From: Planifilum fulgidum
Lineage (GTDB): Bacteria; Bacillota; Bacilli; Thermoactinomycetales; DSM-44946
Direction of reading: 5' to 3'
Length of the DNA: 64,000 nucleotides
Assembly: GCF_900113175.1 (NCBI RefSeq)
Contig: NZ_FOOK01000014.1
Coordinates: forward strand, 1 to 64,000
The position numbers and the translations under genes were made by a program. The notes under the pieces were generated by a model, which made no database searches, was not told where the DNA came from, and saw only the letters and a program-made list of their open reading frames with translations. Positions 1-64,000 of this stretch are shown here, piece by piece (position 1 is the first letter of the stretch; every line of letters begins with the position of its first letter).

Positions 1-130
1 CCTCCTTATTGCCGTGGCTCAAAACATCAAAAAAAATGGCCTTGCTCCTCTCGAAGAGAGGAAAAGGCTTTGTGATCCGCCTAATTTACCAAATCTAATC
101 TCCTTTATCTGTTTATTCCCCATAAACACG

Positions 131-171
131 CAAACCCTGGCGCTTTTCTTGCGAAAAGAGCCAGGGGGTTT
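131..171. terminator. long hairpin downstream of the minus-strand gene at 220-486
   Basis: The arms CAAACCCTGGC and GCCAGGGGGTTTG, plus an inner CTTTTC/GAAAAG pairing, enclose a TTGC loop. The hairpin lies just past the 3' end of the minus-strand small gene and would suit its terminator, but no clean U-run follows on the minus strand, so the assignment is uncertain. Confidence 0.4.
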
Positions 172-183
172 GTCATCAATCTC

Positions 184-208
184 AAGGAGGGGAAACCCCT
201 CCTTTTTT
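184..208 (+). terminator. rho-independent terminator (plus strand)
   Basis: A perfect nine-base stem (AAGGAGGGG/CCCCTCCTT) with an AAA loop runs straight into six T residues. It should end plus-strand transcription entering from outside the window and faces the minus-strand gene that ends at 220. Confidence 0.8.
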
Positions 209-219
209 GCAACCCGGGA

Positions 220-486
220 TCAGACCACTTTCGCTTCGGCTTTGGCGGCGGGCTTTTTGTTCCAGGCCGGAACGTGAACGGAAGCCAGTTCGTCGGCGTA
301 GATCAATCCGAAGCGGTCGGTGATGTACACTTTGCGGTTATCGTAATTGTAAGTGTTTTTCACCTTGACGTTGATCTTTTTGCCGAATGCGCTAACGAGG
401 GTGATTTCGTCCCCCGGCTGCAGCCAGTCCATAATCGTGCCCGTGCGGACTCCGCCCATTTCGTACCTTCCGATGTAGCGAGCCAT
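220..486 (-). CDS. small conserved-looking protein of unknown function
   Basis: An 88-residue basic protein with no signal peptide or membrane segment. The body is rich in beta-prone stretches (DEITLVSAFGKKINVKVKN, NRKVYITDRFGLIY) with charged turns, which suggests a small beta-barrel (SH3-like) fold; this is a guess from composition. The last 15 residues are Lys/Ala-rich (PAAKAEAKVV), like a flexible basic tail. The ATG is preceded by GAAGGGAG at good spacing. It stands alone, with a hairpin past its stop and a GC-poor upstream region. I do not recognise the family and assign no function. Confidence 0.7.
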   Translation of the reverse strand: MARYIGRYEMGGVRTGTIMDWLQPGDEITLVSAFGKKINVKVKNTYNYDNRKVYITDRFGLIYADELASVHVPAWNKKPAAKAEAKVV

Positions 487-854
487 GGAATTTCACTCCC
501 TTCGGTTCAAGATACAATATTCGAAAAAATTTCCCTTAGATCACACCTACTTTACAACTAGATGACATCTATATTGTAATCACAAATTCGCTATTTGTGC
601 AACCATCAATTATGTCTATTTTTCGAATTGGTTCAACGGACCTGTTTAAGGGAATCAAAAAATGTGTTCAAGTCGGTATGGAAAGATATAACGGCAAACA
701 TCTTTTGGGATGAAAGGGCTTTCGTGAGGGTTTTCTCCGATCAGAGTGCTTGTTATACAGTCATGATCGCTGTCTGTTCAAAAAATGAGGGGGCGTGACC
801 GCTTGAACAATTGTGCACAAAAAAATCCCCCTGCCGGGGTAGATTGCAAAAATG
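487..854. other. intergenic region, AT-richer, no convincing gene
   Basis: This stretch separates two minus-strand genes and is clearly AT-richer than its surroundings. It must carry the promoter of the 220-486 gene; several AT-rich hexamers are possible but none is a clear consensus pair. A 67-codon plus-strand frame (595-798) lacks a good ribosome binding site and a natural-looking sequence. Near 820-840 a short CCCC/GGGG hairpin follows the 3' end of the next minus-strand gene. Confidence 0.5.
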
Positions 855-1277
855 TTACAGCAGCTCCCGGTAGGGGGTCAGATCGATGTTTTTCCTTTGC
901 AGGGTCTTGATCAGAAACTTGTGGTCCCGGCGGGGTGTGGCCAGGATGTATCCCCGGATGATGAGATCTTCCCGCATCTCCGTCGCCTTTTCCTTCAGGG
1001 CCAGTTCGCCGATCTTTGCGGCGATCTTCTGGCGGGCCACATCCCGAAACAACTTGGGAACCGGACGAACCAGCTCCTCCAGCAGCTCCTTCTGTTCCTC
1101 CGTCCACAGGTGACGGGTTTGTTCGATGTAATATTCCTGCCATTCCAGAATCGATTTGCCGTCCTCCCGGGGCAGCGATTTGAGGAACTTGCGAAACATG
1201 AAGTATCCGCCGATGCCGAGAAAGGCCAGCATGAACAGTCCCCAGAAGAGGACGGCCCAAAACATCCATTGCGACAT
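855..1277 (-). CDS. DUF2621 family membrane-anchored protein (YneK-like)
   Basis: A 140-residue protein with one N-terminal membrane segment (about residues 4-26), followed by a soluble region with the motifs PREDGKSILEWQEYYIEQTRH, PVPKLFRDVARQKIAAKIG and EDLIIRGYILATPRRDHKFL. These match the DUF2621 family typified by B. subtilis YneK, at the family's usual length. The function is unknown; a cytoplasmic domain tethered to the membrane is expected. I chose the ATG at 1277, with AGAAGGTG upstream at proper spacing, over an in-frame GTG three codons earlier that overlaps the binding site. It has its own promoter about 120 bases upstream and a structured leader. Confidence 0.88.
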   Translation of the reverse strand: MSQWMFWAVLFWGLFMLAFLGIGGYFMFRKFLKSLPREDGKSILEWQEYYIEQTRHLWTEEQKELLEELVRPVPKLFRDVARQKIAAKIGELALKEKATEMREDLIIRGYILATPRRDHKFLIKTLQRKNIDLTPYRELL

Positions 1278-1354
1278 GAAAAACACCTTCTTAAAATCAA
1301 TCTCCCGCCCTTTCGAAGGGAACGGGATGACGTCTTTCCCTCATGAGAGGGGGC

Positions 1355-1375
1355 GGTCCCGCCGGATGCGGGACC
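1355..1375 (-). promoter_or_regulatory. hairpin in the 5' leader of the DUF2621 gene
   Basis: A perfect 8-bp stem, GGTCCCGC/GCGGGACC with a 5-nt loop, lies between the promoter and start codon of the DUF2621 gene. A second small stem (CCCTC/GAGGG) sits directly next to it. Regulation through this leader is possible but not shown. Confidence 0.4.
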
Positions 1376-1395
1376 CGACTTTCTTCCTTACCCAA

Positions 1396-1423
1396 ATTAT
1401 ATAGAAGAAGGAGGAGATCGCAA
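1396..1423 (-). promoter_or_regulatory. sigma-A-type promoter of the DUF2621 gene
   Basis: Read on the minus strand, TTGCGA (1418-1423) is followed after 16 bases by a consensus TATAAT (1396-1401). The start codon is at 1277, so the transcript would have a 5' leader of roughly 110 bases. Confidence 0.65.
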
Positions 1424-1679
1424 GGGAATCCTTCTTCCCCGGGACCGGATTCCGCTCCCGTCCACATTCTTTCGCGGCGGGAAAGGGCTTTCGCGCGGAG
1501 GAATGGACCGGGGCGGACGGGAAAGGAGCGGCCCCTGCGGGAAGCGGGATTTTCGGCCGAGATAAGAGCTTGTTTGTCCCGAGCGGATTGAAGTATGCTA
1601 GTTTTAAAGAATTGATGAATCCACCGCCGACAAGGCCCGAAGGGGCGTCCTGCAAAACCGAGGGAAAAGGGAGATTTAC

Positions 1680-1982
1680 ATGGATCGCGAAAAACTGTCG
1701 GAGAAGCTGTTGCAGATGAAGGAGGAGCACATCCTGTTCATTCCTTCCGGAACCGGTGTGCAAATTACGGTAGAGCGCATCCAGGTGGGCAACGAACTGG
1801 GCTGGGGGCTTCACGTGAAGGACGAGAAGCAGGTGTCGCGCTATGTGTCCCGCGATCCGGGGAGAATCACGGATTACATACTGACGCTGAAGCCCAGAGG
1901 GATTCCCCTGCTCAGGCACCGGGGGGAACGGTTGGAGGAATCGTCCCAGTTCGCGAAGAAGGCTTCCTGGCTGTTGGATTGA
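1680..1982 (+). CDS. hypothetical protein, 100 aa
   Basis: A 100-residue soluble protein beginning MDREKLSEKLLQMKEEHILF, an amphipathic N-terminal helix, followed by an alternating beta-type region (GTGVQITVERIQVGNELGWG) and a basic C-terminal half. AGGGAAAAGGGAG upstream gives a strong ribosome binding site. It is a single gene in front of the bps unit, about 140 bases from that start. No catalytic motif, signal peptide or membrane segment is visible and I do not recognise the family. Confidence 0.65.
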   Translation: MDREKLSEKLLQMKEEHILFIPSGTGVQITVERIQVGNELGWGLHVKDEKQVSRYVSRDPGRITDYILTLKPRGIPLLRHRGERLEESSQFAKKASWLLD

Positions 1983-2120
1983 TCAGCGCCGGGACCGGAA
2001 CTTTTCCGCGCCGCATCGCGCGGTTTTTTTGTTTTTCCGGGGAAAACGGCGGGCCTTCGCATGACTGGTCCCGCGAAGGGAAATCTATGGGTATCAGGGA
2101 AATGGTTGGAGGGATCGCGA

Positions 2121-3302
2121 TTGGCGCGGATTGTCTCGGTGGGAACGGCCGTCCCCGAATACGAGGTGGACCAGCGGGAGGCGCGGGAGTTTGCCCGCGG
2201 GCTGTTCCGGGAGGCGTTTGGGGATATTGACCGGTTGTTGAAGATCTTTGATCATGCGGCCATCGAACGGCGCCGATTCAGCAGGCCCCGGTCCTGGTTT
2301 GAACAGGACCATTCCTTTGCCGAGCGAAACAAAGCTTATGTGGAAGCGGCGTGCAACCTGGGGGAGGAGGCGGTTCGCCGCTGCCTGAAGGGGGCGGGCC
2401 TTGGGCCCCGGGAGGTGGATCACTTTATTTTCGTCTCCTCCACCGGCCTGTCCACCCCCAGCATCGACGCCCATCTGGTCAACCGGTTGGGCATGAACCC
2501 CCAGGTGAAGCGAACCCCCCTCTGGGGATTGGGATGTGCCGGCGGAGCGGCGGGGCTCGCCCGCGCCTTCGAGGTGGCCCGGGCCTTTCCGGAACGGCGC
2601 GTTCTCCTGCTCGCCCTGGAGCTTTGCGGGCTCACCTTTCGCCGCAATGACCTGTCCAAAAGCAATCTGGTGGCCACGTCGCTGTTTGCCGACGGGGCCG
2701 CCGCGGCGTTGGTCGCCGGGGAGAAGGCGGGCGTGGGCGGGGACGGGCCGCGGATCATCGACGCGATGAGCATGACTTGGCCCAGGTCCCTGGACGTGAT
2801 GGGATGGGAAGTGGTGGACGACGGTCTGAAAGTGATATTTTCCAAGGATATTCCGTCCATCGTGCGCCGGAAAGTGGGGCCGGTGGTGAAGGGGTTTTTG
2901 CGCCGGTGGAATTTGACCCCCGAGCGGGTGGGGAGGTATATCGCCCATCCCGGGGGAGCCAAGGTGCTGTCCGCCTACGAGGAGGCCCTTTCCCTGAAGG
3001 AGACCGTCCTGTCCAGCGCCCGTTCCGTCCTGCGCGCCCACGGAAACATGTCTTCGGCGACGGTGCTGTTTGTGTTGGAGCGGGAAATGCGGGAGCGGCC
3101 CGAACGGGGAACCTACGGACTGATCACCGCCCTCGGCCCCGGATTCAGCCTGGAACTGATGCTTGTCCGGTGGGGGGAGGAAGGGCCGACGGAAAGCCGG
3201 GTGGAGGCGGCGGATCACTCCGGGACGGGGGCGCCGGTTTCGGAATCCGGGCGGACCCCTTCGCCGGATCCGCCGGCGTCGTCTCTTCCGAGTCACAGCT
3301 GA
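2121..3302 (+). CDS. bpsA: type III polyketide synthase (chalcone/stilbene synthase family, BpsA-like)
   Basis: A 393-residue thiolase-fold enzyme that condenses acyl-CoA starters with malonyl-CoA, in Bacillus to make alkylpyrones. The catalytic triad is visible: Cys139 (GLGCAGGAAG), His276 (IAHPGGAK) and Asn309 (HGNMSSATV). I chose TTG 2121 because TTGGAGGG precedes it and the product then starts at the conserved beta strand ARIVSVGTAVPEY; an in-frame ATG at 2061 would add 20 atypical residues. The last 35 or so residues (rich in Ser, Pro, Gly) extend beyond the usual family length. A BpsB-type methyltransferase gene follows after 21 bases, the same order as bpsA-bpsB in B. subtilis. Confidence 0.92.
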   Translation: MARIVSVGTAVPEYEVDQREAREFARGLFREAFGDIDRLLKIFDHAAIERRRFSRPRSWFEQDHSFAERNKAYVEAACNLGEEAVRRCLKGAGLGPREVDHFIFVSSTGLSTPSIDAHLVNRLGMNPQVKRTPLWGLGCAGGAAGLARAFEVARAFPERRVLLLALELCGLTFRRNDLSKSNLVATSLFADGAAAALVAGEKAGVGGDGPRIIDAMSMTWPRSLDVMGWEVVDDGLKVIFSKDIPSIVRRKVGPVVKGFLRRWNLTPERVGRYIAHPGGAKVLSAYEEALSLKETVLSSARSVLRAHGNMSSATVLFVLEREMRERPERGTYGLITALGPGFSLELMLVRWGEEGPTESRVEAADHSGTGAPVSESGRTPSPDPPASSLPSHS

Positions 3303-3323
3303 AGGCGGCAGGGAGGTGAGCCG

Positions 3324-3887
3324 ATGGGGCTCGGGTGGGCGCTGCTTTTGATTGTGGGATTGCAGAGGCTGGCGGAACTGCGCGTGGCCGGGCGGAACGC
3401 CCGGTGGGCGCGGGCGCAGGGCGGTTATGAGGTGGGAGGAGGGCACTACATCCTCATCGTCTCGGTGCACCTGCTCTGGTTTCTGGGCATGGCCGGCGAA
3501 ATCCTTTCGGGGGCGACGCCGCCGGTCTGGTGGCCGCTTCCTGCGCTCCTTTTCCTCCTCGCCCAGGTTCTCCGCTATTGGTCGATTCGTTCCCTGGGCC
3601 GCCACTGGAACACGCGGATCTGGGTGATCCCCGGTAAGAAACCGGTCCTCCGCGGCCCTTACCGGTTTATCCGCCATCCCAATTATCTCGCCGTCATTGC
3701 CGAGATCCTCGCGCTTCCCCTCCTCCTGGGGGCTTTTTGGACGGCGGCGGTGGCGTCTCTTTTGAATCTGCTGGTATTGCTCGGGGTGCGCATTCCCGCG
3801 GAGGAGCGGGCCCTGGCGGCGGCGATGGAAGAGGACGGGGAGGCGGGGCGAAAAAACCGTTTCCTTCCCTTCCCGAAACGGGGATGA
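3324..3887 (+). CDS. bpsB: isoprenylcysteine carboxyl methyltransferase-family protein (BpsB/YpbQ-like)
   Basis: A 187-residue membrane protein with about four or five hydrophobic segments. The C-terminal half has the ICMT-type SAM-binding signature: GRHWNTRIWVIPGKK, then RGPYRFIRHPNYLAV and the late acidic segment PAEERALAAAMEE. In B. subtilis BpsB O-methylates the alkylpyrones made by BpsA. Here the gene lies 21 bases downstream of the type III PKS with its own GGGAGGTG site, so a two-gene operon is likely. Function is assigned by family and neighbour. Confidence 0.88.
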   Translation: MGLGWALLLIVGLQRLAELRVAGRNARWARAQGGYEVGGGHYILIVSVHLLWFLGMAGEILSGATPPVWWPLPALLFLLAQVLRYWSIRSLGRHWNTRIWVIPGKKPVLRGPYRFIRHPNYLAVIAEILALPLLLGAFWTAAVASLLNLLVLLGVRIPAEERALAAAMEEDGEAGRKNRFLPFPKRG

Positions 3888-4246
3888 AGGCCTGACGCGC
3901 TTTCATTGCCGCGTGCTTGCGCCTGATGCCCGGGCAAGGTTTTCCCTTTTTGATGACGCAGGAACCATGACAGAAGTCACGGGGTGTTTCTCCGTTTGTG
4001 ACCGCAGGCAGTATCTGAAAAAGGGATGGGGAAGGCAAAATAAACAGGAAAAAACGGGGAGATCATCCGATGCTCGCTAAAGGGCGCGGATTGGACGGCC
4101 CCCGACGCTTGCCGGGGGTCTCTGAAATGTTGTTTACCGCTTGATCGGTGCGGGAATTTGTGTGGGGAGGCGGAAGCCCTGTTGGGAAGAAAGCCGGGGG
4201 CCGACGAAATTTTCCGGAAAGCGGCCTGGGGAGAGGAGGAAATGCC
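3888..4246. other. intergenic region after bpsB
   Basis: No coding frame looks natural here. A GC-rich hairpin (GGCCCCCG...GCCGGGGGTC near 4097-4122) could end the bps transcript but has no U-run. The rest shows nothing recognisable. Confidence 0.4.
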
Positions 4247-4387
4247 ATGATCATAGCCGGCTGCTTGCTTATCGGTGTCGGTTTGGGAATGCTGTTCGGG
4301 CAGACAGGCGCGGGCGCATTGATCGGCCTGGGTGCGGGTTTTTTGCTCGAATTCTTTTGGTCAAGGGGAAAGCGGAAGGAATCGTGA
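4247..4387 (+). CDS. small membrane protein, 46 aa
   Basis: Two closely spaced hydrophobic, glycine-rich segments (IIAGCLLIGVGLGMLFG and ALIGLGAGFLLEFF) end in a basic tail (WSRGKRKES), so a two-helix hairpin in the membrane is predicted. ATG 4247 is chosen because AGGAGG lies 7 bases upstream; the longer in-frame start at 4148 has no such site. The function is unknown. It resembles the many short Gly-rich membrane proteins of Bacilli. Confidence 0.6.
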   Translation: MIIAGCLLIGVGLGMLFGQTGAGALIGLGAGFLLEFFWSRGKRKES

Positions 4388-4508
4388 GCGGAAAACGCGC
4401 CGGTTCCCTTGGCCGGGATCAGGGGCGGCGGTCCGAACGGTCCCGGACGGCCGCCCGTTTCGTTCGGGAAGTTTTTTGCGCTTTCGGCGATCGCGCCGGG
4501 GTTTTTTC

Positions 4509-4538
4509 TTGCGATTTAACGCGTGAACTTGCTAAAAT
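4509..4538 (+). promoter_or_regulatory. sigma-A-type promoter of the Ssu-type ABC operon
   Basis: TTGCGA (4509-4514), an 18-base spacer and TAAAAT (4533-4538) lie about 100 bases before the ATPase start codon, in a locally AT-rich stretch. Confidence 0.55.
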
Positions 4539-4641
4539 CTTTTCAAAACATCTCTTATTTCAGTTTATTTTGTCTGTTTTTGCGGCTCCGGCCGAATCGG
4601 AACGGGCGCTTTTCCGCGCTTCCCGGAAAGGGGGTGGAGAG

Positions 4642-5460
4642 ATGGAACCGGACAAAGGAACGGCGGCTGTAAGCCTGCACCGGGCGACGAAGTGCTTCAC
4701 GACGCCCGCGGGGAAGGACTATACGGCGGTGCACGAGATCACGCTGGAGGTGCAGGAGGGAACCTTCGTCGCCATCGTCGGCCCGAGCGGATGCGGCAAG
4801 TCGACCCTCCTCAACATGACCGCCGGTCTGACGGCGCCCACATCCGGAACGGTGCGCATTTACGGTCAGCCGCTTCGCGGGATCAACCGGCGGGCGGCCT
4901 ATATCTTTCAGCAGGATGCGCTGCTCCCCTGGAAGACGGTTCTGGACAACGCGGCGCTCGGTTTGGTGTTTCGCGGCCGTCGCACCGACGAGGCCCGCGA
5001 GGCGGCGAGGGAGTGGCTGGAAAGGGTGGGGCTCGGTCCCTTCGCCGACCGGTACCCGTTTCAGCTGTCCGGCGGAATGCGCAAGCGGGTGGCGATCGCC
5101 CAGAGTTGGGTCGTAAATCCCGACATCTTGCTGATGGACGAGCCCTTCAGCGCCCTGGACGTGCAGACGCGGCAGATGATGGAGAGCGAACTTCTGTCCC
5201 TCTGGTCGTCGTCGCGAAAAACGGTGTTGTTCGTGACGCATGACCTGGAGGAGGCGATCGCCCTGGCGGACGAAGTCGTCGTTCTGTCGGCGGCTCCGGC
5301 CAGCCGGGTGGTGGGCCGTTTTCCCGTCGATCTGTCCCGTCCGCGCAATTTGATGGACATCCGGACGGACCCCCGTTTTGTCGATCTTTACCGGACGATC
5401 TGGTCGATTCTGCGCGAGGAGGTCCTGAAGAGTTATGAACGGAGCAGACACATGGCGTAA
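4642..5460 (+). CDS. ABC transporter ATPase, nitrate/sulfonate/taurine type (SsuB/TauB)
   Basis: A 272-residue ATP-binding subunit that powers uptake with the permease and binding protein encoded next. Walker A is GPSGCGKST, the Q-loop is FQQDALLPWKTV (the LLPW form typical of Ssu/Tau/Nit ATPases), the signature is LSGGMRKR, Walker B is ILLMDEPFSALD and the switch His is in VTHDLEEA. The start has GGGGTGGAGAG upstream. The last 26 bases overlap the permease gene, so translation is probably coupled. The exact substrate cannot be read from this subunit. Confidence 0.92.
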   Translation: MEPDKGTAAVSLHRATKCFTTPAGKDYTAVHEITLEVQEGTFVAIVGPSGCGKSTLLNMTAGLTAPTSGTVRIYGQPLRGINRRAAYIFQQDALLPWKTVLDNAALGLVFRGRRTDEAREAAREWLERVGLGPFADRYPFQLSGGMRKRVAIAQSWVVNPDILLMDEPFSALDVQTRQMMESELLSLWSSSRKTVLFVTHDLEEAIALADEVVVLSAAPASRVVGRFPVDLSRPRNLMDIRTDPRFVDLYRTIWSILREEVLKSYERSRHMA

Positions 5461-6403
5461 GCGGGAAGAGAAGATGTCCCAAGCTTCCCGAGCGGAGCAG
5501 ACGGGGAACCGCCCGGCGGAAGGGGGGATGTACGCCCCCGCCCGGCCGACGCCGGGCCCCGGAGGGGAAAGGGATGAGGCCGACCCGCGGGCGGCCGGTC
5601 GCATCGCCGCGGCCCGGCATCGGCGGAAGGTGCGCCTCCTGCAGGGGGGGTTCGGGGTTGCGCTGCTGGTTTCATGGCAGCTCCTCGCCGACGGGGGAAT
5701 TCTCGATCCCTTCTTTTTCAGCCGCCCGACCGAGATTTTCAGCCGAATCGCGGAGTGGGTGTCGACCGGATTCATCTGGCCTCACCTGGCGGTCACGCTG
5801 GAGGAAGCGTTGCTGTCCTTTGTCATCGGCGTTCTGTTGGGGGTGCTTTTCGGCTTTGTCCTGGCCCGGTTTTCGCTGCTGGCCGAGGTGTTGGACCCTT
5901 ACATCCAGATGTTGAATTCCTTGCCCCGGGTGGTTCTTGCCCCCATTTTCATGCTCTGGTTCGGCCTGGGCATCTGGTCCAAGGTGGCCCTGGGCGTCAC
6001 GCTGGTTTTCTTCGTCGTCTTCTTCAACACCTACCGGGGGGTGCGCGAGGTGGACCGGGTGATCATCGACAACGCCCGGATGCTGGGGGCCTCCGAACGG
6101 CAGCTGCTGCGGCACGTCCTGATCCCCTCGGCCCTCTCGTGGATCTTCTCCAGCTTGCATACCAGCATCGGCTTTGCCATCGTGGGGGCGGTGGTGGGGG
6201 AGTACCTCGGCGCCTCCATGGGGGTGGGCTACGTTATCGCCCAGGCGGAGGGAGTGTTTGACACGACGGGGGTTTTTGCGGGGATGATCATCCTGATGGC
6301 GGTGGTGCTGCTGGTGGATCAGGCGGTGAACCGCGTGGAGCGGCACCTGCTGCGCTGGAAGCCGGAAAACGCGGCGGGCTGGGCGGACGGGAAGAAGGAA
6401 TGA
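5435..6403 (+). CDS. ABC transporter permease, SsuC/TauC type
   Basis: A 322-residue inner-membrane subunit with about six transmembrane helices after a long hydrophilic N-terminus of roughly 65 residues (rich in Arg, Pro, Gly). The cytoplasmic EAA loop is seen as RVIIDNARMLGASERQLLRHV, followed by IPSALSWIFSSLH, the pattern for this family. GAGGAGGT precedes ATG 5435; an ATG at 5474 is an alternative. The gene overlaps the ATPase gene before it and shares an ATGA overlap region with the binding-protein gene after it. Confidence 0.9.
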   Translation: MNGADTWRKREEKMSQASRAEQTGNRPAEGGMYAPARPTPGPGGERDEADPRAAGRIAAARHRRKVRLLQGGFGVALLVSWQLLADGGILDPFFFSRPTEIFSRIAEWVSTGFIWPHLAVTLEEALLSFVIGVLLGVLFGFVLARFSLLAEVLDPYIQMLNSLPRVVLAPIFMLWFGLGIWSKVALGVTLVFFVVFFNTYRGVREVDRVIIDNARMLGASERQLLRHVLIPSALSWIFSSLHTSIGFAIVGAVVGEYLGASMGVGYVIAQAEGVFDTTGVFAGMIILMAVVLLVDQAVNRVERHLLRWKPENAAGWADGKKE

Positions 6404-6423
6404 AAGGAACGGGGGGATGTGCG

Positions 6424-7458
6424 GTGCGGAAAAATCGACGGAGGATTGCAGCCTTTGCCCTGGCGGTGTTGCTGCCGGTTTTGGCGGCTTGCGGCGGCGG
6501 TTCCGGGGGCGGCTCCTCCGCCGGGGGAACCATCGATGTGACCATCGGAGTGGGCGGTCAGGCTTCGATCGTCTATCTGCCGACCACCCTGGCCCAGCAG
6601 CTGGGCTATTACGAGGAAGAAGGGCTGAACGTGACCCTTCAGGATTTCCAGGGGGGAGCCAAGTCGTTGGAAGCCCTGATGGGCGGGAGCGTCGATGTCG
6701 TGTCGGGCTACTACGACCACACGAATCAAATGGCGGCGAAGGGGCAAAAGCTGAAATCCTTCGTCACCATGTTGCGCTATCCGGGCCTGGTGATGGCCGT
6801 CTCTCCCGAGACGGACAAACCGATCGGGAAAATCGAGGATCTGAAGGGGGCTGTGGTGGGCGTCAGCGCGCCCGGTTCCTCCACGCATCTGTTTCTCAAT
6901 TATCTGCTGTCCAAGAAGGGATTGGATCCGCGAAAGGATGTCAGCGTCATCGGGATCGGGTTGACGGGCACGGCCATCGCCGCGATGGAAAAGGGAGAGG
7001 TGGATGCGGCGGTGCTCACCGACCCGGCGGCCACCCAACTGGCCAAGCGCCATCCGGATCTGAAGATCCTGATGGACACCCGCACCGCCGAAGGCGTCAA
7101 ACAGGCCTTCGGAACGGAAACTTACCCCGCTTCGGTTCTCTATTCGAAGGCCGAGTGGATCGAGCAGAATCCGGAGGCCGCGCGCCGTTTGGCCCGGGCG
7201 ATCCAGCGCACCCTGAAATGGATCCAGCAACATTCCCCCCGGGAGATCGCGGAGAAGATGCCCTCCCGGTTCCACGGCGGGGACGAGTCCACCTATGTGG
7301 AGGCCATCGATCACACCATGCCCATGTTCTCTCCGGACGGGGTGATGCATCCGGAGGGGCCGCAAGCCGTAAAAGAGGTGTTGTCCCTCTCGCTGGAGGA
7401 AGTGCGCCGGGCGAAATTCGACCTGAAGGAAACCTACACCAACGAGTTTGTCCAATAG
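6424..7458 (+). CDS. ABC transporter substrate-binding lipoprotein (NMT1/SsuA-like)
   Basis: A 344-residue secreted lipoprotein. The basic n-region, hydrophobic core and lipobox LAAC are followed by a Gly/Ser linker, then a periplasmic-binding fold with VYLPTTLAQQLGYYEEEGL, GSVDVVSGYYDHT and GVSAPGSSTHLFLNYLL, as in the NMT1/THI5 and SsuA group. The ligand is likely a small organic anion such as a sulfonate, but a pyrimidine or aromatic compound is equally compatible. GTG 6424 has GGGGGG upstream and gives a clean signal peptide; an ATG at 6400 overlapping the permease stop (ATGA) is the alternative start. Confidence 0.88.
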   Translation: MRKNRRRIAAFALAVLLPVLAACGGGSGGGSSAGGTIDVTIGVGGQASIVYLPTTLAQQLGYYEEEGLNVTLQDFQGGAKSLEALMGGSVDVVSGYYDHTNQMAAKGQKLKSFVTMLRYPGLVMAVSPETDKPIGKIEDLKGAVVGVSAPGSSTHLFLNYLLSKKGLDPRKDVSVIGIGLTGTAIAAMEKGEVDAAVLTDPAATQLAKRHPDLKILMDTRTAEGVKQAFGTETYPASVLYSKAEWIEQNPEAARRLARAIQRTLKWIQQHSPREIAEKMPSRFHGGDESTYVEAIDHTMPMFSPDGVMHPEGPQAVKEVLSLSLEEVRRAKFDLKETYTNEFVQ

Positions 7459-7510
7459 TGAGGCCTCCTGCGGCCGGCATCCAATCCCGCGCAGGCCCCT
7501 TTGGGGGGTT

Positions 7511-8284
7511 CTATGCGTAAATCATCTTCACCGTCATGCCGCCGTCGATCACCAGGTTGGCCCCGGTGATGAACTCCGCATCCGGAGAGGCGAGGTAGCG
7601 GACGGCCCGGGCGATGTCTTCGGGGCGTCCCACCCGGTCCGAGGGGTGCTGCCGATGGTCCTCTTCGGTCAATTGCGCCGGTTTCCGGGCGCTTTTCTTT
7701 TTCCATTCGGAGGTTTCGATCCATCCCGGACTGATCGCGTTGACGCGGACCGTCGGCCCGAGGCTGACGGCCAGCGCGTGGGTGAGGGCCAGAATTCCCC
7801 CTTTGGAGGCGGAGTAGGCCTCGGTGTGGGGTTCGGACATCAGGGCCCGGGTGGAGGCGATGTTGATGATGGAGGCCCGTCCGGCCGTCCGCAGCAGGGG
7901 CAGGCCGTACTTCGCGCACAAAAAGACGCTCCGCAGATTGACGTGGATCACCCGGTCCCACTCTTCCACGGAGAGCTCCTCCAGTGGGCGGAAAAGGCTG
8001 ATCCCCGCGTTGTTGCACAGGATGTGCAGTTTGCCCCGTTCCTTGCCGATCCGGTCCATCAGCCGCCGGATTTCTTCCGGCCGCGCCACGTCCGTGGGAA
8101 CAAAGGTGGCCGCGCCCCCCGCCTTCCGGATCTCCTCTTCGCACTCGGTCCCCGCTTCCTCATCCTGTTCCGCGATGTAGACGTGGGCCCCTTCCCGGGC
8201 GAGGAGTTCCGCCACCGCGCGGCCGATGCCTTGCCCTCCGCCGGTGACGACCGCCGTCTGATCCGCAAAAAGCCTTTTTTCCAA
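7511..8284 (-). CDS. short-chain dehydrogenase/reductase, classical type
   Basis: A 257-residue Rossmann-fold NAD(P)-dependent oxidoreductase. It has the cofactor motif TGGGQGIG near the N-terminus, NNAG, the catalytic Ser in NIAST and the YSASKGG Tyr-Lys pair, then the C-terminal substrate loop with SPGWIET. An acidic residue after the second beta strand (AEQDEE) suggests NAD preference. The start is a TTG with a run of seven G residues as binding site. It is the last gene of a three-gene minus-strand run after a class II aldolase-domain protein and another SDR, which suggests a small catabolic unit. Confidence 0.88.
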   Translation of the reverse strand: MEKRLFADQTAVVTGGGQGIGRAVAELLAREGAHVYIAEQDEEAGTECEEEIRKAGGAATFVPTDVARPEEIRRLMDRIGKERGKLHILCNNAGISLFRPLEELSVEEWDRVIHVNLRSVFLCAKYGLPLLRTAGRASIINIASTRALMSEPHTEAYSASKGGILALTHALAVSLGPTVRVNAISPGWIETSEWKKKSARKPAQLTEEDHRQHPSDRVGRPEDIARAVRYLASPDAEFITGANLVIDGGMTVKMIYA

Positions 8285-8440
8285 AGCTTGTCCCCCCCTG
8301 ATTTTTTTCAGGCGAAAGATTTGAAAGCCCCCGGCGAAAAGAAGAAGGAGGGATGCGCGCGGGTGCCTCGGCGCGGCGAACCTTGCACCCCTTCCGGCAC
8401 TTCAACGGGGCTTTTAAACCATTTTAACGCCGGGTACGCT

Positions 8441-9262
8441 TTATTTCTCGATTGCGGTTGAGGAGGAATTGCCGACGGGGTCCTTCGCTTTTTGACGCTG
8501 AAAATGATGATCATACATTTTTTTGGCGATTTTCCGGTAAATCCGGGGAAAGAGGGCCCGGAAAGCGAGGGCGGGCGCGAAGAGGCGCGGCACCACGAGA
8601 ACCCGGGGGCGGTCGATCAATCCGATGGCGTGGCGGGCCACGGTTTCCGGATCGAGGAGCCGCTTGGCGATCGGGGCGGGGAAAAAGCGGGAGGGGTCTT
8701 CGCCCCGGAAAAAGGGGGTGGAAACGGGCCCGGGGCAGAGGACGCCCACCCGGATGACCGGCGCATATTGCAGGTCGAGGGATTCGGAAAAGCCGACCAG
8801 GGCAAATTTGGAGGCCGTGTAGGCGGCCAGGTTCGGACTGCCGGTGAGCCCCGCCACCGAGGCGATGTTGACGATCCGTCCCCCGCCGGCTTCCAACATA
8901 TGGGGAATCACGGCCCGGGTCATGCGGACGGCTCCCAGATAATTGGTCTGCATCATGCCTTCATATTCACTCATCGGGATCTCGAGAAACCCTCCGAAGG
9001 CGCCGTAGCCGGCGTTGTTGATCAGGACATCGATGCGCCCCCAGGTACGTTTCACCTCATCCACCAACGCCTGAACGGCATTTTCGTCGGTCACATCGCA
9101 GGGGAAGGCGGCGCCGGTGCCCAGCTCTTCCGTCAGCTTTTGGAGGGGTTCCGCCCGCCGGGCGGCGAGGACGGGAAAATCCCCCCGCCGGGCCAGCAGC
9201 CGGGCGATTTCCCGTCCGATTCCGCTGGAGGCACCGGTGACGAGAACGATTCGCTTTCGCAT
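8441..9262 (-). CDS. short-chain dehydrogenase, DltE/YqjQ-like classical SDR
   Basis: A 273-residue oxidoreductase with TGASSGIG, the NNAGYG motif, the catalytic Ser in IVNIASVAG and YTASKFAL. The C-terminal quarter (APALAFRALFPRIYRKIAKK) is hydrophobic and basic and may associate with the membrane, as in the DltE-type subgroup acting on lipids or hydrophobic substrates. It follows the aldolase-domain gene by 11 bases, and the next SDR gene lies about 156 bases downstream. The substrate is unknown. Confidence 0.87.
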   Translation of the reverse strand: MRKRIVLVTGASSGIGREIARLLARRGDFPVLAARRAEPLQKLTEELGTGAAFPCDVTDENAVQALVDEVKRTWGRIDVLINNAGYGAFGGFLEIPMSEYEGMMQTNYLGAVRMTRAVIPHMLEAGGGRIVNIASVAGLTGSPNLAAYTASKFALVGFSESLDLQYAPVIRVGVLCPGPVSTPFFRGEDPSRFFPAPIAKRLLDPETVARHAIGLIDRPRVLVVPRLFAPALAFRALFPRIYRKIAKKMYDHHFQRQKAKDPVGNSSSTAIEK

Positions 9263-9273
9263 GCTCTCTCTCC

Positions 9274-10362
9274 TCAGGACATGGGGACTTGGGGAATGAT
9301 TTTTCCCTCGATCCGCTCGAAGATGTCGTCCAGATCGCGGCCGGTGATGGTCAGGCCGTGGTTTTTCAGGCCGACGACCGCCCGGGAGGGATCCTCGGCG
9401 CGGCTGATCTGCTCCGCCACCGCCTTGGCCAGTTGAAGGGTGCCGCAGGGGTAGTTGATCTTCGTGGTGGGGACGCCTTCCATCCAGGCGTGGATGTGAA
9501 CGATGGCTCCCACCTCCGGATGGTTGGTGTAGATCATCCAGTGCTCGATGGCGTCGACGGAGGCGCGGCGCGGCTCCACCTTCGGCGGAACGCTGATTCG
9601 CATGGCTTTTTCTTCCGGGGAATATCCCTTGATCATCAGGATGTCCCGGCCGACGGTTTCCAGTTTGGCCTTGTTCACCCCGCTGGCGCTCATCCAGAAG
9701 CGGTTTCCATCCTTTCGGGCGCTCAGATTGCCGTAGCTCAAGCCCCCGATCCCGTAGAGGCGCTTCACGTGGCGCAATTCCCGCTCGGACAGGAGCTCCT
9801 CGATGGGAAAGGGGGCGGGCAACAGGTTCATCTCGTCCAGCTTTTTCCCCGCCCGGTTGATTTGCCGGGTCAGTTCATCCCCGTCCCAAAGGCTTTCCGG
9901 GAGATCCGGTTCAAAGGTGTTGTCGATGATCAATTCCGCGGTGGCCAGGGGAAGGAGCCGCTCGAACACCCGGCGGAAGAAGCCGGGTTCCTCCATGTCC
10001 CCCGGGATGGGGTAGCATCCCTGCTCCAGGGTGATGAAGTGGACGGCGGGTTGACCTTTGGAGCGATCCAGGTAAATCATCATGTTGCCGAGGGAGCGCA
10101 CCAGGATGGGATAACCCGCCTTCAGGATGCTGTCGACCGGTTCGCTTTTCTCCGCCACCGTGACGACGAAGGTTCCCTTTCCCTTTCGCCGGAAATGGCG
10201 GGGATCATCCGGATCCACAAAATGGAGGACCAGTTTCAGATCGGGATCCTCCTTGGAGCCGTAGACATACCCGTTTTTGATCAATTCGTTTCGGAGGCCT
10301 TCGGCCAGCTTTTTGAGCACGGGACTTTGCCGCCAGTCTCCCGCCATGGTGAACGTGGTCAT
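9274..10362 (-). CDS. class II aldolase/adducin-domain protein with extra N-terminal domain
   Basis: A 362-residue protein. The C-terminal part (from about residue 185) is a class II aldolase/adducin domain, with GGLSYGNLSAR, the metal-binding HIHAWMEG pair and the late KNHG histidine; such proteins are metal-dependent aldolases, epimerases or decarboxylases. The N-terminal 170 residues (DLKLVLHFVDPDDPRHFRRK and following) are not part of the usual roughly 210-residue enzyme and I do not recognise them. ATG 10362 is chosen for its GGAAGGAG site. It is first of a run with two SDR genes, consistent with a sugar-acid or aldol-type catabolic pathway, which is inference only. Confidence 0.8.
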   Translation of the reverse strand: MTTFTMAGDWRQSPVLKKLAEGLRNELIKNGYVYGSKEDPDLKLVLHFVDPDDPRHFRRKGKGTFVVTVAEKSEPVDSILKAGYPILVRSLGNMMIYLDRSKGQPAVHFITLEQGCYPIPGDMEEPGFFRRVFERLLPLATAELIIDNTFEPDLPESLWDGDELTRQINRAGKKLDEMNLLPAPFPIEELLSERELRHVKRLYGIGGLSYGNLSARKDGNRFWMSASGVNKAKLETVGRDILMIKGYSPEEKAMRISVPPKVEPRRASVDAIEHWMIYTNHPEVGAIVHIHAWMEGVPTTKINYPCGTLQLAKAVAEQISRAEDPSRAVVGLKNHGLTITGRDLDDIFERIEGKIIPQVPMS

Positions 10363-10847
10363 TCGGCATCTCCTTCCGTCGTTTCTTCCCTTACCCATTT
10401 TTTCCAAAGGGGAAGGGAATCATGCCGAGGGACGGCCCTGGCGGGCGTGCCCGTGCGAGCTCCGCCGTCATCGGAATCGGTCGAGATCGATTATATCGCA
10501 AGGGGAGGGGAAGGCAAAGGGGCCTGCAGGCGTCCCTTGCCTTCCGGCTGGGTTTCGGGGATGCAGGGATGTCGCAGGGGGGATTCCCATGCCGAAATTC
10601 GCCGTCCGCGGCAAATTCCGAGGACGGTCCGCCGCTTGCGCCGCGGTGACGGAAAGGGGACGAGCGACTCGCCGGAACTTGCGGAATACGCAAGGCACAC
10701 AAATCCATACCCGCCGGTGAATGCATCTATACTTCCTCAGAAAGGAAACCGCCGGCGCGTGCCACTTACATGCCGGGTTGCCATGGGGAGGGTGCCCTGG
10801 GAAGTCGGGATTGAGAGGCGATGTTCTGAGGCGGTTCACCGGCTGCG

Positions 10848-10868
10848 GCAGGCGATGTCATCGCCTGC
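10848..10868. repeat. near-perfect palindrome
   Basis: GCAGGCGATG and CATCGCCTGC are exact inverted repeats separated by one T. The site lies in the gene-poor stretch and could be an operator-like site, a transcript hairpin or a remnant of a mobile element. Confidence 0.6.
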
Positions 10869-11608
10869 GACAACGGTGTCCTGAGCGAGGGACCCAAAGG
10901 GTGGTCGAAGCGGCGCCTTCAGGCGATTCGCGCCGGAGAGATGCTCGCATCCCTTTGAAATCGGTCTTGGGGAGCCATGGAGCGGTGGGAAGGGGACGTG
11001 CCATGCCGTGGATTCAAAGTCTTCATGACCGATAGACTGGGAAGCGCTCTTGCGAAATATCTCGAGATGACGGCGCGCAAGCGCCCCTTTCTTGGCGGGG
11101 ACGGCCTTGAGACGCTTTCGATGACGGTTCTTCCATCGGTTCGGATGCAGCCGGATGGGGAGCGGGCGCAGCTGAAGGCGTGCCGGGGAAAGCGCGGGGA
11201 CGGCCGCAGGCACGGAAAAAACGACTCGAAGGCGCAAAGCGGCGGCGGGAAGCAGGTCCCGGGGTCATGCAGCCGGGGCATGGCGCCCTGGGTCCCGAAG
11301 ATGTCCTCGGCGCTGACGCAGAACCTGTTCAGCCCGTCTGTGCGCCCGGGGGCACGTAAGAAACCGGCGGCGCCGAAGCCGCCGGAACCTGCGGGGGCTG
11401 TGGAGGACGGCCCGGCGATTTCAAGGCGAGGAACCCCGGAGGAGCCGGAAAAGGGATTCAGCGCGCATCTTCCTCCTTCTCAAGCGCTTTAGCGATTTCT
11501 CGTCGGACTCCTGGGTGGTGGACGTTTCGTCGGGGGAGTCTTCCATGCCCTCCCGCCAGGGTCTCACTCGGGAGGTGTTCTCCCGCCGTTTGGCCCGGCC
11601 TTCAATCC

Positions 11609-11630
11609 CGCCTTCGCGGGGCTTTTTCCT
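11609..11630 (+). terminator. possible terminator in gene-poor stretch
   Basis: A CCCGC/GCGGG stem with a four-base loop is followed by five T residues. No plus-strand gene is recognised upstream, so what it would terminate is unclear. Confidence 0.35.
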
Positions 11631-11747
11631 GATCGCGCTTTTCCCCGTTTTGCTCTTTGATCCTTTCCGGTTTTGTCGATCGCATCTTCTCCTGACTGCG
11701 GTCTTCGATCCACGGGTGGGATCCGGCTGCGCGATATCATCGGTTTT

Positions 11748-12425
11748 TCATCCGCTGGCGAAAACACGAAAGACCAAGTAAACGACAAGCAGGATCAGCA
11801 CAAAACCGTTCACCAGCCTGCCGGCCCGCCGCATCCGGGGGATGAGGCCGGGAAACCATTGACTTCCGGACATTCCGAAAAAAGCCGTGGGAATCGCCCG
11901 GCTGAAACCGTAAAGGGCGCCGAAGAGAAGGCCGTGGGCCGGGTCTTTGAAAAAGCCGAGATACAGATAGAGGAGATGGAAGGTGATGTGCGGGATGTAC
12001 GTAAAAAGGCCCGCGCCCAGGATCAGCCCCCACACCGCCATGTTCCGCATCGGCGGCCCCGAGACCCACGTGTGCGGAACCTGCCATCGGTTTTGCGGCA
12101 CTTTCAGGCGGATTCCGTTCCACTCATGAAGGATGTAGGGGGCGGCCAGCAGGGCGAGGAACCCCCCCTTGATCGCCGGCGGCAGCCAGAAGGAAAGCAA
12201 ATACACGATGGACGTGTACAAAAATCCGGCCGCGGCGCCGGATGCGGCGGCCGTTCCGCCGTAGACGAGGGAACGAAAAGCCGCTTCCCGCTTTTTTACC
12301 CTCTCCCCGAGAGGGGCGACCGAAAGGGTCGCATTGATCCCTCAGACCGTTCCGACGGCGGTGATTCCCGCGGTGAAGGCCAGGAGAGCCGGCAGGAGGT
12401 TTTCCGGATGAAGCCAATCGTTCAT
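11748..12425 (-). pseudogene. polytopic membrane protein gene interrupted by in-frame UGA at codon 28
   Basis: Reading on the minus strand from ATG 12425 (GAGGGGG at good spacing) gives 27 residues starting MNDWLHPENLLPALLAF, then TGA at 12342-12344. The same frame continues without another stop to 11748, for 225 codons in all. The protein would have about four or five membrane helices, including LYTSIVYLLSFWLPP and the C-terminal FVLILLVVYLVFRV. It starts 10 bases after the Cys-rich gene stop, so it is the last gene of the Mau-like unit. A TTG at 12221 could restart translation. Reasonable readings are a nonsense mutation or sequencing error (for example CGA or TGC to TGA), a restart, or selenocysteine. 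A resemblance of the first helix to MauF/CcdA-type proteins is only a guess; no other cysteine is present. Confidence 0.7.
12299..12332 (-). other. two hairpins just downstream of the in-frame UGA
   Basis: Nine bases after the UGA (minus strand) comes a perfect stem GCGACC/GGTCGC with a CTTTC loop (12316-12332), followed at once by CCCTCTC/GAGAGGG. Bacterial SECIS elements sit in this position, but the loop lacks the GGUCU-type consensus known from E. coli fdhF. Confidence 0.45.
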
Positions 12426-12435
12426 GCTTACCCCC

Positions 12436-12831
12436 TCATTTCCGGAAGGCCCACTTGCATCCGCAAGTATGGCCGTCTTTGATGCAATCGCAACAGACAA
12501 AGTAGTGGGGACAATCTTCGGAGGTGGCGCACCAGCAGCCCGTGCTTCGGTACAACCCTTTCCAAACGGTGTAGCCGCTGGGGCACCTTAAGCCGCTGCC
12601 GTGGTCCGGACAGCCGGAACAGTATCTCCCGCCCGGCGGATGGCAGTCGCACGCCCTCCACCAGGTTTCACACCACTGGGTGGAGGCGGAGACGGAGGCG
12701 GGGTTTCGGGCGATTTCCATCAGTTTAAAGAAGGCCGCCTTCAGGGATTTCTTGAGAAGGGCGCTCTGATCCGACGTCCGGGCCCACTGTTCCGCCGACC
12801 GTCTGAAGAGGGAATCGATTGCCCGGATCAC
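12436..12831 (-). CDS. cysteine-rich protein resembling methylamine dehydrogenase light chain (MauA-like)
   Basis: A 131-residue protein whose last 78 residues carry 14 cysteines (54, 61, 63, 71, 74, 83, 99, 101, 107, 113, 114, 116, 123, 125). The spacing, with a CPSG motif, then a CC pair, then CxC, parallels the disulfide-rich MauA beta subunit as I recall it, but the C-terminal segment that carries the second tryptophan of the TTQ cofactor is missing. The N-terminal 45 residues are basic and helix-prone, with an RR pair, somewhat like the unusual MauA leader but without a canonical twin-arginine motif. The start is GTG 12831, inside the mauD-like stop (GTGA) and preceded by AGGAGGG. It is encoded after MauE- and MauD-like proteins, which in mau clusters help export and oxidise MauA. 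Confidence 0.72.
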   Translation of the reverse strand: MIRAIDSLFRRSAEQWARTSDQSALLKKSLKAAFFKLMEIARNPASVSASTQWCETWWRACDCHPPGGRYCSGCPDHGSGLRCPSGYTVWKGLYRSTGCWCATSEDCPHYFVCCDCIKDGHTCGCKWAFRK

Positions 12832-13412
12832 CGGAGACCCTCCTGACTGTCGCCGGTTTGAAGGGAGTCTTCCAGTTTTCCCAGCAACTCCTCGATGTGT
12901 TCTTTTCCGTTGCACAGCCCCTTGCCCCTCACGATTCCCTTCTCATCGAGGATGAAGGCGAAGGGCGTCACGCGGACGCGGAAATCCCGCAAAAAATGAT
13001 CCCTCCGGTCCCAGACGATCCGCCCGTGAATCTCCCTTTCCCGCACAAACGCCTCCATTTTCTCCCGGTCGCCGACTCCCATCAGGACGAAGTTCACCTT
13101 CTCCCGGTGGTCCAGGCAGCATTGGTTCCATTCGGGGATCAGGTCCCTGCAGGCGTCGCAATTCGGTGAAATGAAGGCCAGGAGGGTCGGCCTCCCTTCC
13201 AGGTCTTTGTGTGTGACCGCGCGGGTGGTGGAAAAATCTTCCCCCACAAATTCCGGAATATAGTCTCCGATCGGGATGCCGTCGCGGGAGATGGCATCGG
13301 CGGAATTGAGATAGATTTCGCCGAACTGGCGGAAGAGAACGACCAGGGCAAAGATGACCAGCAGCTGGACGATCCACAGCAGGATATTGGAGTAAAGAAG
13401 AAACGTTTCCAT
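12828..13412 (-). CDS. MauD-like membrane-anchored thioredoxin-fold protein
   Basis: A 194-residue protein with an N-terminal membrane anchor (about residues 8-28) and an extracytoplasmic redoxin domain. It has FVGEDFSTT, the active-site motif SPNCDACRDLIPEW (Cys85, Cys88) and the cis-Pro region VRVTPFAFI. MauD proteins carry a CPxC-type motif in the same SPxCxxC setting and are needed for correct disulfide formation in the MADH light chain. Upstream is a MauE-like gene, and the Cys-rich gene starts within its stop codon, so the three are one translational unit. A general thiol oxidase or reductase of the ResA/TlpA class is the alternative. Confidence 0.85.
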   Translation of the reverse strand: METFLLYSNILLWIVQLLVIFALVVLFRQFGEIYLNSADAISRDGIPIGDYIPEFVGEDFSTTRAVTHKDLEGRPTLLAFISPNCDACRDLIPEWNQCCLDHREKVNFVLMGVGDREKMEAFVREREIHGRIVWDRRDHFLRDFRVRVTPFAFILDEKGIVRGKGLCNGKEHIEELLGKLEDSLQTGDSQEGLR

Positions 13413-13466
13413 CGATCTCGCTCCTCAGCGCATTTTCAAGGGCGGGCGCAGGGGGAGTCCTCCCGC

Positions 13467-13991
13467 TCAGCGGTTTTTCAATCGGTCCATCGCCTTCGCG
13501 TGATGGGTCCAGACGGCCTGGGCCGCCAACAGGCATGCGGTCAGGAAGCTTCCGAAAAAAAAGCTTTCGGGTGAAGGACGGACAGGGTGGGAGAAGGAGC
13601 GGATCAGCACGGTGATCGCCGCAGCCGTCAGGATCCCGATTTTAATCAGGGTGAACCGGTCCGCCCGGGCGTCGAGAAATTTGCCGTAACATCCGCAGCG
13701 GACGGTTTTTTTGGCGCGCAGGACGGCGGAGACGGCCCAGGCGAAGCCGAAGAGGAGAAGGAGCAGGATCAGGGAGCCGCAAAGGGCGGTCTTCGGATGA
13801 CACAGCAGCGCGGCTCCGGAAAGTTCCGCGAAGGGAAGGAGACTCCCCAACACCCTGGCGAGAGGGCCGGGCAAAACGCCGTACGCGGCCGTCAGCTCCC
13901 GGAAGGCCGAAAGGTGCAGGAGCTTGGGCGCGGCGGAGGCGATAAACAGAGTGCACAAAAACATGGCGAGAATATCGGCGAGCATTTGCAT
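13467..13991 (-). CDS. MauE/DoxX-family redox-associated membrane protein
   Basis: A 174-residue integral membrane protein with about four helices and the family pattern APKLLHLSAFRELTAAYGVLP near the N-terminus, PFAELSGAALL in helix 2 and VRCGCYGKF (Cys99, Cys101) on a loop before helix 4. MauE is thought to supply oxidising or reducing equivalents for MauA folding together with MauD. The ATG at 13991 has GGAAAGGAAAAG upstream. It opens the four-gene minus-strand unit MauE, MauD, Cys-rich protein, membrane protein. Confidence 0.85.
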   Translation of the reverse strand: MQMLADILAMFLCTLFIASAAPKLLHLSAFRELTAAYGVLPGPLARVLGSLLPFAELSGAALLCHPKTALCGSLILLLLLFGFAWAVSAVLRAKKTVRCGCYGKFLDARADRFTLIKIGILTAAAITVLIRSFSHPVRPSPESFFFGSFLTACLLAAQAVWTHHAKAMDRLKNR

Positions 13992-14691
13992 GGGATCTTT
14001 TCCTTTCCGGCACGGGTTTACGGGCGGTTTTGTGCCCGGCGCCGGCTCCGCCGGGGGCGAAACGGGCAAACCGGAAGTGGACGGCGCGGAAAAAGGGGGA
14101 TCGGACCGGCGCGGGCGGACACCGGTTTGGCTTTCTGAAATAGTGTAATGCCGGGGGATCCGGATGTGTTCCTCCTCTTTCACATGCGCCGGAAAGCGCA
14201 GGGAGACGGATCATTCGCCGCCGCGCCGGCGGGTTTGGGAGCGCCGTGCCGCCGCAGGGACGGAACCATCGCCGGCGCATTCGGGTTTCGAAGGGGACTG
14301 TTTCCGGACGCTCCCCGCATTTGCCGCCGATGATCGCATCCGCTGCCGAATTCCGATCCGAGGGAACAAAAAAAAGACTCCATCCTGTGGAGTCTCAGGT
14401 GATTGAGAGGGAAGAGAGGGACCGATTGTCCGCCGGGCGCCCCCTGCGGCAGGGAGAGTCGGGATGACGCGTCCCCATTTTTGGAAGCGACTGCAACCCT
14501 TCCCTCCGACGTGAAGGGGGGATCCGCCGCCCGCGCGGCAGAGGCGCCGGGCGGCACAGGCCCTTCTCACCCCCCGTTATTCACCAGGCCGTTGGCGCGG
14601 AGTCCGTCACCGGCCCCGCTTCCATCCGGCGGGGGTGAAGAGGAAGGCCGCCCTTGGGAGCCGGAGGCGAATTCCTGCCTCCCGCCTGTTT
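13992..14691. other. intergenic region between the Mau-like unit and thyX-like gene
   Basis: About 700 bases with no convincing gene. It must hold the promoter of the Mau-like unit (a TACACT hexamer near 14140 on the minus strand is a weak candidate) and includes one clear minus-strand terminator at 14367-14394. The remainder is GC-rich sequence with only shadow frames. Confidence 0.45.
14367..14394 (-). terminator. rho-independent terminator (minus strand)
   Basis: The stem GACTCCA/TGGAGTC with a 5-nt loop is followed, on the minus strand, by nine T residues. It probably ends the thyX-like transcript about 300 bases after its stop codon and isolates the Mau-like unit from read-through. Confidence 0.8.
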
Positions 14692-16224
14692 TCATCGCCC
14701 CAAAGCTCCGCCGCCGGTCGCCGCCGGATCCCCCGCCCTCCTCTGGGCGTAACGGGCCAGCACCGGGTGGTGCCGCTTCAGCGCCGACAGCAGCTCCTCG
14801 AAGACGGCCCGAATATCCCACTGGGCCTCGGGTGAAGTGCGCAGGTTGATCAAATGGTATAGTTCCCACAGGGTGACCGTCGCCGTCACCTGCCGATGAT
14901 GGGCGTTGGTCACGCAGTAGGGGGCCGCCGCGGGGCATATCTCCCGGATTTTCCTGTGGATTTCCGCCGCCTGTTCCACCAGTCTGCAAAAGGGATCGGA
15001 CAGGCCGGCGTCCCGGACATGGGGAGGGATCGTATAGCCCAGGTCGGTGGTGGGGAGCCCCCAGGTGAAGTGGGTGCGGCGGTTGTGGCGAAGGAGCTGG
15101 TGCCAGTTGGCTTCGGAGATCTTCAGTTCCAGCCGGTAGACCAGGTGCTGGAAGGCGTCCAAGGGATTGTCGAAGAAGCGCAGCCGCTTCAGGGCGTCGT
15201 CAACCAGCCGCTCTTTCTCCTCCCGGCTGAGGGCGCGGGCCTTTGCTTCCGCTTCCTCGTAGGAGAGGGAGGAGTGTTCGATCCAGAGCGAAACGGTCAA
15301 TTGCGTGAGCGCCTCCTCGTAATCCGGGAGGCGGAGGAACCGGGCGGAGGGGCCGCCGGCGGACTCCGGACAGGCGCGAGCCTCCGTTTCCGTTTCTTTC
15401 ATCTGTTTTTCCAGGCTTTCGCGCGTATCCATAATGTAGGGGCTGGGTTTTACATGTTTGAGAAGGGTGGGAATCACCCGTCCGATTTCCCGCTCCATCT
15501 CCCGGGCCAGCCGCCGGCATTCCGGGTACCGGCTGGACAGGAGGCGGATCAGGGTGTCCCTGAGGGCGCGGCCGTTGCCGGTCATCCCCAGGTTGGTCAG
15601 GGTGGCCAGCGTCAGGACATAGCGGGCGTCCTCGAAGGCCGTCTTTTCCACCCGGAGGTGGAAGCGCTTCTCCGATTCTCCGTCACGGCGGGGCAGGCGG
15701 TCCGTCAGGTAACCGATCAGACCGGCCAGCAGCCCTTCGTAGGTGTCGTAGGCTTTCTCCTGCAGGTCGCAATACAGGCTTTTGGCTTCCGGATCATTTT
15801 CCAGTTCCGGCGGCAGGTACCAGTCGCCGCGGCGGGGCCGCTGGTATCGCTGGCTGTATTCGGTGAAGCTGTTGAAGGAATTGGCCAGCTCCAGCTCGGC
15901 GGATGCGAGCCGGCTGATCCGCTCGATGCCGATGTGGGCCACCGCGTGCTCCGCCACGCTGCTGTGGCCGTATCCCACCACCCATTTCTCGTGAAAGCGG
16001 GCCGCCTTCTCCGAATAGAAGGATGCGATCCCGCCGGCGGCGTCGCCGACGGCCAGTTCGTCGTCCTCGAGCAGTTTTTTCAGGTTGTCCCGGAAGCTGA
16101 GGGGGCTTCGGCTGACATAGGCGAAAATGACGGCGATCACTTCTTCGGGAAGGTTGTATATGGTGTAAACATTGCGATCCAGGTTGGATACGTATCGGGT
16201 CAGGTCGATCTCCTGGCCTTTCAC
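14692..16224 (-). CDS. double-length FAD-dependent thymidylate synthase (ThyX) family protein
   Basis: A 510-residue protein, about twice the size of a classical ThyX, which makes dTMP using FAD and methylenetetrahydrofolate. Both halves look ThyX-like. The first has GYGHSSVAEHAVAHIGIERISR and SFTEYSQRYQ but no RHR triad. The second has SEANWHQLLRHNRRTHFT, keeping an RHxR-type motif, and DLGYTIPPHV. The ThyX signature RHRxxSxxxxSxR is therefore split or degenerate. The start is GTG 16224 with GGGAGG 7 bases upstream; a GTG at 16233 overlaps that site. It may be a catalytic ThyX variant or a ThyX-derived protein with another role. Confidence 0.8.
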   Translation of the reverse strand: MKGQEIDLTRYVSNLDRNVYTIYNLPEEVIAVIFAYVSRSPLSFRDNLKKLLEDDELAVGDAAGGIASFYSEKAARFHEKWVVGYGHSSVAEHAVAHIGIERISRLASAELELANSFNSFTEYSQRYQRPRRGDWYLPPELENDPEAKSLYCDLQEKAYDTYEGLLAGLIGYLTDRLPRRDGESEKRFHLRVEKTAFEDARYVLTLATLTNLGMTGNGRALRDTLIRLLSSRYPECRRLAREMEREIGRVIPTLLKHVKPSPYIMDTRESLEKQMKETETEARACPESAGGPSARFLRLPDYEEALTQLTVSLWIEHSSLSYEEAEAKARALSREEKERLVDDALKRLRFFDNPLDAFQHLVYRLELKISEANWHQLLRHNRRTHFTWGLPTTDLGYTIPPHVRDAGLSDPFCRLVEQAAEIHRKIREICPAAAPYCVTNAHHRQVTATVTLWELYHLINLRTSPEAQWDIRAVFEELLSALKRHHPVLARYAQRRAGDPAATGGGALGR

Positions 16225-16328
16225 CGGGGCCACCTCCCACGTTGTGCTTCTCTCATTCTACCAAGTTGCGGGACCGCCGGAAAGCGCGGAACCGATTTCG
16301 CAAAGGTGCATAAAATCGATTTATTTCC

Positions 16329-16389
16329 AAAGGAGTTCCGTCTGGTAATATCGAATTGACTGAGAGGGCACTCCTTTCAAACAGACGGA
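16329..16389 (+). promoter_or_regulatory. interlocked inverted repeats upstream of the first opp operon
   Basis: Two perfect 8-base pairings occur in interlaced order: AAAGGAGT (16329-16336) with ACTCCTTT (16370-16377), and TCCGTCTG (16337-16344) with CAGACGGA (16382-16389). In RNA this is a pseudoknot topology or two alternative hairpins. It lies 80-140 bases before the oppD-like start and could be a leader control element. Confidence 0.5.
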
Positions 16390-16467
16390 AACGGGGAAAG
16401 AGCCCCTGTTTTCAGACTTCGAACTCATGGATGGGTTGCATCGCATTTCATCGATCGAGGTGTTCTC

Positions 16468-17487
16468 ATGCCGGAAGAAGCATTGTTGGAGATTTCGCAG
16501 CTAAAATTGCACTTTTTCACCGATAAGGGAGTGGTCAAGGCCGTTGACGGCGTGGACCTCACCGTCAAGGAGGGCGAGGTGGTGGGTCTCGTCGGGGAGT
16601 CGGGATGCGGCAAGAGCGTCACCTCCCTGGCGGTGATGGGATTGGTGGAAGCGCCGGGGAAGATCGTCGGCGGGTCGATCCGCTTCGGCGGAAGGGACCT
16701 GACCAAGTTGTCCCATAAGGAGATGCGGCAGATCCGGGGCAACGAAATCGCCATGATCTTTCAGGAGCCGATGACCTCCCTCAACCCGGTCTTCACCATC
16801 GGCAATCAGATGGTGGAAGCGGTTCGCCTCCATCGGGACGTCTCCAAGCGGCAGGCCCGGGAGATGGCCCTGGAGATGCTGAAGAAGGTGGGCATTTCCC
16901 GGGAGGGGATTCTGGACGAGTATCCCCACCAGCTGTCCGGGGGGATGCGGCAGCGCGTCATGATCGCCATGGCCATGGTTTGCCGGCCGCGCCTTTTGAT
17001 CGCCGATGAGCCGACCACGGCTCTGGACGTGACCATCCAGGCGCAGATCCTCGACCTGATGCGCAGCCTCAACCGGGAGTTCGGCACGGCCATCCTGCTC
17101 ATCACCCACGACATGGGCGTTGTCGCCGAAATGTGCGATCGGGTGGTGGTGATGTACGCCGGTCAGGTGGTGGAGGAAGCCGATGTCCGGCGCATCTTTC
17201 GCGCCACGCAGCATCCCTACACCTCGGGGTTGCTCCGCTCGATTCCCAAGCTGGATGAGCGGCGAAAGCGGCTGTATTCCATTCCCGGCAACGTGCCGAG
17301 CCCCCGCAAGATGCCGGCGGGCTGCCGGTTTGCCCCCCGCTGCGACCGGGTGATGGAGATCTGCCGCGAAGCGGAGCCGGAATTGTTCACCGTCGAACCG
17401 GGCCACCTGAGCCGGTGCTGGCTTCACGTCCGCGGGGAGGAGGTGACCGGCGGTGGAGGCTCCCAAGACCCTGCTCACCGTCCGTAA
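16468..17487 (+). CDS. oligopeptide/dipeptide ABC transporter ATPase, OppD/DppD type
   Basis: A 339-residue ATPase subunit. It has Walker [25 protein letters not shown] after the Q-loop, signature LSGGMRQR, Walker [13 protein letters not shown] and the switch His in ITHDMGVV. The C-terminal oligopeptide-transporter domain has the cysteine pattern [14 protein letters not shown] and a later Cys in SRCW, probably a 4Fe-4S site as in this family. The ATG has GAGGTG upstream. It is first in the order D, F, A, B, C; the second ATPase gene overlaps its end by 35 bases. Confidence 0.93.
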
Positions 17488-18430
17488 TCTGAAAAAATAT
17501 TTTCCGATCCGAAGCGGCGTGTTCATGCGGACCACCGGATACGTCCGGGCGGTGGACGATGTTTCCTTCTCCGTCCGGGAGGGGGAGACCCTCGGCCTGG
17601 TGGGGGAAAGCGGTTGCGGGAAATCGACGACCGGCCGGATGGTGCTCCGCCTGATCGAGCCGACGGAGGGCGAGGTGGAGTTTGACGGCGTCTCCCTGAC
17701 GAAGCTGTCTTCCGAGGAGATGCGGAAGCTCCGGCGGGACATGCAGATGGTGTTCCAGGATCCCTTCGCCTCCCTCAACCCGCGGATGACCGTGGGCGAC
17801 ATTTTGGAGGAACCGCTGATCGTCCACGGCATCGGGACGCCCAAGGAGAGGAAGGAGCAGGTGCGCGAACTGCTCCGCCTGGTCGGTCTGGACGCGGAGC
17901 ACGCAGAGCGGTACCCGCACCAGTTCAGCGGCGGCCAGCGGCAGCGGATCGGCATCGCCCGGGCGGTGGCCCTGAGGCCCCGGCTGATCGTGGCCGACGA
18001 GCCCGTTTCCGCCCTGGACGTTTCCATCCAGTCCCAGGTGCTCAACCTGCTGGAGGATCTGCAGGAGCAATTCGGACTCACCTATCTGTTCATCGCCCAC
18101 GATCTGAGCGTCGTCCGCCACATCAGCGACCGGGTCGGGGTGATGTACCTGGGGCGGTTGGTGGAGCTGGCCGACCGGGATGAGCTGTATGAGCATCCCC
18201 TTCACCCCTACACCCAGGCCCTCCTCTCCGCCGTGCCCGTACCGGATCCGGATGCGAAGCGGGAGCGGATCATCCTCCAGGGGGATGTGCCGAGTCCGGC
18301 CGACCCGCCCAGGGGATGCGCCTTCCATCCCCGCTGTCCCCACGTGATGGACATCTGCCGGGAGGCGCGTCCGGAGTTCCGCGACCGGGGAAGCGGCCAT
18401 TTTGTGGCCTGCCATCTGGTCGACAAGTGA
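17453..18430 (+). CDS. oligopeptide/dipeptide ABC transporter ATPase, OppF/DppF type
   Basis: A 325-residue second ATPase of the importer. It has Walker [27 protein letters not shown], signature [14 protein letters not shown], Walker [17 protein letters not shown], His in IAHDLSVV and the family C-terminal cysteine cluster ([14 protein letters not shown]). The GTG start at 17453 has GGGGAGGAGG upstream and lies inside the end of the oppD-like gene, so the two ATPases are translationally coupled and form a heterodimer. Confidence 0.93.
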
Positions 18431-18535
18431 GCGGGAACTCCGCTCCGACGGGAAGGAGGTGTCCGCCTGGAGGAGGAGATGGAGGACATAGAAAAACGAA
18501 AAAAAAAGGCACAGATTCAAGGGGGTTGACAATCA

Positions 18536-20155
18536 ATGAAATTCCGGAAATCATGGCTTCTCGCCTTGTCGCTTCTGCTCGCCCTTTCCGCCGTGCTGGC
18601 GGGCTGCGGCTCGTCGGGGGACAGCGGCGGATCCCAGGGGGAAAAGACCCTGATTTACGGCCGCGGCGCCGATTCCAAGTCGCTGGATCCCATCCAGGTG
18701 ACCGACGGGGAATCCCTGAAGGTGACCAAAAACATCTTCGACACGCTGGTGGATTATGCCGATGACAACACCGAGGTGGTTCCCGGCCTGGCGGAGCGGT
18801 GGGAGTCCTCCAAGGACGGGAAAACCTGGACCTTCTACCTGCGCAAGGGCGTGAAGTTCCACGACGGAACGGATTTCAACGCCGAAGCGGTCGTCTACAA
18901 CTTCGAACGGTGGATGGATAAAAACCATCCCGAGCACAAGGGCGGCGAATTCCCCTATTACGGATACATGTTCGGCGGTTACAAGGGGGACAAGGGCCAT
19001 GTGATCAAGAGCGTCACCGCCGTGGACGAGTACACGGTGAAATTTGAGCTCAACTATCCGCAGGCGCCGTTTTTGAACAACTTGGCCATGCCGCCCTTCG
19101 GGATCGCTTCGCCGACGGCGGTCAAAAAGGATCCGGAAGGGTTCGGCCAGAAGCCGGTGGGCACCGGTCCCTTCAAACTGGAAAGCTGGAAGAAGAACGA
19201 CACCATCACCCTGGTCAAAAACGAGGACTACTGGCAGGAAGGACTGCCCAAGCTGGATAAGCTGATCTACCGCTCGATCCCGGACAATGCGGCCCGTTTC
19301 AGCGCCCTCCAGGCGGGGGACGTCGACATCATGGACGGGCTGAATCCCAGCGATGTGAAGCTGGTGAAGCAGAACCAGAACCTTCAGCTGTTTGAGCGTC
19401 CGGGGATGAACGTGGCTTATCTGGCCTTCAACACCGAGAAGAAGCCCTTCGACAATCCCAAGGTGCGGCAGGCCCTGAACCACGCGGTCAACAAAGAAGG
19501 GATCATCAAGAGCTTTTACGCCGACTTGGCCAAGCCCGCCAAAAACCCGATGCCCGATGTGCTTTGGGGATACAACGACAAAATCAAGGATTACGAGTTT
19601 GACCTGGACAAAGCCAAAAAACTTCTGAAGGAAGCGGGTTACCCCGACGGCTTCAAGGTCGATTTCTGGGCGCCGACGGATCCCCGTCCCTACATGCCCG
19701 ACGGCAAGAAAATCGCCGAGTTCATCCAGGCGGATCTCGCCAAGATCGGGGTGAAGGCGGAGATCGTCTCCTACGACTGGCAAACCTATCTGGAACGCAC
19801 CGGCAAGGGTGAACACTCCATGGCCCTGCTGGGTTGGATCGGGGACAACGGCGACCCGGACAACTTCCTGTACGTGCTTTTGGACAAGGACAATGCCAAG
19901 GGCCCGGATGCCGGAAACATCGCCTTCTACAAGAACGACAAATTGCACGACATCTTGATCAAGGCCCAGCAGGTTTCCGATCAGGCGGAACGGACGAAGC
20001 TCTACGAACAGGCACAGGAAATCATCAAAAAGGACGCACCCTGGGTTCCGTTGGTTCACGTGACCGAACCGATGGTTGCCTGGTCTCACGTCAAGGGATA
20101 CGTCCCTCATCCCACGGGATCGGACAAGATGCTCAAGGTGGATATCGAGAAGTGA
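18536..20155 (+). CDS. oligopeptide-binding lipoprotein (family 5 extracellular solute-binding protein)
   Basis: A 539-residue lipoprotein with signal peptide and lipobox LAGC, then a family 5 solute-binding fold: KSLDPIQVTDGESLKVTKNI at the N-terminus, LAERWESSKDGKTWTFYLRKGVKFHDG, and the C-terminal WIGDNGDPDNFL. It captures peptides outside the cell and hands them to the permeases encoded downstream. An AAGGGGG site lies slightly far (about 12 bases) from the ATG. The dense DPDN-type motif is typical of DppA-like dipeptide or nickel-binding members; the precise ligand is unknown. Confidence 0.92.
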   Translation: MKFRKSWLLALSLLLALSAVLAGCGSSGDSGGSQGEKTLIYGRGADSKSLDPIQVTDGESLKVTKNIFDTLVDYADDNTEVVPGLAERWESSKDGKTWTFYLRKGVKFHDGTDFNAEAVVYNFERWMDKNHPEHKGGEFPYYGYMFGGYKGDKGHVIKSVTAVDEYTVKFELNYPQAPFLNNLAMPPFGIASPTAVKKDPEGFGQKPVGTGPFKLESWKKNDTITLVKNEDYWQEGLPKLDKLIYRSIPDNAARFSALQAGDVDIMDGLNPSDVKLVKQNQNLQLFERPGMNVAYLAFNTEKKPFDNPKVRQALNHAVNKEGIIKSFYADLAKPAKNPMPDVLWGYNDKIKDYEFDLDKAKKLLKEAGYPDGFKVDFWAPTDPRPYMPDGKKIAEFIQADLAKIGVKAEIVSYDWQTYLERTGKGEHSMALLGWIGDNGDPDNFLYVLLDKDNAKGPDAGNIAFYKNDKLHDILIKAQQVSDQAERTKLYEQAQEIIKKDAPWVPLVHVTEPMVAWSHVKGYVPHPTGSDKMLKVDIEK

Positions 20156-20221
20156 TTTGAGATCCGGGGAAGCGTCTCATGGCGAGATGCTTCCCCCTTT
20201 TTTCCGGATGCCGCAGGAAAG

Positions 20222-21247
20222 GTGGGTGAAAGGACGTTGCTCGCATATACCCTTCGCCGGCTGTTGATGCTGATTCCCGTCCTCATCGGCATGTCCATCA
20301 TCACGTTTTCCATCGTTCACGCGATTCCCGGGGATCCGGCGCGGGCGATTCTCGGGGACAAGGCGTCGCCGGAGCAAGTGGCGCAGATCCGGGAAAGCCT
20401 CGGTCTGGACCGCCCCTGGTACATTCAGTACTTTTACTATCTCGGGGATCTGCTCCGGGGGGATTTGGGAACCTCCTTCATCACCCGGGCCCCCATCGCC
20501 GAGGAAATCGTCCCCTTTTTGGCCGCCACGATGGAGCTGACCGCGGTCAGCATGCTGATCGCCGTCTTTTTCGGCGTCAACCTGGGGATTATCTCGGCTT
20601 GGCGACAGAACTCCTGGTTTGATTACACGGCCATGCTGATCGCCCTGATCGGCATTTCCATGCCCGTCTTCTGGCTGGGCCTGATGGAACAGTGGGTCTT
20701 CGCCCAACAGCTGGGGTGGCTGCCCTCCACCGGCCGGTTGGATCCGCGCTTGTCGCTGGAGCCCATCACCCAGTTTTACGTGCTGGATGCGCTGCTTCAG
20801 GGAAACTGGCAAGCCCTCGGGGACGTGATCAGCCATCTGGTCCTGCCCGCGGCGGCCCTGGCCACCATCCCGATGGCCATCATCGCCCGGATCACCCGTT
20901 CCAGCATGCTGGAGGTGATGCGGTCGGATTACATCCGGACCGCCCGGGCCAAGGGGGCGAGCGAATTTTGGGTGGTTTACAAGCATGCCCTGAAGAACGC
21001 GCTGATTCCGGTGATTACGGTCATCGGTTTGCAGTCGGGGATGCTGTTGGGCGGAGCGGTGCTGACGGAGACCATCTTCGGGTGGCCGGGGGTGGGCCGT
21101 TACCTGTATGACGCCATCAACTCCCGGGATTACCCCGTCATCCAGTCGGGGATTCTGGTGGTCGCCACCATCTTCGTCCTGATCAACCTGATCGTCGATC
21201 TCCTGTACGCCTATCTGAATCCGCGGATCCAGTACGGAAAGGAGTGA
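20222..21247 (+). CDS. peptide ABC transporter permease, OppB/DppB type
   Basis: A 341-residue membrane protein with six helices. The family start YTLRRLLMLIPVLIGMSIITF is followed by the N-terminal extracellular region GDPARAILGDKASPEQ, the EAA loop DYIRTARAKGASEFWVVYKH and the final LLYAYLNPRIQYG. The start is uncertain: GTG 20222 or TTG 20237, both with only moderate AGGAAAGG/GAAAGGA sites. It forms the transmembrane channel with the DppC-like protein encoded next, five bases after its stop. Confidence 0.92.
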   Translation: MGERTLLAYTLRRLLMLIPVLIGMSIITFSIVHAIPGDPARAILGDKASPEQVAQIRESLGLDRPWYIQYFYYLGDLLRGDLGTSFITRAPIAEEIVPFLAATMELTAVSMLIAVFFGVNLGIISAWRQNSWFDYTAMLIALIGISMPVFWLGLMEQWVFAQQLGWLPSTGRLDPRLSLEPITQFYVLDALLQGNWQALGDVISHLVLPAAALATIPMAIIARITRSSMLEVMRSDYIRTARAKGASEFWVVYKHALKNALIPVITVIGLQSGMLLGGAVLTETIFGWPGVGRYLYDAINSRDYPVIQSGILVVATIFVLINLIVDLLYAYLNPRIQYGKE

Positions 21248-21252
21248 ACCCC

Positions 21253-22155
21253 ATGGCCATGAACCAACCGATGCCCCAGCCTTCCGAGCCCCTGATGAAG
21301 CAGGATGCAGTCCTGGAGGAATCGAGGCTCCGGGATGTGCTCCGATCCCTTCTCCGTCACCGGTCCGCGGTGATCGGCGGTGCGATCGTCCTCTTTTTTC
21401 TGCTGGTCGCCCTGCTCGCCGATTTTATCGCCCCATACGACTACGCGGAGCGGAGCGAGGATCTGCTCCAGCCCCCCTCCGCCGAGCACTGGTTCGGCAC
21501 CGATGAGATGGGGCGCGACATTTTCAGCCGCGTCTTGTACGGCTCCCGGATCTCCCTCCGGGTCGGCTTTTTCGCCATCGCCGGGTCGATCGTCATCGGC
21601 TCCTTCCTCGGCCTGATCGCCGGGTTCTACGGAGGGTGGAGGGATGTGGTCATCTCCCGTCTCTTCGACATCCTGCTGGCCTTTCCCAGCATTCTCTTGG
21701 CCATCGCCATCGTCGCCATGCTGGGTCCGGGGCTCAACAACGCCCTGCTCGCCATCGCCATTATCAACATTCCCACCTTCGGGAGGCTGATGCGGTCCCA
21801 GGTCCTCAGCGTGAAGCAGGAGGATTTCGTCCTGGCGGCCCGGGCGATGGGGATGACCAACCGGCGCATCCTCTTCCGCCACATTCTGCCCAACTCCTGG
21901 ACGCCGATCATGGTCCAGGGAACCCTCGGTTTCGCCACGGCGGTGATCGAAGCGGCGGCCCTCGGTTTCCTGGGGCTGGGTGCCCAGCCGCCCCAGCCGG
22001 AATGGGGAACGATGCTGGCCGACGCCCGGGGATTCATCCAACTGGCTCCCTGGACGATGGTTTTTCCCGGGCTGGCCATCATGCTGACCGTCCTCGGCTT
22101 CAACCTGCTGGGTGACGGGCTGCGCGACGTGCTGGACCCGAGGATGAAACGCTGA
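21253..22155 (+). CDS. peptide ABC transporter permease, OppC/DppC type
   Basis: A 300-residue permease with an N-terminal cytoplasmic stretch, one helix, a large external loop containing AEHWFGTDEMGRDIFSRVLYG (the family signature) and then five more helices. The EAA motif is EDFVLAARAMGMTNRRILFRH, and the C-terminus LLGDGLRDVLDPRMKR is characteristic. ATG 21253 is preferred because AAGGAG lies 9 bases upstream; a GTG at 21244 is too close to that site. It is the last gene of the first opp operon, followed by a terminator. Confidence 0.93.
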   Translation: MAMNQPMPQPSEPLMKQDAVLEESRLRDVLRSLLRHRSAVIGGAIVLFFLLVALLADFIAPYDYAERSEDLLQPPSAEHWFGTDEMGRDIFSRVLYGSRISLRVGFFAIAGSIVIGSFLGLIAGFYGGWRDVVISRLFDILLAFPSILLAIAIVAMLGPGLNNALLAIAIINIPTFGRLMRSQVLSVKQEDFVLAARAMGMTNRRILFRHILPNSWTPIMVQGTLGFATAVIEAAALGFLGLGAQPPQPEWGTMLADARGFIQLAPWTMVFPGLAIMLTVLGFNLLGDGLRDVLDPRMKR

Positions 22156-22239
22156 CCGGTCGAGGTTTTCCCGTCGGCAGGCCGATCGGAGCGGGGAAAG
22201 ACGCATTTTCCTCCCCTTGCGGCGGGCGGCGGAAAGGAC

Positions 22240-22279
22240 AAAAGCCCGGGTTTCAAGGGAAAGCCCGGGCTTTTTCTCT
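22240..22279 (+). terminator. terminator of the first opp operon
   Basis: AAAAGCCCGGG pairs with CCCGGGCTTTT over 11 bases with a 13-nt loop, followed by T residues. On the opposite strand it overlaps the last codons of the DUF4328 gene. Confidence 0.85.
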
Positions 22280-22930
22280 GATTTGCCTTTCCAGCAATGC
22301 TCGTTTTTTCGCCAGCCGCCGATCGATCGCCCGCACCAGAAGAAAGGCGGCAAGGCAGAGAAGGATGCCGGCGATGCTGCTCAGAAACATGAAACGAGCC
22401 GATTCCCCCGGATCCATGGGAACGAAAGCCGATACCCCGGCGAGTAAATGGTTGAGGAGCCACAAGCCCCACCAACCTTTGAGCAAAGGGGAACCCGTCC
22501 GGCCCTTTCCTTCCTCGGGCCGGGAAGGATCTGCGTCGGGGTCGATTTCCTTCCACATTTCCTTCATCACTTGGTAAGGTCGAAACAAATTCATGATCGG
22601 TACGAAATACCAGCTGACAGCCCAGCCGGGAGAGAAGCGGAGGTTCCGGTCGGAAAGGGCGCTCAAATGACGGTAAGACCGATAAGTCCACAGGAGAAAG
22701 AAGATGGCGGTAATGAAAAAGGAACCCAACTGGGCCAGAATCACAAACCTTTCAAAATCCCGGGCGGAATGGGGGAGATGCCAGTAGAGTTCGGGCATCG
22801 CGGAGTACTGGCGATAGGCCCACAGATGGACGTAAAGGCCCGCAAACAACAGGAGGACATGGATGACGAGCAAAATGTTGACGGCTTGGGCCAGCCTCCG
22901 GGTGTTTTTGTAGAGGTCCACTTTTTCCAT
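22253..22930 (-). CDS. DUF4328 family membrane protein
   Basis: A roughly 225-residue protein with about six hydrophobic segments. The family hallmark is the stretch NLRFSPGWAVSWYFVPIMNL followed by FRPYQVMKEMWKEIDP, which identifies DUF4328. The function of the family is unknown. The start is uncertain: ATG 22930, GTG 22921 (better spaced from GGAAAGG) or an upstream ATG at 22978 without a binding site. It stands alone between the opp terminator and the ubiD-like gene. Confidence 0.82.
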   Translation of the reverse strand: MEKVDLYKNTRRLAQAVNILLVIHVLLLFAGLYVHLWAYRQYSAMPELYWHLPHSARDFERFVILAQLGSFFITAIFFLLWTYRSYRHLSALSDRNLRFSPGWAVSWYFVPIMNLFRPYQVMKEMWKEIDPDADPSRPEEGKGRTGSPLLKGWWGLWLLNHLLAGVSAFVPMDPGESARFMFLSSIAGILLCLAAFLLVRAIDRRLAKKRALLERQIREKARAFP

Positions 22931-23143
22931 CCTTTCCGAGACAATGATGGAGCCCAAACGACTGTGGCCCGGTTCCATATTAGAATCGGGCCACAGGCTA
23001 CCAATCGATCAGGAGGGAGGCGATTTTCCGTCTCGGCTCCACGCGGTGGCGAGTCGCCCGACGAAAAATCGCCTCCTGACTCCCGGGTTTTGAGTTTGTC
23101 AGCCGTTTTCAGGTCCGGTTCCATAGTAGGGCCTTGGCGCCTT

Positions 23144-24901
23144 TCACCCGAAATACTCTTTCCACCGCCGGTCCACCAGGGCCTTCACCTCGGGATCGGG
23201 TTCCAGCTCCTCCGGATACCCCGGCTTCATCCGGGCGTCGACCAGGATGGGCAACCGGTAGCGCAGGTGGTGGCGGACCGGTTCGCTCCGGGCGTAAATG
23301 TCGTGAGCGGGATCGAAGCGGGTGAAAACCGTCCACAAGAAGGGCGTCTGTCCCGCCGCCGCCCCGATGTCGTCCACCAGAAAGACGAAGGGCCACTCGG
23401 CGAGGTCCTCCCCGTGCCGCTGGACGAGCCGGGCGGGCAGCTCCGGATCCTTCTCGAAGGATTCCCCTTCCAGGACCAGCGCCCCGCGGCAATAGGGGGC
23501 GATTTTCCGGATGCCGGGAAGTTCGGGCCCCCGGTAAGTCTCCGGAAGCCGGCGGACCGGATCTCCGGTGCCGATCAGAACCGCCTTGCTCCCGTGATTG
23601 AAGCGGCGGCCGGTGTAATCCAGGGTGTCCATCGATGTGTTGGCGAAGACAAACAGGTCCGTCTCCGGATGGAAACGCTCCAATACCAGTTCGAACAATC
23701 CTTTGAAATCGCTCAGATCGGCGGGCCGGTCCGTCAGGATCAGGAACTTGGTCAGGGTGAGCTGACCTTCCCCGAGGATGCGGAAGGCGTTGGCCAGGGC
23801 TTCCCGGCTGTAGCTCTCCCGGACCACCGCCGCGGCGAGGGGGTGGAAGCCGGTTTCCGCATAGGTCCACAGGTCCTTCACCCCCGGCATGGCCATCGGA
23901 AAGGCGGGGGAGAGGAGGCGCTGCAAAAACTCTCCCAAATAGTAATCCTCCTGTTTCGGCTTGCCGACGACGGTGGCCGGATAGATGGCGTCTTTCCGGT
24001 GATGGACCTGCTTGACGTGGAAGACCGGGAAATCGTGGGCCAGGGAGTAATAGCCGTAATGGTCGCCGAAGGGACCCTCCTTCCGCCGCTCATGGGGAGG
24101 CACTTCGCCGGACAGGACGAATTCGGCCTCGGCGACGATGGGGTATCCCCCGCCCTCCGGCCGGACGACGGGCAGCTTTTTCCCCAGGATGAGAGAGGCG
24201 AGCAAAAGCTCGGGCAGAAACTCGGGCACCGGTGCGATGGCCGCGGCGATCAGCGCCGGCGGCCCCCCCAAAAACACCCGCACCGGCAGGGGGCGGCCCC
24301 TCTTTTCCGCCTCGTGGTAATGGAAACCGCCCCCCTTGTGGATCTGCCAGTGCATCCCCGTGGTTTGGTCGTCAAAGATTTGCATCCGGTACATTCCCAG
24401 GTTGTGCCGCCCCGTCTCGGGATGCTCCGTGTAGACGAGGGGCAGGGTGATGAAGGGGCCCCCGTCCTTCTGCCAGGAGGTGATGACGGGCAGCCGGGAC
24501 AAGCGGGGCGGGGATTGGACGCACTCCAGCACGGGCGCCCGGCCGGGAGGGACGGCTTTGGTGCCGATCCGGAGCAGTTCCGCGATCCAGCCGCGTTCCT
24601 TCCAGAGGAGGCCCGGTCTGGGCGGCAGCAGTTCATGGATCAGATCGACGGTTTTTTTCATCAGTTGTTCCGGGCGCGGTCCGAAGGCCAAATCCACCCG
24701 GCGGGCGGTGCCGAACAGATTGGTGACAACGGGAAAGTCGCTTCCCTTGACCCGGGTGAAGAGAAGGGCAGGGCCTTCCTCCGCAATCACCCGGCGGTGG
24801 ATTTCCGCCAGTTCCAAATGGGGATCGACGGGCGCGTCGATTTCCACCAGGTCGTTTTCTGCGCGCAATTGATCGAGAAAGGATCGCAAATGGGGGTGCA
24901 T
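23144..24901 (-). CDS. UbiD-family prenyl-FMN-dependent decarboxylase
   Basis: A 585-residue decarboxylase. UbiD features include YRMQIFDDQTTGMHWQIHKG, the flavin/metal region VFLGGPPALIAAAIAPV, EGPFGDHYGYYSLAHDFP and the C-terminal TRFDPAHDIYARSE. UbiD enzymes need prenylated FMN from a UbiX-type prenyltransferase, which is not in this window. In futalosine-pathway bacteria a UbiD-like protein (MqnL) decarboxylates dihydroxynaphthoate precursors; since mqnE is at 62.8 kb, that role is a good candidate, but a phenolic-acid decarboxylase is possible. AGGAGAG precedes the ATG. Confidence 0.87.
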   Translation of the reverse strand: MHPHLRSFLDQLRAENDLVEIDAPVDPHLELAEIHRRVIAEEGPALLFTRVKGSDFPVVTNLFGTARRVDLAFGPRPEQLMKKTVDLIHELLPPRPGLLWKERGWIAELLRIGTKAVPPGRAPVLECVQSPPRLSRLPVITSWQKDGGPFITLPLVYTEHPETGRHNLGMYRMQIFDDQTTGMHWQIHKGGGFHYHEAEKRGRPLPVRVFLGGPPALIAAAIAPVPEFLPELLLASLILGKKLPVVRPEGGGYPIVAEAEFVLSGEVPPHERRKEGPFGDHYGYYSLAHDFPVFHVKQVHHRKDAIYPATVVGKPKQEDYYLGEFLQRLLSPAFPMAMPGVKDLWTYAETGFHPLAAAVVRESYSREALANAFRILGEGQLTLTKFLILTDRPADLSDFKGLFELVLERFHPETDLFVFANTSMDTLDYTGRRFNHGSKAVLIGTGDPVRRLPETYRGPELPGIRKIAPYCRGALVLEGESFEKDPELPARLVQRHGEDLAEWPFVFLVDDIGAAAGQTPFLWTVFTRFDPAHDIYARSEPVRHHLRYRLPILVDARMKPGYPEELEPDPEVKALVDRRWKEYFG

Positions 24902-25450
24902 GGTGTATCTCTCCTGCTCGTCGGATTGATTCGCCTTCCATTATAGCGGTTTTTCCCCCGGCTGTCCGAGTCGGTGGAATATCCGTCACAGAAGAAGGTG
25001 TTTTCAGCAGGTGTCGTGAGTGAGCCTGATATTCCATTCCTTACACTTTATTGATAACGTCATGGATGACGCCGTTTTTTCATGGACTACCTGAAAGGTC
25101 CCGGGGTTTGATTCAACAGGATCGCTTCCTGTTCAAAGGGAGAATCTAAGGGCTCAACGAGGAGGAGCCGGCGTTTACGACGCCTTGTCCGCCAAGCAAT
25201 TGGTCAAAAGGATTTTCGGCGGTTACGTGCTGAGCAAATCGCCGATGGATTAAATGGAATGTTGCGATCGACCGGCGAAATTGAGGGTCTTTAAGCGGAA
25301 CTGATGTACAAGACGAGTCTAAAGGGGGCTGAGTTTCGGGGAAAAGATCATCAGGATTTCACGAGATCCGAAAAAGTGGAGCTTATTATCCAACCGAAAT
25401 GATCCGGGAGGTTTCGTTCTCACTAGAAAAAGAAAAATGGAGGGGTTGAC
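24902..25450. other. intergenic, AT-richer region with decayed sequence
   Basis: This begins with one copy of a 27-nt direct repeat (24942-24968), then turns markedly AT-richer than the flanks. A short frame around 25170-25253 ends with DALSAKQLVKRIFGGYVLSK and looks like the C-terminus of a lost gene, but no start is visible. Nothing else is recognisable. Confidence 0.45.
24942..24968 (+). repeat. 27-nt direct repeat, copy 1
   Basis: It begins TATAGCGGTTTTTC and ends CCCGGCTGTCCG, and matches 26 of 27 bases with 26540-26566. The two copies bracket a lower-GC segment of about 1.57 kb. Confidence 0.75.
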
Positions 25451-25789
25451 ATGAATCGCACGGCGGAATTTATCCTCGGATTGCTTGGTGGGATCGTGGG
25501 ATTGTTTTTTTCGATTGGTTTGACTATCTTAGGCGGATTGCTTACTGATTTTGAGATGATAATGATGGTTATTGGACTGCTTAGTGTGGTCTTCTCGGTA
25601 CTCGGGATTGTGGGATCGATCATTGTAAAGTCTAAACCAAAAAAGGGCGGTATCCTGATGCTGATATCGGCTGTAGGAGGTAGCGTCTGTCTTATCCAGT
25701 TGTTTGCAATGTCCTGGCTGTTCCTGCTGATTGCGGGATTGATGGGAATTTTCCGCAAAGGAAAGACGGAAAAGGCGATCCCGCGTTAA
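25451..25789 (+). CDS. DUF4064 family small membrane protein
   Basis: A 112-residue protein with four hydrophobic helices. The family start NRTAEFILGLLGGIVGLFF and the middle VFSVLGIVGSIIVKSKPKKGGILML match DUF4064, common in Bacilli and of unknown function. TGGAGGGG sits 8 bases before the ATG. Codon use and base composition are more AT-rich than in the neighbouring genes, in line with the other content of this patch. Confidence 0.8.
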   Translation: MNRTAEFILGLLGGIVGLFFSIGLTILGGLLTDFEMIMMVIGLLSVVFSVLGIVGSIIVKSKPKKGGILMLISAVGGSVCLIQLFAMSWLFLLIAGLMGIFRKGKTEKAIPR

Positions 25790-26209
25790 GAATTGAAGTG
25801 TGTCGATTCCGATTTGAAACGGGCGGCGAAACCGGCCGCCTTTAAAAATTTTCTCGGCAAGCTTTCCGAACCGTGAAAGCAAATTTAAAGCATTGGAACA
25901 GGCAAGGGGCCTGATATCGGTCGAAGAGCAGGAGACGGACTTGCTCAGAAGTTCCTGGCGAACCGGATTTTTGTCTTCCTTCAAGCTGAAAGGGTTTCAG
26001 AGGTGAGGGAGGCCTGAATTGAGAAATATCCGGAAAGGAGTTCAAGGGGATGGACTCGGAGCCTCCTGAAGAAATCAAAGAAATGCGCTTGACCGGTTGG
26101 TGGCGGAGGCGATCTTCGGCGTCCAAGTCAGGACAGAAGCAGCGATGTTTTTTTAAATATACTCGGGTGATTGGGAAGGATGCCGAGGAACCAGGGTATT
26201 CGACTTGTG

Positions 26210-26530
26210 GCAATGATAATTTTTGCATCGTGGATAAGGGACAAATTAAAGGGGTATTCCCGCCATATTGAATATGCGATGGAGTCTGCGGAGAAGACGG
26301 GACTATTCCAAAAGTATGTGTTGCGGAAAAAGGACGGCGATAAGTGGTGCATCGGAGTCTTTGACGAAAACGGCCGCTTAATGGAGCTGGTCACCAGTGA
26401 TTCTCCTGCGGGAGCCATCGTCGAAGCGGCGTTGATTTACAACCGCATGCCGAAAGAAGAGAAAACGGCGGGGAAAAAGGGGAGGAAAGTCCGCAAGCGC
26501 AGGATCTACAGGCCGAAGCGGATTCTCCGA
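26210..26530 (+). pseudogene. hypothetical protein, probably incomplete
   Basis: The frame contains a natural-looking stretch: GYSRHIEYAMESAEKTGLFQ, then LRKKDGDKWCIGVFDENGRL and SPAGAIVEAALIYNR, ending in a Lys/Arg-rich segment. It has no clear ribosome binding site (candidate starts 26171, 26210, 26279) and the frame stays open into the next gene to 26863 with unnatural composition, so the true 3' end seems lost. The end given is approximate. I do not recognise the family. Confidence 0.4.
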
Positions 26531-26539
26531 ATCTTCGCC

Positions 26540-26566
26540 TATAGCGGTTTTTCTCCCGGCTGTCCG
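26540..26566 (+). repeat. 27-nt direct repeat, copy 2
   Basis: One mismatch (T for C) from copy 1 at 24942-24968. It lies about 65 bases upstream of the glutaredoxin-like gene, as copy 1 lies just upstream of the ubiD-like gene. Confidence 0.75.
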
Positions 26567-26630
26567 GCAAGCGGATGGCACTCGGCAGGGGAGGGGAGAT
26601 GTGGTACATTTTTTCCAGGAGGTGCTTTGG

Positions 26631-26870
26631 ATGAGCGTGATTCTTTATTCCAAGCCCCATTGCCTGGAGTGCAACGTGCTGAAACGCTTTTTGAGGGACT
26701 ATCAAATTTCCTACGAGGAGCGGAACTGCACGGCCCACCCGGAATACTTGGACGAGGTGAAGCGGATGGGATTCCTCGGCGTCCCCGTCACCGTCGTGAA
26801 CGGAACGCCCGTCCGGGGACTTCAACCGGACAGGATTCTGGAACTGCTGGGACAAAAGGGTGAGTCCTGA
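26631..26870 (+). CDS. glutaredoxin/NrdH-like thiol protein
   Basis: A 79-residue protein with a thioredoxin fold: beta strand VILYSKPHC, active site CLEC (Cys11, Cys14) in place of the usual CPYC, the cis-Pro in GVPVTVVNG and the GLQPDRILELL C-terminal helix. It probably reduces disulfides or handles small thiols in the cytoplasm; bacillithiol- or NrdH-type roles cannot be told apart here. ATG 26631 is chosen for the AGGAGGT site upstream. Confidence 0.88.
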   Translation: MSVILYSKPHCLECNVLKRFLRDYQISYEERNCTAHPEYLDEVKRMGFLGVPVTVVNGTPVRGLQPDRILELLGQKGES

Positions 26871-27655
26871 ACCCGACGGAATCCCGGAGGGGGATGACTG
26901 GGGATGCGCACCGGCTCCCCTCCGTCGATTTTCCCCGGAGGGGTGAAAGAACGCATGTATGAATAGCCGTTGTCGGATGGATGTGGCGGAGTCTGACCCG
27001 GAGGGAACCGTAATGTTATGGCCGAAGCGATGGGGCGCCTGGTTTATAACTCATTTTTGCAATTGAAGCGGGCGGACGGAAATCCGCAAGCACCTCCCCT
27101 ATGACATCGAGAAGAAGCCTTTTACCACGATCGACTCGTATACGCTTCCCTGGAGGAAGCCGCCGGGGAAATCCGGAAAAACCGCTTAACCCATCCCTCG
27201 CTCCGGGCGATCCGGTTTCAGGTGGAGATGACAAACAAAGGGGGATTACCTGCGTCTTCGTTGAATAAAAACCCGGGAGCGTCCGGCTTCTTCGGATCGT
27301 TTTTCTTGACTGCTTCAAATAGGCATATTTTGTATTATAGAATTCGGTTGAATTTTTCCGTTATTCCCGTTACACTTAGCCTGTGCGAATCCCTTGAGGA
27401 ATCGCAAGTACAGCCAAATTTCCTCCGGATGGGGGTGAACGGAAGATCCATTAAAATCCAATTTTAACCTACAACACTTTTTCTATAAACAATGCAGGAA
27501 TTTCGGCGGAGTTTGACGAATAGACGAAAATTAGAGAAAACATTAAATTTGCTCGAAAGGAGTGATGATGCTTCACCTCGGAGTATGGTGGCCTTGGCCG
27601 GTGAATAAGGTATTACAGGAGTGGATTCATCTCTTTTGTCAAGGGGGGAAACAGG
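26871..27655. other. intergenic and leader region before the NSS transporter
   Basis: About 785 bases. The first part (to about 27240) contains broken frames, for example HREEAFYHDRLVYASLEEAA near 27112-27171, that look like a decayed gene. After that the DNA is AT-rich and holds TTGACT near 27308, a TGTATTATAG element near 27330 and a Trp-rich upstream frame at 27568. No terminator, T-box or known riboswitch is recognised. Confidence 0.45.
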
Positions 27656-27759
27656 ATGAAGCGCGAACAATGGGGAACCAAGTACGGTTTTATTCTCGCC
27701 GCAATGGGATCTGCCATCGGACTCGGGAACCTCGTCCGGTATCCGTCCGTGGTTTATGA
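27568..27759 (+). other. possible Trp-rich upstream open reading frame
   Basis: ATG 27568 follows AAAGGAG at ideal distance and starts MLHLGVWWPWPVNKVLQEW, with four Trp codons in the first 19. The frame runs past the start of the transporter (27656) in another reading frame. It may be a regulatory leader peptide or chance. Confidence 0.35.
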
Positions 27760-29158
27760 AAACGGAGCCGGCGCCTTTCTGATCCCCTATTTTGTCGCAC
27801 TGTTTACGGCCGGAATTCCGATCTTGTTTTTGGAATATTCTCTCGGACACAAATATCGGGGAGCAGGTCCCTGGGTTTACCAGAAGTTGTCGAAAAAGTG
27901 GGAATGGCTCGGCTGGTGGCAGTCGATCGTCGCCTTTGTCATCCTGTCCTATTACATGGTGATCCTTGGATGGGCCCTCAGCTACACCTATTACTCCTTC
28001 GGAGCCCAGTGGGGAGAGGATACGGAATCGTTTTTCTTCAACGATTATCTGGGCGTGACCGAGGGAGTCGGTGTACTGGGAGGAATTCAGTGGAAGGTGC
28101 TGATCCCCGTGGCCATTCTGTGGGCGTTGCTCTTCTGGGTGCTGCACCGCGGAGCCAAGCGGGGGATTGAATGGGCCAGCAAATTCATGATCCCCATCCT
28201 GGTCGCCATGATCGTCCTGATCACCATCCGGGGACTGACCCTGGAAGGGGCGGTCAAAGGGTTGGAAGCCTACTTCACGCCCGATTTCGCGGCCTTGTCC
28301 AAACCGGAAGTATGGATTAACGCCTACGGCCAGGTATTCTTCACCCTGAGCGTCGGCTTCTGTACCATGATCACCTACGCCAGCTATCTGCCGAAGCGGA
28401 GCGATCTGGCCAACAGCGGTTTTATCGTGGCGCTGAGCAACTGCAGCTTCGAATTTTTCGCCGCCATCGGTATCTTCAGCGCCCTCGGCTTCCTGGCCAC
28501 CCAGCAAGGGGTGGAAGTGGGTGAAGTGGTGGCGGGAACCCTCGGGATGTCCTTTGTCGTATTCCCGCAGATCATCAACCAATTCCCGGGCCTGAACTCC
28601 CTGTTCGGCGTCATGTTCTTCGTTTCGCTGTTGTTCGCCGGATTCACTTCCGCCGTCTCCCTGGCGGAGCCGGGCATCGCGGCGATTCGGGAGAAGTTTG
28701 GCCTGTCCCGGAAGGCCGCCGTCAACTGGCTGTGCGGAGCCAGCGCCCTCTTGAGCCTCCTCTATGTATTCAAAGGCGGTCTATACTTCCTGGACATCGT
28801 CGACTATTTCATCAACAACTACGGAATCGTCGTCAGCGCCATCCTGATGGTGGTGTTGGCCGGTTGGGTCTCCAAGCAGGTGGACAGCCTGCAGAATCAC
28901 ATCAACGACGTCTCCATCGTGCGGATCGGCGCGTGGTGGCCGATTGTCATCCGGTTTATCACGCCCCTTTCCCTGGCGGCCATGGTTTTGTGGAATATCT
29001 ACAAGGAGTGGATGATGACCTACGGCGGTTATCCCCAATGGTCCGTCAACGTTTTCGGATGGGGGCTGCTGGCGGTGGTCATCATCGCCGGTGCTTTAAT
29101 CCAGCAACGCAGGTGGGCGACGGAGCCTTCCCCGCATAGGGAGGAGGTATCTTCATGA
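27656..29158 (+). CDS. sodium-dependent amino acid transporter, neurotransmitter:sodium symporter (NSS) family
   Basis: A 500-residue protein with about 11-12 membrane helices. NSS hallmarks are GFILAAMGSAIGLGNLVRYP in the unwound helix 1 (sodium and substrate site), the ENGAGAFLIPYF helix 2 start and the helix 6/7 regions GQVFFTLSVGFCTMITYAS. It imports an amino acid with Na+. The next gene, overlapping by ATGA, encodes the MetS-type small subunit found with methionine/alanine importers of this family, so a neutral amino acid is the likely substrate. The site before the ATG is AAGGGGGG. Confidence 0.92.
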   Translation: MKREQWGTKYGFILAAMGSAIGLGNLVRYPSVVYENGAGAFLIPYFVALFTAGIPILFLEYSLGHKYRGAGPWVYQKLSKKWEWLGWWQSIVAFVILSYYMVILGWALSYTYYSFGAQWGEDTESFFFNDYLGVTEGVGVLGGIQWKVLIPVAILWALLFWVLHRGAKRGIEWASKFMIPILVAMIVLITIRGLTLEGAVKGLEAYFTPDFAALSKPEVWINAYGQVFFTLSVGFCTMITYASYLPKRSDLANSGFIVALSNCSFEFFAAIGIFSALGFLATQQGVEVGEVVAGTLGMSFVVFPQIINQFPGLNSLFGVMFFVSLLFAGFTSAVSLAEPGIAAIREKFGLSRKAAVNWLCGASALLSLLYVFKGGLYFLDIVDYFINNYGIVVSAILMVVLAGWVSKQVDSLQNHINDVSIVRIGAWWPIVIRFITPLSLAAMVLWNIYKEWMMTYGGYPQWSVNVFGWGLLAVVIIAGALIQQRRWATEPSPHREEVSS

Positions 29159-29289
29159 ACGGTGCCGCGTGGGTGATGTTCCTGTTTGGAGCGATCGTGC
29201 TGTGGGGAGGACTTGCCTACTCCCTCATGCTGTCCTTCAAGGCGCAGAACGGGAAGGATGAATCGGAGGAAAGCAAGTCCGAATCATGA
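29155..29289 (+). CDS. MetS-family small subunit of NSS transporter
   Basis: A 44-residue protein with one membrane helix (about residues 4-27) containing the family-like pattern IVLWGGLAYSLMLSFK, then a charged tail rich in Glu and Ser. The ATG overlaps the transporter stop (ATGA), with GGGAGGAGGT upstream. Such short proteins are required partners of methionine/alanine importers of the NSS family, as described in Corynebacterium. A terminator follows about 35 bases later, so the operon is these two genes. Confidence 0.82.
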   Translation: MNGAAWVMFLFGAIVLWGGLAYSLMLSFKAQNGKDESEESKSES

Positions 29290-29322
29290 CAAGTCCGAAT
29301 CATGATCTGAAAAGTTTGCCCG

Positions 29323-29361
29323 AAAATCGATCCGGCCCGCAAAGGGCCGGATCGATTTTTA
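29323..29361. terminator. strong terminator between convergent genes
   Basis: AAAATCGATCCGGCCC and GGGCCGGATCGATTTT form a perfect 16-bp stem with a 5-nt loop; T-runs follow on both strands. It serves the NSS operon (plus) and probably the M23 peptidase gene (minus). Confidence 0.9.
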
Positions 29362-29475
29362 CGACCTGGCTTCGGTAAAGGGCGGGCCGCGATGAAGGCC
29401 GCCTCAGGTGCCGGGTTTTTGGGTCTTGAAGCGGTGTCGGCTCCGACGCTGGATGAGGTCGGAGCGCTTTTTGTT

Positions 29476-30531
29476 TCACCGGGGAACGGCCTGGGTGGGA
29501 ACCGGCAACCACCCGGGGCGGGCCTTTTGTTTTTGTTTCTGCTGTTCCTTGAGCCTTTTGCGGGTTTCCCGTTCCCAGGCGCGCAGTCTGGGATACGGAT
29601 CGACGGAATAGGTGGTGCTTCCGTTGAAGGTGTACAGCCCGAAATGGAGGTGCGGCGGAAACTTGCCGGCGGTTCCGGGGGGACCGTAGCCCGAGGAACC
29701 CACATACCCGATGACGGTTCCCGGTTTCACCACGTCCCCTTGTTTGATCTCCTTGTTGAAGCCGTTCAGGTGACCGTAATAATGATAGTTGTTGTGAAGA
29801 TCCCGAATGCCGATCCGCCATCCCCCGTAGCGGTTCCAGCCCATCAATTCCACATAGCCGTAGCAGGTGGAGAGGACCGGAGTGCCGTAATCCGCAAAGA
29901 TGTCGGTTCCTTCGTGGATGCGCAGCCCTCCCCAGCCCCTGCGGTCCCCCCAGGTGCTGCGGTAGGTGTAATTGTAGTGCAGCGGGATCGGGAAGTGGTG
30001 TTCCTCCAGGTCCAGTTTGCCCATGGTCTCATAGATGCGGGCCATGTGGGTGATGATGTCCACCGCCACCGGATGCCGGTAATATTTCCACAGACCGATG
30101 CGGATGTCGTCCCGGGTGCGGCCGAATCCGGCGAGATACCGGGCGAAGGAATAAAGGGCGTCCAAATCGTTCTCCGGATCGGCCTTTCCGTCTCCGTCGG
30201 CGTCCCGTCCCATTCCCCCAAAAAACTGGATCGATGCGGGAACCTTGTCTTCCGGGTCGGGATTGAAGGGCCCCGACCAGCGGCGGGGAGGAATGTGGAT
30301 GGCGATCAGGCCCTTTTCCTCGGGCAGATCTTTGTTGAGCCGCCTCAGGTTTCGTTCGTATTGGTCCACCGCCGCCAGATAGGGCCATGGAACGCCCGTG
30401 ATGGCTTCCATCCCCTGATAAAGGAGGAGCCGTTCCCTTTCGGGGTTGGACGGGGCGGCCTCTGCGGGGATGCGGAAGGCGACAAGGACGAGGCAAAGCG
30501 TGATCCAGGATGTGAGTATTTTCTTCCCCAT
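29476..30531 (-). CDS. secreted M23 peptidase, LytH/YunA-like
   Basis: A 351-residue exported protein with a signal peptide (cleavage after AEA near residue 25). A domain with EAITGVPWPYLAAVDQYERN resembles the N-terminal part of sporulation endopeptidase LytH. The C-terminal M23 metalloendopeptidase has HEGTD (zinc His and Asp) and HLHFG. LytH trims muropeptides in the spore cortex of B. subtilis (L-Ala-D-Glu endopeptidase). The gene lies beside lipA here as it does in B. subtilis, which supports the assignment. The last 25 residues are Lys/Gln-rich. Confidence 0.85.
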   Translation of the reverse strand: MGKKILTSWITLCLVLVAFRIPAEAAPSNPERERLLLYQGMEAITGVPWPYLAAVDQYERNLRRLNKDLPEEKGLIAIHIPPRRWSGPFNPDPEDKVPASIQFFGGMGRDADGDGKADPENDLDALYSFARYLAGFGRTRDDIRIGLWKYYRHPVAVDIITHMARIYETMGKLDLEEHHFPIPLHYNYTYRSTWGDRRGWGGLRIHEGTDIFADYGTPVLSTCYGYVELMGWNRYGGWRIGIRDLHNNYHYYGHLNGFNKEIKQGDVVKPGTVIGYVGSSGYGPPGTAGKFPPHLHFGLYTFNGSTTYSVDPYPRLRAWERETRKRLKEQQKQKQKARPGWLPVPTQAVPR

Positions 30532-30654
30532 CAGTTCCTCACCACGATTTCCGTCTTATTCCTAGGTTGGTCCGCTGCCCCTCTTTTCATATCGGTATTT
30601 TGTGGCACCCTTTTTGCGATCGGGAAGGAAAGCTTAGCCTCCGCGGATTTGTGG

Positions 30655-30660
30655 TATTAT
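30655..30660 (+). promoter_or_regulatory. probable -10 element of lipA
   Basis: TATTAT within GTGGTATTATAG lies 66 bases before the lipA start; the -35 region (TTAGCC upstream) is weak. Confidence 0.4.
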
Positions 30661-30725
30661 AGACAGAGAGTTCTGCTGAAAAGGTCCTTAAAAAATGAAG
30701 GGCAAACCTGCTGGGAGGAACCATC

Positions 30726-31604
30726 ATGAAATACGAACGGAAACCCGAGTGGCTCAAGGTCCGGTTGACCACCAATGAAAATTTTCATGAGATCAAACGG
30801 ATGATGCGCAGCAAAACATTGCACACCGTCTGCGAAGAAGCCCGTTGCCCCAACATTTATGAATGCTGGGGGATGAACCGGACGGCCACTTTCATGATTT
30901 TGGGGGATATCTGCACCCGGGCTTGCCGGTTTTGCGCCGTCAAAACGGGCCTGCCGACGGAATTGGACTGGCAGGAACCGGAACGGGTGGCGGAAACGGT
31001 GGAAAAGATGGGGCTGAAGCATGCGGTGGTGACATCGGTGGCCCGGGATGATCTGAAGGACGGCGGGGCCGCCATCTTCGCCGCGACGATCCGGGCGATC
31101 CGGAAGCGCAATCCGCTGACCAGCGTGGAAGTGTTGATTCCCGATTTTCAGGGCAATTGGGATGCCCTGAAAACGGTGATGGATGAACGGCCGGACATTT
31201 TGAATCACAATGTGGAAACCGTTCGGCGGCTGTCCGACCGGGTGCGCGCCAAGGCCAAGTATGATCGGTCCCTGGAGCTTCTCCGGCGGGCCAAGGAGAT
31301 GCAGCCGGACATTCCGACCAAATCGAGCATCATGGTGGGCGTCGGCGAAACGTGGGACGAGATTTTGGAGACGATGGACGACCTGCGGGCAAACCGGGTG
31401 GATATCTTGACGATCGGTCAATACCTGCAGCCGACAAAGAAACATTTGTCCATCGAGCGGTACTACACCCCCGAAGAATTTGCCCTTCTCAAGGAGGAGG
31501 GGCTGAAGCGGGGCTTTTCCCATGTGGAGTCGGGTCCCTTGGTGCGCAGTTCGTATCACGCCCATGAGCAGGTGAAGTCGGCACAGCAGGCCCTTTCACA
31601 TTGA
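30726..31604 (+). CDS. lipA: lipoyl synthase
   Basis: A 292-residue radical-SAM enzyme inserting two sulfurs into protein-bound octanoyl groups. Both clusters are visible: the auxiliary 4Fe-4S motif [12 protein letters not shown] and the radical-SAM CTRACRFC, with the C-terminal Ser of the RSSYHA motif that ligates the auxiliary cluster. The length is normal. It is a single gene followed by a terminator. In B. subtilis lipA (yutB) lies in the same neighbourhood with lytH, yutC and yutD. Confidence 0.97.
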
Positions 31605-31616
31605 GGCATACAGGCG

Positions 31617-31655
31617 AAATCCCCCGCCGGACGGCGGGGGATTTCCGTCTTTTCT
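31617..31655. terminator. terminator between lipA and the YhcN/YlaJ gene
   Basis: AAATCCCCCGCC pairs with GGCGGGGGATTT (12 bp, GGAC loop), followed by CCGTCTTTTC. It lies between convergent genes. Confidence 0.8.
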
Positions 31656-31660
31656 CCGCT

Positions 31661-32284
31661 TTAATCAAGCGCCGCCGGTTGGCCGGGTCGCCGGATAATG
31701 CCGGGCGTTCCCACGCCGGGCAGGGTCGTGTCTCCCAGGTCGCGGAGCAGCCGCTGCAAATCACCGCGGGCACGGCCCGTTCCCACTTCGTTCATCCGGC
31801 GGAGCAGGGAACTGTCATTGACGATGCGCACCCGGTAGTATCGCGGGGTGACGCTGAGGGCGGTCTGCCGGATCCGCCGAAGGGTCCGGGAGTCCAGCGC
31901 TTTCCCTTGAACGTCGTTAAGTCCGATAAAGACGTGATCATCGGTGACCAGTACGGTGGCGTCCCGGATGCCCCGCTGGTTGGTCACCAGGTAAGCGATT
32001 TGCCGGGCGAGGACGTTTCGGTCCACGTAGATGTTGGGCGCCCGATTGCCGTTTCGGTTGTTGTCCCTCCGGTAACGGATGTAGCCGACCGGGTTTTGCG
32101 TGTCCATCCGGATTCCGCGGGGCGCTTCCCTGTTCACGTAATCGTAGACGCCGGGGGTCCCGCCGGTTCGGTCCCGGAACAGGGTTTGGTCGGTGTCCGT
32201 CTCAGGCCGTTGGCCCGCGGGAGCGCAGGCGGCCGCCAGAGAAATGAAAAAACAGGAAACCAGAGCCAAGACCCGTTGCTTCAT
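31661..32284 (-). CDS. YhcN/YlaJ family sporulation lipoprotein (YutC-like)
   Basis: A 207-residue lipoprotein with a signal peptide whose lipobox region ends AAAC, then the YhcN/YlaJ core: APNIYVDRNVLARQIAYLVT, GIRDATVLVTDDHVFIGL and VTPRYYRVRIVNDSSLLRRM. Family members are associated with the forespore membrane and spore formation. ATG 32284 is chosen since AGGAGGT lies 11 bases upstream. Its place beside lipA and yutD matches yutC in B. subtilis. Confidence 0.88.
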   Translation of the reverse strand: MKQRVLALVSCFFISLAAACAPAGQRPETDTDQTLFRDRTGGTPGVYDYVNREAPRGIRMDTQNPVGYIRYRRDNNRNGNRAPNIYVDRNVLARQIAYLVTNQRGIRDATVLVTDDHVFIGLNDVQGKALDSRTLRRIRQTALSVTPRYYRVRIVNDSSLLRRMNEVGTGRARGDLQRLLRDLGDTTLPGVGTPGIIRRPGQPAALD

Positions 32285-32480
32285 CACCTTTGCCCACCTC
32301 CTAGCCATAGCGTGCCCCGGCGGGAAAGGCGTATGCGGGGGCGGAGGTGGAAAGGATCGGCGGATTGGGCCAAAAAGGCCCAAGTTTGAGGAGTTCGATC
32401 CTTTCTGACGATTGTATTTTATTGCCTGGATATTGTACCATGGATGATAGAAAAAGGCAGAAACATCGGGGTTGGATAGC

Positions 32481-32807
32481 ATGAATATCATCCATATTCA
32501 GGGAAAAACATACGAACTGTTGACCAATTACAATGATGCCTGGAATGCTGAGGCCTTTCGGAAGCGGTACAGCGACATCCTCAAAAAGTATGACTACATC
32601 GTGGGGGATTGGGGATACGGACAACTTCGTCTGAAGGGTTTTTTTTCCGACGATCACCCCAAGGCCACCCGGGATAACAAGATAAGTTATCTGCAGGAGT
32701 ATCTGGATGAGTATTGCAATTTCGGCTGCGCCTATTTCGTCCTGAGGCAAGTGCCTTCCAGGAAGGAGGGAGGAAGCCGGAGAAAACACCGAAAGGGCGG
32801 CGTCTGA
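32481..32807 (+). CDS. yutD: YutD family protein (DUF1027)
   Basis: A 108-residue protein with the strongly conserved family stretch FRKRYSDILKKYDYIVGDWG, then YGQLRLKGFF and LDEYCNFGCAYFVLRQ. The role is unknown; structural work on relatives suggests a small alpha/beta fold. Start ATG 32481 is used, although a TTG at 32472 is in frame and the binding site is weak. A basic tail (RKHRKGGV) ends the protein. The neighbourhood corresponds to yutD in B. subtilis. Confidence 0.92.
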   Translation: MNIIHIQGKTYELLTNYNDAWNAEAFRKRYSDILKKYDYIVGDWGYGQLRLKGFFSDDHPKATRDNKISYLQEYLDEYCNFGCAYFVLRQVPSRKEGGSRRKHRKGGV

Positions 32808-32824
32808 AACCGCCCCAAATGGAT

Positions 32825-32850
32825 AAAACCCACATGGCGTGGGTTTTTTT
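32825..32850. terminator. terminator of yutD
   Basis: AAAACCCAC/GTGGGTTTT with a 5-nt loop, followed by three more T residues. It lies between convergent genes. Confidence 0.85.
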
Positions 32851-32854
32851 CGTG

Positions 32855-33187
32855 CTAATACCGGCTTTCCTCCTCCGGAAGCTCTTCATCCTTCCGGGGA
32901 TCGTCATGGGTGGGATGGCTGCCGGGTTCCTGCCGGGGGATTCCCTCGTGAAATTCGCGGTTTTCGTAGGTGAATCGCGGCGCGGCGTGCTGGGAGGCGA
33001 GCCACGGGGATTCCTTGCCGAGAACATCCTCGTCGTGAGCCGCTCCGTAGGGCCCTTCGGGAAACTCTTCGGGAATCACTTCGTTTCGCAGCGACTCCAC
33101 GGTGGACAGGTCCGTGTAGGGGGTGTTTTGCTTGGGTTTCATTTCGATCACCTCGCCGTTAACATAACCGGCGAGGGGCCGTTTCAT
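32855..33187 (-). CDS. DUF3905-like small protein
   Basis: A 110-residue hydrophilic, acidic protein with no membrane segment. The segment PEEFPEGPYGAAHDEDVLGK followed by SPWLASQH, FTYENREFHEGIPRQEPGSH and PTHDD resembles the DUF3905 family of spore-forming Bacilli, as I recall it. The function is unknown. It begins 6 bases after the stop of the DUF3055 gene, so the two are co-transcribed. Confidence 0.65.
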   Translation of the reverse strand: MKRPLAGYVNGEVIEMKPKQNTPYTDLSTVESLRNEVIPEEFPEGPYGAAHDEDVLGKESPWLASQHAAPRFTYENREFHEGIPRQEPGSHPTHDDPRKDEELPEEESRY

Positions 33188-33193
33188 TCCCCT

Positions 33194-33460
33194 TCAAACC
33201 ACGCTCAGAAGGAACTTTTTCAGCCGCTTTGCTTCTTCCGGCCCGATGCCGTAAACCTGTTCCAAATACCCCGGCTCTTCCAAATCGTCCTGTCCGATGA
33301 TGGCATAACGGTTGGACTGAAGGTCGAGCACCAGGGTTTTTCCGAAAAACCGTTCCGTGGTGATGAGGGCCAGGTCGAATCGCGTGTTGTCGTCGACAAA
33401 GCTCACATAACGGGTCTGGGTGTCCTCCACCTCGTCATACAGGTACATCGGTTCCGACAT
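33194..33460 (-). CDS. DUF3055 family protein
   Basis: An 88-residue protein with the family pattern EPMYLYDEVEDTQTRYVSFV, DLALITTERFFGKTLVLDLQ, SNRYAIIGQDDLEEPGYLE. The function is unknown. The ATG at 33460 has AAAAGGAG at good spacing; an upstream in-frame start is less likely. It is first of a two-gene minus-strand unit. Confidence 0.85.
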   Translation of the reverse strand: MSEPMYLYDEVEDTQTRYVSFVDDNTRFDLALITTERFFGKTLVLDLQSNRYAIIGQDDLEEPGYLEQVYGIGPEEAKRLKKFLLSVV

Positions 33461-33540
33461 GGGGATTCTCCTTTTCCGCATTTTCTGTTCCGATTTCCAT
33501 TATACACGATGGAGGGAGGTTTCCCGTTTCCGCCCATTCC

Positions 33541-34197
33541 TTAAAATATTCCGAAAAACCGAGCCGCTCTCGGTTTCCGTTCCTTTCGGGGGACAAATTT
33601 GCTTTCCGTGGCCGCCGCCAGACGCTGGGAGAAGGAAACGTTGCGCAGTTCGGCTTTCAACTGCTCATGCATTTTGCGAATCTCGTCGAACATGGACTGC
33701 ACTTCCTTGGCCGGTGCGTAAAGGGCGTTTTTTTGGGTGGCCATCTTGTTTTCCAGTTTTTCCAGGGCGCCGTACAGGTTAAAAACCTGGTCTTCCATCC
33801 GCTGCATCCGGCCCGACAATTCCTCCAGCGTGTCGTTGATGTAGTTTACCGTGTCCATAATGTACCTGTACGCCTTTTCGGCGCTCATGAAGGGAGCCAC
33901 CTTGGTGTTCGGATCGATGTTTTCCAGAAATTCCGGGGTCTCCGTCGGCGTTTGTTCCAGTTTTCCCTCCTGGATCAGTTCCTGGCGGACCTGGCGCATC
34001 GATTTGTTCGGCTTCTGCAGGCGGTTTTGGATGTCGGCCAGCCGGCGGAATCCCTCCTCGGTGAAAATGTAATGGCCGCGGTCGTTCACTTCGGGATGGA
34101 TGTAATCTTCAAACACATCAATCCATTTGCGGATGGTCCGGGCGTGAACCCGCAGCCGTTCCGCGGCCTCCCGGGTGGTGATGTGCTTTTTTTCCAT
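33541..34197 (-). CDS. MerR-type HTH protein with coiled coil (RacA-like architecture)
   Basis: A 218-residue protein. The N-terminal MerR-like winged helix (residues about 1-70) has TTREAAERLRVHARTIRKWI and GHYIFTEEGFRRLADIQNRL; a linker follows, then a long predicted coiled coil (about residues 120-190, with EELSGRMQRMEDQVFNLYGA) and a basic C-terminus (RKERKPRAARFFGIF). This layout resembles RacA, the chromosome-anchoring protein of sporulating Bacillus, and MerR-like regulators of similar size. ATG 34197 has GGGGAGGG upstream. Anchor or regulator cannot be decided from sequence alone. Confidence 0.75.
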   Translation of the reverse strand: MEKKHITTREAAERLRVHARTIRKWIDVFEDYIHPEVNDRGHYIFTEEGFRRLADIQNRLQKPNKSMRQVRQELIQEGKLEQTPTETPEFLENIDPNTKVAPFMSAEKAYRYIMDTVNYINDTLEELSGRMQRMEDQVFNLYGALEKLENKMATQKNALYAPAKEVQSMFDEIRKMHEQLKAELRNVSFSQRLAAATESKFVPRKERKPRAARFFGIF

Positions 34198-34306
34198 ACC
34201 GTTACCCTCCCCGATGGCATGCTTCATCATTACCAATTCGAGGATAAATTGATGAATCCTTCCTGGGCGACAAAGGATGTCATCAAAGAACAAACAAATC
34301 GAGACT

Positions 34307-34335
34307 TTGACAAGCTTTCCGTCTTGGCGGAAAAT
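34307..34335 (+). promoter_or_regulatory. putative promoter of the LysE-family gene
   Basis: A consensus TTGACA (34307-34312), 17-base spacer and GAAAAT (34330-34335) lie about 75 bases before the TTG start. Confidence 0.5.
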
Positions 34336-34408
34336 TTGGGTCTTGCGCAATCGGCGGAAATCGGGTACTTAATGGCTTATTGGCACAATCATCGGAGGAG
34401 GGGACGAA

Positions 34409-35022
34409 TTGCTGTCGGCCTTTATTCATGGTCTGGTGTTGGCGCTGGGGCTCATTTTGCCCTTGGGCGTGCAAAATGTGTTCATCTTCAACCAGGGGGC
34501 GGTACAGCCCCGTTTGGCGCGTGCCCTGCCGGCCGTGTTGACGGCCGCGTGTTGCGATGCCCTGCTTATTCTGCTTGCGGTGACCGGCATATCCGTGGCG
34601 GTGCTTGCGGTGAGCTGGCTTCGCTACGCCCTGCTGGGAGTCGGCGTCTGCTTTCTCTCCTGTACATGGGTTTTATCACCTGGCGGAGCCGGGGGGATGC
34701 TCCGGGGGAGTTGCGGGAGACGGCGGCGATTTCCCCGAGGGAACAAGTGATGTTCGCCGGTTCCGTTTCCCTGCTCAACCCGCATGCCATCATGGACACG
34801 GTGGGGGTGATCGGAGCCAGTTCGCTGCAATACGCGGGCGCCGAAAAAATGGGATTCACCGTCGCCTGCATCCTGGTCTCCTTTGTTTGGTTTGTCTTTT
34901 TGGCCGTCGCCGGGCGGGTGCTGAAAGAAATGAAACCGGGATTCATCCCGGTGTTGAACAAGTTGTCGGCCTTCTTTATCTGGGCGAGTGCGGTTTACAT
35001 GACGGTGCTGCTGCTTGAATGA
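34409..35022 (+). pseudogene. LysE/ArgO-family amino acid exporter, frameshifted
   Basis: The first 82 or so codons from TTG 34409 (GGAGGAGGGG upstream) read LSAFIHGLVLALGLILPLGV and on to helix 3. The family continuation LLYMGFITWRSR, SVSLLNPHAIMDTVGVIG and the C-terminal helices are found in another frame up to 35022. The shift lies in the CTCTCC run at 34655-34660, where two extra bases (or one missing) would restore a normal protein of about 204 residues. LysE-type proteins export lysine, arginine or similar. A sequencing error, a real pseudogene and slippage-based phase variation are all open. Confidence 0.85.
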
Positions 35023-35091
35023 CGCTTTGTTTTTGCCTTCTGAAGGGGACCGGAGGGCGCCGTGCGGCATTCCCTCCGGTCGGGGTCCCGC

Positions 35092-35457
35092 TCAGGAATA
35101 GGGGAACTGGGTCTGGTAATTGGCGAATTGTTGGGCGGTCTGGTAGACGTCCTGTGCCTGGGCTTGATCGATTTTATACCATCCTTTTCGGTGCATCAGA
35201 TTGAAAAGATCCCGTTGACATTGATGCAGTTCGTTCAAAAGGTTCATCTGGGTGCGGTAGAGCTGTTCGGTGCTCGCCTCGTTGACGGCGATGTTGTAGG
35301 CCGTGGTCAGATATTTTTCCGTCGCCATCACATCATTGATCCGGTCCCGGTCGTTCATCTCCGGCCCCTTGACCCGGGGAAGGCCGGTTTGCTGCCCTCC
35401 TGACGGTGTTCCCTGCGGATGGTAGGGCGAGGAGGGATGTTGGGACTGCCATTGCAT
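35092..35457 (-). CDS. spore coat protein, CotF family
   Basis: A 121-residue protein. A Gln/Pro/Ser-rich N-terminus of about 33 residues precedes the helical coat F domain: NDVMATEKYLTTAYNIAVNE, RTQMNLLNELHQCQRDLFNL and KGWYKIDQAQ. This ferritin-like helical bundle is typical of CotF and YraD-type spore proteins. AAAGGAGG is upstream. It follows a second small coat-like gene on the same strand. Confidence 0.87.
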   Translation of the reverse strand: MQWQSQHPSSPYHPQGTPSGGQQTGLPRVKGPEMNDRDRINDVMATEKYLTTAYNIAVNEASTEQLYRTQMNLLNELHQCQRDLFNLMHRKGWYKIDQAQAQDVYQTAQQFANYQTQFPYS

Positions 35458-35515
35458 GATCGGGATCCTCCTTTTGTGGAATTTCTTTGGCGCAAGGCCT
35501 GGTGAAAAAAGCGGC

Positions 35516-35785
35516 TTACGGCTGCATGCCTTCCCAGTTTGTGGAGGGGGAGGTCGCGTGGGTTCCCGTGGAGGACTGCATCTGCATGGTCGGCTGACCG
35601 GACGGGCTTAGCTGGTTCAGCAGGATCTGGTAATGTTGCTGATGAATCTTTCCGATCCGGTCGAGCAGCTGGCGAATTTCGGGATCCTGGCATTCCTGGG
35701 CGTAGTGATGGCATTTTTTCATGGCCAACAGTTCCCAGGAGAGTTCATCCTTCAGATAGTGAAGATCCTTGGTGGACAGTTGCAA
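35516..35785 (-). CDS. small spore-coat-associated helical protein
   Basis: An 89-residue protein: two long helices (LHYLKDELSWELLAMKKCHHYAQ and EIRQLLDRIGKIHQQHYQIL) followed by a Ser/Thr/Pro/Met-rich tail. This resembles the short partners found beside CotF-type genes in Bacilli. TTG 35785 is chosen because AAAGGAG lies 10 bases upstream. It is probably co-transcribed with the CotF-like gene about 60 bases downstream. The coat assignment rests on neighbourhood and composition. Confidence 0.7.
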   Translation of the reverse strand: MQLSTKDLHYLKDELSWELLAMKKCHHYAQECQDPEIRQLLDRIGKIHQQHYQILLNQLSPSGQPTMQMQSSTGTHATSPSTNWEGMQP

Positions 35786-35868
35786 AGGGCTCACTCCTTT
35801 CCGTGATTCACCATCCTTTCTCATTGTTTGAAGATCTTGGCGATCCTATTCGCGCCCTCGATACGAAG

Positions 35869-35900
35869 AAAAACCGGAGGGGCTGTCCCGTCCGGTTTTT
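35869..35900 (-). terminator. terminator of the DUF4349 gene
   Basis: AAAAACCGGA/TCCGGTTTTT stem with the U-run on the minus strand, directly after the DUF4349 stop codon. Confidence 0.8.
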
Positions 35901-35909
35901 CTGTCCGTT

Positions 35910-36833
35910 TTATTTTTCATCCGGAGGCGGCGCCGCGGAAGCCCGGCGGCGGCGGTACCGTCTCCACAGGGGGATGCCGATCGCCGCCAGGATCAGGAGC
36001 GGGGGAAGGGCGGCGGCCAGGAGAATCAGCGCTTTTCTGAAGGTGTTCAGGAGCCAGGCGGTGGAATCGACAAAGGCCTGGAGGATCTGCTGCCAGAGAC
36101 CCGCGCTCGGATTTTCCAGGACGATCGGCTGTTCCAGGTTGACGGTGACGGTGGCATAGTCGATCCGGTCGTCCAGATAGCGCATGCGTCCCTTGATCCG
36201 TTCGATCTCCTCCTGCACCTGGGACAAATGGTTGGTGATGTTTAGGAGATCTTCCGGTTTTTTCTCCTGTTTCATCAGTTCCATCAACCGTTTTTCCACG
36301 GCCTGTTTGGCCCGGAGGCGGGATTTCAGGTCCACGTATTCCTCGGTGACATCGGTTCCCTGGATCTGTTTTGAAGTGATTTCCACCGACTGTTTTTCCA
36401 GGGCGGAGAGAAAATCCTGAAATCGCTGTTGGGGAATGCGGAAAACGATCGTCCCCCGGAGGGTTTTGCCGTCCCTGGATTCGGTTTCATTGATGATGTA
36501 GCCGCCCAGTTTCCGGGCTTCCTTTTCCATCTGTTCCCGGGCCTGTTCATAGCGGGAGACGCGCATGTCCACATCGGCCCGGTAGATCACCTTTTGCTCC
36601 GGCGGCACCTTCTCATCCGCCGGGGCGTGCGGTTGCCCGGCCTTTTTCAGGGCCTGTTCCGTCGATGAGGAGGCGGAAGGCGCCTGGGGATCGATCGCTT
36701 CCTGTTTGACAACCAGCGGTTCCAACAGTCTCCTTTGCACGGTGCGATTTTCGGGCTGCGGGGATGTCCGTTCCGTTGAACATCCCGCCAGCAGGATGAC
36801 TGCCAACAGTGAGAATCCGATCCTGCGCCACAT
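35910..36833 (-). CDS. DUF4349 lipoprotein
   Basis: A 307-residue lipoprotein. Signal peptide with lipobox LAGC, a Pro/Gln-rich linker, then the DUF4349 core (VIYRADVDMRVSRYEQAREQ, KLGGYIINETESRDGKTLRG, QGTDVTEEYVDLKSRLRAKQ), a coiled coil (about residues 185-215) and a C-terminal membrane helix followed by a basic tail (WRRYRRRRAS). The domain occurs in envelope proteins of Bacilli and has no settled function. ATG 36833 or GTG 36839 both suit the GGGAGGAG site. Confidence 0.85.
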   Translation of the reverse strand: MWRRIGFSLLAVILLAGCSTERTSPQPENRTVQRRLLEPLVVKQEAIDPQAPSASSSTEQALKKAGQPHAPADEKVPPEQKVIYRADVDMRVSRYEQAREQMEKEARKLGGYIINETESRDGKTLRGTIVFRIPQQRFQDFLSALEKQSVEITSKQIQGTDVTEEYVDLKSRLRAKQAVEKRLMELMKQEKKPEDLLNITNHLSQVQEEIERIKGRMRYLDDRIDYATVTVNLEQPIVLENPSAGLWQQILQAFVDSTAWLLNTFRKALILLAAALPPLLILAAIGIPLWRRYRRRRASAAPPPDEK

Positions 36834-37553
36834 CTTCACGTCCTGCTCCTCCCTTCGTGTCTGCCTTTCAGACGAAGAAGGGGACGAAAAGTTGCAGATC
36901 CGTCTTCGGTCTTTTGCGGAGACGAGGAGGAAGGGGCCCCGCATCCAGGCGGCGGGAATGCTTTGCAGTCGTCCCCCGTTCCGGGTGCCGATCCGCAAAG
37001 AAGGCTGCTTAAGCGCCCGGAACGATTCCCAAAACACCGGGTGAAATCCGGGAAAACCCTCTGCCGGCCCGTGGCGGAGGTCGCTGGGAGAGGCCGGGGC
37101 TGAAACGCCATTTGCGCTCGAGAAGGGGGGCGGGACGGCCCTCCGCGGCTGAAATCCGAAGGCCGATCAAGCCGGGCGGGTTGCAGGTCCGGTCCACAGC
37201 CCTTTTTCCTCCTATGTCCCGGCGCGCGGTGGCGGCGAACAAGGCGCGGAGGAAATTCCCTGTCCCTTTGACGCGTGTTCGATTCCCCTGCCGATGACCC
37301 GCCCGCGAAGGAAGCGGAAATCATATCCCGGAGATTTGCGTCCGATCAACTCCTGTCCATGTGGACGGGCCTGGGGGCTTTGCCTCGGCCTCCTCTTTCC
37401 AGGCGTTGCAAAGGATTTGCGCCTTTTTTGCGCGGACGGGCAGGTGCCGTCGGGGGAAGGGAAGGGCCGGAGAGCGGTGCACTGTTTTTTGCCGGCAAGG
37501 GATGCGCTAAAATGTTTGGTGACACGGACAGATGTGGGATGGAGGGAAGCATT
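36834..37553. other. intergenic region with no recognised gene
   Basis: About 720 GC-rich bases between divergent genes. Several long frames exist on both strands but have shadow-like composition and no good ribosome binding site. The TGTTCGATTCCCC string near 37266 resembles a tRNA T-loop, but no cloverleaf can be built around it. Confidence 0.45.
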
Positions 37554-37985
37554 GTGGTGTACGATGTGGATACGGACCGAATCGAGCGACAACTCCGGGT
37601 GCTCCGGGATTGCGTGGCCGTGCTGGAGGAGACGAAGCGCCGCCGCGGGGAGCAGGAAGGGGATCCGGTGCTCTTTTTTGCAGCGTCCCGGGCGCTCCAC
37701 CTGGCCTCGGAATGCATCATCGATGTGGGCACGGCGATGATTGACGGCTTCATCATGCGGGATCCCGGGGGATATCTCGACATCGTGGACATTTTGGAGG
37801 ATGAGCGGGTGATCCCGAAAGAGGGGGCCGATCGGATCCGGGACTTGGTGCGATTTCGGGACCGGCTGGTTCGAAGGTACGATGAATTGTCCCCCGGCGA
37901 GTTGGAAAAGTATTGGGAGCAGGCGGAGGTGCTTTTGTCCTTCGAGGGATGGGTTCGGGACTACTTGCGCCAAAATCTTTTTTAA
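37554..37985 (+). CDS. yutE: YutE-like DUF86 (HEPN/HepT-fold) protein
   Basis: A 143-residue all-helical protein of the DUF86 family. It has ASRALHLASECIIDVGTAMI, FIMRDPGGYLDIVDILEDER and LVRFRDRLVRRYDEL. The last motif corresponds to the RxxxxH of HEPN ribonucleases, but the His position is Arg, so RNase activity is doubtful. No MNT-type antitoxin is adjacent, against a toxin-antitoxin role. GTG 37554 has GGAGGG seven bases upstream. Its position near the HAD (yutF) and PgpA-like (yutG) genes matches B. subtilis yutE. Confidence 0.87.
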   Translation: MVYDVDTDRIERQLRVLRDCVAVLEETKRRRGEQEGDPVLFFAASRALHLASECIIDVGTAMIDGFIMRDPGGYLDIVDILEDERVIPKEGADRIRDLVRFRDRLVRRYDELSPGELEKYWEQAEVLLSFEGWVRDYLRQNLF

Positions 37986-38054
37986 GATATCCGTTTAATA
38001 AATTTACTTATAGCAGGAATTCGGGTAAAATAATAGAAAGGGCAGGTGAAGACG

Positions 38055-38693
38055 ATGGAGGAAATCACCTCGACTCGCAAGCAGATTTTGTATTTGCTGA
38101 AAACGGAAGGTCCGATGACGGTCAGTGATCTGGCGGCCAAACTGGGCATCACCGAGATGGCGGTTCGTCGCCATCTGCAGACGCTGGAGCGAGACAATCT
38201 GATCCAGTCCCGCCTGCTCAGGCAAGCGATGGGCCGTCCCACGAACCAGTACGATCTGACCGATCAGGCGGAGGACCTTTTTCCGAAAAATTATCATACA
38301 TTTGTGTTGGACATCCTTCGGGATCTGGAGAATGCGGAAGGCCCCTCGGCCATCAACGATCTGTTCCGGCGGCGGGAGAAGCGGATGACGGAAGAATACC
38401 GGGACCTTTTCGAGGGGAATTCGCTGGAGGAGCGCGTCCGGACCCTGGCTGAACTGCAGGATGAAAAAGGCTACATGGTCCGGTGGGAACCGCGGGGGGA
38501 CGGGACGTTCGTGCTGACCGAATTCAACTGTCCCATCTCGGAAGTGGCCTGCTGTTACAATCAGGCTTGTTCCGCCGAAATCAACTGGTTTCGCAGCGTC
38601 CTGTCGGCCGACGTGGAGCGGATCGAGTGCAAGGCCGAAGGGGGAAGAAACTGCACCTACGTCATTCGACCGCGGGAAGCGGTGAAGAAGTAG
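38055..38693 (+). CDS. SufR-like iron-sulfur transcriptional regulator
   Basis: A 212-residue regulator. The N-terminal winged HTH (residues 5-65: STRKQILYLLKTEGPMTVSD, ITEMAVRRHLQTLERDNLI) belongs to the DeoR/ArsR-like group. The C-terminal half has cysteines 159, 172, 192 and 200, with C-x12-C as in SufR, which senses iron-sulfur cluster status; two further cysteines at 166 and 167 make CC. It probably binds an Fe-S cluster and represses genes when loaded. ATG 38055 has AGGTG upstream. The promoter region is very AT-rich. Targets cannot be named. Confidence 0.8.
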   Translation: MEEITSTRKQILYLLKTEGPMTVSDLAAKLGITEMAVRRHLQTLERDNLIQSRLLRQAMGRPTNQYDLTDQAEDLFPKNYHTFVLDILRDLENAEGPSAINDLFRRREKRMTEEYRDLFEGNSLEERVRTLAELQDEKGYMVRWEPRGDGTFVLTEFNCPISEVACCYNQACSAEINWFRSVLSADVERIECKAEGGRNCTYVIRPREAVKK

Positions 38694-38730
38694 TTTCGGC
38701 AAAAAAGGAAGGATTGTTCAAACCGTTTTC

Positions 38731-38751
38731 CATATTTTACAAAAATATGGG
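38731..38751 (+). terminator. AT-rich hairpin after the SufR-like gene
   Basis: CCATATTTT/AAAATATGG perfect 9-bp stem with an ACA loop, then GTTTTC. It may be a weak terminator or a palindromic operator of the next gene. Confidence 0.5.
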
Positions 38752-38919
38752 TTTTCATTGGATGAATTCGTCAGGATGATCTGAAGCGGGATCGAGCGGC
38801 ACTTCCGGTGTCGTTCTTTTTTGTTCCGCATCGGATCCCTTCCGCATGGTCGGGCTTTCTACCGGCGGTGTGGTAAAATGGATTTGTGCGCTTGTCAACA
38901 ACCGAGGGAGGAGACGCGC

Positions 38920-39651
38920 GTGTCGGAATGGTTTGAGGAAAGTTTCGGAGAAGACTATCTGCTGGTGTACCGCCATCGGACGATGGCCGATGCGGAAGAT
39001 GAGGTGGATGCGATTGTCGAGTGGCTGGACTTGAGTCCGAAAGACCACATCCTGGATCTGTGCTGCGGAACGGGACGCCACTCCATCGCCCTCGCGCGGC
39101 GGGGATACCGCGTGACGGGGCTGGATCTGTCGGAAACCCTGCTGTCCCATGCGGTCGCGCTCTCGAAGGGCCTTCCCGTCCGTTTCGTCCACGGGGACAT
39201 GCGCTCCCTCCCCTTCTCGAAGGAGATGTTTGATGTGGTTCTCAACCTGTTCACCTCCTTCGGGTATTTTGTGGAGGACCGGGACAATGAACGGGTTTTG
39301 GCCGAAATCCGCCGCGTGCTGAAACCCGGGGGGCGTTTTCTGATCGATTTCCTGAACCGCCCTGCGGTCCTCCGGAGCCTTGTGCCCGTGAGCGAGCGGG
39401 AGGAGGACGAGGTGAAGATCCGGGAAGAGCGATGGATCGAAGGGGATGTGGTTTGCAAGCGGATTTTCGTGTCCGACGCGCGGGGGGAAAGGCGGTATGA
39501 GGAACGGGTGAAGATGTATTCCCGGGATCAGATGGAGGAAATGATGCGGCGGGCCGGCCTCTCCGTTCAGCAGGTGTGGGGGGATTTCGAAGGAAACCCC
39601 CATACGGAACGGAGCCGCCGGATGATCATCGCGGGGCGGCGGCCCGAATGA
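38920..39651 (+). CDS. class I SAM-dependent methyltransferase
   Basis: A 243-residue methyltransferase. Motif I is ILDLCCGTGRHSIALARRGY, the acidic end of strand 2 is GLDLSE, and RFVHGDMRSLPF, FDVVLNLFTSFGYF and RVLKPGGRFLID follow. The substrate is not apparent. The GTG start has GGGAGGAG at proper distance. Its stop overlaps the HAD gene start (ATGA), so both are co-translated. Confidence 0.9.
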   Translation: MSEWFEESFGEDYLLVYRHRTMADAEDEVDAIVEWLDLSPKDHILDLCCGTGRHSIALARRGYRVTGLDLSETLLSHAVALSKGLPVRFVHGDMRSLPFSKEMFDVVLNLFTSFGYFVEDRDNERVLAEIRRVLKPGGRFLIDFLNRPAVLRSLVPVSEREEDEVKIREERWIEGDVVCKRIFVSDARGERRYEERVKMYSRDQMEEMMRRAGLSVQQVWGDFEGNPHTERSRRMIIAGRRPE

Positions 39652-40415
39652 AGCGCTACAGAGGCTATATTCTCGACCTGGACGGCACCCTCTACAGGGG
39701 CGACCAGGCGATCCCGGGAGCCCGATTTTTTGTCGAACAACTCCGGAAGCGGGGCATTCCGCACCTGTTTCTGACCAACAACTCCTCCCGCACCCCCGGA
39801 CAAGTGGCGGACAAGCTGCGGCGACTGGGATTTCCGGTGGAGGAGGAGCAGGTGTTCACCTCCGCTCAAGCGGCGGCGCGCCTTTTGACCGGGAAGGGAG
39901 AACATCCGAGAGTGTATGTGATCGGCGAGGAAGGCCTTCATGCGGCCCTGCGGGAAGCGGGCTGCCGGTTGGTTCAGGAGAAGGCGGAGGCCGTGGTGGT
40001 CGGAATCGACCGTCAGTTTTGTTACGACAAGCTGAAGCGAGCCTGTCTGGAGATCCGGGCCGGCGCCCGCTTTATCGGCACCAACGGGGACCGGGTCATC
40101 CCGTCGGAGGAGGGTCTCTTGCCGGGAAACGGTTCCCTGTGCGCCGCCGTCGCCGCCGCGTCGGGGGTCAGCCCGGTGTTCACCGGCAAGCCGGAACCGC
40201 TGATTTTCCGATACGCCCTGGAGCGGCTCGGCACTTTGCCGGAGGAGACGCTGGTGGTCGGAGACAATCTGGAGACGGACATCCGCGGAGGCCGGGACGC
40301 GGGGATGGACACCCTGCTGGTCTTTACCGGGGTGACCGCTCCGGCGGACTGCCTTTCCTCCGAGGTCCGGCCGACCCATGCGTTGGAGGATCTCCGTGAC
40401 TGGAACTTATTCTGA
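39648..40415 (+). CDS. yutF: HAD-IIA family sugar phosphatase, NagD/YutF-like
   Basis: A 255-residue phosphatase with HAD motifs in order: YILDLDGTLY (nucleophile Asp), FLTNNSSRTP, FTGKPEPLIF (Lys) and VVGDNLETDIRGG. The cap of the IIA subclass lies between motifs 2 and 3. It likely hydrolyses phosphosugars or nucleotides. It overlaps the methyltransferase gene by ATGA. B. subtilis yutF is the positional counterpart. Confidence 0.92.
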   Translation: MKRYRGYILDLDGTLYRGDQAIPGARFFVEQLRKRGIPHLFLTNNSSRTPGQVADKLRRLGFPVEEEQVFTSAQAAARLLTGKGEHPRVYVIGEEGLHAALREAGCRLVQEKAEAVVVGIDRQFCYDKLKRACLEIRAGARFIGTNGDRVIPSEEGLLPGNGSLCAAVAAASGVSPVFTGKPEPLIFRYALERLGTLPEETLVVGDNLETDIRGGRDAGMDTLLVFTGVTAPADCLSSEVRPTHALEDLRDWNLF

Positions 40416-40432
40416 ACGGGAGGAGTCGAAGG

Positions 40433-41398
40433 ATGAATCATTGGGAAGACTTGACCGAAGTACCCCTGCCCTTGCCGTTTCCTCTCAAGATCATCAAGGC
40501 GTACGTCATACGGGGATCCGGCGGGTACACCCTGATCGATGCCGGGCTGAATTGCGAGGAGGACTGGGCCCTGTGGGAACAGACCCGGAAGGAGATGGGC
40601 TGGCGTTGGGACGAGGTGGAAAAGATCGTTCTCACCCATTACCACCCCGATCATTACGGCCTGGCCGGGAAACTGCAGCAGGTGACGGGGGCGCCGGTGC
40701 TGATGTCCCGGACCGACGCCGAACAGGCCCGCTTCTTCTGGGATGAAGGGTCCGACGCGCCGGAGGTGCTGGCGGATCTGTACGCCCGCCACGGTTTGTC
40801 CGAGGATTGGACCTCCCGGATTCCGGGACATTTGCGGGACTTTCGCAAATGGGTGGAGCCCCATCCCGAGCCCACCTTCATCCAGGGGGGCGAAACGATC
40901 CGACTCGGCGATCGGGAGTACCGGATTCTGCACACGCCGGGGCACGCCGACGGCCATTTGAGCTTTTATGATCCGGAGCGCAAGTGGCTGATCGGCGGCG
41001 ATTTTCTGCTTCCCAAAATCACCCCCAACATCAGCCTCTGGCCCGGTTGCGATCCCAATCCCCTGAAGTCGTATCTGACGACCCTGGATAAAATGGAAAG
41101 CCTTCCGGTGAAGCGGGTGTTTCCCGCCCACGGGCCCGTCTTCGACACCTACCGGGAGCGGATCGCGGAGCTGAAGGAACATCACCGGGTGAGGCTGGAG
41201 CGGATGAAAGATCTCCTTAAGGCGGGGCCGCTTCCGGCGGCGGAGATCTGTTTCGAGATCTTCGGCCGCAACCTGTCGATTCACAATTTGCGCTTTGCCC
41301 TCTCGGAGACCTTGGCCCATCTGGAATATCTGCGTCACCGCGGGGAAGTGACCTTGGAGGAGCGGGGAAAAACCCTGCTTTACGCCCTTAATCCGTGA
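40433..41398 (+). CDS. metallo-beta-lactamase-fold hydrolase
   Basis: A 321-residue MBL-fold protein with the dinuclear metal motif THYHPDHYG, then HTPGHADGH, GGDFLL and FPAHGPVF. The extra C-terminal region (about residues 235-321) is a winged-helix-like segment seen in the group of LACTB2/hydroxyacylglutathione-hydrolase-like proteins. Substrate unknown; a thioester or RNA-type substrate is possible. It starts 17 bases after the HAD gene with GGGAGG, and its stop overlaps the convergent PgpA-like gene end. Confidence 0.9.
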   Translation: MNHWEDLTEVPLPLPFPLKIIKAYVIRGSGGYTLIDAGLNCEEDWALWEQTRKEMGWRWDEVEKIVLTHYHPDHYGLAGKLQQVTGAPVLMSRTDAEQARFFWDEGSDAPEVLADLYARHGLSEDWTSRIPGHLRDFRKWVEPHPEPTFIQGGETIRLGDREYRILHTPGHADGHLSFYDPERKWLIGGDFLLPKITPNISLWPGCDPNPLKSYLTTLDKMESLPVKRVFPAHGPVFDTYRERIAELKEHHRVRLERMKDLLKAGPLPAAEICFEIFGRNLSIHNLRFALSETLAHLEYLRHRGEVTLEERGKTLLYALNP

Positions 41399-41936
41399 GC
41401 GGGTCCGAGGGTTCCCCGTTTTGGAGGTCCCGGGCTCTCTTCCGGCTGTGGGAGAGGCGGGCGGCGGCCGCGGCTGCGATCGCCCCGACCAAATCATCCA
41501 GGAACGTGTGGATTTGTCCGTCCTCCCTGTTGTTGAGCCGGCCCAGGATGCCCGGCTTCACCCGGTCGATGTAGCCGTAATTGGTCATTCCGATGCTGCC
41601 GTAAATATGGAGAATCGAGGTGGCCAAAATTTCGTCCACCCCGTAAAGGGATTCGTCTTGATAGATCAGATCTTGAAGCGGGGAGAGCAGCTGTTTTTTC
41701 TCGGCCATGAGATCCAGCTGAATGCCGGTCAGGACGGCGTTTTGCACCTCCCGCTTCTGAAGCACCCGTTCCACGTGATGGATGCATTCGTCCAGTGAGA
41801 GATCGGGATAAAATTCCCCTTGCAGCCGGTAAACCAGATCGGCGATGTCCTCCAGCCGGACGCCCCGCTCGCGGAGCCAGTTCAGAGTGGTCCTGTGGAT
41901 CGAATTTTCCGTTGCGACCGTCTGCTCCGTCTGCAT
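41388..41936 (-). CDS. yutG: phosphatidylglycerophosphatase A-like protein (YutG-like)
   Basis: A 182-residue protein of the PgpA-like family found in Bacilli: helical N-terminus (TTLNWLRERGVRLEDIADLV), YPDLSLDECIHHVERVLQKR, ILATSILHIYGSIGMTNYGY and the conserved GRLNNREDGQIHTFLDDLVG, with a hydrophobic helix at the end. Enterobacterial PgpA dephosphorylates phosphatidylglycerophosphate; the Bacilli branch is not well tested. GGGAGGAGG precedes the ATG. The last 11 bases overlap the MBL gene 3' end. Confidence 0.87.
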   Translation of the reverse strand: MQTEQTVATENSIHRTTLNWLRERGVRLEDIADLVYRLQGEFYPDLSLDECIHHVERVLQKREVQNAVLTGIQLDLMAEKKQLLSPLQDLIYQDESLYGVDEILATSILHIYGSIGMTNYGYIDRVKPGILGRLNNREDGQIHTFLDDLVGAIAAAAAARLSHSRKRARDLQNGEPSDPLTD

Positions 41937-42109
41937 GCGGCCAACCTCCTCCCAGGGGATTACAGGGATATTGTTGCCGGCGTCCGGAGGAATATGAATG
42001 GGTGATCCCCTGTCACGGGGGGTCTGCGGAAAAAGAAAACGGAATGCGGCGGGGGCGCCCGGCGCCTCCCTTCGGTGCTTTTTTCACCAAACTTCCGAGG
42101 AGGGTGGTT

Positions 42110-42895
42110 ATGAAAACCGGTGCGCAGCCGACGGCGCTGATTACGGGAAGTGCGAGGGGATTGGGGCGCATGGCGGCCACGCTCTTGGCGGAAGCGGGCT
42201 GGGCCGTCGCCCTCAATTTTCGGAGAAATGAGAAAGCGGCCCGGGAATTGTGCAGCCGGCTGAGGGACGCCGGGCGGACGGCGGAAATTTTTCAGGGGGA
42301 CCTCACCCGCCCCCGGGAAGTGGATGCCTTGGTCCGCCGGGTGTTGGAGCACTTCGGCAGGGTGGACGCCCTGGTGCACGCCGTGGGTCCCTTCATCCGG
42401 GAACGGCGTCGCTTTGCCGATTACACCCCGGAGGAGATCGATGAGCTGATCGACGGCAATTTTCGCAGCGCGCTCCATGCCGTTCGCGCCGTTCTGCCGC
42501 ACATGCGAAGGCAGGGCGGCGGCCGGATCCTGCTTTTCGGGTTTGGAAGAGCGGGCGAAGCTCCCGCCTGGCCGGACCGGGCCGTCTATGCCGCGGCAAA
42601 GACGGGGCTCGTGTCCTTCGTCAAGAGCGTGGCCGTCGAAGAGGCGCCTTTCGGCATCACCGTCAACATGGTTTGTCCGGGAGACATCGTAGGGGAGAAC
42701 AAAGAAAAGCGCATCGGCGATGTGAGCGGGCAGCGGGACGAGGAAACGCCGCGGGGGCGTCCGGGCACCGGGGAGGATGTGGCCCGGGTCATCCGGTTTT
42801 TGTGCGAACCCGAATCGGATTTTGTCACGGGCAACATCATCAATGTCACCGGAGGTCTGGACGTGATTCACCCGGTTTCCAAAGCGGGAAAGTAA
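42110..42895 (+). CDS. short-chain dehydrogenase, FabG-like
   Basis: A 261-residue SDR oxidoreductase with TGSARGLG, HAVGPFIRE (an altered NNAG region), FGFGRAG at the position of the catalytic Ser and the YAAAKTGL Tyr-Lys pair. The Ser of the usual triad seems replaced (ILLFGFGRA in place of the typical I-V-N-I-S-S), as in some enoyl-ACP reductase-like or non-canonical SDRs. RNEKAA after strand 2 suggests NADP. ATG 42110 has GAGGAGGGTGG upstream. Single gene; substrate unknown. Confidence 0.88.
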   Translation: MKTGAQPTALITGSARGLGRMAATLLAEAGWAVALNFRRNEKAARELCSRLRDAGRTAEIFQGDLTRPREVDALVRRVLEHFGRVDALVHAVGPFIRERRRFADYTPEEIDELIDGNFRSALHAVRAVLPHMRRQGGGRILLFGFGRAGEAPAWPDRAVYAAAKTGLVSFVKSVAVEEAPFGITVNMVCPGDIVGENKEKRIGDVSGQRDEETPRGRPGTGEDVARVIRFLCEPESDFVTGNIINVTGGLDVIHPVSKAGK

Positions 42896-43029
42896 TTCGG
42901 GGGTTGCGCCTTTCGGGGCGCAATCCTTTTTGTTTTGCGTCCCGGGCATCCCCCGAAAAAAGGGAAAGATCTTCTCCTCAAAGACATACCGTGATACAGG
43001 CGGACTCGAGCGAAAGGGATGATGGAAGG

Positions 43030-44115
43030 ATGTCCGTCCTGGAAAAGGTGACCCGGTGGACCGGCGAAGAACGGATCGACGAACTGCTTCTGGCCCATTA
43101 CGGCCTGCGTCTTGAGGGAGCCGCGCCGGTGGGCGGCGTGCTCAGAATCGACACCGATCGGGGAGCCTTCGCCCTGAAGCGGGCGGGGAAGGGAGGGGAG
43201 GCCCACTGGCGAGGGGTGGCGGAGGTGGGGCGGCACCTGCGTTTTGCGGAAGCCGGTCGGATTCCCGTACCCCTTCGCACCCGTTCGGGAGGGTATACCT
43301 TTGCCGGTTACGTCCAAAGCTATGTCCTGTTGCCCTGGATCCCCGGGAAACCCGTCCCTTATGTCCGTCCGAAGGATTTTCGGGACACCAGTTGGGGGTT
43401 GGCCCGGCTTCACGCGGGAACGAGGGGGCTCAGTCCTCCCCCGTTTCAAGCCCGCGTTTCCTGGTCCCGCGCCTGGGAAAGGGCTGTCGACCGGATTGGC
43501 CTGTACCGGGTGGCCGTCGATTGGAGCGGCGTTGCCGTCGAGGCTGACGACGCCTTTCGCGATGTGGCCCCCTATGCCGAGGGCATGGCGGAGAACGCCA
43601 TCCGGTATCTCCACCGGTCGGGGGCGGATCCCCTGTCGCCGGAGATTGCGGACCGGGGATTGGTTTGTCACGGCAATCTGCATGAGGGGAATATGCTTCG
43701 GGATGAGAGGGGCGCGGTGCGGTTCATCGATTGGAACCGGATGGCCTGGGATGTGCGGGCCCGGGACATCGCCCAATGGCTGTTGTACGCCTACGGCCGC
43801 ACCGGCGATTTCGACCTGGTCGCCGCCCTGCTGAAAGAGTACCAGCGTGCGGATCGCTTGATGGAAGAGGAGCTCTGCCTGATTTACGCGCTCTTTCTCT
43901 ATCCGCACCGGCTGATGCGCGCGCTGGACCGGGTCTACGGGGAGCAATCCCTTCCTCCGGATCAGGCGGCCTTTCACCTGACGCAGGCGGTTGCCGTGGA
44001 GGAAAAGAAGATTCCCCTGTTGCGCCGCTTTCCCGATCTCGTCAGGGAGGCCCTCGGCCGGAAGATCCCGCGGGTGGATTGGCTGGAGCAAGGTTCCGAA
44101 GGCTTCCGCGCTTGA
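43030..44115 (+). CDS. YutH/CotS-like spore coat kinase-fold protein
   Basis: A 361-residue aminoglycoside-phosphotransferase-fold protein. RGAFALKRA is the nucleotide-binding Lys strand, YVLLPWIPGK the hinge, LVCHGNLHEGNML the catalytic loop (HGNxxxxN, with Asn where kinases have Asp) and RFIDWNRMAWD the metal loop. This suits the CotS/YutH group of spore coat proteins. The catalytic loop change HGN for HGD suggests low or altered kinase activity. In B. subtilis yutH is next to yutG, as here (one SDR gene in between). Confidence 0.87.
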   Translation: MSVLEKVTRWTGEERIDELLLAHYGLRLEGAAPVGGVLRIDTDRGAFALKRAGKGGEAHWRGVAEVGRHLRFAEAGRIPVPLRTRSGGYTFAGYVQSYVLLPWIPGKPVPYVRPKDFRDTSWGLARLHAGTRGLSPPPFQARVSWSRAWERAVDRIGLYRVAVDWSGVAVEADDAFRDVAPYAEGMAENAIRYLHRSGADPLSPEIADRGLVCHGNLHEGNMLRDERGAVRFIDWNRMAWDVRARDIAQWLLYAYGRTGDFDLVAALLKEYQRADRLMEEELCLIYALFLYPHRLMRALDRVYGEQSLPPDQAAFHLTQAVAVEEKKIPLLRRFPDLVREALGRKIPRVDWLEQGSEGFRA

Positions 44116-44326
44116 TCAAGCGGAATTCGCCTTACCGGCTGAATTGACGTTTCCAAAGGCACCCCCCTTCCTCATCAAGAAAGCGGAATGCTGTCGGAAC
44201 CGGCCGGAAATTGTCGGACCAGACGGAGTGCCGTTTTTCCACCCCATGCGTGCTTCCCGCCTTCTTCCGGAGTGCTGTGGGGAACACGGGCGGTTCGGGA
44301 GGAGGACGCGCGTTGTTTATTTTTTT

Positions 44327-44566
44327 CTATCCGCCAACCTGCGGCGATCCCCAAGAGGCGAGGCGAGCCGCTTCTTGCGCGCCGTTAAATCCTCCGCGCC
44401 GGACTGTTCCGCAGGAGGACTTCAATTTAGCATAGCATTCACTTAATATATCGTAATTTAATTTTCCTGTTTTCCAATCACCTGTTTCACTGGATTTTCC
44501 GTGAGCAATTGCTGCATTTCTATATCTGGTTATTAAATCCGTCAAATCAGCTGCCTGAAACTGCAT
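44327..44566 (-). pseudogene. DUF2019-like protein, probably truncated
   Basis: A 79-codon frame. The first 52 residues (DLTDLITRYRNAAIAHGKSS, TGKLNYDILSECYAKLKSS) match the start of DUF2019, a helical-repeat family often found beside polymorphic toxins as an immunity-like protein. The remaining 27 residues are GC-rich and unlike the family, so the 3' half seems replaced. No good ribosome binding site is seen at ATG 44566. The DNA is distinctly AT-rich, a sign of transfer. Confidence 0.6.
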
Positions 44567-45505
44567 CGGATGCGGGTTGGTCAGTCCTCCGTCCCCCCGG
44601 AGAACCTCGGGCTTCAAACCGGTCTCTTTCTCCATCGACGGCGGGACAGCCCCTTTCCCGCGGCGAAGCGGAGGCGGAAGAATGGAAGCGGCCTTCGCGA
44701 AGGATTGGAACAAAACCTCTCTCTGGGAATCACCAAGGAGGGTGTGCGGGTGGGGGATTGGCTTTCGTTTGCCGAATGGATCACCGCGATGCACACCTTT
44801 ATCCATACTGTCCAGGAGAGCATGCACCGCTTCCCCACCCAGGAGCTGGCACGGGACGTTCCACGGGGCGGTCACGTTTGTCTCGCCCGTTCCGTAAATC
44901 CCCCGCCGCCCGGCTGCCCCAAGTGGAGAAGACCCGCGGAGAGTCGTCATCCAGGGGCGGCAACGGGTGAAGGAAACGGGAATGGGCGACTACCTGTCCG
45001 AGCCGGGGAGGGGACAAGGAGGCTTTGTTCCAAGATGAGAGATTCACACCTTCCGGATGGTTGAGACGGGCTGATGAACGCGATTGCTGGGCCGAGGCGG
45101 ACAACCCTCTGCCCCGCGGGGCCCGAACAGGCTGATCATCGCGTCACCCCCTGTTTGATCGCCCTTGCCCCCTCCGCCCGGATCGCCTTGAACTCCACCG
45201 GGGCGGGAAATCGTTCGAGGATACGGAAGCCGGCGGGTGAGGAGATTAGGCTTGAGGGGATGAAGGGATCGAGCAGCTCCCGTTTTGATCGCCGATTCGC
45301 CGCTCCCCTTTGGCGATGTCCGCACCCGCGGTCGGGCGGTTTTTTCCCTTGGGGCGATGTCTGGCGGGAAAACCGGCCAGCTTCGAAGGGTTGCACCTGC
45401 ATGACCCCTGAAAGGGCGGCACAAACTTCGGGGGGTGAGGGGATGTCGGCGGAATGCATCGTAATGGTTATGAGGATCAAACAGGGCAGGCGCCGCCACC
45501 GCTAA

Positions 45506-45539
45506 AAAAGCGTCCGCCAGAATCCTGGCGGACGCTTTT
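45506..45539 (-). terminator. terminator of the DUF3899 gene
   Basis: A perfect 15-bp stem, AAAAGCGTCCGCCAG/CTGGCGGACGCTTTT with an AATC loop. The U-run is longest on the minus strand, about 140 bases past the DUF3899 stop. Confidence 0.85.
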
Positions 45540-45677
45540 CGGCGTGAAGGCGGATCGGAAGAATTCCCTGGAAACGGCTCCCCCATGTCGAATCCTGTGG
45601 TAGGATAGATAGAAAAGGAGATCAAGAGGAAGAGGGTGAAGCAAGGGCGGTTTTGGACTTCATTTCGCACCACGGCA

Positions 45678-46028
45678 TCACAGTAACAGCAGAAGAATGG
45701 AGAGGAGAATGTGGACCAGTCCCGCGGTGAAGAAGGCGGGAATGATCCACGGGCGGGACCTTTCCCGGGGGGAATCCGGCGAATCCTCCGTTGCTGGGAA
45801 GTCATTTTCCCACCGGCCGAATTGCCTGCGGAATCCCATGACAAAAACGCGGAAGAATCCTCCCTTCCATACGGTCACCGCTCCTGCGACGACGAGAAAC
45901 AAAAGACCGGTTATGAACAGCGAATCAATCCATTTCAGCCGGTCCGACAGGGAATAAGTTCCGCAGAGCAGGATTCCGATCGCCAGAAGGAGCATCGTTT
46001 TGCGGAAGTGCTTCCGAATTTGAAACAT
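45678..46028 (-). CDS. DUF3899 family membrane protein
   Basis: A 116-residue protein with two N-terminal helices, the family motif LKWIDSLFITGLLFLVVAGA, VWKGGFFRVFVMGFRRQFGR, then a charged stretch and a C-terminal helix (IPAFFTAGLVHILLSILLLL). DUF3899 proteins are small membrane proteins of unknown role. ATG 46028 has GGGAGGAC upstream. Confidence 0.82.
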   Translation of the reverse strand: MFQIRKHFRKTMLLLAIGILLCGTYSLSDRLKWIDSLFITGLLFLVVAGAVTVWKGGFFRVFVMGFRRQFGRWENDFPATEDSPDSPRERSRPWIIPAFFTAGLVHILLSILLLLL

Positions 46029-46156
46029 GCTTGTCCTCCCATCTTCCGGTTGATCGGCATCAGGGGAGGCCGTGCCGTGCGGGTGATCCGGCCAATCCAC
46101 CGGCGGAGCGCGGCGCGCTCCATGGCCGACCTCTTTTCTATTTAACCTTTTTCCTA

Positions 46157-46162
46157 TATAAT
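46157..46162 (+). promoter_or_regulatory. consensus -10 element of the second opp operon
   Basis: TATAAT within CCTATATAATATAC, about 135 bases before the oppA-like start; the -35 hexamer at 17 bases (TTTTCT) is poor, so an activator or another sigma factor may be involved. Confidence 0.5.
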
Positions 46163-46298
46163 ATACAAGGTTTCATGTCGGTCCGGGGTTCGGATTTTTC
46201 TTGTCCGCTTTTTCTTTAAAATTCGCAGAAATCATCCTTTCCAGGAGAGGCTTGCTTGTCCGGTTCCCAACGACACAACAAAGGAGGTCGTGTTTTTC

Positions 46299-47927
46299 GT
46301 GAAGAAACGAGCTGCTCTCTCGATGGCGGCGGCGCTGGTGCTTTCCGCGCTGCTCACCGCCTGCGGAGGACTCCAACCCCAGGGGAATATGGAAGATCAG
46401 GGAGCCCAGGGGCCCCAGGTGCTCCAACTGGTGACCAACAACGAGCCCGCCGATCTGGACAGCGCCACCTCGACGGACGTCATTTCGGGAACGATTCTGA
46501 ACAACGTGATGGAAGGCTTGATGCGTTTGGACAAGGATGACAAGCCGCAGCCCGCCATCGCCAGCAGTTATGAGGTGAGCGAGGACAAGAAGACCTACAC
46601 CTTCACCCTCCGCGACGCCAAATGGAGCGACGGGGAGCCGGTGAAGGCCCAGGATTTCGAGTACGCCTGGAAGCGGGCCCTCGATCCCAAAACAAAGTCG
46701 GAATACGCCTACATCCTCTATCCCATAAAAAACGCGGAAAAGTACAATACGGGAAAAGCCAAAGCCTCTGATGTAGGGGTTCGCGCTTTGGACGACAAAA
46801 CCCTCGAGGTGCAATTGGAGGAACCGATTCCCTATTTCCTCAGTCTCACGACCTTCTCCACCTACCTGCCGCAGCGGAAGGACATCGTGGAAAAGTTCGG
46901 CGGGGATTACGCCAAGGAACCGGACAAAATGGTGTTCAACGGCCCCTTTGTTCTGGCGGAATGGGCGCACGAGCAGAGTCTCCTCTTGAAGAAGAACGAC
47001 AATTACTGGGATCGAAACTCCGTATTCCTGCAGGATGTGAAAATCGACATCATCAAGGACACCTCCACGGGCTTGAACCTTTACACCTCCAATCAGAAAG
47101 ACATGACCATGCTGGACAAGGCCTTTGCCGAAGCCTTCAAGAGCAGTCCCGAATTTATTTCGGTCTCCGGATCGCTGGTTCAGTACATTAATTTCAATAC
47201 GAAAAACACTTTCTTGTCCAACACGAAGATCCGGAAAGCGATCAGCCTTGCCATCGACCGGGAATCGATCGTGAAACAGGTTCTCAAGGACGGTTCCCAA
47301 CCCGCGGGAGGATTTGTTCCCCCGTCCATCCTCGGTTATAACGAATCCTTCCGGAAACAGGCCCGGGATTATCAGCAGTTCCAGCCGGCCGAGGCGAAAC
47401 AGCTCTTGAAACTGGGGATGCAGGAGCTGGGCATCGACAGCCCCCCGACCCTGACGCTGCTCAGCTACAACGACGAGCGGAAAGATGTGTCCGTCGTTCT
47501 GAAGGATCAGCTCGAAAAGACCCTCGGGCTGAAAGTGAAAGTGAATCCGCAGCCCTTGAAGCAAAAAATCGAGTTGGAGCAGAGGGGAGAATTCGACCTT
47601 TCCTTTGCCGGTTGGAAGGCGGATTACAACGACCCCATGACCTTTCTGGACATGTGGGTGACCGATGGTCCCTTCAATGTGGGCAAATGGAGCAACAAGA
47701 AATATGATGAGCTGATCAAAAAGTCCAAAAGCAATCCCGACTTCAAGGAACGGATCAACGACCTGATCGAAGCGGAGCGGATTCTGCTGGAGGAGAAGGT
47801 CGCGATCGCTCCGGTCTATTACAAGAACCAGGCTTACCTCGTCAAGCCCCATGTGAAGAATCTGTACTTCCACTCCTTCAATGTCGAATACACCCTGAAG
47901 GAAACGTATATCGAAAATAAGCAATAA
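46299..47927 (+). CDS. oppA: oligopeptide-binding lipoprotein, OppA-like
   Basis: A 542-residue lipoprotein. Signal peptide with lipobox LTAC; solute-binding family 5 features are NNEPADLDSATSTDVISGTI, SYEVSEDKKTYTFTLRDAKW, SDGEPVKAQDFEYAWKRALD and the C-terminal FAGWKADYNDPMTFLDMW. These match OppA of Bacilli (peptide uptake, linked to sporulation and competence signalling in B. subtilis). GTG 46299 is chosen, since AAAGGAGGT is too close to the in-frame GTG at 46290. First gene of the order A, B, C, D, F. Confidence 0.93.
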   Translation: MKKRAALSMAAALVLSALLTACGGLQPQGNMEDQGAQGPQVLQLVTNNEPADLDSATSTDVISGTILNNVMEGLMRLDKDDKPQPAIASSYEVSEDKKTYTFTLRDAKWSDGEPVKAQDFEYAWKRALDPKTKSEYAYILYPIKNAEKYNTGKAKASDVGVRALDDKTLEVQLEEPIPYFLSLTTFSTYLPQRKDIVEKFGGDYAKEPDKMVFNGPFVLAEWAHEQSLLLKKNDNYWDRNSVFLQDVKIDIIKDTSTGLNLYTSNQKDMTMLDKAFAEAFKSSPEFISVSGSLVQYINFNTKNTFLSNTKIRKAISLAIDRESIVKQVLKDGSQPAGGFVPPSILGYNESFRKQARDYQQFQPAEAKQLLKLGMQELGIDSPPTLTLLSYNDERKDVSVVLKDQLEKTLGLKVKVNPQPLKQKIELEQRGEFDLSFAGWKADYNDPMTFLDMWVTDGPFNVGKWSNKKYDELIKKSKSNPDFKERINDLIEAERILLEEKVAIAPVYYKNQAYLVKPHVKNLYFHSFNVEYTLKETYIENKQ

Positions 47928-48026
47928 CGGGATGGATTTACCGCTTTACAATTTCCGGATTTCGCGCAATGATGGATGTTGGAGGGGTCCATGTCTGCAA
48001 TCCCGCGGCACACCGCTGAAAAGGGG

Positions 48027-48060
48027 AAAGGTATATGTCCGGGTGCGGACATATACCTTT
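48027..48060 (+). promoter_or_regulatory. perfect intercistronic hairpin between oppA and oppB
   Basis: AAAGGTATATGTCCG pairs perfectly with CGGACATATACCTTT (15 bp, GGTG loop). It lies between the binding-protein and permease genes, where such hairpins commonly give partial termination or protect the upstream mRNA so that the binding protein is made in excess. The U-run is only loosely present (TTCTTTTTC about 10 bases later). Confidence 0.75.
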
Positions 48061-48094
48061 CGCATGTTCTTTTTCGTGTAAAGGAAGTGGGAAT

Positions 48095-49024
48095 GTGGGA
48101 AGCTATGTGGCCCGTAGACTGATCTATCTGCTGTTGACCTTGTGGTTGGTCGTCACGTGCACTTTTTTTCTCATGCACTTTCTTCCGGGAAGCCCCCTGT
48201 CCAACGAGGAAAAACTTCCCCCCGCGCTGAAGGAAAGGATCCTGGAGGAATACGGATTGGACAAACCCGTCCCCGTTCAATACGCCCTCTATCTGGGCAA
48301 CCTGCTGCGGGGCGATCTGGGAATGTCCTTTTCCTATGACGGTCGGAGCGTCAGCGGGCTGATCGCCCAGGGATTTCCCGCTTCACTGCAGATCGGCCTG
48401 CAGGGATTGATTTTCGGCGGTCTGATCGGAATTCTGCTCGGAACCGTGGCCGCCCTCAAACGGGGCACCTGGGTGGACAATTCGGCGACGATCCTTGCCG
48501 TGCTCGGGGTGTCCGTCCCCAGTTTCGTGCTGGCTGCCGTTTTTTCCTATTATATCGGGGTGAAGATCGGAATCCTTCCCCCCGGCGGCTGGGGAAGCTT
48601 TGCCCATACGGTTCTGCCTTCCCTCGCCCTGTCCTTCCTGGTCATCGCCCAGGTGACCCGGTACATCCGCAGCGAATTGCTGGATGTCTTCAGCCAGGAT
48701 TTCATCAAGACGGCCAGGGCGAAGGGAATGGGGCGCCGTGCGGTCGTTTTCCGCCACGCCCTCCGCAATGCGCTGATTCCCACCGTCACCGTGCTGGGGC
48801 CGCTGACGGTCAATCTGATCACCGGGTCGCTGGTGGTGGAGCAGATCTTCGGCGTGCCCGGAATGTCCACCTATTTCGTCAATTCCATCATGACGAATGA
48901 TTACACCCTGATCATGGGGACCACCATTTTTTATGCCTTTTTGTTCACGGTCAGCGTTTTCGTCGTCGATATCCTCTACGGCATTATCGATCCCCGGATT
49001 CGGGTTGCCGGAATGAAGGAGTGA
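48095..49024 (+). CDS. oppB: oligopeptide ABC transporter permease OppB
   Basis: A 309-residue, six-helix permease with the start YVARRLIYLLLTLWLVVTCT, external HFLPGSPLSNEEKLPPALKE, EAA loop DFIKTARAKGMGRRAVVFRH and final DILYGIIDPRIRV. GTG 48095 is chosen for AAGGAAG upstream; an upstream start at 48035 lies inside the hairpin. Six bases separate it from oppC. Confidence 0.93.
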   Translation: MGSYVARRLIYLLLTLWLVVTCTFFLMHFLPGSPLSNEEKLPPALKERILEEYGLDKPVPVQYALYLGNLLRGDLGMSFSYDGRSVSGLIAQGFPASLQIGLQGLIFGGLIGILLGTVAALKRGTWVDNSATILAVLGVSVPSFVLAAVFSYYIGVKIGILPPGGWGSFAHTVLPSLALSFLVIAQVTRYIRSELLDVFSQDFIKTARAKGMGRRAVVFRHALRNALIPTVTVLGPLTVNLITGSLVVEQIFGVPGMSTYFVNSIMTNDYTLIMGTTIFYAFLFTVSVFVVDILYGIIDPRIRVAGMKE

Positions 49025-49030
49025 GCGCAG

Positions 49031-49960
49031 ATGGGACCGGCCAAGATCACACCGGACCTTTTCGAGCCGCTTCCGCTGGCGCGGACGGTTCCCGGCCGTG
49101 CGGTCTCCAGGCGGAGGCGGGCCGGTTTTTGGCGGGACGCCCTTCGCCGTTTTGTGAGAAACAAGGGAGCCCTGATCGGATTTTTTCTCCTCCTGGTGAT
49201 CGTCGGGATGACCTTTGTCGCTCCGGCGCTCAGCCCCCACGACCCTTATGAACAGAAACTGGAGGCGCAAAACCGCCCTCCCGACGGGACGCACTTTTTC
49301 GGGACAGACCAATTCGGGCGGGATTTGTGGACCCGCACCTGGCACGGGGCCGGCATATCCCTTAAGATCGGCCTTTTGGCGGCGCTGATCGATCTGGTGG
49401 TGGGAGTTTCCTTCGGAGGCATCTCCGGTTACTTCGGCGGAAGGATCGATTTGGTGATGCAGCGGATCCTCGAGGTGATGTACAGCATTCCCAGCTTGAT
49501 CGTCCTCATTCTGTTGATGATGTGGTTTGAGCCGGGAATCGTCACCATCGCCGTCGCCATCGCCTTGACCGGATGGGTTCCGATGGCGAGGGTCGTCCGG
49601 GGACAAATGCTGCAGCTGAAATCCCGGGAGTTTGTTTTGGCCGCCCGGACCCTGGGGGCGGGTCACCTTCGGATGCTCACCAGGCATCTGCTTCCCAACG
49701 CCGCCGGTGCGATCATCGTGACGGTCACCTTGACGATCCCGTCGGCGATCTTTCTGGAGGCGGTGCTCAGTTTCATCGGGTTGGGGATGGCTCCTCCCGA
49801 ACCCAGTCTCGGGTTGTTGCTCTACGATTCCTACCAATTGATCCGTTTCTTCCCGCACCAAATCCTTTACCCTTGTCTGGTGCTGAGCCTGCTGATTCTC
49901 AGCTTCAACCTGTTGGGAGACGGACTGAGGGATGCCTTGGATCCCAAACTGCGGCGTTAG
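49031..49960 (+). CDS. oppC: oligopeptide ABC transporter permease OppC
   Basis: A 309-residue permease with a longer cytoplasmic N-terminus (about 45 residues), helix 1, then HFFGTDQFGRDLWTRTWHGA (family signature), the EAA loop EFVLAARTLGAGHLRMLTRH and C-terminal LLGDGLRDALDPKLRR. AAGGAG precedes the ATG. It forms the channel with OppB. Confidence 0.94.
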   Translation: MGPAKITPDLFEPLPLARTVPGRAVSRRRRAGFWRDALRRFVRNKGALIGFFLLLVIVGMTFVAPALSPHDPYEQKLEAQNRPPDGTHFFGTDQFGRDLWTRTWHGAGISLKIGLLAALIDLVVGVSFGGISGYFGGRIDLVMQRILEVMYSIPSLIVLILLMMWFEPGIVTIAVAIALTGWVPMARVVRGQMLQLKSREFVLAARTLGAGHLRMLTRHLLPNAAGAIIVTVTLTIPSAIFLEAVLSFIGLGMAPPEPSLGLLLYDSYQLIRFFPHQILYPCLVLSLLILSFNLLGDGLRDALDPKLRR

Positions 49961-49970
49961 GAGGAGCGGC

Positions 49971-50987
49971 ATGAATCCCATTCTGGAAGTTCGTGATCTC
50001 CACGTGTCCTTTGACACCCACGAGGGCGAAGTTCAGGCGGTCCGCGGCGTCAGCTTTGACCTTTATGAGGGAGAAACGCTGGCGATCGTCGGTGAGTCCG
50101 GTTCCGGAAAAACCGTCACCGTTCAAAGCCTTTTGGGTCTGATCCCGCAGCCCCCCGGCCGGATCAAAAAAGGTTCGATCCGCTACCGGGGGCGGGAGCT
50201 CACCCGCCTGCGGGAAAGGGAATTGGACAAAATCCGCGGTGCCGAAATCGGCTACGTCTTTCAGGATCCCATGACCGCGCTCAATCCGACGATGACCATC
50301 GGCCGGCAGATCAGCGAGGTGCTGGTGAAGCACCGGAAGATGAGCAAGGAGAAGGCCCTCCGGCACGCCGTCCATTTGCTCCGTTCCGTGGAGATTCCGA
50401 ATCCTTCCGGGCGGCTCAGGCATTATCCCCATCAGTTCAGCGGGGGGATGCGCCAAAGGGTGATGATCGCCATGGCACTGGCGGCCTCTCCCAAGGTGCT
50501 GATTGCGGATGAACCGACCACCGCCCTCGATGTGACGGTGCAGGCCCAGATCCTGGACTTGCTCAAAACCCTGAAGGAGCAAAGGGGCATGTCCATGATC
50601 CTGATCACTCACGATTTGGGAGTGGTGGCCGAGGTGGCCGACCGGGTGATCGTCATGTACGGGGGCAAAGTGGTTGAATCGGGTGGCGTGGAGGATGTGT
50701 TCAAGCGCTGCCGCCATCCGTATACCCGGGGGCTGTTGTCCTCGATGCCGCGGCTGGATCGTCCGAAGAAAAAAAAACTGGAGTCCATTCCCGGAAATCC
50801 GCCCGATCTGCTCTCTCCCCCGAGGGGATGTCCCTTTGTGGAGCGTTGCCAATATGCGATGAAAATTTGCAGCGAATGGATGCCGGATGTGACCGTGCGA
50901 TCGGAAACGCACCAGCTTTCCTGTTGGCTTGAGCATCCGATGGCACCGCCGGTGAATGAAGCTGTGGGAGGAGGCATAGCAAGATGA
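49971..50987 (+). CDS. oppD: oligopeptide ABC transporter ATPase OppD
   Basis: A 338-residue ATPase with Walker [28 protein letters not shown], signature [14 protein letters not shown], Walker [27 protein letters not shown] and the family C-terminal cysteines ([14 protein letters not shown]). TAGGAGGAG precedes ATG 49971. Its stop overlaps the oppF start (ATGA). Confidence 0.94.
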
Positions 50988-51967
50988 CGGAAGTTGCGGA
51001 AAAAATTCTGGAAGTGAAAAATCTGAAAAAGTATTTTCATGTCGGCCGGAATCAGGTGATCAAGGCGGTGGATGACGTCACCTTCGATGTATACAAGGGG
51101 GAGACCCTGGGGTTGGTCGGCGAATCGGGATGCGGCAAGTCGACGATCGGCCGGACGCTGATCCGCCTGTATGAGGCCACTTCGGGAAGCGTGATTTTCA
51201 AGAACAAAAACGTCCATCAGCTGAAGGGTCAGGAATTGAAGAAGTTCAACCGGGAAATGCAGATGATTTTCCAGGATCCCTACGCTTCCCTCAATCCCCG
51301 GATGACGGTGGGCGATATCGTCGCCGAGGGGCTGGATATTCACGGACTGGTCAAGAACAACAAAGAGCGCCGGGAGCGCGTCCTGGAACTGCTCAAAACC
51401 GTGGGGCTCGGTGAAGAGCACATCGATCGGTTCCCCCACGAATTCAGCGGCGGGCAGCGGCAGCGGATCGGCATCGCTCGGGCGTTGGCCGTCAATCCCG
51501 ACTTCATCATCGCCGACGAGCCGATTTCCGCCCTGGACGTGTCGATCCAGGCACAGGTGGTCAACCTGATGAAGCGCCTGCAGCGGGAAAAGGGGCTCAC
51601 CTACCTGTTCATCGCCCACGACCTGTCGATGGTGAAATACATCAGCGACCGCGTCGGGGTGATGTACCTCGGACAGCTGGTGGAATTGGCCGACAGTCAG
51701 GAGCTGTACGAACATCCCCTTCATCCGTATACCGAAGCGCTCCTGTCGGCGGTGCCCATTCCCGACCCCAACAAGGAGAAGCGTCGGGAGCGCATCATTC
51801 TGAAGGGGGATGTTCCCAGCCCGATCAATCCTCCGAGCGGTTGCCGGTTCCGCACCCGTTGCCCCAAGGCGATGGACATTTGCGCGGAGGCGGTTCCCGC
51901 CTGGCAGGAAGTGCGTCCCCAGCACTGGGTGGCTTGCCACCTGTACCAGGAAGAGGCAGGGAAATGA
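50984..51967 (+). CDS. oppF: oligopeptide ABC transporter ATPase OppF
   Basis: A 327-residue ATPase with Walker [28 protein letters not shown], signature [14 protein letters not shown], Walker [25 protein letters not shown] and the C-terminal [13 protein letters not shown] cysteines. Last gene of the second opp operon, overlapping oppD by four bases and followed by a terminator. Confidence 0.94.
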
Positions 51968-51972
51968 CGGAG

Positions 51973-52006
51973 GCGTCTTCCCCTTTGGGGAAGGCGCTTT
52001 TTTTTT
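51973..52006 (+). terminator. terminator of the second opp operon
   Basis: GCGTCTTCCCC/GGGGAAGGCGC stem with one wobble pair and a TTT loop, followed by nine T residues. Confidence 0.88.
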
Positions 52007-52063
52007 GAAGGGAAGAGCGGGAAAACGGATGAAATGGTCTTTCCGGCCAGGGAGGAAGGTTCT

Positions 52064-52095
52064 TAAAAAAAAGATCGCCATTTTGTGGCGTTTTT
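52064..52095 (-). terminator. terminator of the manganese catalase gene
   Basis: CGCCA/TGGCG stem with flanking A/T pairing; on the minus strand it is followed by a run of T residues, about 25 bases after the catalase stop. Confidence 0.7.
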
Positions 52096-52119
52096 CTGTC
52101 TCGGACGTAAAGTCTCTCT

Positions 52120-53010
52120 TTACATCGATGCCTTCAACCGCTTCAGCACCTGCATGTAATGGTCCTTTGTCAGCCCCGGCGCGAACTCCTCCGGCAAGGC
52201 TTCCAAATCCGGCACGGGAGCGCCCTCCGGTCTGCCGACGACCACGCAGAGGCGTTCCCCCGTTTCCGGGTTTTTTCCTTTCCAGATCTTGTCAATATCC
52301 CGGTAGTCTTTGCTGCTCCAGGTGAAAAGGACGTTGTGCAGCCCCTGCTCCATGTATTTTCGGGCGTAGTCGAATTTGGAATTGTCCAGGCTGGGGACGG
52401 GAAGCATGCCCGGGAGATACACCCCGGTCAGGATTTCGAGGGCCTTGGCGTAGGCGAGAATGTGCGTGCCGCCGCGCACCAGGAGATAGCCGATCATTTC
52501 CCGGGCGGTGGGATGATCGGTCATTTCGTACACCCGCATCTTTTGGGTGCGCGCCCCGATTTCCAGGAAGAAATTGTGAAGCATATCCTCGATCAGATTG
52601 CCGCTGCTGTGAACAAAGGTTCCGTTCCAAGGGTTGCCCATGGAGTCCATCGGATAGGATGTTTGTGCCGTGGCGATGAAATATTGCAGGTTGTGGGCCT
52701 TCAGTCCCCTGCGGAGGGGCGCGCTGTCCGGATCTCCCGGATGGGTGAGGCCCCTGGACAACAGGTTGATGGTGGTGCTGACCAGTTCCACGTGGCCGAA
52801 TTCCTCGGCGGTGATGCTGGCCACCAGATCGTAAAAGGGCTTCAATTTCTTTTTGCAGCGGAAATTGAAGGATTGAAACATATAGTTGTTCAGGGTGGAC
52901 ATTTCGCCGAATTTTCCCCCGAGCAGGTTCTGCACCGCCGCCGCCGCATTGGCGTCTCCGTGCTCGGGAACCGGCAATTCGATAAGCAATCGGTTGACCC
53001 TTTTAAACAT
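52120..53010 (-). CDS. manganese catalase family protein
   Basis: A 296-residue ferritin-like protein that dismutates hydrogen peroxide with a dimanganese site. Metal-ligand regions are NLLGGKFGEMSTLNNYMFQS (Glu), ITAEEFGHVELV (Glu-His) and LEIGARTQKMRVYEMTDHP with RGGTHILAYAKAL (Glu-His). Length is normal for the YdbD/KatN type and longer than the spore coat protein CotJC. It stands alone with its own terminator, in a spore-former where it could act in vegetative or spore peroxide defence. Confidence 0.92.
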   Translation of the reverse strand: MFKRVNRLLIELPVPEHGDANAAAAVQNLLGGKFGEMSTLNNYMFQSFNFRCKKKLKPFYDLVASITAEEFGHVELVSTTINLLSRGLTHPGDPDSAPLRRGLKAHNLQYFIATAQTSYPMDSMGNPWNGTFVHSSGNLIEDMLHNFFLEIGARTQKMRVYEMTDHPTAREMIGYLLVRGGTHILAYAKALEILTGVYLPGMLPVPSLDNSKFDYARKYMEQGLHNVLFTWSSKDYRDIDKIWKGKNPETGERLCVVVGRPEGAPVPDLEALPEEFAPGLTKDHYMQVLKRLKASM

Positions 53011-53484
53011 GTTTTCCCTCCTTCGAAGATTTTCCCCTTCCCGCGTGGGTCCGCCATACCCCCCTCAAGGGGCTGGGCGGAGGGGATCAAGGGCCTGTGT
53101 CGGTACTTTTGCCGCGGGCTGGAGATGAAGGATCGCTCCGCGGTCAGCCTTTCCGCCCGATCACCTCCGATATTGTCGTCTAAAAGGAATGATATGTCCC
53201 GAGAGCCGGATTCAGAATTTGTCCGAAAGGGTCGGAAAAAAGCAAAAAAAACCGGGCGGAAAATCGGCGCGATTTCCCGTCCGGGTTCCGGTGAGACACC
53301 CTTTCCGGATGCCGGGGGTGGTGCCGCGAGGGCCTTTCGCCGGGTGGGGCACAGCCCCCTCGGACATGTGTGGAGCGTGGAGCAATCCGTACAGCGGATG
53401 CGATCGGTTTTTCGCAAAAAAATACCGCAACCTTTCGGCGGCGGTCGAAGAATAAAGGAAGGGCGATATACTTCCGCTTTTTTC
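53011..53484. other. intergenic region between the catalase and nifU-like genes
   Basis: About 470 bases. It holds the catalase promoter region (not clear by eye). A plus-strand frame starting at 53194 with AAAGGA upstream looks partly coding (MSREPDSEFVRKGRKKAKKT) but stays open through the next minus-strand gene and into the mccA frame, so it is taken as chance. Confidence 0.4.
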
Positions 53485-53706
53485 TCAGAGGACCTGTTCC
53501 ACTTCTTTGACGCCCGGCACTTCTTCCATCAGGGCCCGTTCAATTCCGGCCTTCAACGTGATGGTGGAGCTGGGGCAGCTGCCGCAGGCACCGAGCAGGC
53601 GGAGCTTGACGATCCCGTCCACCACGTCGACCAGTTCCACATCCCCTCCGTCGCGCTGGATGAAGGGACGCAATTTATCCAATACTTCTTGAACCTGTTC
53701 TTTCAT
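53485..53706 (-). CDS. NifU-like iron-sulfur scaffold protein (YutI-like)
   Basis: A 73-residue NifU C-terminal domain with the cluster motif [16 protein letters not shown] (Cys41, Cys44) and [16 protein letters not shown]. It acts as a scaffold or carrier of 4Fe-4S clusters. ATG 53706 has AAAGGAGT upstream at good distance. In B. subtilis yutI lies in the same region as yuzD and yuzB, as here. Confidence 0.93.
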
Positions 53707-53943
53707 CGCACAGACTCCTTTCTTCAAGCGTCGGATCTTTCAAGGAAGGCGCAGGCGCGAATCGTTTCCCTCGATCTTCCGGCATCGAACCGGAATCCGA
53801 TCCGGAGGAAACGGCGATTTTCCAACGGGTATTCAGTATCTATCTTACCGGAAATGGGGCCTGTTGGCAATCGGGGGGCGCTGGCAACGGGATTTCGTTT
53901 TTTCCCTTTGCAAAACATGATAAGATGGGGGGGGAGGTTGTGG

Positions 53944-54873
53944 ATGGTGAAACGGATTGTTGACGATGTGAAGGAATTGATCGGCTGGACGCCGATGATT
54001 CGGATCAAGCGGTTTGCCTTGCCGGAGGGCGTTTCCCTCTTTGCCAAGCTGGAATATTTCAACCCGGGCGGAAGCGTCAAGGATCGCATCGGGTTGGCCT
54101 TTATCCGGGAAGCGGAAAAGTCCGGCAAGCTGAAACCCGGAGGAACGATTATCGAGCCGACGGCCGGCAACACCGGCATCGGTCTGGCGCTGGCCGCCGT
54201 CGGAACAGGATATCGGGTGATCTTCGTCGTTCCCGAAAAGTTTTCCGAAGAGAAGCAGGAACTGATGCGGGCCCTGGGGGCCGAGGTGATCAACACCCCG
54301 ACGGAGTTGGGGATGAAGGGAGCGATTGAGGAGGCCCGCCGACTGGAGCGGGAGATTCCGGGAAGCTACTGCCCCCAGCAGTTTCAGAATCCCGCCAATC
54401 CGGAAGCCCACTATCGGACGACGGGTCCCGAGATTTGGGAGCAGATGGAGGGGCGGGTGGATGTGTTGGTGGCCGGGGCCGGTTCGGGCGGCACCTTCAT
54501 GGGGGTATCCCGCTACTTGAAAGAAAAAAATCCCGAGGTCCGCACCGTCGTGGTGGAGCCGGAAGGTTCGATCCTCGGCGGCGGAGAGCCGGGGCCGCAC
54601 AAGACCGAAGGGATCGGCATGGAATTCATTCCCGATTTTGTGGACACTTCCTATTTTGACGAAATCTACACGGTGCCTGACGAGGAGGCTTTCCGCCAAG
54701 TCAAGGAATTGGCCCGCCGGGAGGGACTTTTGGTGGGCAGCTCGTCGGGAGCGGCCTTCTATGCGGCGCTCAGGGAGGCGTGGAGGGCGAAACCGGGAAC
54801 GCGGATCGCGGTCATCTTTCCCGACGGCAGCGAGCGATATCTGAGCAAGCAAATTTACAGAGGGGGCGTGTGA
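53944..54873 (+). CDS. mccA: O-acetylserine-dependent cystathionine beta-synthase (MccA/YrhA)
   Basis: A 309-residue PLP enzyme that condenses homocysteine with O-acetylserine to cystathionine in reverse transsulfuration. PLP Lys46 is in NPGGSVKDR, and the phosphate-binding EPTAGNTGIGLALAAVG has Thr-Ala-Gly-Asn-Thr-Gly, typical of MccA/CBS more than CysK. SGGTFMGVSRYLKEKNP and GPHKTEGIGMEFIP follow. The ATG has GGGGGGAGG upstream. It is followed 4 bases later by the MccB gene, as in B. subtilis mccA-mccB. Confidence 0.92.
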   Translation: MVKRIVDDVKELIGWTPMIRIKRFALPEGVSLFAKLEYFNPGGSVKDRIGLAFIREAEKSGKLKPGGTIIEPTAGNTGIGLALAAVGTGYRVIFVVPEKFSEEKQELMRALGAEVINTPTELGMKGAIEEARRLEREIPGSYCPQQFQNPANPEAHYRTTGPEIWEQMEGRVDVLVAGAGSGGTFMGVSRYLKEKNPEVRTVVVEPEGSILGGGEPGPHKTEGIGMEFIPDFVDTSYFDEIYTVPDEEAFRQVKELARREGLLVGSSSGAAFYAALREAWRAKPGTRIAVIFPDGSERYLSKQIYRGGV

Positions 54874-54877
54874 AGCG

Positions 54878-56014
54878 TTGCGCTTGGACACCAAATGCAT
54901 CCACGGGGGCGTGTTCGGCGATCCGCACACCGGAGCCGTCAGCGTTCCCATTTACCAGGTTTCCACCTACAAGCAGGAGGGAATCGGCCGGCACCGGGGA
55001 TATGAGTATTCCCGCACCGGCAATCCCACCCGGGCCGCCCTGGAGCAATTGATTGCCGATCTGGAAAACGGAAAGAGGGGACTCGCTTTTGCCTCCGGGA
55101 TGGCCGCCATCTCCACGGTCCTCTCCCTGTTCAGCAGGGGGGACCATCTGATCGTGGGGGACGATGTGTACGGCGGAACCTATCGCGTGCTAAGCCATGT
55201 TTTTTCCCGGATGGGGATGGACATCACCCACGTGGATACCAGCGACCCCGATCAGGTGCGGGGGGCGATCCGGGAAACCACCCGGGCGGTGTTGATGGAA
55301 ACCCCCAGCAACCCCCTGCTCAAGGTGACCGATATCCGAAAGATCGCCGATATCTGCCGGGAACGCGATCTGCTGCTGATCGTGGACAACACGTTTCTCA
55401 CTCCCTATTGGCAGAATCCGCTGGATCTGGGGGCGGACATCGTCGTCCACAGCGCCACCAAGTATTTGGGAGGACACAGCGATGTCGTGGCCGGCCTGGT
55501 GGTCGTCAAGGATGAGGAGCTGGGCGAGCGGCTTCATTTTCTGCAAAATTCCATCGGCGGCGTGCTGGGCCCAAGCGATGCCTGGCTTTTGATCCGGGGC
55601 ATCAAGACCCTGGGGTTGCGCATGCGCCAACATGAGTCCAACGCCCGCCGGATCGCGGAATGGCTCAGGGAGCGGTCCGATGTGGGAGCCGTCTATTATC
55701 CCGGGCTCCCGGATCATCCCGGACATGATACGGCCTCCCGGCAGGCGCGGGGATACGGGGGCATGATCTCCTTCGATGTGGGAAGCGGAGAGCGGGCGGA
55801 GCGGATCCTGAGCCGGGTCCGTTATTTCACCCTGGCGGAGAGTCTGGGCGCCGTCGAAAGCTTGATTTCCGTTCCCGCCCGGATGACCCATGCGTCGATA
55901 CCCGCGAAGCGCCGGGCGGAGCTGGGAATCACCGACGGGCTGATCCGCCTTTCCGTCGGCGTGGAGGATGTCGAAGATTTGCTGGAGGATCTGGAGCGGG
56001 CGCTGGCCGACTGA
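54878..56014 (+). CDS. mccB: cystathionine gamma-lyase / homocysteine lyase (MccB/YrhB)
   Basis: A 378-residue PLP enzyme of the Cys/Met metabolism family. It has IYQVSTYKQ, EYSRTGNPTR, the PLP Lys195 in HSATKYLGGHSDVVAGLVVV, and TLAESLGAVESLISVPARMT. It splits the cystathionine made by MccA to cysteine, ammonia and oxobutyrate. TTG start at 54878 with a weak site (GGGGG); coupled to mccA across 4 bases. The pair lacks the mtnN/luxS-type genes found around mccAB in B. subtilis. Confidence 0.92.
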   Translation: MRLDTKCIHGGVFGDPHTGAVSVPIYQVSTYKQEGIGRHRGYEYSRTGNPTRAALEQLIADLENGKRGLAFASGMAAISTVLSLFSRGDHLIVGDDVYGGTYRVLSHVFSRMGMDITHVDTSDPDQVRGAIRETTRAVLMETPSNPLLKVTDIRKIADICRERDLLLIVDNTFLTPYWQNPLDLGADIVVHSATKYLGGHSDVVAGLVVVKDEELGERLHFLQNSIGGVLGPSDAWLLIRGIKTLGLRMRQHESNARRIAEWLRERSDVGAVYYPGLPDHPGHDTASRQARGYGGMISFDVGSGERAERILSRVRYFTLAESLGAVESLISVPARMTHASIPAKRRAELGITDGLIRLSVGVEDVEDLLEDLERALAD

Positions 56015-56071
56015 AGGGTGCCCGTCTCCGCCGGGCGATGCGGCCTGTGCGGTGCGAAAGGAGGGATCGGG

Positions 56072-56413
56072 TTGAAAAAGCCGATTGAAGTGACCGTATA
56101 CGGGGCAGAGACGATCTGCGCCGGTTGCCACAACCTCCCCTCCTCGCGGGAAACGGCTTCCTGGTTGGAAGCGGCGCTGGGCAGAAGTTACGGCGATCAG
56201 GTCCGCGTGCGCTATGTGGACATCCACGGCCCGGAGGGTGAGCGGGACGCGGAATTTTCCCGCCGGGTGATCGAGGAGGAACTCTGGTACCCGGTGGTGG
56301 TGATCGACGGAGAAGTGGTGGGGGAAGGGAATCCGAGCCTCAAAGCGATCAGAAAGAAACTGGAACAAATGGGGGCGGAAAGGCTGGAATCCCTTCCGGG
56401 ACCGCCGGAGTAA
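56072..56413 (+). CDS. yuzD: YuzD family protein (DUF1462)
   Basis: A 113-residue thioredoxin-fold-like protein: IEVTVYGAETICAGCHNLPS with a CAGC motif, SSRETASWLEAALGRSYGD, VRYVDIHGPE, and YPVVVIDGEVVGEGNPSLKA. This matches YuzD of B. subtilis. Function unknown; the fold and CxxC suggest a thiol or iron-sulfur link. TTG 56072 is chosen because AAAGGAGGG is directly upstream. Confidence 0.92.
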   Translation: MKKPIEVTVYGAETICAGCHNLPSSRETASWLEAALGRSYGDQVRVRYVDIHGPEGERDAEFSRRVIEEELWYPVVVIDGEVVGEGNPSLKAIRKKLEQMGAERLESLPGPPE

Positions 56414-56462
56414 TCCGGTTTTCCCGTGAGGCCGGGATGGTTCCCTCCCAAGGATGGTAGCG

Positions 56463-56497
56463 GCAAGTCTTTCAGAGACTTGCTTCTGTTTTTCTCT
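56463..56497 (+). terminator. terminator after yuzD
   Basis: GCAAGTCT/AGACTTGC stem with a 5-nt loop, followed by TTCTGTTTTTC, in the intergenic stretch before yuzB. Confidence 0.6.
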
Positions 56498-56668
56498 GAG
56501 GGTCCTTCGGTGTTTGACGGAAAGGGACGTGGTAAAAAATGCGGATGGGGAGCGCTTTTTCTCCTTCGCGGCACTTGTGTTTCTCCGTGGGGAGGAGCTT
56601 TCCCATCAGCAGATTGATTTGCGAAGATCCGAACCCCTTTTGGATGCGCGACGGATGGAGTGGACGAT

Positions 56669-56911
56669 ATGCGGCCGATCATCGAGTTTTGCGTGAACAA
56701 CCTCACGCCGGACGTGGAGAAAATAAAGGAGGAATTGGAAAAGGATCCGGAACTGGACGTGGTGGAGTACGGATGCCTCGGCCACTGCATGACCTGCGCC
56801 GAAGGCCCCTATGCTCTGGTCAACGGTGAGGTGGTGACGGGAGAGACGGCGGAGGAACTTTTGGAAAACATCCGCAGGGCGATCGAGGAGATGGAGGAGT
56901 TCGGCTTTTGA
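56669..56911 (+). CDS. yuzB: YuzB family protein (DUF1450)
   Basis: An 80-residue protein with the family pattern [33 protein letters not shown] and [19 protein letters not shown]; the CLGHCMTC cysteines may bind a metal or iron-sulfur cluster. Function unknown. ATG 56669 has GGAG at proper spacing; a GTG three codons earlier overlaps that site. Neighbour of yuzD, as in B. subtilis. Confidence 0.92.
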
Positions 56912-57011
56912 GGCCGGCGGCCGCGGAGGCCGGCAGGGCCCGGAAAGGGGCGCTTCAGGGAAATGTGAGGGCCGATCGGAAAATGTTTGCATCGGCCTTT
57001 GCATCCCTTCC

Positions 57012-57031
57012 GCCCCTTCCGGGCTTTTTTT
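57012..57031 (+). terminator. weak terminator after yuzB
   Basis: A short GCCC/GGGC stem followed by seven T residues; a GCCGAT/ATCGGC hairpin lies about 30 bases upstream and may help. Confidence 0.45.
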
Positions 57032-57101
57032 GTATAAAGGAATTAGGAAAGAAATCCCCTTTTGGGTCCTTTAAAAAATGTTTGCTGAAAGGAGGGGTCC
57101 G

Positions 57102-58766
57102 ATGAAGAGGAAAGTACGCCTTCAAACCCGGTTGATCCTCTGGATGACGGCGCTTTTGACGTCGGTGGTCGGAATGATGGGTTTTTTGTTTTACGGGATT
57201 CTGGTGGACGCCGTGGAGGAACAAATCGGGAAACGTGCCCTCAGTTTGGCGAAGACCGTCGCGGCGGATCCCGAACTGAGGGAGGCCTTCTCCCGGGAGG
57301 AACCCTGGCGCCATATCCAGCCCATCGCCGAACGGGCGCGCATCAACTCCGGTGCGGAGTTCGTGGTGGTGGGAAACGAGCACGGGGTGAGGTATTCACA
57401 TCCGGTTCCGGAACGGATCGGAAAGGAGATGGTCGGCGGGGACAACGGACCGGTCCTCCTGGAGGGAAAGTCCTTCGTCTCACGGGCGGTGGGCAGTCTC
57501 GGGCCGTCTCTCAGGGGAAAGACGCCCGTCTTGGATGACGAGGGACGCGTGATCGGGATCGTGTCGGTGGGCTTTATGATCGAGGACATCGAAAAGATCA
57601 CCTGGGGCTATCTGAAGCGGATGATGATGTTTCTGTTTCCGGCGTTGGGCTTGGGAGTGGCGGGGGCGGTTCTGCTCGCCCGGAAGATCAAGCGGGACAC
57701 CCTCGGTCTGGAACCGGATGAAATCTCTGCATTGTACAAGGAAAGGAACGCGGTGCTCCAGGCCGTCCGGGAGGGGATCATCGTGATGGACCGGGAAGAG
57801 AGGGTGCGGCTGATCAACCAGGCGGCCTGCGACATGTTGTCCCTGCCCTCGGACGAGGTGCGGGGGCGCCCCATCCGGGAGATTCTGCCGCAAACCCGGA
57901 TGCCCGAGGTGCTCCGCACCGGGGAGACGCATCTCAACCGGGTGATGACCATCCGGGGAAAGGAACTGCTCATCAACCGCTATCCGATCCGGGATAAAGG
58001 CGGAAAAGTGACGGGCGTGGTGGCCAGCTTTCGTCTTAGGTCGGAGATGGATGAGCTGAACCGGCAATTGTCCCAGGTTTCCCGCTACGCGGAAGTGCTC
58101 CGGGCGCAAACCCATGAGTTTAAAAACATTCTGTATACCATATCGGGTCTGATCCAGCTCGGATCCCACCGGGAAGCCCTGGATCTGATCCACCGGGAGA
58201 CGGAGGTGGGACGGGACCTGATCCGGCTGGTGGTCAAACGGATTCCCGATCCCTGGTTGGGCGGGATTCTTCTCGGGTTTTACAGCCGGGCCCGGGAGCT
58301 GAAGGTGGAGTTTGTGATCGATCCCGACAGCCGGCTTATGCGGCTTCCGGACCATCTTCCGCGGCAATACCTGGTCAGCATCCTGGGCAATCTGATCACC
58401 AATGCCTTTGAAGCGGTGGAAAACCGTCCGGAGGGAAAAAGGAAAGTGAAGCTTTATCTGGGAGATACCGGAGGCGAAATCCTGTTGGAGGTGGAAGATT
58501 CGGGTCCGGGGGTGCCTGCCGGGCTGATTCCCCGCATTTTTGAAAAGGGGTTTTCGACGAAACCGGGGGACAACCGGGGATTCGGTCTGGCGAAGGCGAA
58601 AGAGCTGGCGGAAGAAATGGGAGGATATCTCGCCATTGAACGGGGCGAGCTGGGCGGAGCCCTCTTTTCCGTCAGCCTGCCCAAAAACTTGGAAGAGCCG
58701 TGTCGGGAAAGGGAGGGAAATCGGAATGACGGACAAGCCGATCGAAGTGTTGATTGTCGAGGATGA
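57102..58766 (+). CDS. sensor histidine kinase, CitA/DcuS (CitS) type
   Basis: A 554-residue membrane kinase. Helix 1 (about residues 10-35), an extracellular sCache domain with the ligand region NEHGVRYSHPVPERIGKEMV, helix 2 (about 174-194), a cytoplasmic PAS domain (AVLQAVREGIIVMDREERVR), phospho-acceptor His338 (RAQTHEFKNILYTISGLIQL) and an HATPase domain with NLITNAFEAVE and NRGFGLAKAKELAEEMGG. These kinases sense citrate, malate or fumarate. ATG 57102 has GAAAGGAGGGG upstream. The regulator gene overlaps its end by 41 bases and a TctCBA transporter follows. Confidence 0.92.
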   Translation: MKRKVRLQTRLILWMTALLTSVVGMMGFLFYGILVDAVEEQIGKRALSLAKTVAADPELREAFSREEPWRHIQPIAERARINSGAEFVVVGNEHGVRYSHPVPERIGKEMVGGDNGPVLLEGKSFVSRAVGSLGPSLRGKTPVLDDEGRVIGIVSVGFMIEDIEKITWGYLKRMMMFLFPALGLGVAGAVLLARKIKRDTLGLEPDEISALYKERNAVLQAVREGIIVMDREERVRLINQAACDMLSLPSDEVRGRPIREILPQTRMPEVLRTGETHLNRVMTIRGKELLINRYPIRDKGGKVTGVVASFRLRSEMDELNRQLSQVSRYAEVLRAQTHEFKNILYTISGLIQLGSHREALDLIHRETEVGRDLIRLVVKRIPDPWLGGILLGFYSRARELKVEFVIDPDSRLMRLPDHLPRQYLVSILGNLITNAFEAVENRPEGKRKVKLYLGDTGGEILLEVEDSGPGVPAGLIPRIFEKGFSTKPGDNRGFGLAKAKELAEEMGGYLAIERGELGGALFSVSLPKNLEEPCREREGNRNDGQADRSVDCRG

Positions 58767-59451
58767 CCCCCGCATCGCCGAAATCAACCGGCGATTCACG
58801 GAGAAAGAGGAAGGGTTCTCTGTAGTCGGCATCGCCCGGACGGGGGAGGAAGCCGTCACCTGGCTGGAAGTGGTGGAGCCCCGTTTGGTGCTGTTGGACA
58901 TTTACCTTCCCGACATGCGGGGAACGGAGCTGGTCCGCCGCATCCGGGGGGAGGGAAAGGATACGGACATCATCATGATCACGGCCGCCGGGGAGACGGA
59001 AATCGTTCAGGAGGCGATCCGGGGAGGGGTTGTCGATTTCATCGTCAAGCCGATCCAGATGGAGCGATTTCTGAAGACCCTTCAAAACTACCGGCGGCGG
59101 TTGGAAAGGCTGAAAGCCTCCGGAACCATGACCCAGCAGGAAATCGACCGGTTGTGGAATCCGGGAACGGCGGACACCGCTTCCCGATGGGCGGGGGTCC
59201 GGGAGGTCCCCAAGGGGATCGATCCCCTCACCCTGGAAAAAGTGGTGTCCGTCCTCCGCGCTTCTCCTCCGCCGGGTATGACGGCGGAAGAGACGGGCCA
59301 GGCGATCGGAGCCAGCCGCTCCACCGCCCGCCGCTACCTGGAATATCTCGTTTCCGTCGGGGAGGCCGTCGCCGACGTTTCCTACGGATCGGTGGGAAGG
59401 CCGGAGCGGCGGTATGTCCTGAAGTCCGCTGGAAAAGGGGTGCCGAAGTGA
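58726..59451 (+). CDS. response regulator, CitB/DctR type
   Basis: A 241-residue regulator. Receiver domain with the acidic pair VEDDPR, phospho-acceptor Asp58 (LVLLDIYLPD), and FIVKPI (Lys). The C-terminal helix-turn-helix (EETGQAIGASRSTARRYLEY, GRPERRYVL) is that of the CitB/CitT/DctR group. It likely activates the tctCBA genes directly downstream in response to the CitA-like kinase. GGGAGGG precedes the ATG inside the kinase gene. Confidence 0.92.
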   Translation: MTDKPIEVLIVEDDPRIAEINRRFTEKEEGFSVVGIARTGEEAVTWLEVVEPRLVLLDIYLPDMRGTELVRRIRGEGKDTDIIMITAAGETEIVQEAIRGGVVDFIVKPIQMERFLKTLQNYRRRLERLKASGTMTQQEIDRLWNPGTADTASRWAGVREVPKGIDPLTLEKVVSVLRASPPPGMTAEETGQAIGASRSTARRYLEYLVSVGEAVADVSYGSVGRPERRYVLKSAGKGVPK

Positions 59452-59611
59452 TTCCAAAGACAAAGCGGGTTGAACAAAATGAACGAAATTCCCGAAATGA
59501 AACCTATTCTTTTTATGACCAAAAGGGTGAACAAAGGGCCTGGGAAGGTTATTCTGGTGGCGGATCGGAATTTCCCTTTGGGGAAAGCGTTTTCAACAAG
59601 GAGGGATGAAA

Positions 59612-60634
59612 ATGAGAAGAAAAATCTTCGGTTCGGCTCTGCTGTCGGGCATTCTCGCCCTGATCCTCGCCGCCTGCGGCGCGGGAAGGGATCCCTTCGC
59701 CGAAAAAAGCGGGGGCTCCGGATATCCGGAGAAGCCGATCACGGTGGTGGCCCCCTCCGGCGCCGGAGGAGGCTGGGATCTGACCGCCCGCTCCCTCGCC
59801 AAGGTGCTGACCGAAACCAAGCTGGTGGAGCAACCGATCACCGTGGAAAACAGACCCGGGGGCGGCGGGGCGGTCTTTTTGGCGGAATACGCGACCGCGG
59901 ACAAGAACAATCCCTACAAGCTGTTTGTCAACTCCCCGCCCCTTTTGATCAACAACCTGAAAAAGGAAGGCAACAGTCCCTACGGTTTCAGGGACACGAC
60001 GCCGCTGGCCCAGTTGACCCGGGACTACGGTGCCATCGTGGTGCAAAAGAGTTCCAAATACCGGGACATTCGGTCCCTCGTCGACGATTTGAAAAAGGAT
60101 CCGAAGCGCGTCACGCTGGCGGGAGGCTCCGCTCCCGGCTCCATGGACCATCTGATCGCCGTTCTGCCCGCTTACAAATCGGGGATCGATCCGAAAAAAC
60201 TGAAATACGTCTCCTATGACGGAGGCGGCGAAGCCATCGCGGCGTTGCTGGGCGGAAATGCCGACGCCATCGCCACCGATGCCTCCGCCGTCGGAGAGTA
60301 CGTGAAGGCGGGCAAAGTGAGGGTATTGGCCGTCACTTCCCCCAAGCGGATGGGAGGCATCTTGAAGGACGTCCCCACGCTGAAAGAAGAGGGGATCGAC
60401 GCCGAATTCACCATCTGGCGCGGCGTTTTCGGCCCCAAGCAAATGCCCGACGAGGTGAAGCGGTTCTGGGATGAGAAACTGAAGGCGCTTCAGGAGTCGG
60501 AAGAGTGGCAAAAGGAACTGGAAAAAAACAATTGGGAAAGCGAGTACCGTAACAGCCGGGACTTTGCCGCCTTCCTGGAGGAGCAGGAACAGCAGATTCG
60601 GGAGCTCCTGGAATCGATGGGCATGGCCAAATGA
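59612..60634 (+). CDS. tctC: tripartite tricarboxylate transporter substrate-binding lipoprotein TctC
   Basis: A 340-residue lipoprotein with lipobox LAAC, then the Bug/TctC fold: YPEKPITVVAPSGAGGGWDL, VENRPGGGGAVFLAEYA, YDGGGEAIAALLGGNADAI and PTLKEEGIDAEF. It delivers citrate or a related acid to the TctAB membrane parts. ATG 59612 is chosen since AAGGAGGG is too near the ATG at 59606. First gene of tctCBA, about 160 bases after the regulator gene. Confidence 0.92.
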   Translation: MRRKIFGSALLSGILALILAACGAGRDPFAEKSGGSGYPEKPITVVAPSGAGGGWDLTARSLAKVLTETKLVEQPITVENRPGGGGAVFLAEYATADKNNPYKLFVNSPPLLINNLKKEGNSPYGFRDTTPLAQLTRDYGAIVVQKSSKYRDIRSLVDDLKKDPKRVTLAGGSAPGSMDHLIAVLPAYKSGIDPKKLKYVSYDGGGEAIAALLGGNADAIATDASAVGEYVKAGKVRVLAVTSPKRMGGILKDVPTLKEEGIDAEFTIWRGVFGPKQMPDEVKRFWDEKLKALQESEEWQKELEKNNWESEYRNSRDFAAFLEEQEQQIRELLESMGMAK

Positions 60635-60662
60635 GGGACGGAAACGAAGGGAGGGAAACGCG

Positions 60663-61127
60663 ATGCATCGCATCTTCGACCGGTCCGCCAGCCTGATTTT
60701 CGCCGCCGTCGGCGCCGCCTTCATCCTGGGGGCCCGCAACCTGTCTTCCACCGCTTACGGCTCCCAGGTCGGACCGGACATTTTTCCGATGGGGCTGGGC
60801 GCGATTCTGATTCTGCTGAGCCTTCGCCTCTTTTTCGAAACCTTCCGTTATCCCGAAAAAGAGAAATCGGGGAACAGGGGGAATTTGGATTGGCGCCGTT
60901 TCGGAGGGATGCTGGCCGCCGCCCTCCTTTACGCTCTGCTGTTGGAACCTCTCGGGTACGTGCTTTCCACCTTTTTGTTCCTGTTTGTCGGGTTTCAGTT
61001 GATCGAGCGGGGCGGCAGGATGCGCTCCGCTCTGGTGGCCGCCGCCTTTTCCGGAGGAGTTTACTTTCTGTACGCCGTCGTCATGAAGGGAACGCTGCCG
61101 GGATGGCCCGTCTGGATTGCGGGATGA
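60663..61127 (+). CDS. tctB: tripartite tricarboxylate transporter small membrane subunit TctB
   Basis: A 154-residue membrane protein with four helices and the family pattern SQVGPDIFPMGLGAILILLS in the first half and YALLLEPLGYVLSTFLFLFV in the second. Low sequence conservation is normal for TctB; the position between tctC and tctA confirms it. GGAGGG precedes the ATG. Confidence 0.9.
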   Translation: MHRIFDRSASLIFAAVGAAFILGARNLSSTAYGSQVGPDIFPMGLGAILILLSLRLFFETFRYPEKEKSGNRGNLDWRRFGGMLAAALLYALLLEPLGYVLSTFLFLFVGFQLIERGGRMRSALVAAAFSGGVYFLYAVVMKGTLPGWPVWIAG

Positions 61128-61141
61128 AGGGAGGCTGAAGG

Positions 61142-62668
61142 ATGGAGTCTTTGGAATATTTGATGAAGGGGTTTCTCGTCGCCTTTCAGTGGCACAATCT
61201 GCTGTTCGCTTTTGTCGGGGTGCTGATCGGCACGGCCGTCGGCGTGCTGCCGGGGATCGGCCCCATGAGCGGAGTGGCCCTCTTGATTCCCATCACGGCG
61301 ACGATGACCGGCGGAATGCCGCCGGAACACGCGGCCACCAGCGCCATCATCCTGCTGGCCGGGATTTACTACGGAGCGATGTACGGCGGGTCGACCACCT
61401 CCATTCTCCTGAACACCCCCGGCGAATCCTCCTCCGTGGTCACCACCCTGGACGGTTACCAGATGGCCCGGCAGGGAAAGGCGGGTTCCGCTCTGGCCAT
61501 CGCGGCGATCGGTTCCTTCGTCGCCGGGTTGATCGCGCTGATAGGGCTGGTGTTCCTGTCGGAGCCCCTGTCCGATTTGGCGCTCCGCTTCGGGCCGGCG
61601 GAATATTTTTCCCTGATGGTTTTGGGGCTGTGCGCCGTCAGCGGCCTGGCGGGAAAATCCATGACCAAGGCGTTGATCATGACCGTTTTCGGCCTGCTTT
61701 TGGGGACGATCGGAGTGGACAACGTATCCGGAGTGGCCCGTTTCACCTTCGATATGCCGGTCCTGTACCAGGGTCTGGAGTTTCTCACCGTCGCCGTGGG
61801 CTTGTTCGCCCTGGGCGAAGTTTTTAAAACCCTTCTGGTAAGGGAGGATGGACCGGGCGGCATCCCTCGGGTGGGGAGGGTGCTTCCCGGACGCGACGAC
61901 CTGAAACGAAGCGCTCCCGCCATCCTTCGCGGTTCCCTCCTCGGCTTTTTCGTCGGAGTCCTGCCCGGTGCGGGCGCCACAATGGCCTCTTTCTTTTCGT
62001 ACATTCTGGAGAAGAAGTGGAGCAAGCACCCGGAACGATTCGGCAAGGGTGCGATTGAAGGAGTGGCCGGTCCGGAGTCGGCCAACAACGCCGCGTCCGG
62101 CGGGGCGTTGATTCCGCTCCTCACCCTGGGGATTCCCGGGTCCGGGACGACGGCGATCCTGTTGGGGGCTTTCATCATGTACAACGTCCAGCCGGGGCCG
62201 CTTTTGTTCGATGAACATCCGATGGTGGCCTGGGGATTGATCGCCAGCATGTTCGTGGGCAATGTGATGCTTCTCATCCTGAACCTGCCCCTGGTCAAGG
62301 TGTTTGCCAAGATCATCGTCACTCCCCGGCGATATCTGCTCCCCATCATCATCGCCATCTCGGTGTTCGGCGTCTACGCCGTCCAGATCAACACCTTCGA
62401 TCTGATCCTGCTGGTCGCCTTCGGGGTGATCGGGATGGTCCTGGCCCGGCATGAGTATCCCTTGGCGCCGCTGGTGTTGGGGCTGGTGTTGGGACCGATG
62501 ATCGAAAACAACATGCGGAGGGCCTTGACCGCCTCCAACGGCGACTTCATGATCTTCCTGGAAAAACCCATTTCCCTGACCTTTCTCCTCCTCGCGCTCC
62601 TGTGGATGATTCTCCCGCTGGTTCTCAAGTGGCGCAGAAAGGGGATCCTTTCGGAAGAGGAGGCCTGA
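61142..62668 (+). CDS. tctA: tripartite tricarboxylate transporter large membrane subunit TctA
   Basis: A 508-residue protein with about 11-12 helices. Family signatures are GTAVGVLPGIGPMSGVALLI, YYGAMYGGSTTSILLNTPGE, GALIPLLTLGIPGSGTTAIL and LGPMIENNMRRALTASNGD. It is the channel part of the Na+ or H+ driven carboxylate importer. Last gene of the operon, with a plus-strand terminator downstream. Confidence 0.95.
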   Translation: MESLEYLMKGFLVAFQWHNLLFAFVGVLIGTAVGVLPGIGPMSGVALLIPITATMTGGMPPEHAATSAIILLAGIYYGAMYGGSTTSILLNTPGESSSVVTTLDGYQMARQGKAGSALAIAAIGSFVAGLIALIGLVFLSEPLSDLALRFGPAEYFSLMVLGLCAVSGLAGKSMTKALIMTVFGLLLGTIGVDNVSGVARFTFDMPVLYQGLEFLTVAVGLFALGEVFKTLLVREDGPGGIPRVGRVLPGRDDLKRSAPAILRGSLLGFFVGVLPGAGATMASFFSYILEKKWSKHPERFGKGAIEGVAGPESANNAASGGALIPLLTLGIPGSGTTAILLGAFIMYNVQPGPLLFDEHPMVAWGLIASMFVGNVMLLILNLPLVKVFAKIIVTPRRYLLPIIIAISVFGVYAVQINTFDLILLVAFGVIGMVLARHEYPLAPLVLGLVLGPMIENNMRRALTASNGDFMIFLEKPISLTFLLLALLWMILPLVLKWRRKGILSEEEA

Positions 62669-62676
62669 AATGAAAA

Positions 62677-62705
62677 TCCCCGGCTCGGTTTGCCGGGGAA
62701 AAAAG
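62677..62705 (-). terminator. terminator of mqnE (minus strand)
   Basis: TCCCCGGC/GCCGGGGA stem; on the minus strand it is preceded by A/T pairs and followed by ATTTTC. It lies about 115 bases past the mqnE stop, next to the tctA 3' end. Confidence 0.6.
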
Positions 62706-62764
62706 GGCGGGCCGGAGAACTGAACATTTCCGGATCTTTGGAGATGAGCGCGGAACGCCGGACT

Positions 62765-62805
62765 GCCGGGCGCGCTCTTTCGGGCAATGCCCGGCTTTTT
62801 CGTTT
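62765..62805 (+). terminator. terminator of the tct operon
   Basis: GCCGGGC/GCCCGGC stem with a 17-nt loop, followed by TTTTTCGTTTT on the plus strand. Confidence 0.7.
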
Positions 62806-62818
62806 TGGGAGGGGCCTC

Positions 62819-63916
62819 TCAATACACCCGGATTTCATTGTAGAAGGTGTCCCGCTCCACGGGAATCCGGTTGGCTCCTTTGATCAGCCAGACCAGCTCG
62901 TCCCGGGTGAGGGCGGTTTGGGTCAGGGCGCCGGCGGAGTGGCTGATGCGCTCTTCCACCAGGGTGCCGTGGATGTCCGAAGCTCCGAAATGCATGGAGA
63001 GTTGGGTGAGCTGGGTGCCGATGTTGATCCAATAGGATTTGATGTGCGGGAAATTGTCCAGCATCAGGCGGCTGATGGCGATCGTTTTGAGATCGTCCAT
63101 GGCCGACGTGCGCCTCTTGATCGAAGCGCTCTTTTTCCGCGGCTGAACGGCCAGGGGGATGAAGCACAGGAAGCCGCCCGTCTCGTCCTGCAATTCCCGG
63201 ACGCGGATCATGTGGATCAGCCGTTCCTCCAGGGTTTCGATGGAGCCGTAAAGCATGGTGACGTGGGTTTTCATCCCCAGGGAATGGGCGATGCGGTGGC
63301 ATTCCAGCCATTGGTCGGTGCTCGCCTTGTCCGGGCTCATCTTGGCGCGGTAGCGTTCGGTCAAAATTTCCGCTCCGCCGCCGGGCAGCGTATCCACCCC
63401 GGCATCGATGAGCTCCTTCAGCACCTCTTCCATCGAACGGCCGGTGAGACGGGAAAAGAATTCGATTTCCGCCGCGGTATACGCTTTGATCGTCACTTGG
63501 GGATAATGTTTTTTCAGGATGGAGATGATGTTCAGATAGTAGTCAAAGGGCACCGTGTGGTTGTGGCCGCCGACGATGTGAAACTCGCGGATGTTTTCCG
63601 TAAAGCGCTCCCCGACGTATTCCAGCACCTCTTCCGGCGACATGGTATAAGCCCCTTCTTCACCCGGGTCGCGGCGGAAACCGCAGAAGGCGCAGCGTGC
63701 CTCGCACACGTTCGTGGGGTTGATGTACATATTTTGAATGAAATAAACCTTTTCCCCGTTTTTGGACAGGTTCACCTGGTTGGCCAGCTGCGCGATCGTC
63801 AAAAGATCGGGTGAATTGTAGAGGGTAAGGCCGTCTTCCAGCGTGAGCCTTTCGCCGGCGCTTACCTTTTCGATGATGGGAGCCAGATCCTGGCGGGGGG
63901 CGGCACTGATGGACAT
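62819..63916 (-). CDS. mqnE: aminofutalosine synthase MqnE
   Basis: A 365-residue radical-SAM enzyme of the futalosine menaquinone pathway, joining 3-[(1-carboxyvinyl)oxy]benzoate with SAM. The cluster motif is Cys71, Cys75, Cys78 (NVCEARCAFCGFRRDPGE), followed by MSPEEVLEYVGE, REFHIVGGHNHTVPFDYYLN, DTLPGGGAEI and ANRIPVERDTFYNEIRVY at the end, all typical of MqnE as opposed to MqnC. AAAGGAGG precedes the ATG. Its presence indicates that this organism makes menaquinone by the futalosine route rather than the classical men pathway. Confidence 0.95.
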   Translation of the reverse strand: MSISAAPRQDLAPIIEKVSAGERLTLEDGLTLYNSPDLLTIAQLANQVNLSKNGEKVYFIQNMYINPTNVCEARCAFCGFRRDPGEEGAYTMSPEEVLEYVGERFTENIREFHIVGGHNHTVPFDYYLNIISILKKHYPQVTIKAYTAAEIEFFSRLTGRSMEEVLKELIDAGVDTLPGGGAEILTERYRAKMSPDKASTDQWLECHRIAHSLGMKTHVTMLYGSIETLEERLIHMIRVRELQDETGGFLCFIPLAVQPRKKSASIKRRTSAMDDLKTIAISRLMLDNFPHIKSYWINIGTQLTQLSMHFGASDIHGTLVEERISHSAGALTQTALTRDELVWLIKGANRIPVERDTFYNEIRVY

Positions 63917-64000
63917 GGAAAATTCCTCCTTTCAGGGTAAAAGGGAAAACGGTGCACTTGCAACAAGACACGGCGAAACCGCGGAAAAGGTTGGCAATAA

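Follow-up and report, generated by a model that had tools for sequence, protein, structure and literature searches.

The four-gene locus of Planifilum fulgidum

The window, a stretch of 64,000 nucleotides of contig NZ_FOOK01000014.1 of Planifilum fulgidum, carries a compact cassette of four genes on its minus strand (Table 1). All four were found where an earlier note on this DNA had placed them. In the last one, a polytopic membrane protein gene, that note had overlooked an in-frame TGA, and it had missed the predicted selenocysteine (Sec), the likeness to MauF and the tatA/tatC genes that belong to the cluster in some relatives. The GTG start of the Cys-rich gene overlaps the stop codon of the mauD-like gene in the window.

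Table 1. Genes and RNA features of the cassette on contig NZ_FOOK01000014.1
Feature	Position	Strand	Description
mauE-like gene	13467..13991	(-)	174 aa, membrane protein, CGCYG motif; PF07291
mauD-like gene	12828..13412	(-)	194 aa, N-anchored thioredoxin-fold protein, CDAC active site; TIGR02661, AhpC-TSA
Cys-rich MauA-like gene	12436..12831	(-)	131 aa, 14 Cys (12 family-conserved), GTG start
mauF-like gene, predicted selenoprotein	11748..12425	(-)	225 aa when read through; predicted Sec at codon 28
In-frame UGA, predicted selenocysteine codon	12342..12344	(-)	Same codon in all distinct family loci
SECIS hairpin 1 (GCGACC-CUUUC-GGUCGC)	12316..12332	(-)	Covariation at paired synonymous sites
SECIS hairpin 2, apical loop GGG	12299..12315	(-)	33 nt from UGA; covariation; fold -11.2 kcal/mol

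The MauE-like protein matched PF07291 with 81.2 bits (E 1e-22), above the curated cut-off of 27. The MauD-like protein matched AhpC-TSA (E 4e-11) and TIGR02661 (82.9 bits, E 1.9e-23), the latter below the equivalog cut-off of 188.6. Both earlier assignments were thereby borne out, the second product being MauD-like and not a MauD equivalog. MauB and MauG had been reported as missing from the 64 kb, and this holds for the whole genome (99.99% complete), in which a search by profile for mauB or mauG elsewhere, proposed in the same note, returned none. In that genome PF06433, PF03150 and PF02975 gave no match, and the absences of PF02975 and PF06433 are the weaker ones because no control genome passed their cut-off. 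The composition of the cassette is mauE-mauD-'mauA'-mauF(Sec), with neither mauB nor mauG. Adjoining it, positions 14692-16233 encode a protein of 513 aa that matches Thy1/ThyX (PF02511) twice, a flavin-dependent thymidylate-synthase-like protein in tandem form.

The combination of MauE, MauD, Cys-rich protein and membrane protein recurs in 22 Bacilli genomes (21 distinct loci), and because of this recurrence the arrangement is not due to chance. MauE is present in all 22 cassettes. The order E, D, A-like, which had been described as conserved, is constant in 21 of the 22, the exception being one genome (G586) in which the Cys-rich gene comes last, behind inserted Tat genes. When the Cys-rich protein was used as a single query against the genome contigs, no match was obtained; a profile of the membrane protein succeeded instead, leading to relatives in Bacillus, Paenibacillus, Robertmurraya, Cytobacillus, Lentibacillus, Salipaludibacillus and Evansella, and also matching Melghirimyces, Kroppenstedtia and Marinithermofilum. 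Within the order, relatives of the Cys-rich protein are found in seven of 42 genomes. A weak second match in one genome (G023, L008/L015) overlaps other open frames and looks spurious. In Kroppenstedtia guangzhouensis (L010:8560-8988), the Cys-rich protein ends in PTDVAAAG... where the family has a conserved DCGC end, as if frameshifted, and has 11 Cys instead of 12.

Comparison of neighbours showed that only the four cassette genes are broadly conserved across loci, and beyond them no conserved neighbour was found except tatC/tatA in a subset of loci. ABC transporter matches near the loci were judged to be paralogy. The conserved partner for which the earlier note had suggested a search among relatives was not found, apart from tatC/tatA in six loci.

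The in-frame UGA and the selenocysteine machinery

The UGA occupies the identical codon of the membrane-protein gene in 21 of 21 distinct loci, and neither UAA, UAG nor a Cys form of the codon occurs there. In the seven cassette genomes of the order, the next gene has its TGA at the same codon without exception, in the context AGxTxxxTx-UGA-GxNxTL. A codon-independent profile search of 399 genomes of the class gave nine matches, all with TGA and none with Cys, and two additional loci agree on the TGA. The peptide is conserved on both sides of the UGA across loci, an upstream start is present throughout, and most loci have a clear ribosome-binding site. The aligned loci show a single conserved protein that continues through the UGA. 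On their concordance, in 21 cases, a pseudogene or a sequencing error was rejected as the cause of the TGA. A simple reading of UGA as Trp was rejected on sequence grounds, because the aligned residue of MauF is Cys and tRNA-Sec is present in these genomes.

Two hairpins follow the UGA on its 3' side, with compensatory changes in 10 of 13 pairs. The hairpin cells are paired in 89.5%, against 77% in shuffles, and the covariation score was reached by none of 500 shuffles. In hairpin 2, all seven pairs have compensatory changes and 94% of cells are paired. The partners in pairs 12-24 and 15-21, counted after the UGA, are third codon positions, and they switch in step (G-C, A-U, U-A and C-G, U-A, G-C, respectively), with one locus as the exception in each; protein constraint gives no reason for such changes. 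Published rules for bacterial SECIS elements give G at the first two loop positions, a loop of 3-9 nt, a stem of 4-16 bp, a distance of 16-37 nt from the UGA and an MFE of at most -7.5 (PMC13188914). Hairpin 2 agrees with them on loop, stem and spacing. Its 3-nt apical loop begins with GG in 21 of 21 loci (GGU in 14) and lies 33 nt from the UGA, and the energy of the rules is reached in 17 of 19 loci, the window among them. Taken across the aligned loci, this shows a UGA followed by a covarying bacterial SECIS element.

The machinery for selenocysteine accompanies the cassette. ARAGORN detected tRNA-Sec (tca) in each of the seven genomes of the order that have the cassette. SelB is above its cut-off in the same seven of seven, compared with four of the 35 others (11 of 42 overall), a co-occurrence with a hypergeometric probability of 1.2e-5, uncorrected for kinship. 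Among further cassette genomes SelB was found in 12 of 13, making 19 of 20 tested, and one cassette-bearing MAG has no SelB match over the cut-off. Four genomes of the order (G012, G025, G027 and G001) have SelB without the cassette, three of them also with full-length tRNA-Sec. Since SelB is there and the cassette is not, Sec is probably used for something else in these four.

From the reading frame, the hairpins and the machinery, we strongly infer that the UGA is decoded as Sec, and the membrane-protein gene very probably encodes a new selenoprotein. No member of its family was matched by the NCBIfam selenoprotein models (June 2026), and none of the 119 prokaryotic selenoprotein families catalogued in 2026 is related to MauF, MauE, MauD or MauA (PMC13188914); the families of Haft and Tolstoy (2025) and of Haft and Gwadz (2023) were compared through the table of that catalogue and NCBIfam. 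Because it lies outside the catalogue and these models, the protein appears to form a new selenoprotein family. It has been hidden from annotation because the predicted selenocysteine codon is taken for a stop, and automatic annotation will probably cut its gene short.

Comparison of the two unassigned proteins with MauF and MauA

No family of Pfam or NCBIfam covers the Sec membrane protein, and PF13386 gave no match above its cut-off. Compared by hhalign with MauF from five mau clusters, the protein aligned over 171 columns with an E of 6.3e-7 and a score of 51.7, whereas the best of 60 column-shuffled controls reached 22.8. In this alignment, Sec28 falls on the invariant Cys of the MauF motif WSPCGYSS (Cys79). 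Judged by profile, the protein is a distant homologue of MauF and not MauF, because Sec replaces the Cys of this motif. With a MauF homologue as the fourth protein, the gene set becomes mauFEDA.

The AlphaFold2 model of the Sec protein (pLDDT 90.6, pTM 0.87) would place Sec at the break that separates helix 7-25 from helix 27-36. Foldseek ranked the electron transporter CcdA (5vkv) first, with a probability of 0.91 but a weak E of 0.09, and VIA-align gave no standout fold. The likeness to CcdA/DsbD thus consists of this top match and of a redox residue that is modelled beside a helix break; we also take the SPCG of MauF to resemble the SPC motif of CcdA. The difference is that CcdA/DsbD have a Cys pair, whereas the family has one invariant redox residue, the Sec/Cys, and no second invariant Cys, so that a two-Cys shuttle of the CcdA type cannot work unchanged.

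The Cys-rich protein has a strongly conserved domain of 80-90 residues, with 12 family-conserved Cys and 16 invariant columns among 19 members, and W53 and W100 are invariant in all 19. It had been described as resembling the light chain of methylamine dehydrogenase (MADH), with PF02975 and the MauA fold as the checks to be made. PF02975 matched none of the 19 members (the window and 18 relatives). A profile-profile comparison with MauA scored 35.1, above the shuffled maximum of 19.8; this signal is confined to the leader and the N-terminal half, and the mature domains alone did not exceed shuffled controls. Profile searches of the PDB returned noise and no MauA. No MauA was among the Foldseek or VIA-align matches of the structural model (pLDDT 77.6), where an absence is no proof. 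None of the 19 members has the segment with MauA W108, and conservation is lacking at the W57 position. The earlier resemblance is left with a weak, profile-level link between the Cys-rich protein and MauA. The absence of profile and structural similarity that the note had named as refuting it is borne out only in half. Because PF02975 fails and the segment of the second TTQ Trp is absent, the family is by its sequence not a TTQ amine dehydrogenase light chain; it is a separate, predicted disulfide-stabilised protein.

The leader of the Cys-rich protein varies together with the Tat genes. In six loci, tatC/tatA lie in the same cluster, namely in Bacillus FJAT-27445, two Paenibacillus, Robertmurraya, Lentibacillus and G586 (L081 in G586, and L044, L045, L046, L048 and L054). 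Among the testable loci, these six and no others have a hydrophobic Cys-rich leader with the motif R[SK]xF[LI]K. The genes of G586 run tatC-mauE-mauD-mauF(Sec)-tatA-tatC-Cys. A hydrophobic leader with this motif is also found in Cytobacillus, where the contig breaks off within mauE. In Marinithermofilum and Melghirimyces the motif persists, the hydrophobic stretch is weaker and local Tat genes are absent. In the remaining loci, including the window, the leaders have decayed and lost the hydrophobic core, local Tat genes are absent, and the membrane redox partners are kept. The earlier proposal of a reduced Mau-derived system that makes a different secreted, disulfide-rich product stands as to the reduced system and the different product, while its secretion is only putative in the window, where the leader is not hydrophobic.

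A proposed selenol relay and its place among known systems

We consider it likely that this is a self-contained, Mau-derived cassette with a Sec-containing MauF-type protein, forming a membrane thiol/selenol relay dedicated to one disulfide-rich client. Sec28, lying in a modelled CcdA/DsbD-like fold at the kink that follows the first membrane helix, would exchange electrons with the anchored thioredoxin MauD (CxxC), and MauE (CGCYG) would be a further membrane redox partner. Together, Sec-MauF, MauD and MauE may oxidise or isomerise the six disulfides expected in the Cys-rich protein. Where tatC/tatA are local, the Cys-rich protein would be carried across the membrane by Tat; this route is proposed only for the tatC/tatA form, as the leader of the window form has decayed. 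Such a cassette would amount to a compact natural folding system for just one disulfide-rich protein, supplied in some species with Tat genes of its own, and would have Mau maturation factors at work without any amine dehydrogenase.

The Cys-rich protein could also be the precursor of a RiPP-like modified peptide, with MauE, MauD and MauF as the modification enzymes, given that MauE (once with MauD) stands beside Cys-rich precursors without other mau genes in Streptomyces (decRiPPter, PMC7794033). This is unlikely, since the product is a conserved domain, unlike a variable core peptide, and the surroundings of its gene show no conserved protease, immunity gene or dedicated ABC exporter. Somewhat less probable is a metal- or metalloid-binding factor served by the Sec protein as a transporter or metal-delivery component. 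Its 12 conserved Cys would suit this function, and many selenoproteins are linked to metals and transport according to a 2026 review (PMC13188914); on the other hand, the partners MauE and MauD belong to thiol redox chemistry, MauF and CcdA, to which the Sec protein is closest, serve in maturation or electron transfer, and no metal resistance genes are conserved nearby. A Cys-rich product that bears a new protein-derived cofactor without MauB/MauG, for example from W53 and W100 and with participation of the Sec MauF homologue, is very doubtful; if true, the cassette would represent a selenium-dependent relative of TTQ biogenesis that stands alone.

A cryptic amine dehydrogenase, with the Cys-rich protein as a degenerate TTQ subunit and the large subunit and MauG encoded elsewhere, has been largely refuted and is highly improbable. 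The accessory genes are the same as in Paracoccus mauF-B-E-D-A, and the MauF-like UGA gene of Thermomicrobium roseum stands beside two PF02975 proteins in which both TTQ Trp are retained; yet the genome has neither PF06433 nor PF03150, no partner gene is conserved, and the losses at W108 and W57 noted above run through the family. Least credible is a true stop or a decayed gene, with a downstream start or a pseudogene leaving a cassette of MauE/MauD and the Cys-rich protein only: gene callers would split the gene at the UGA, and the open frame beyond it offers a TTG at 12221 in the window, the first start codon available there, but this leaves unexplained the SECIS covariation, the co-occurring Sec machinery, the ribosome-binding site before the upstream start of most loci and a UGA fixed in 21 distinct loci of many genera with both flanks conserved, and the invariant G-x-N-x-T directly after the UGA cannot come from the downstream starts of the window.

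The preferred reading, a dedicated selenol relay, can be set beside several known systems. Small dedicated operons that combine selenoproteins with redox partners are also known as Tso and SAO (multi-selenoprotein operons of Haft and colleagues, given in PMC13188914); the present family differs in matching no NCBIfam selenoprotein model. Streptomyces candidates from decRiPPter have MauE/MauD beside precursors with at least 8 Cys and without mauB/G, and differ in that no selenoprotein or MauF was reported there (PMC7794033). By analogy, they may be taken as a partial precedent for Mau maturation without amine dehydrogenase.

The mau cluster of Paracoccus denitrificans reads mauF-mauB-mauE-mauD-mauA-amicyanin-mauJ-mauG. 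It shares with the cassette MauE followed by MauD before a small Cys-rich protein, a MauF homologue and, on the Cys-rich protein, a leader that resembles the Tat leader of MauA, and the 12 family-conserved Cys equal the Cys number of MauA. In contrast to it, the cassette has no mauB, mauG, amicyanin or mauJ, its mauF comes after rather than before the other genes, Sec replaces the MauF Cys, and its small protein is without the W108 segment.

On the megaplasmid of T. roseum (L060), a MauE domain, MauD and a MauF-like gene with an in-frame UGA at the same motif are found, reading ALWSP-UGA-GYS where Paracoccus has TWSPCGYS. The difference is that the small proteins there genuinely belong to PF02975 and have both TTQ Trp; they lie next to hypothetical proteins of propeller-like type, to one of which the MauE domain is fused. 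The deposited CDS of the MauF-like gene (NC_011961.1, L060:8684-9349) starts after the TGA. SelB was not found on the plasmid, which was searched alone. Coming from another phylum, this UGA supports an exchange of Sec and Cys in the MauF lineage, as far as the aligned motifs indicate. A Sec placed exactly on the invariant Cys of MauF argues that this residue does redox chemistry, and the finding makes MauF directly testable.
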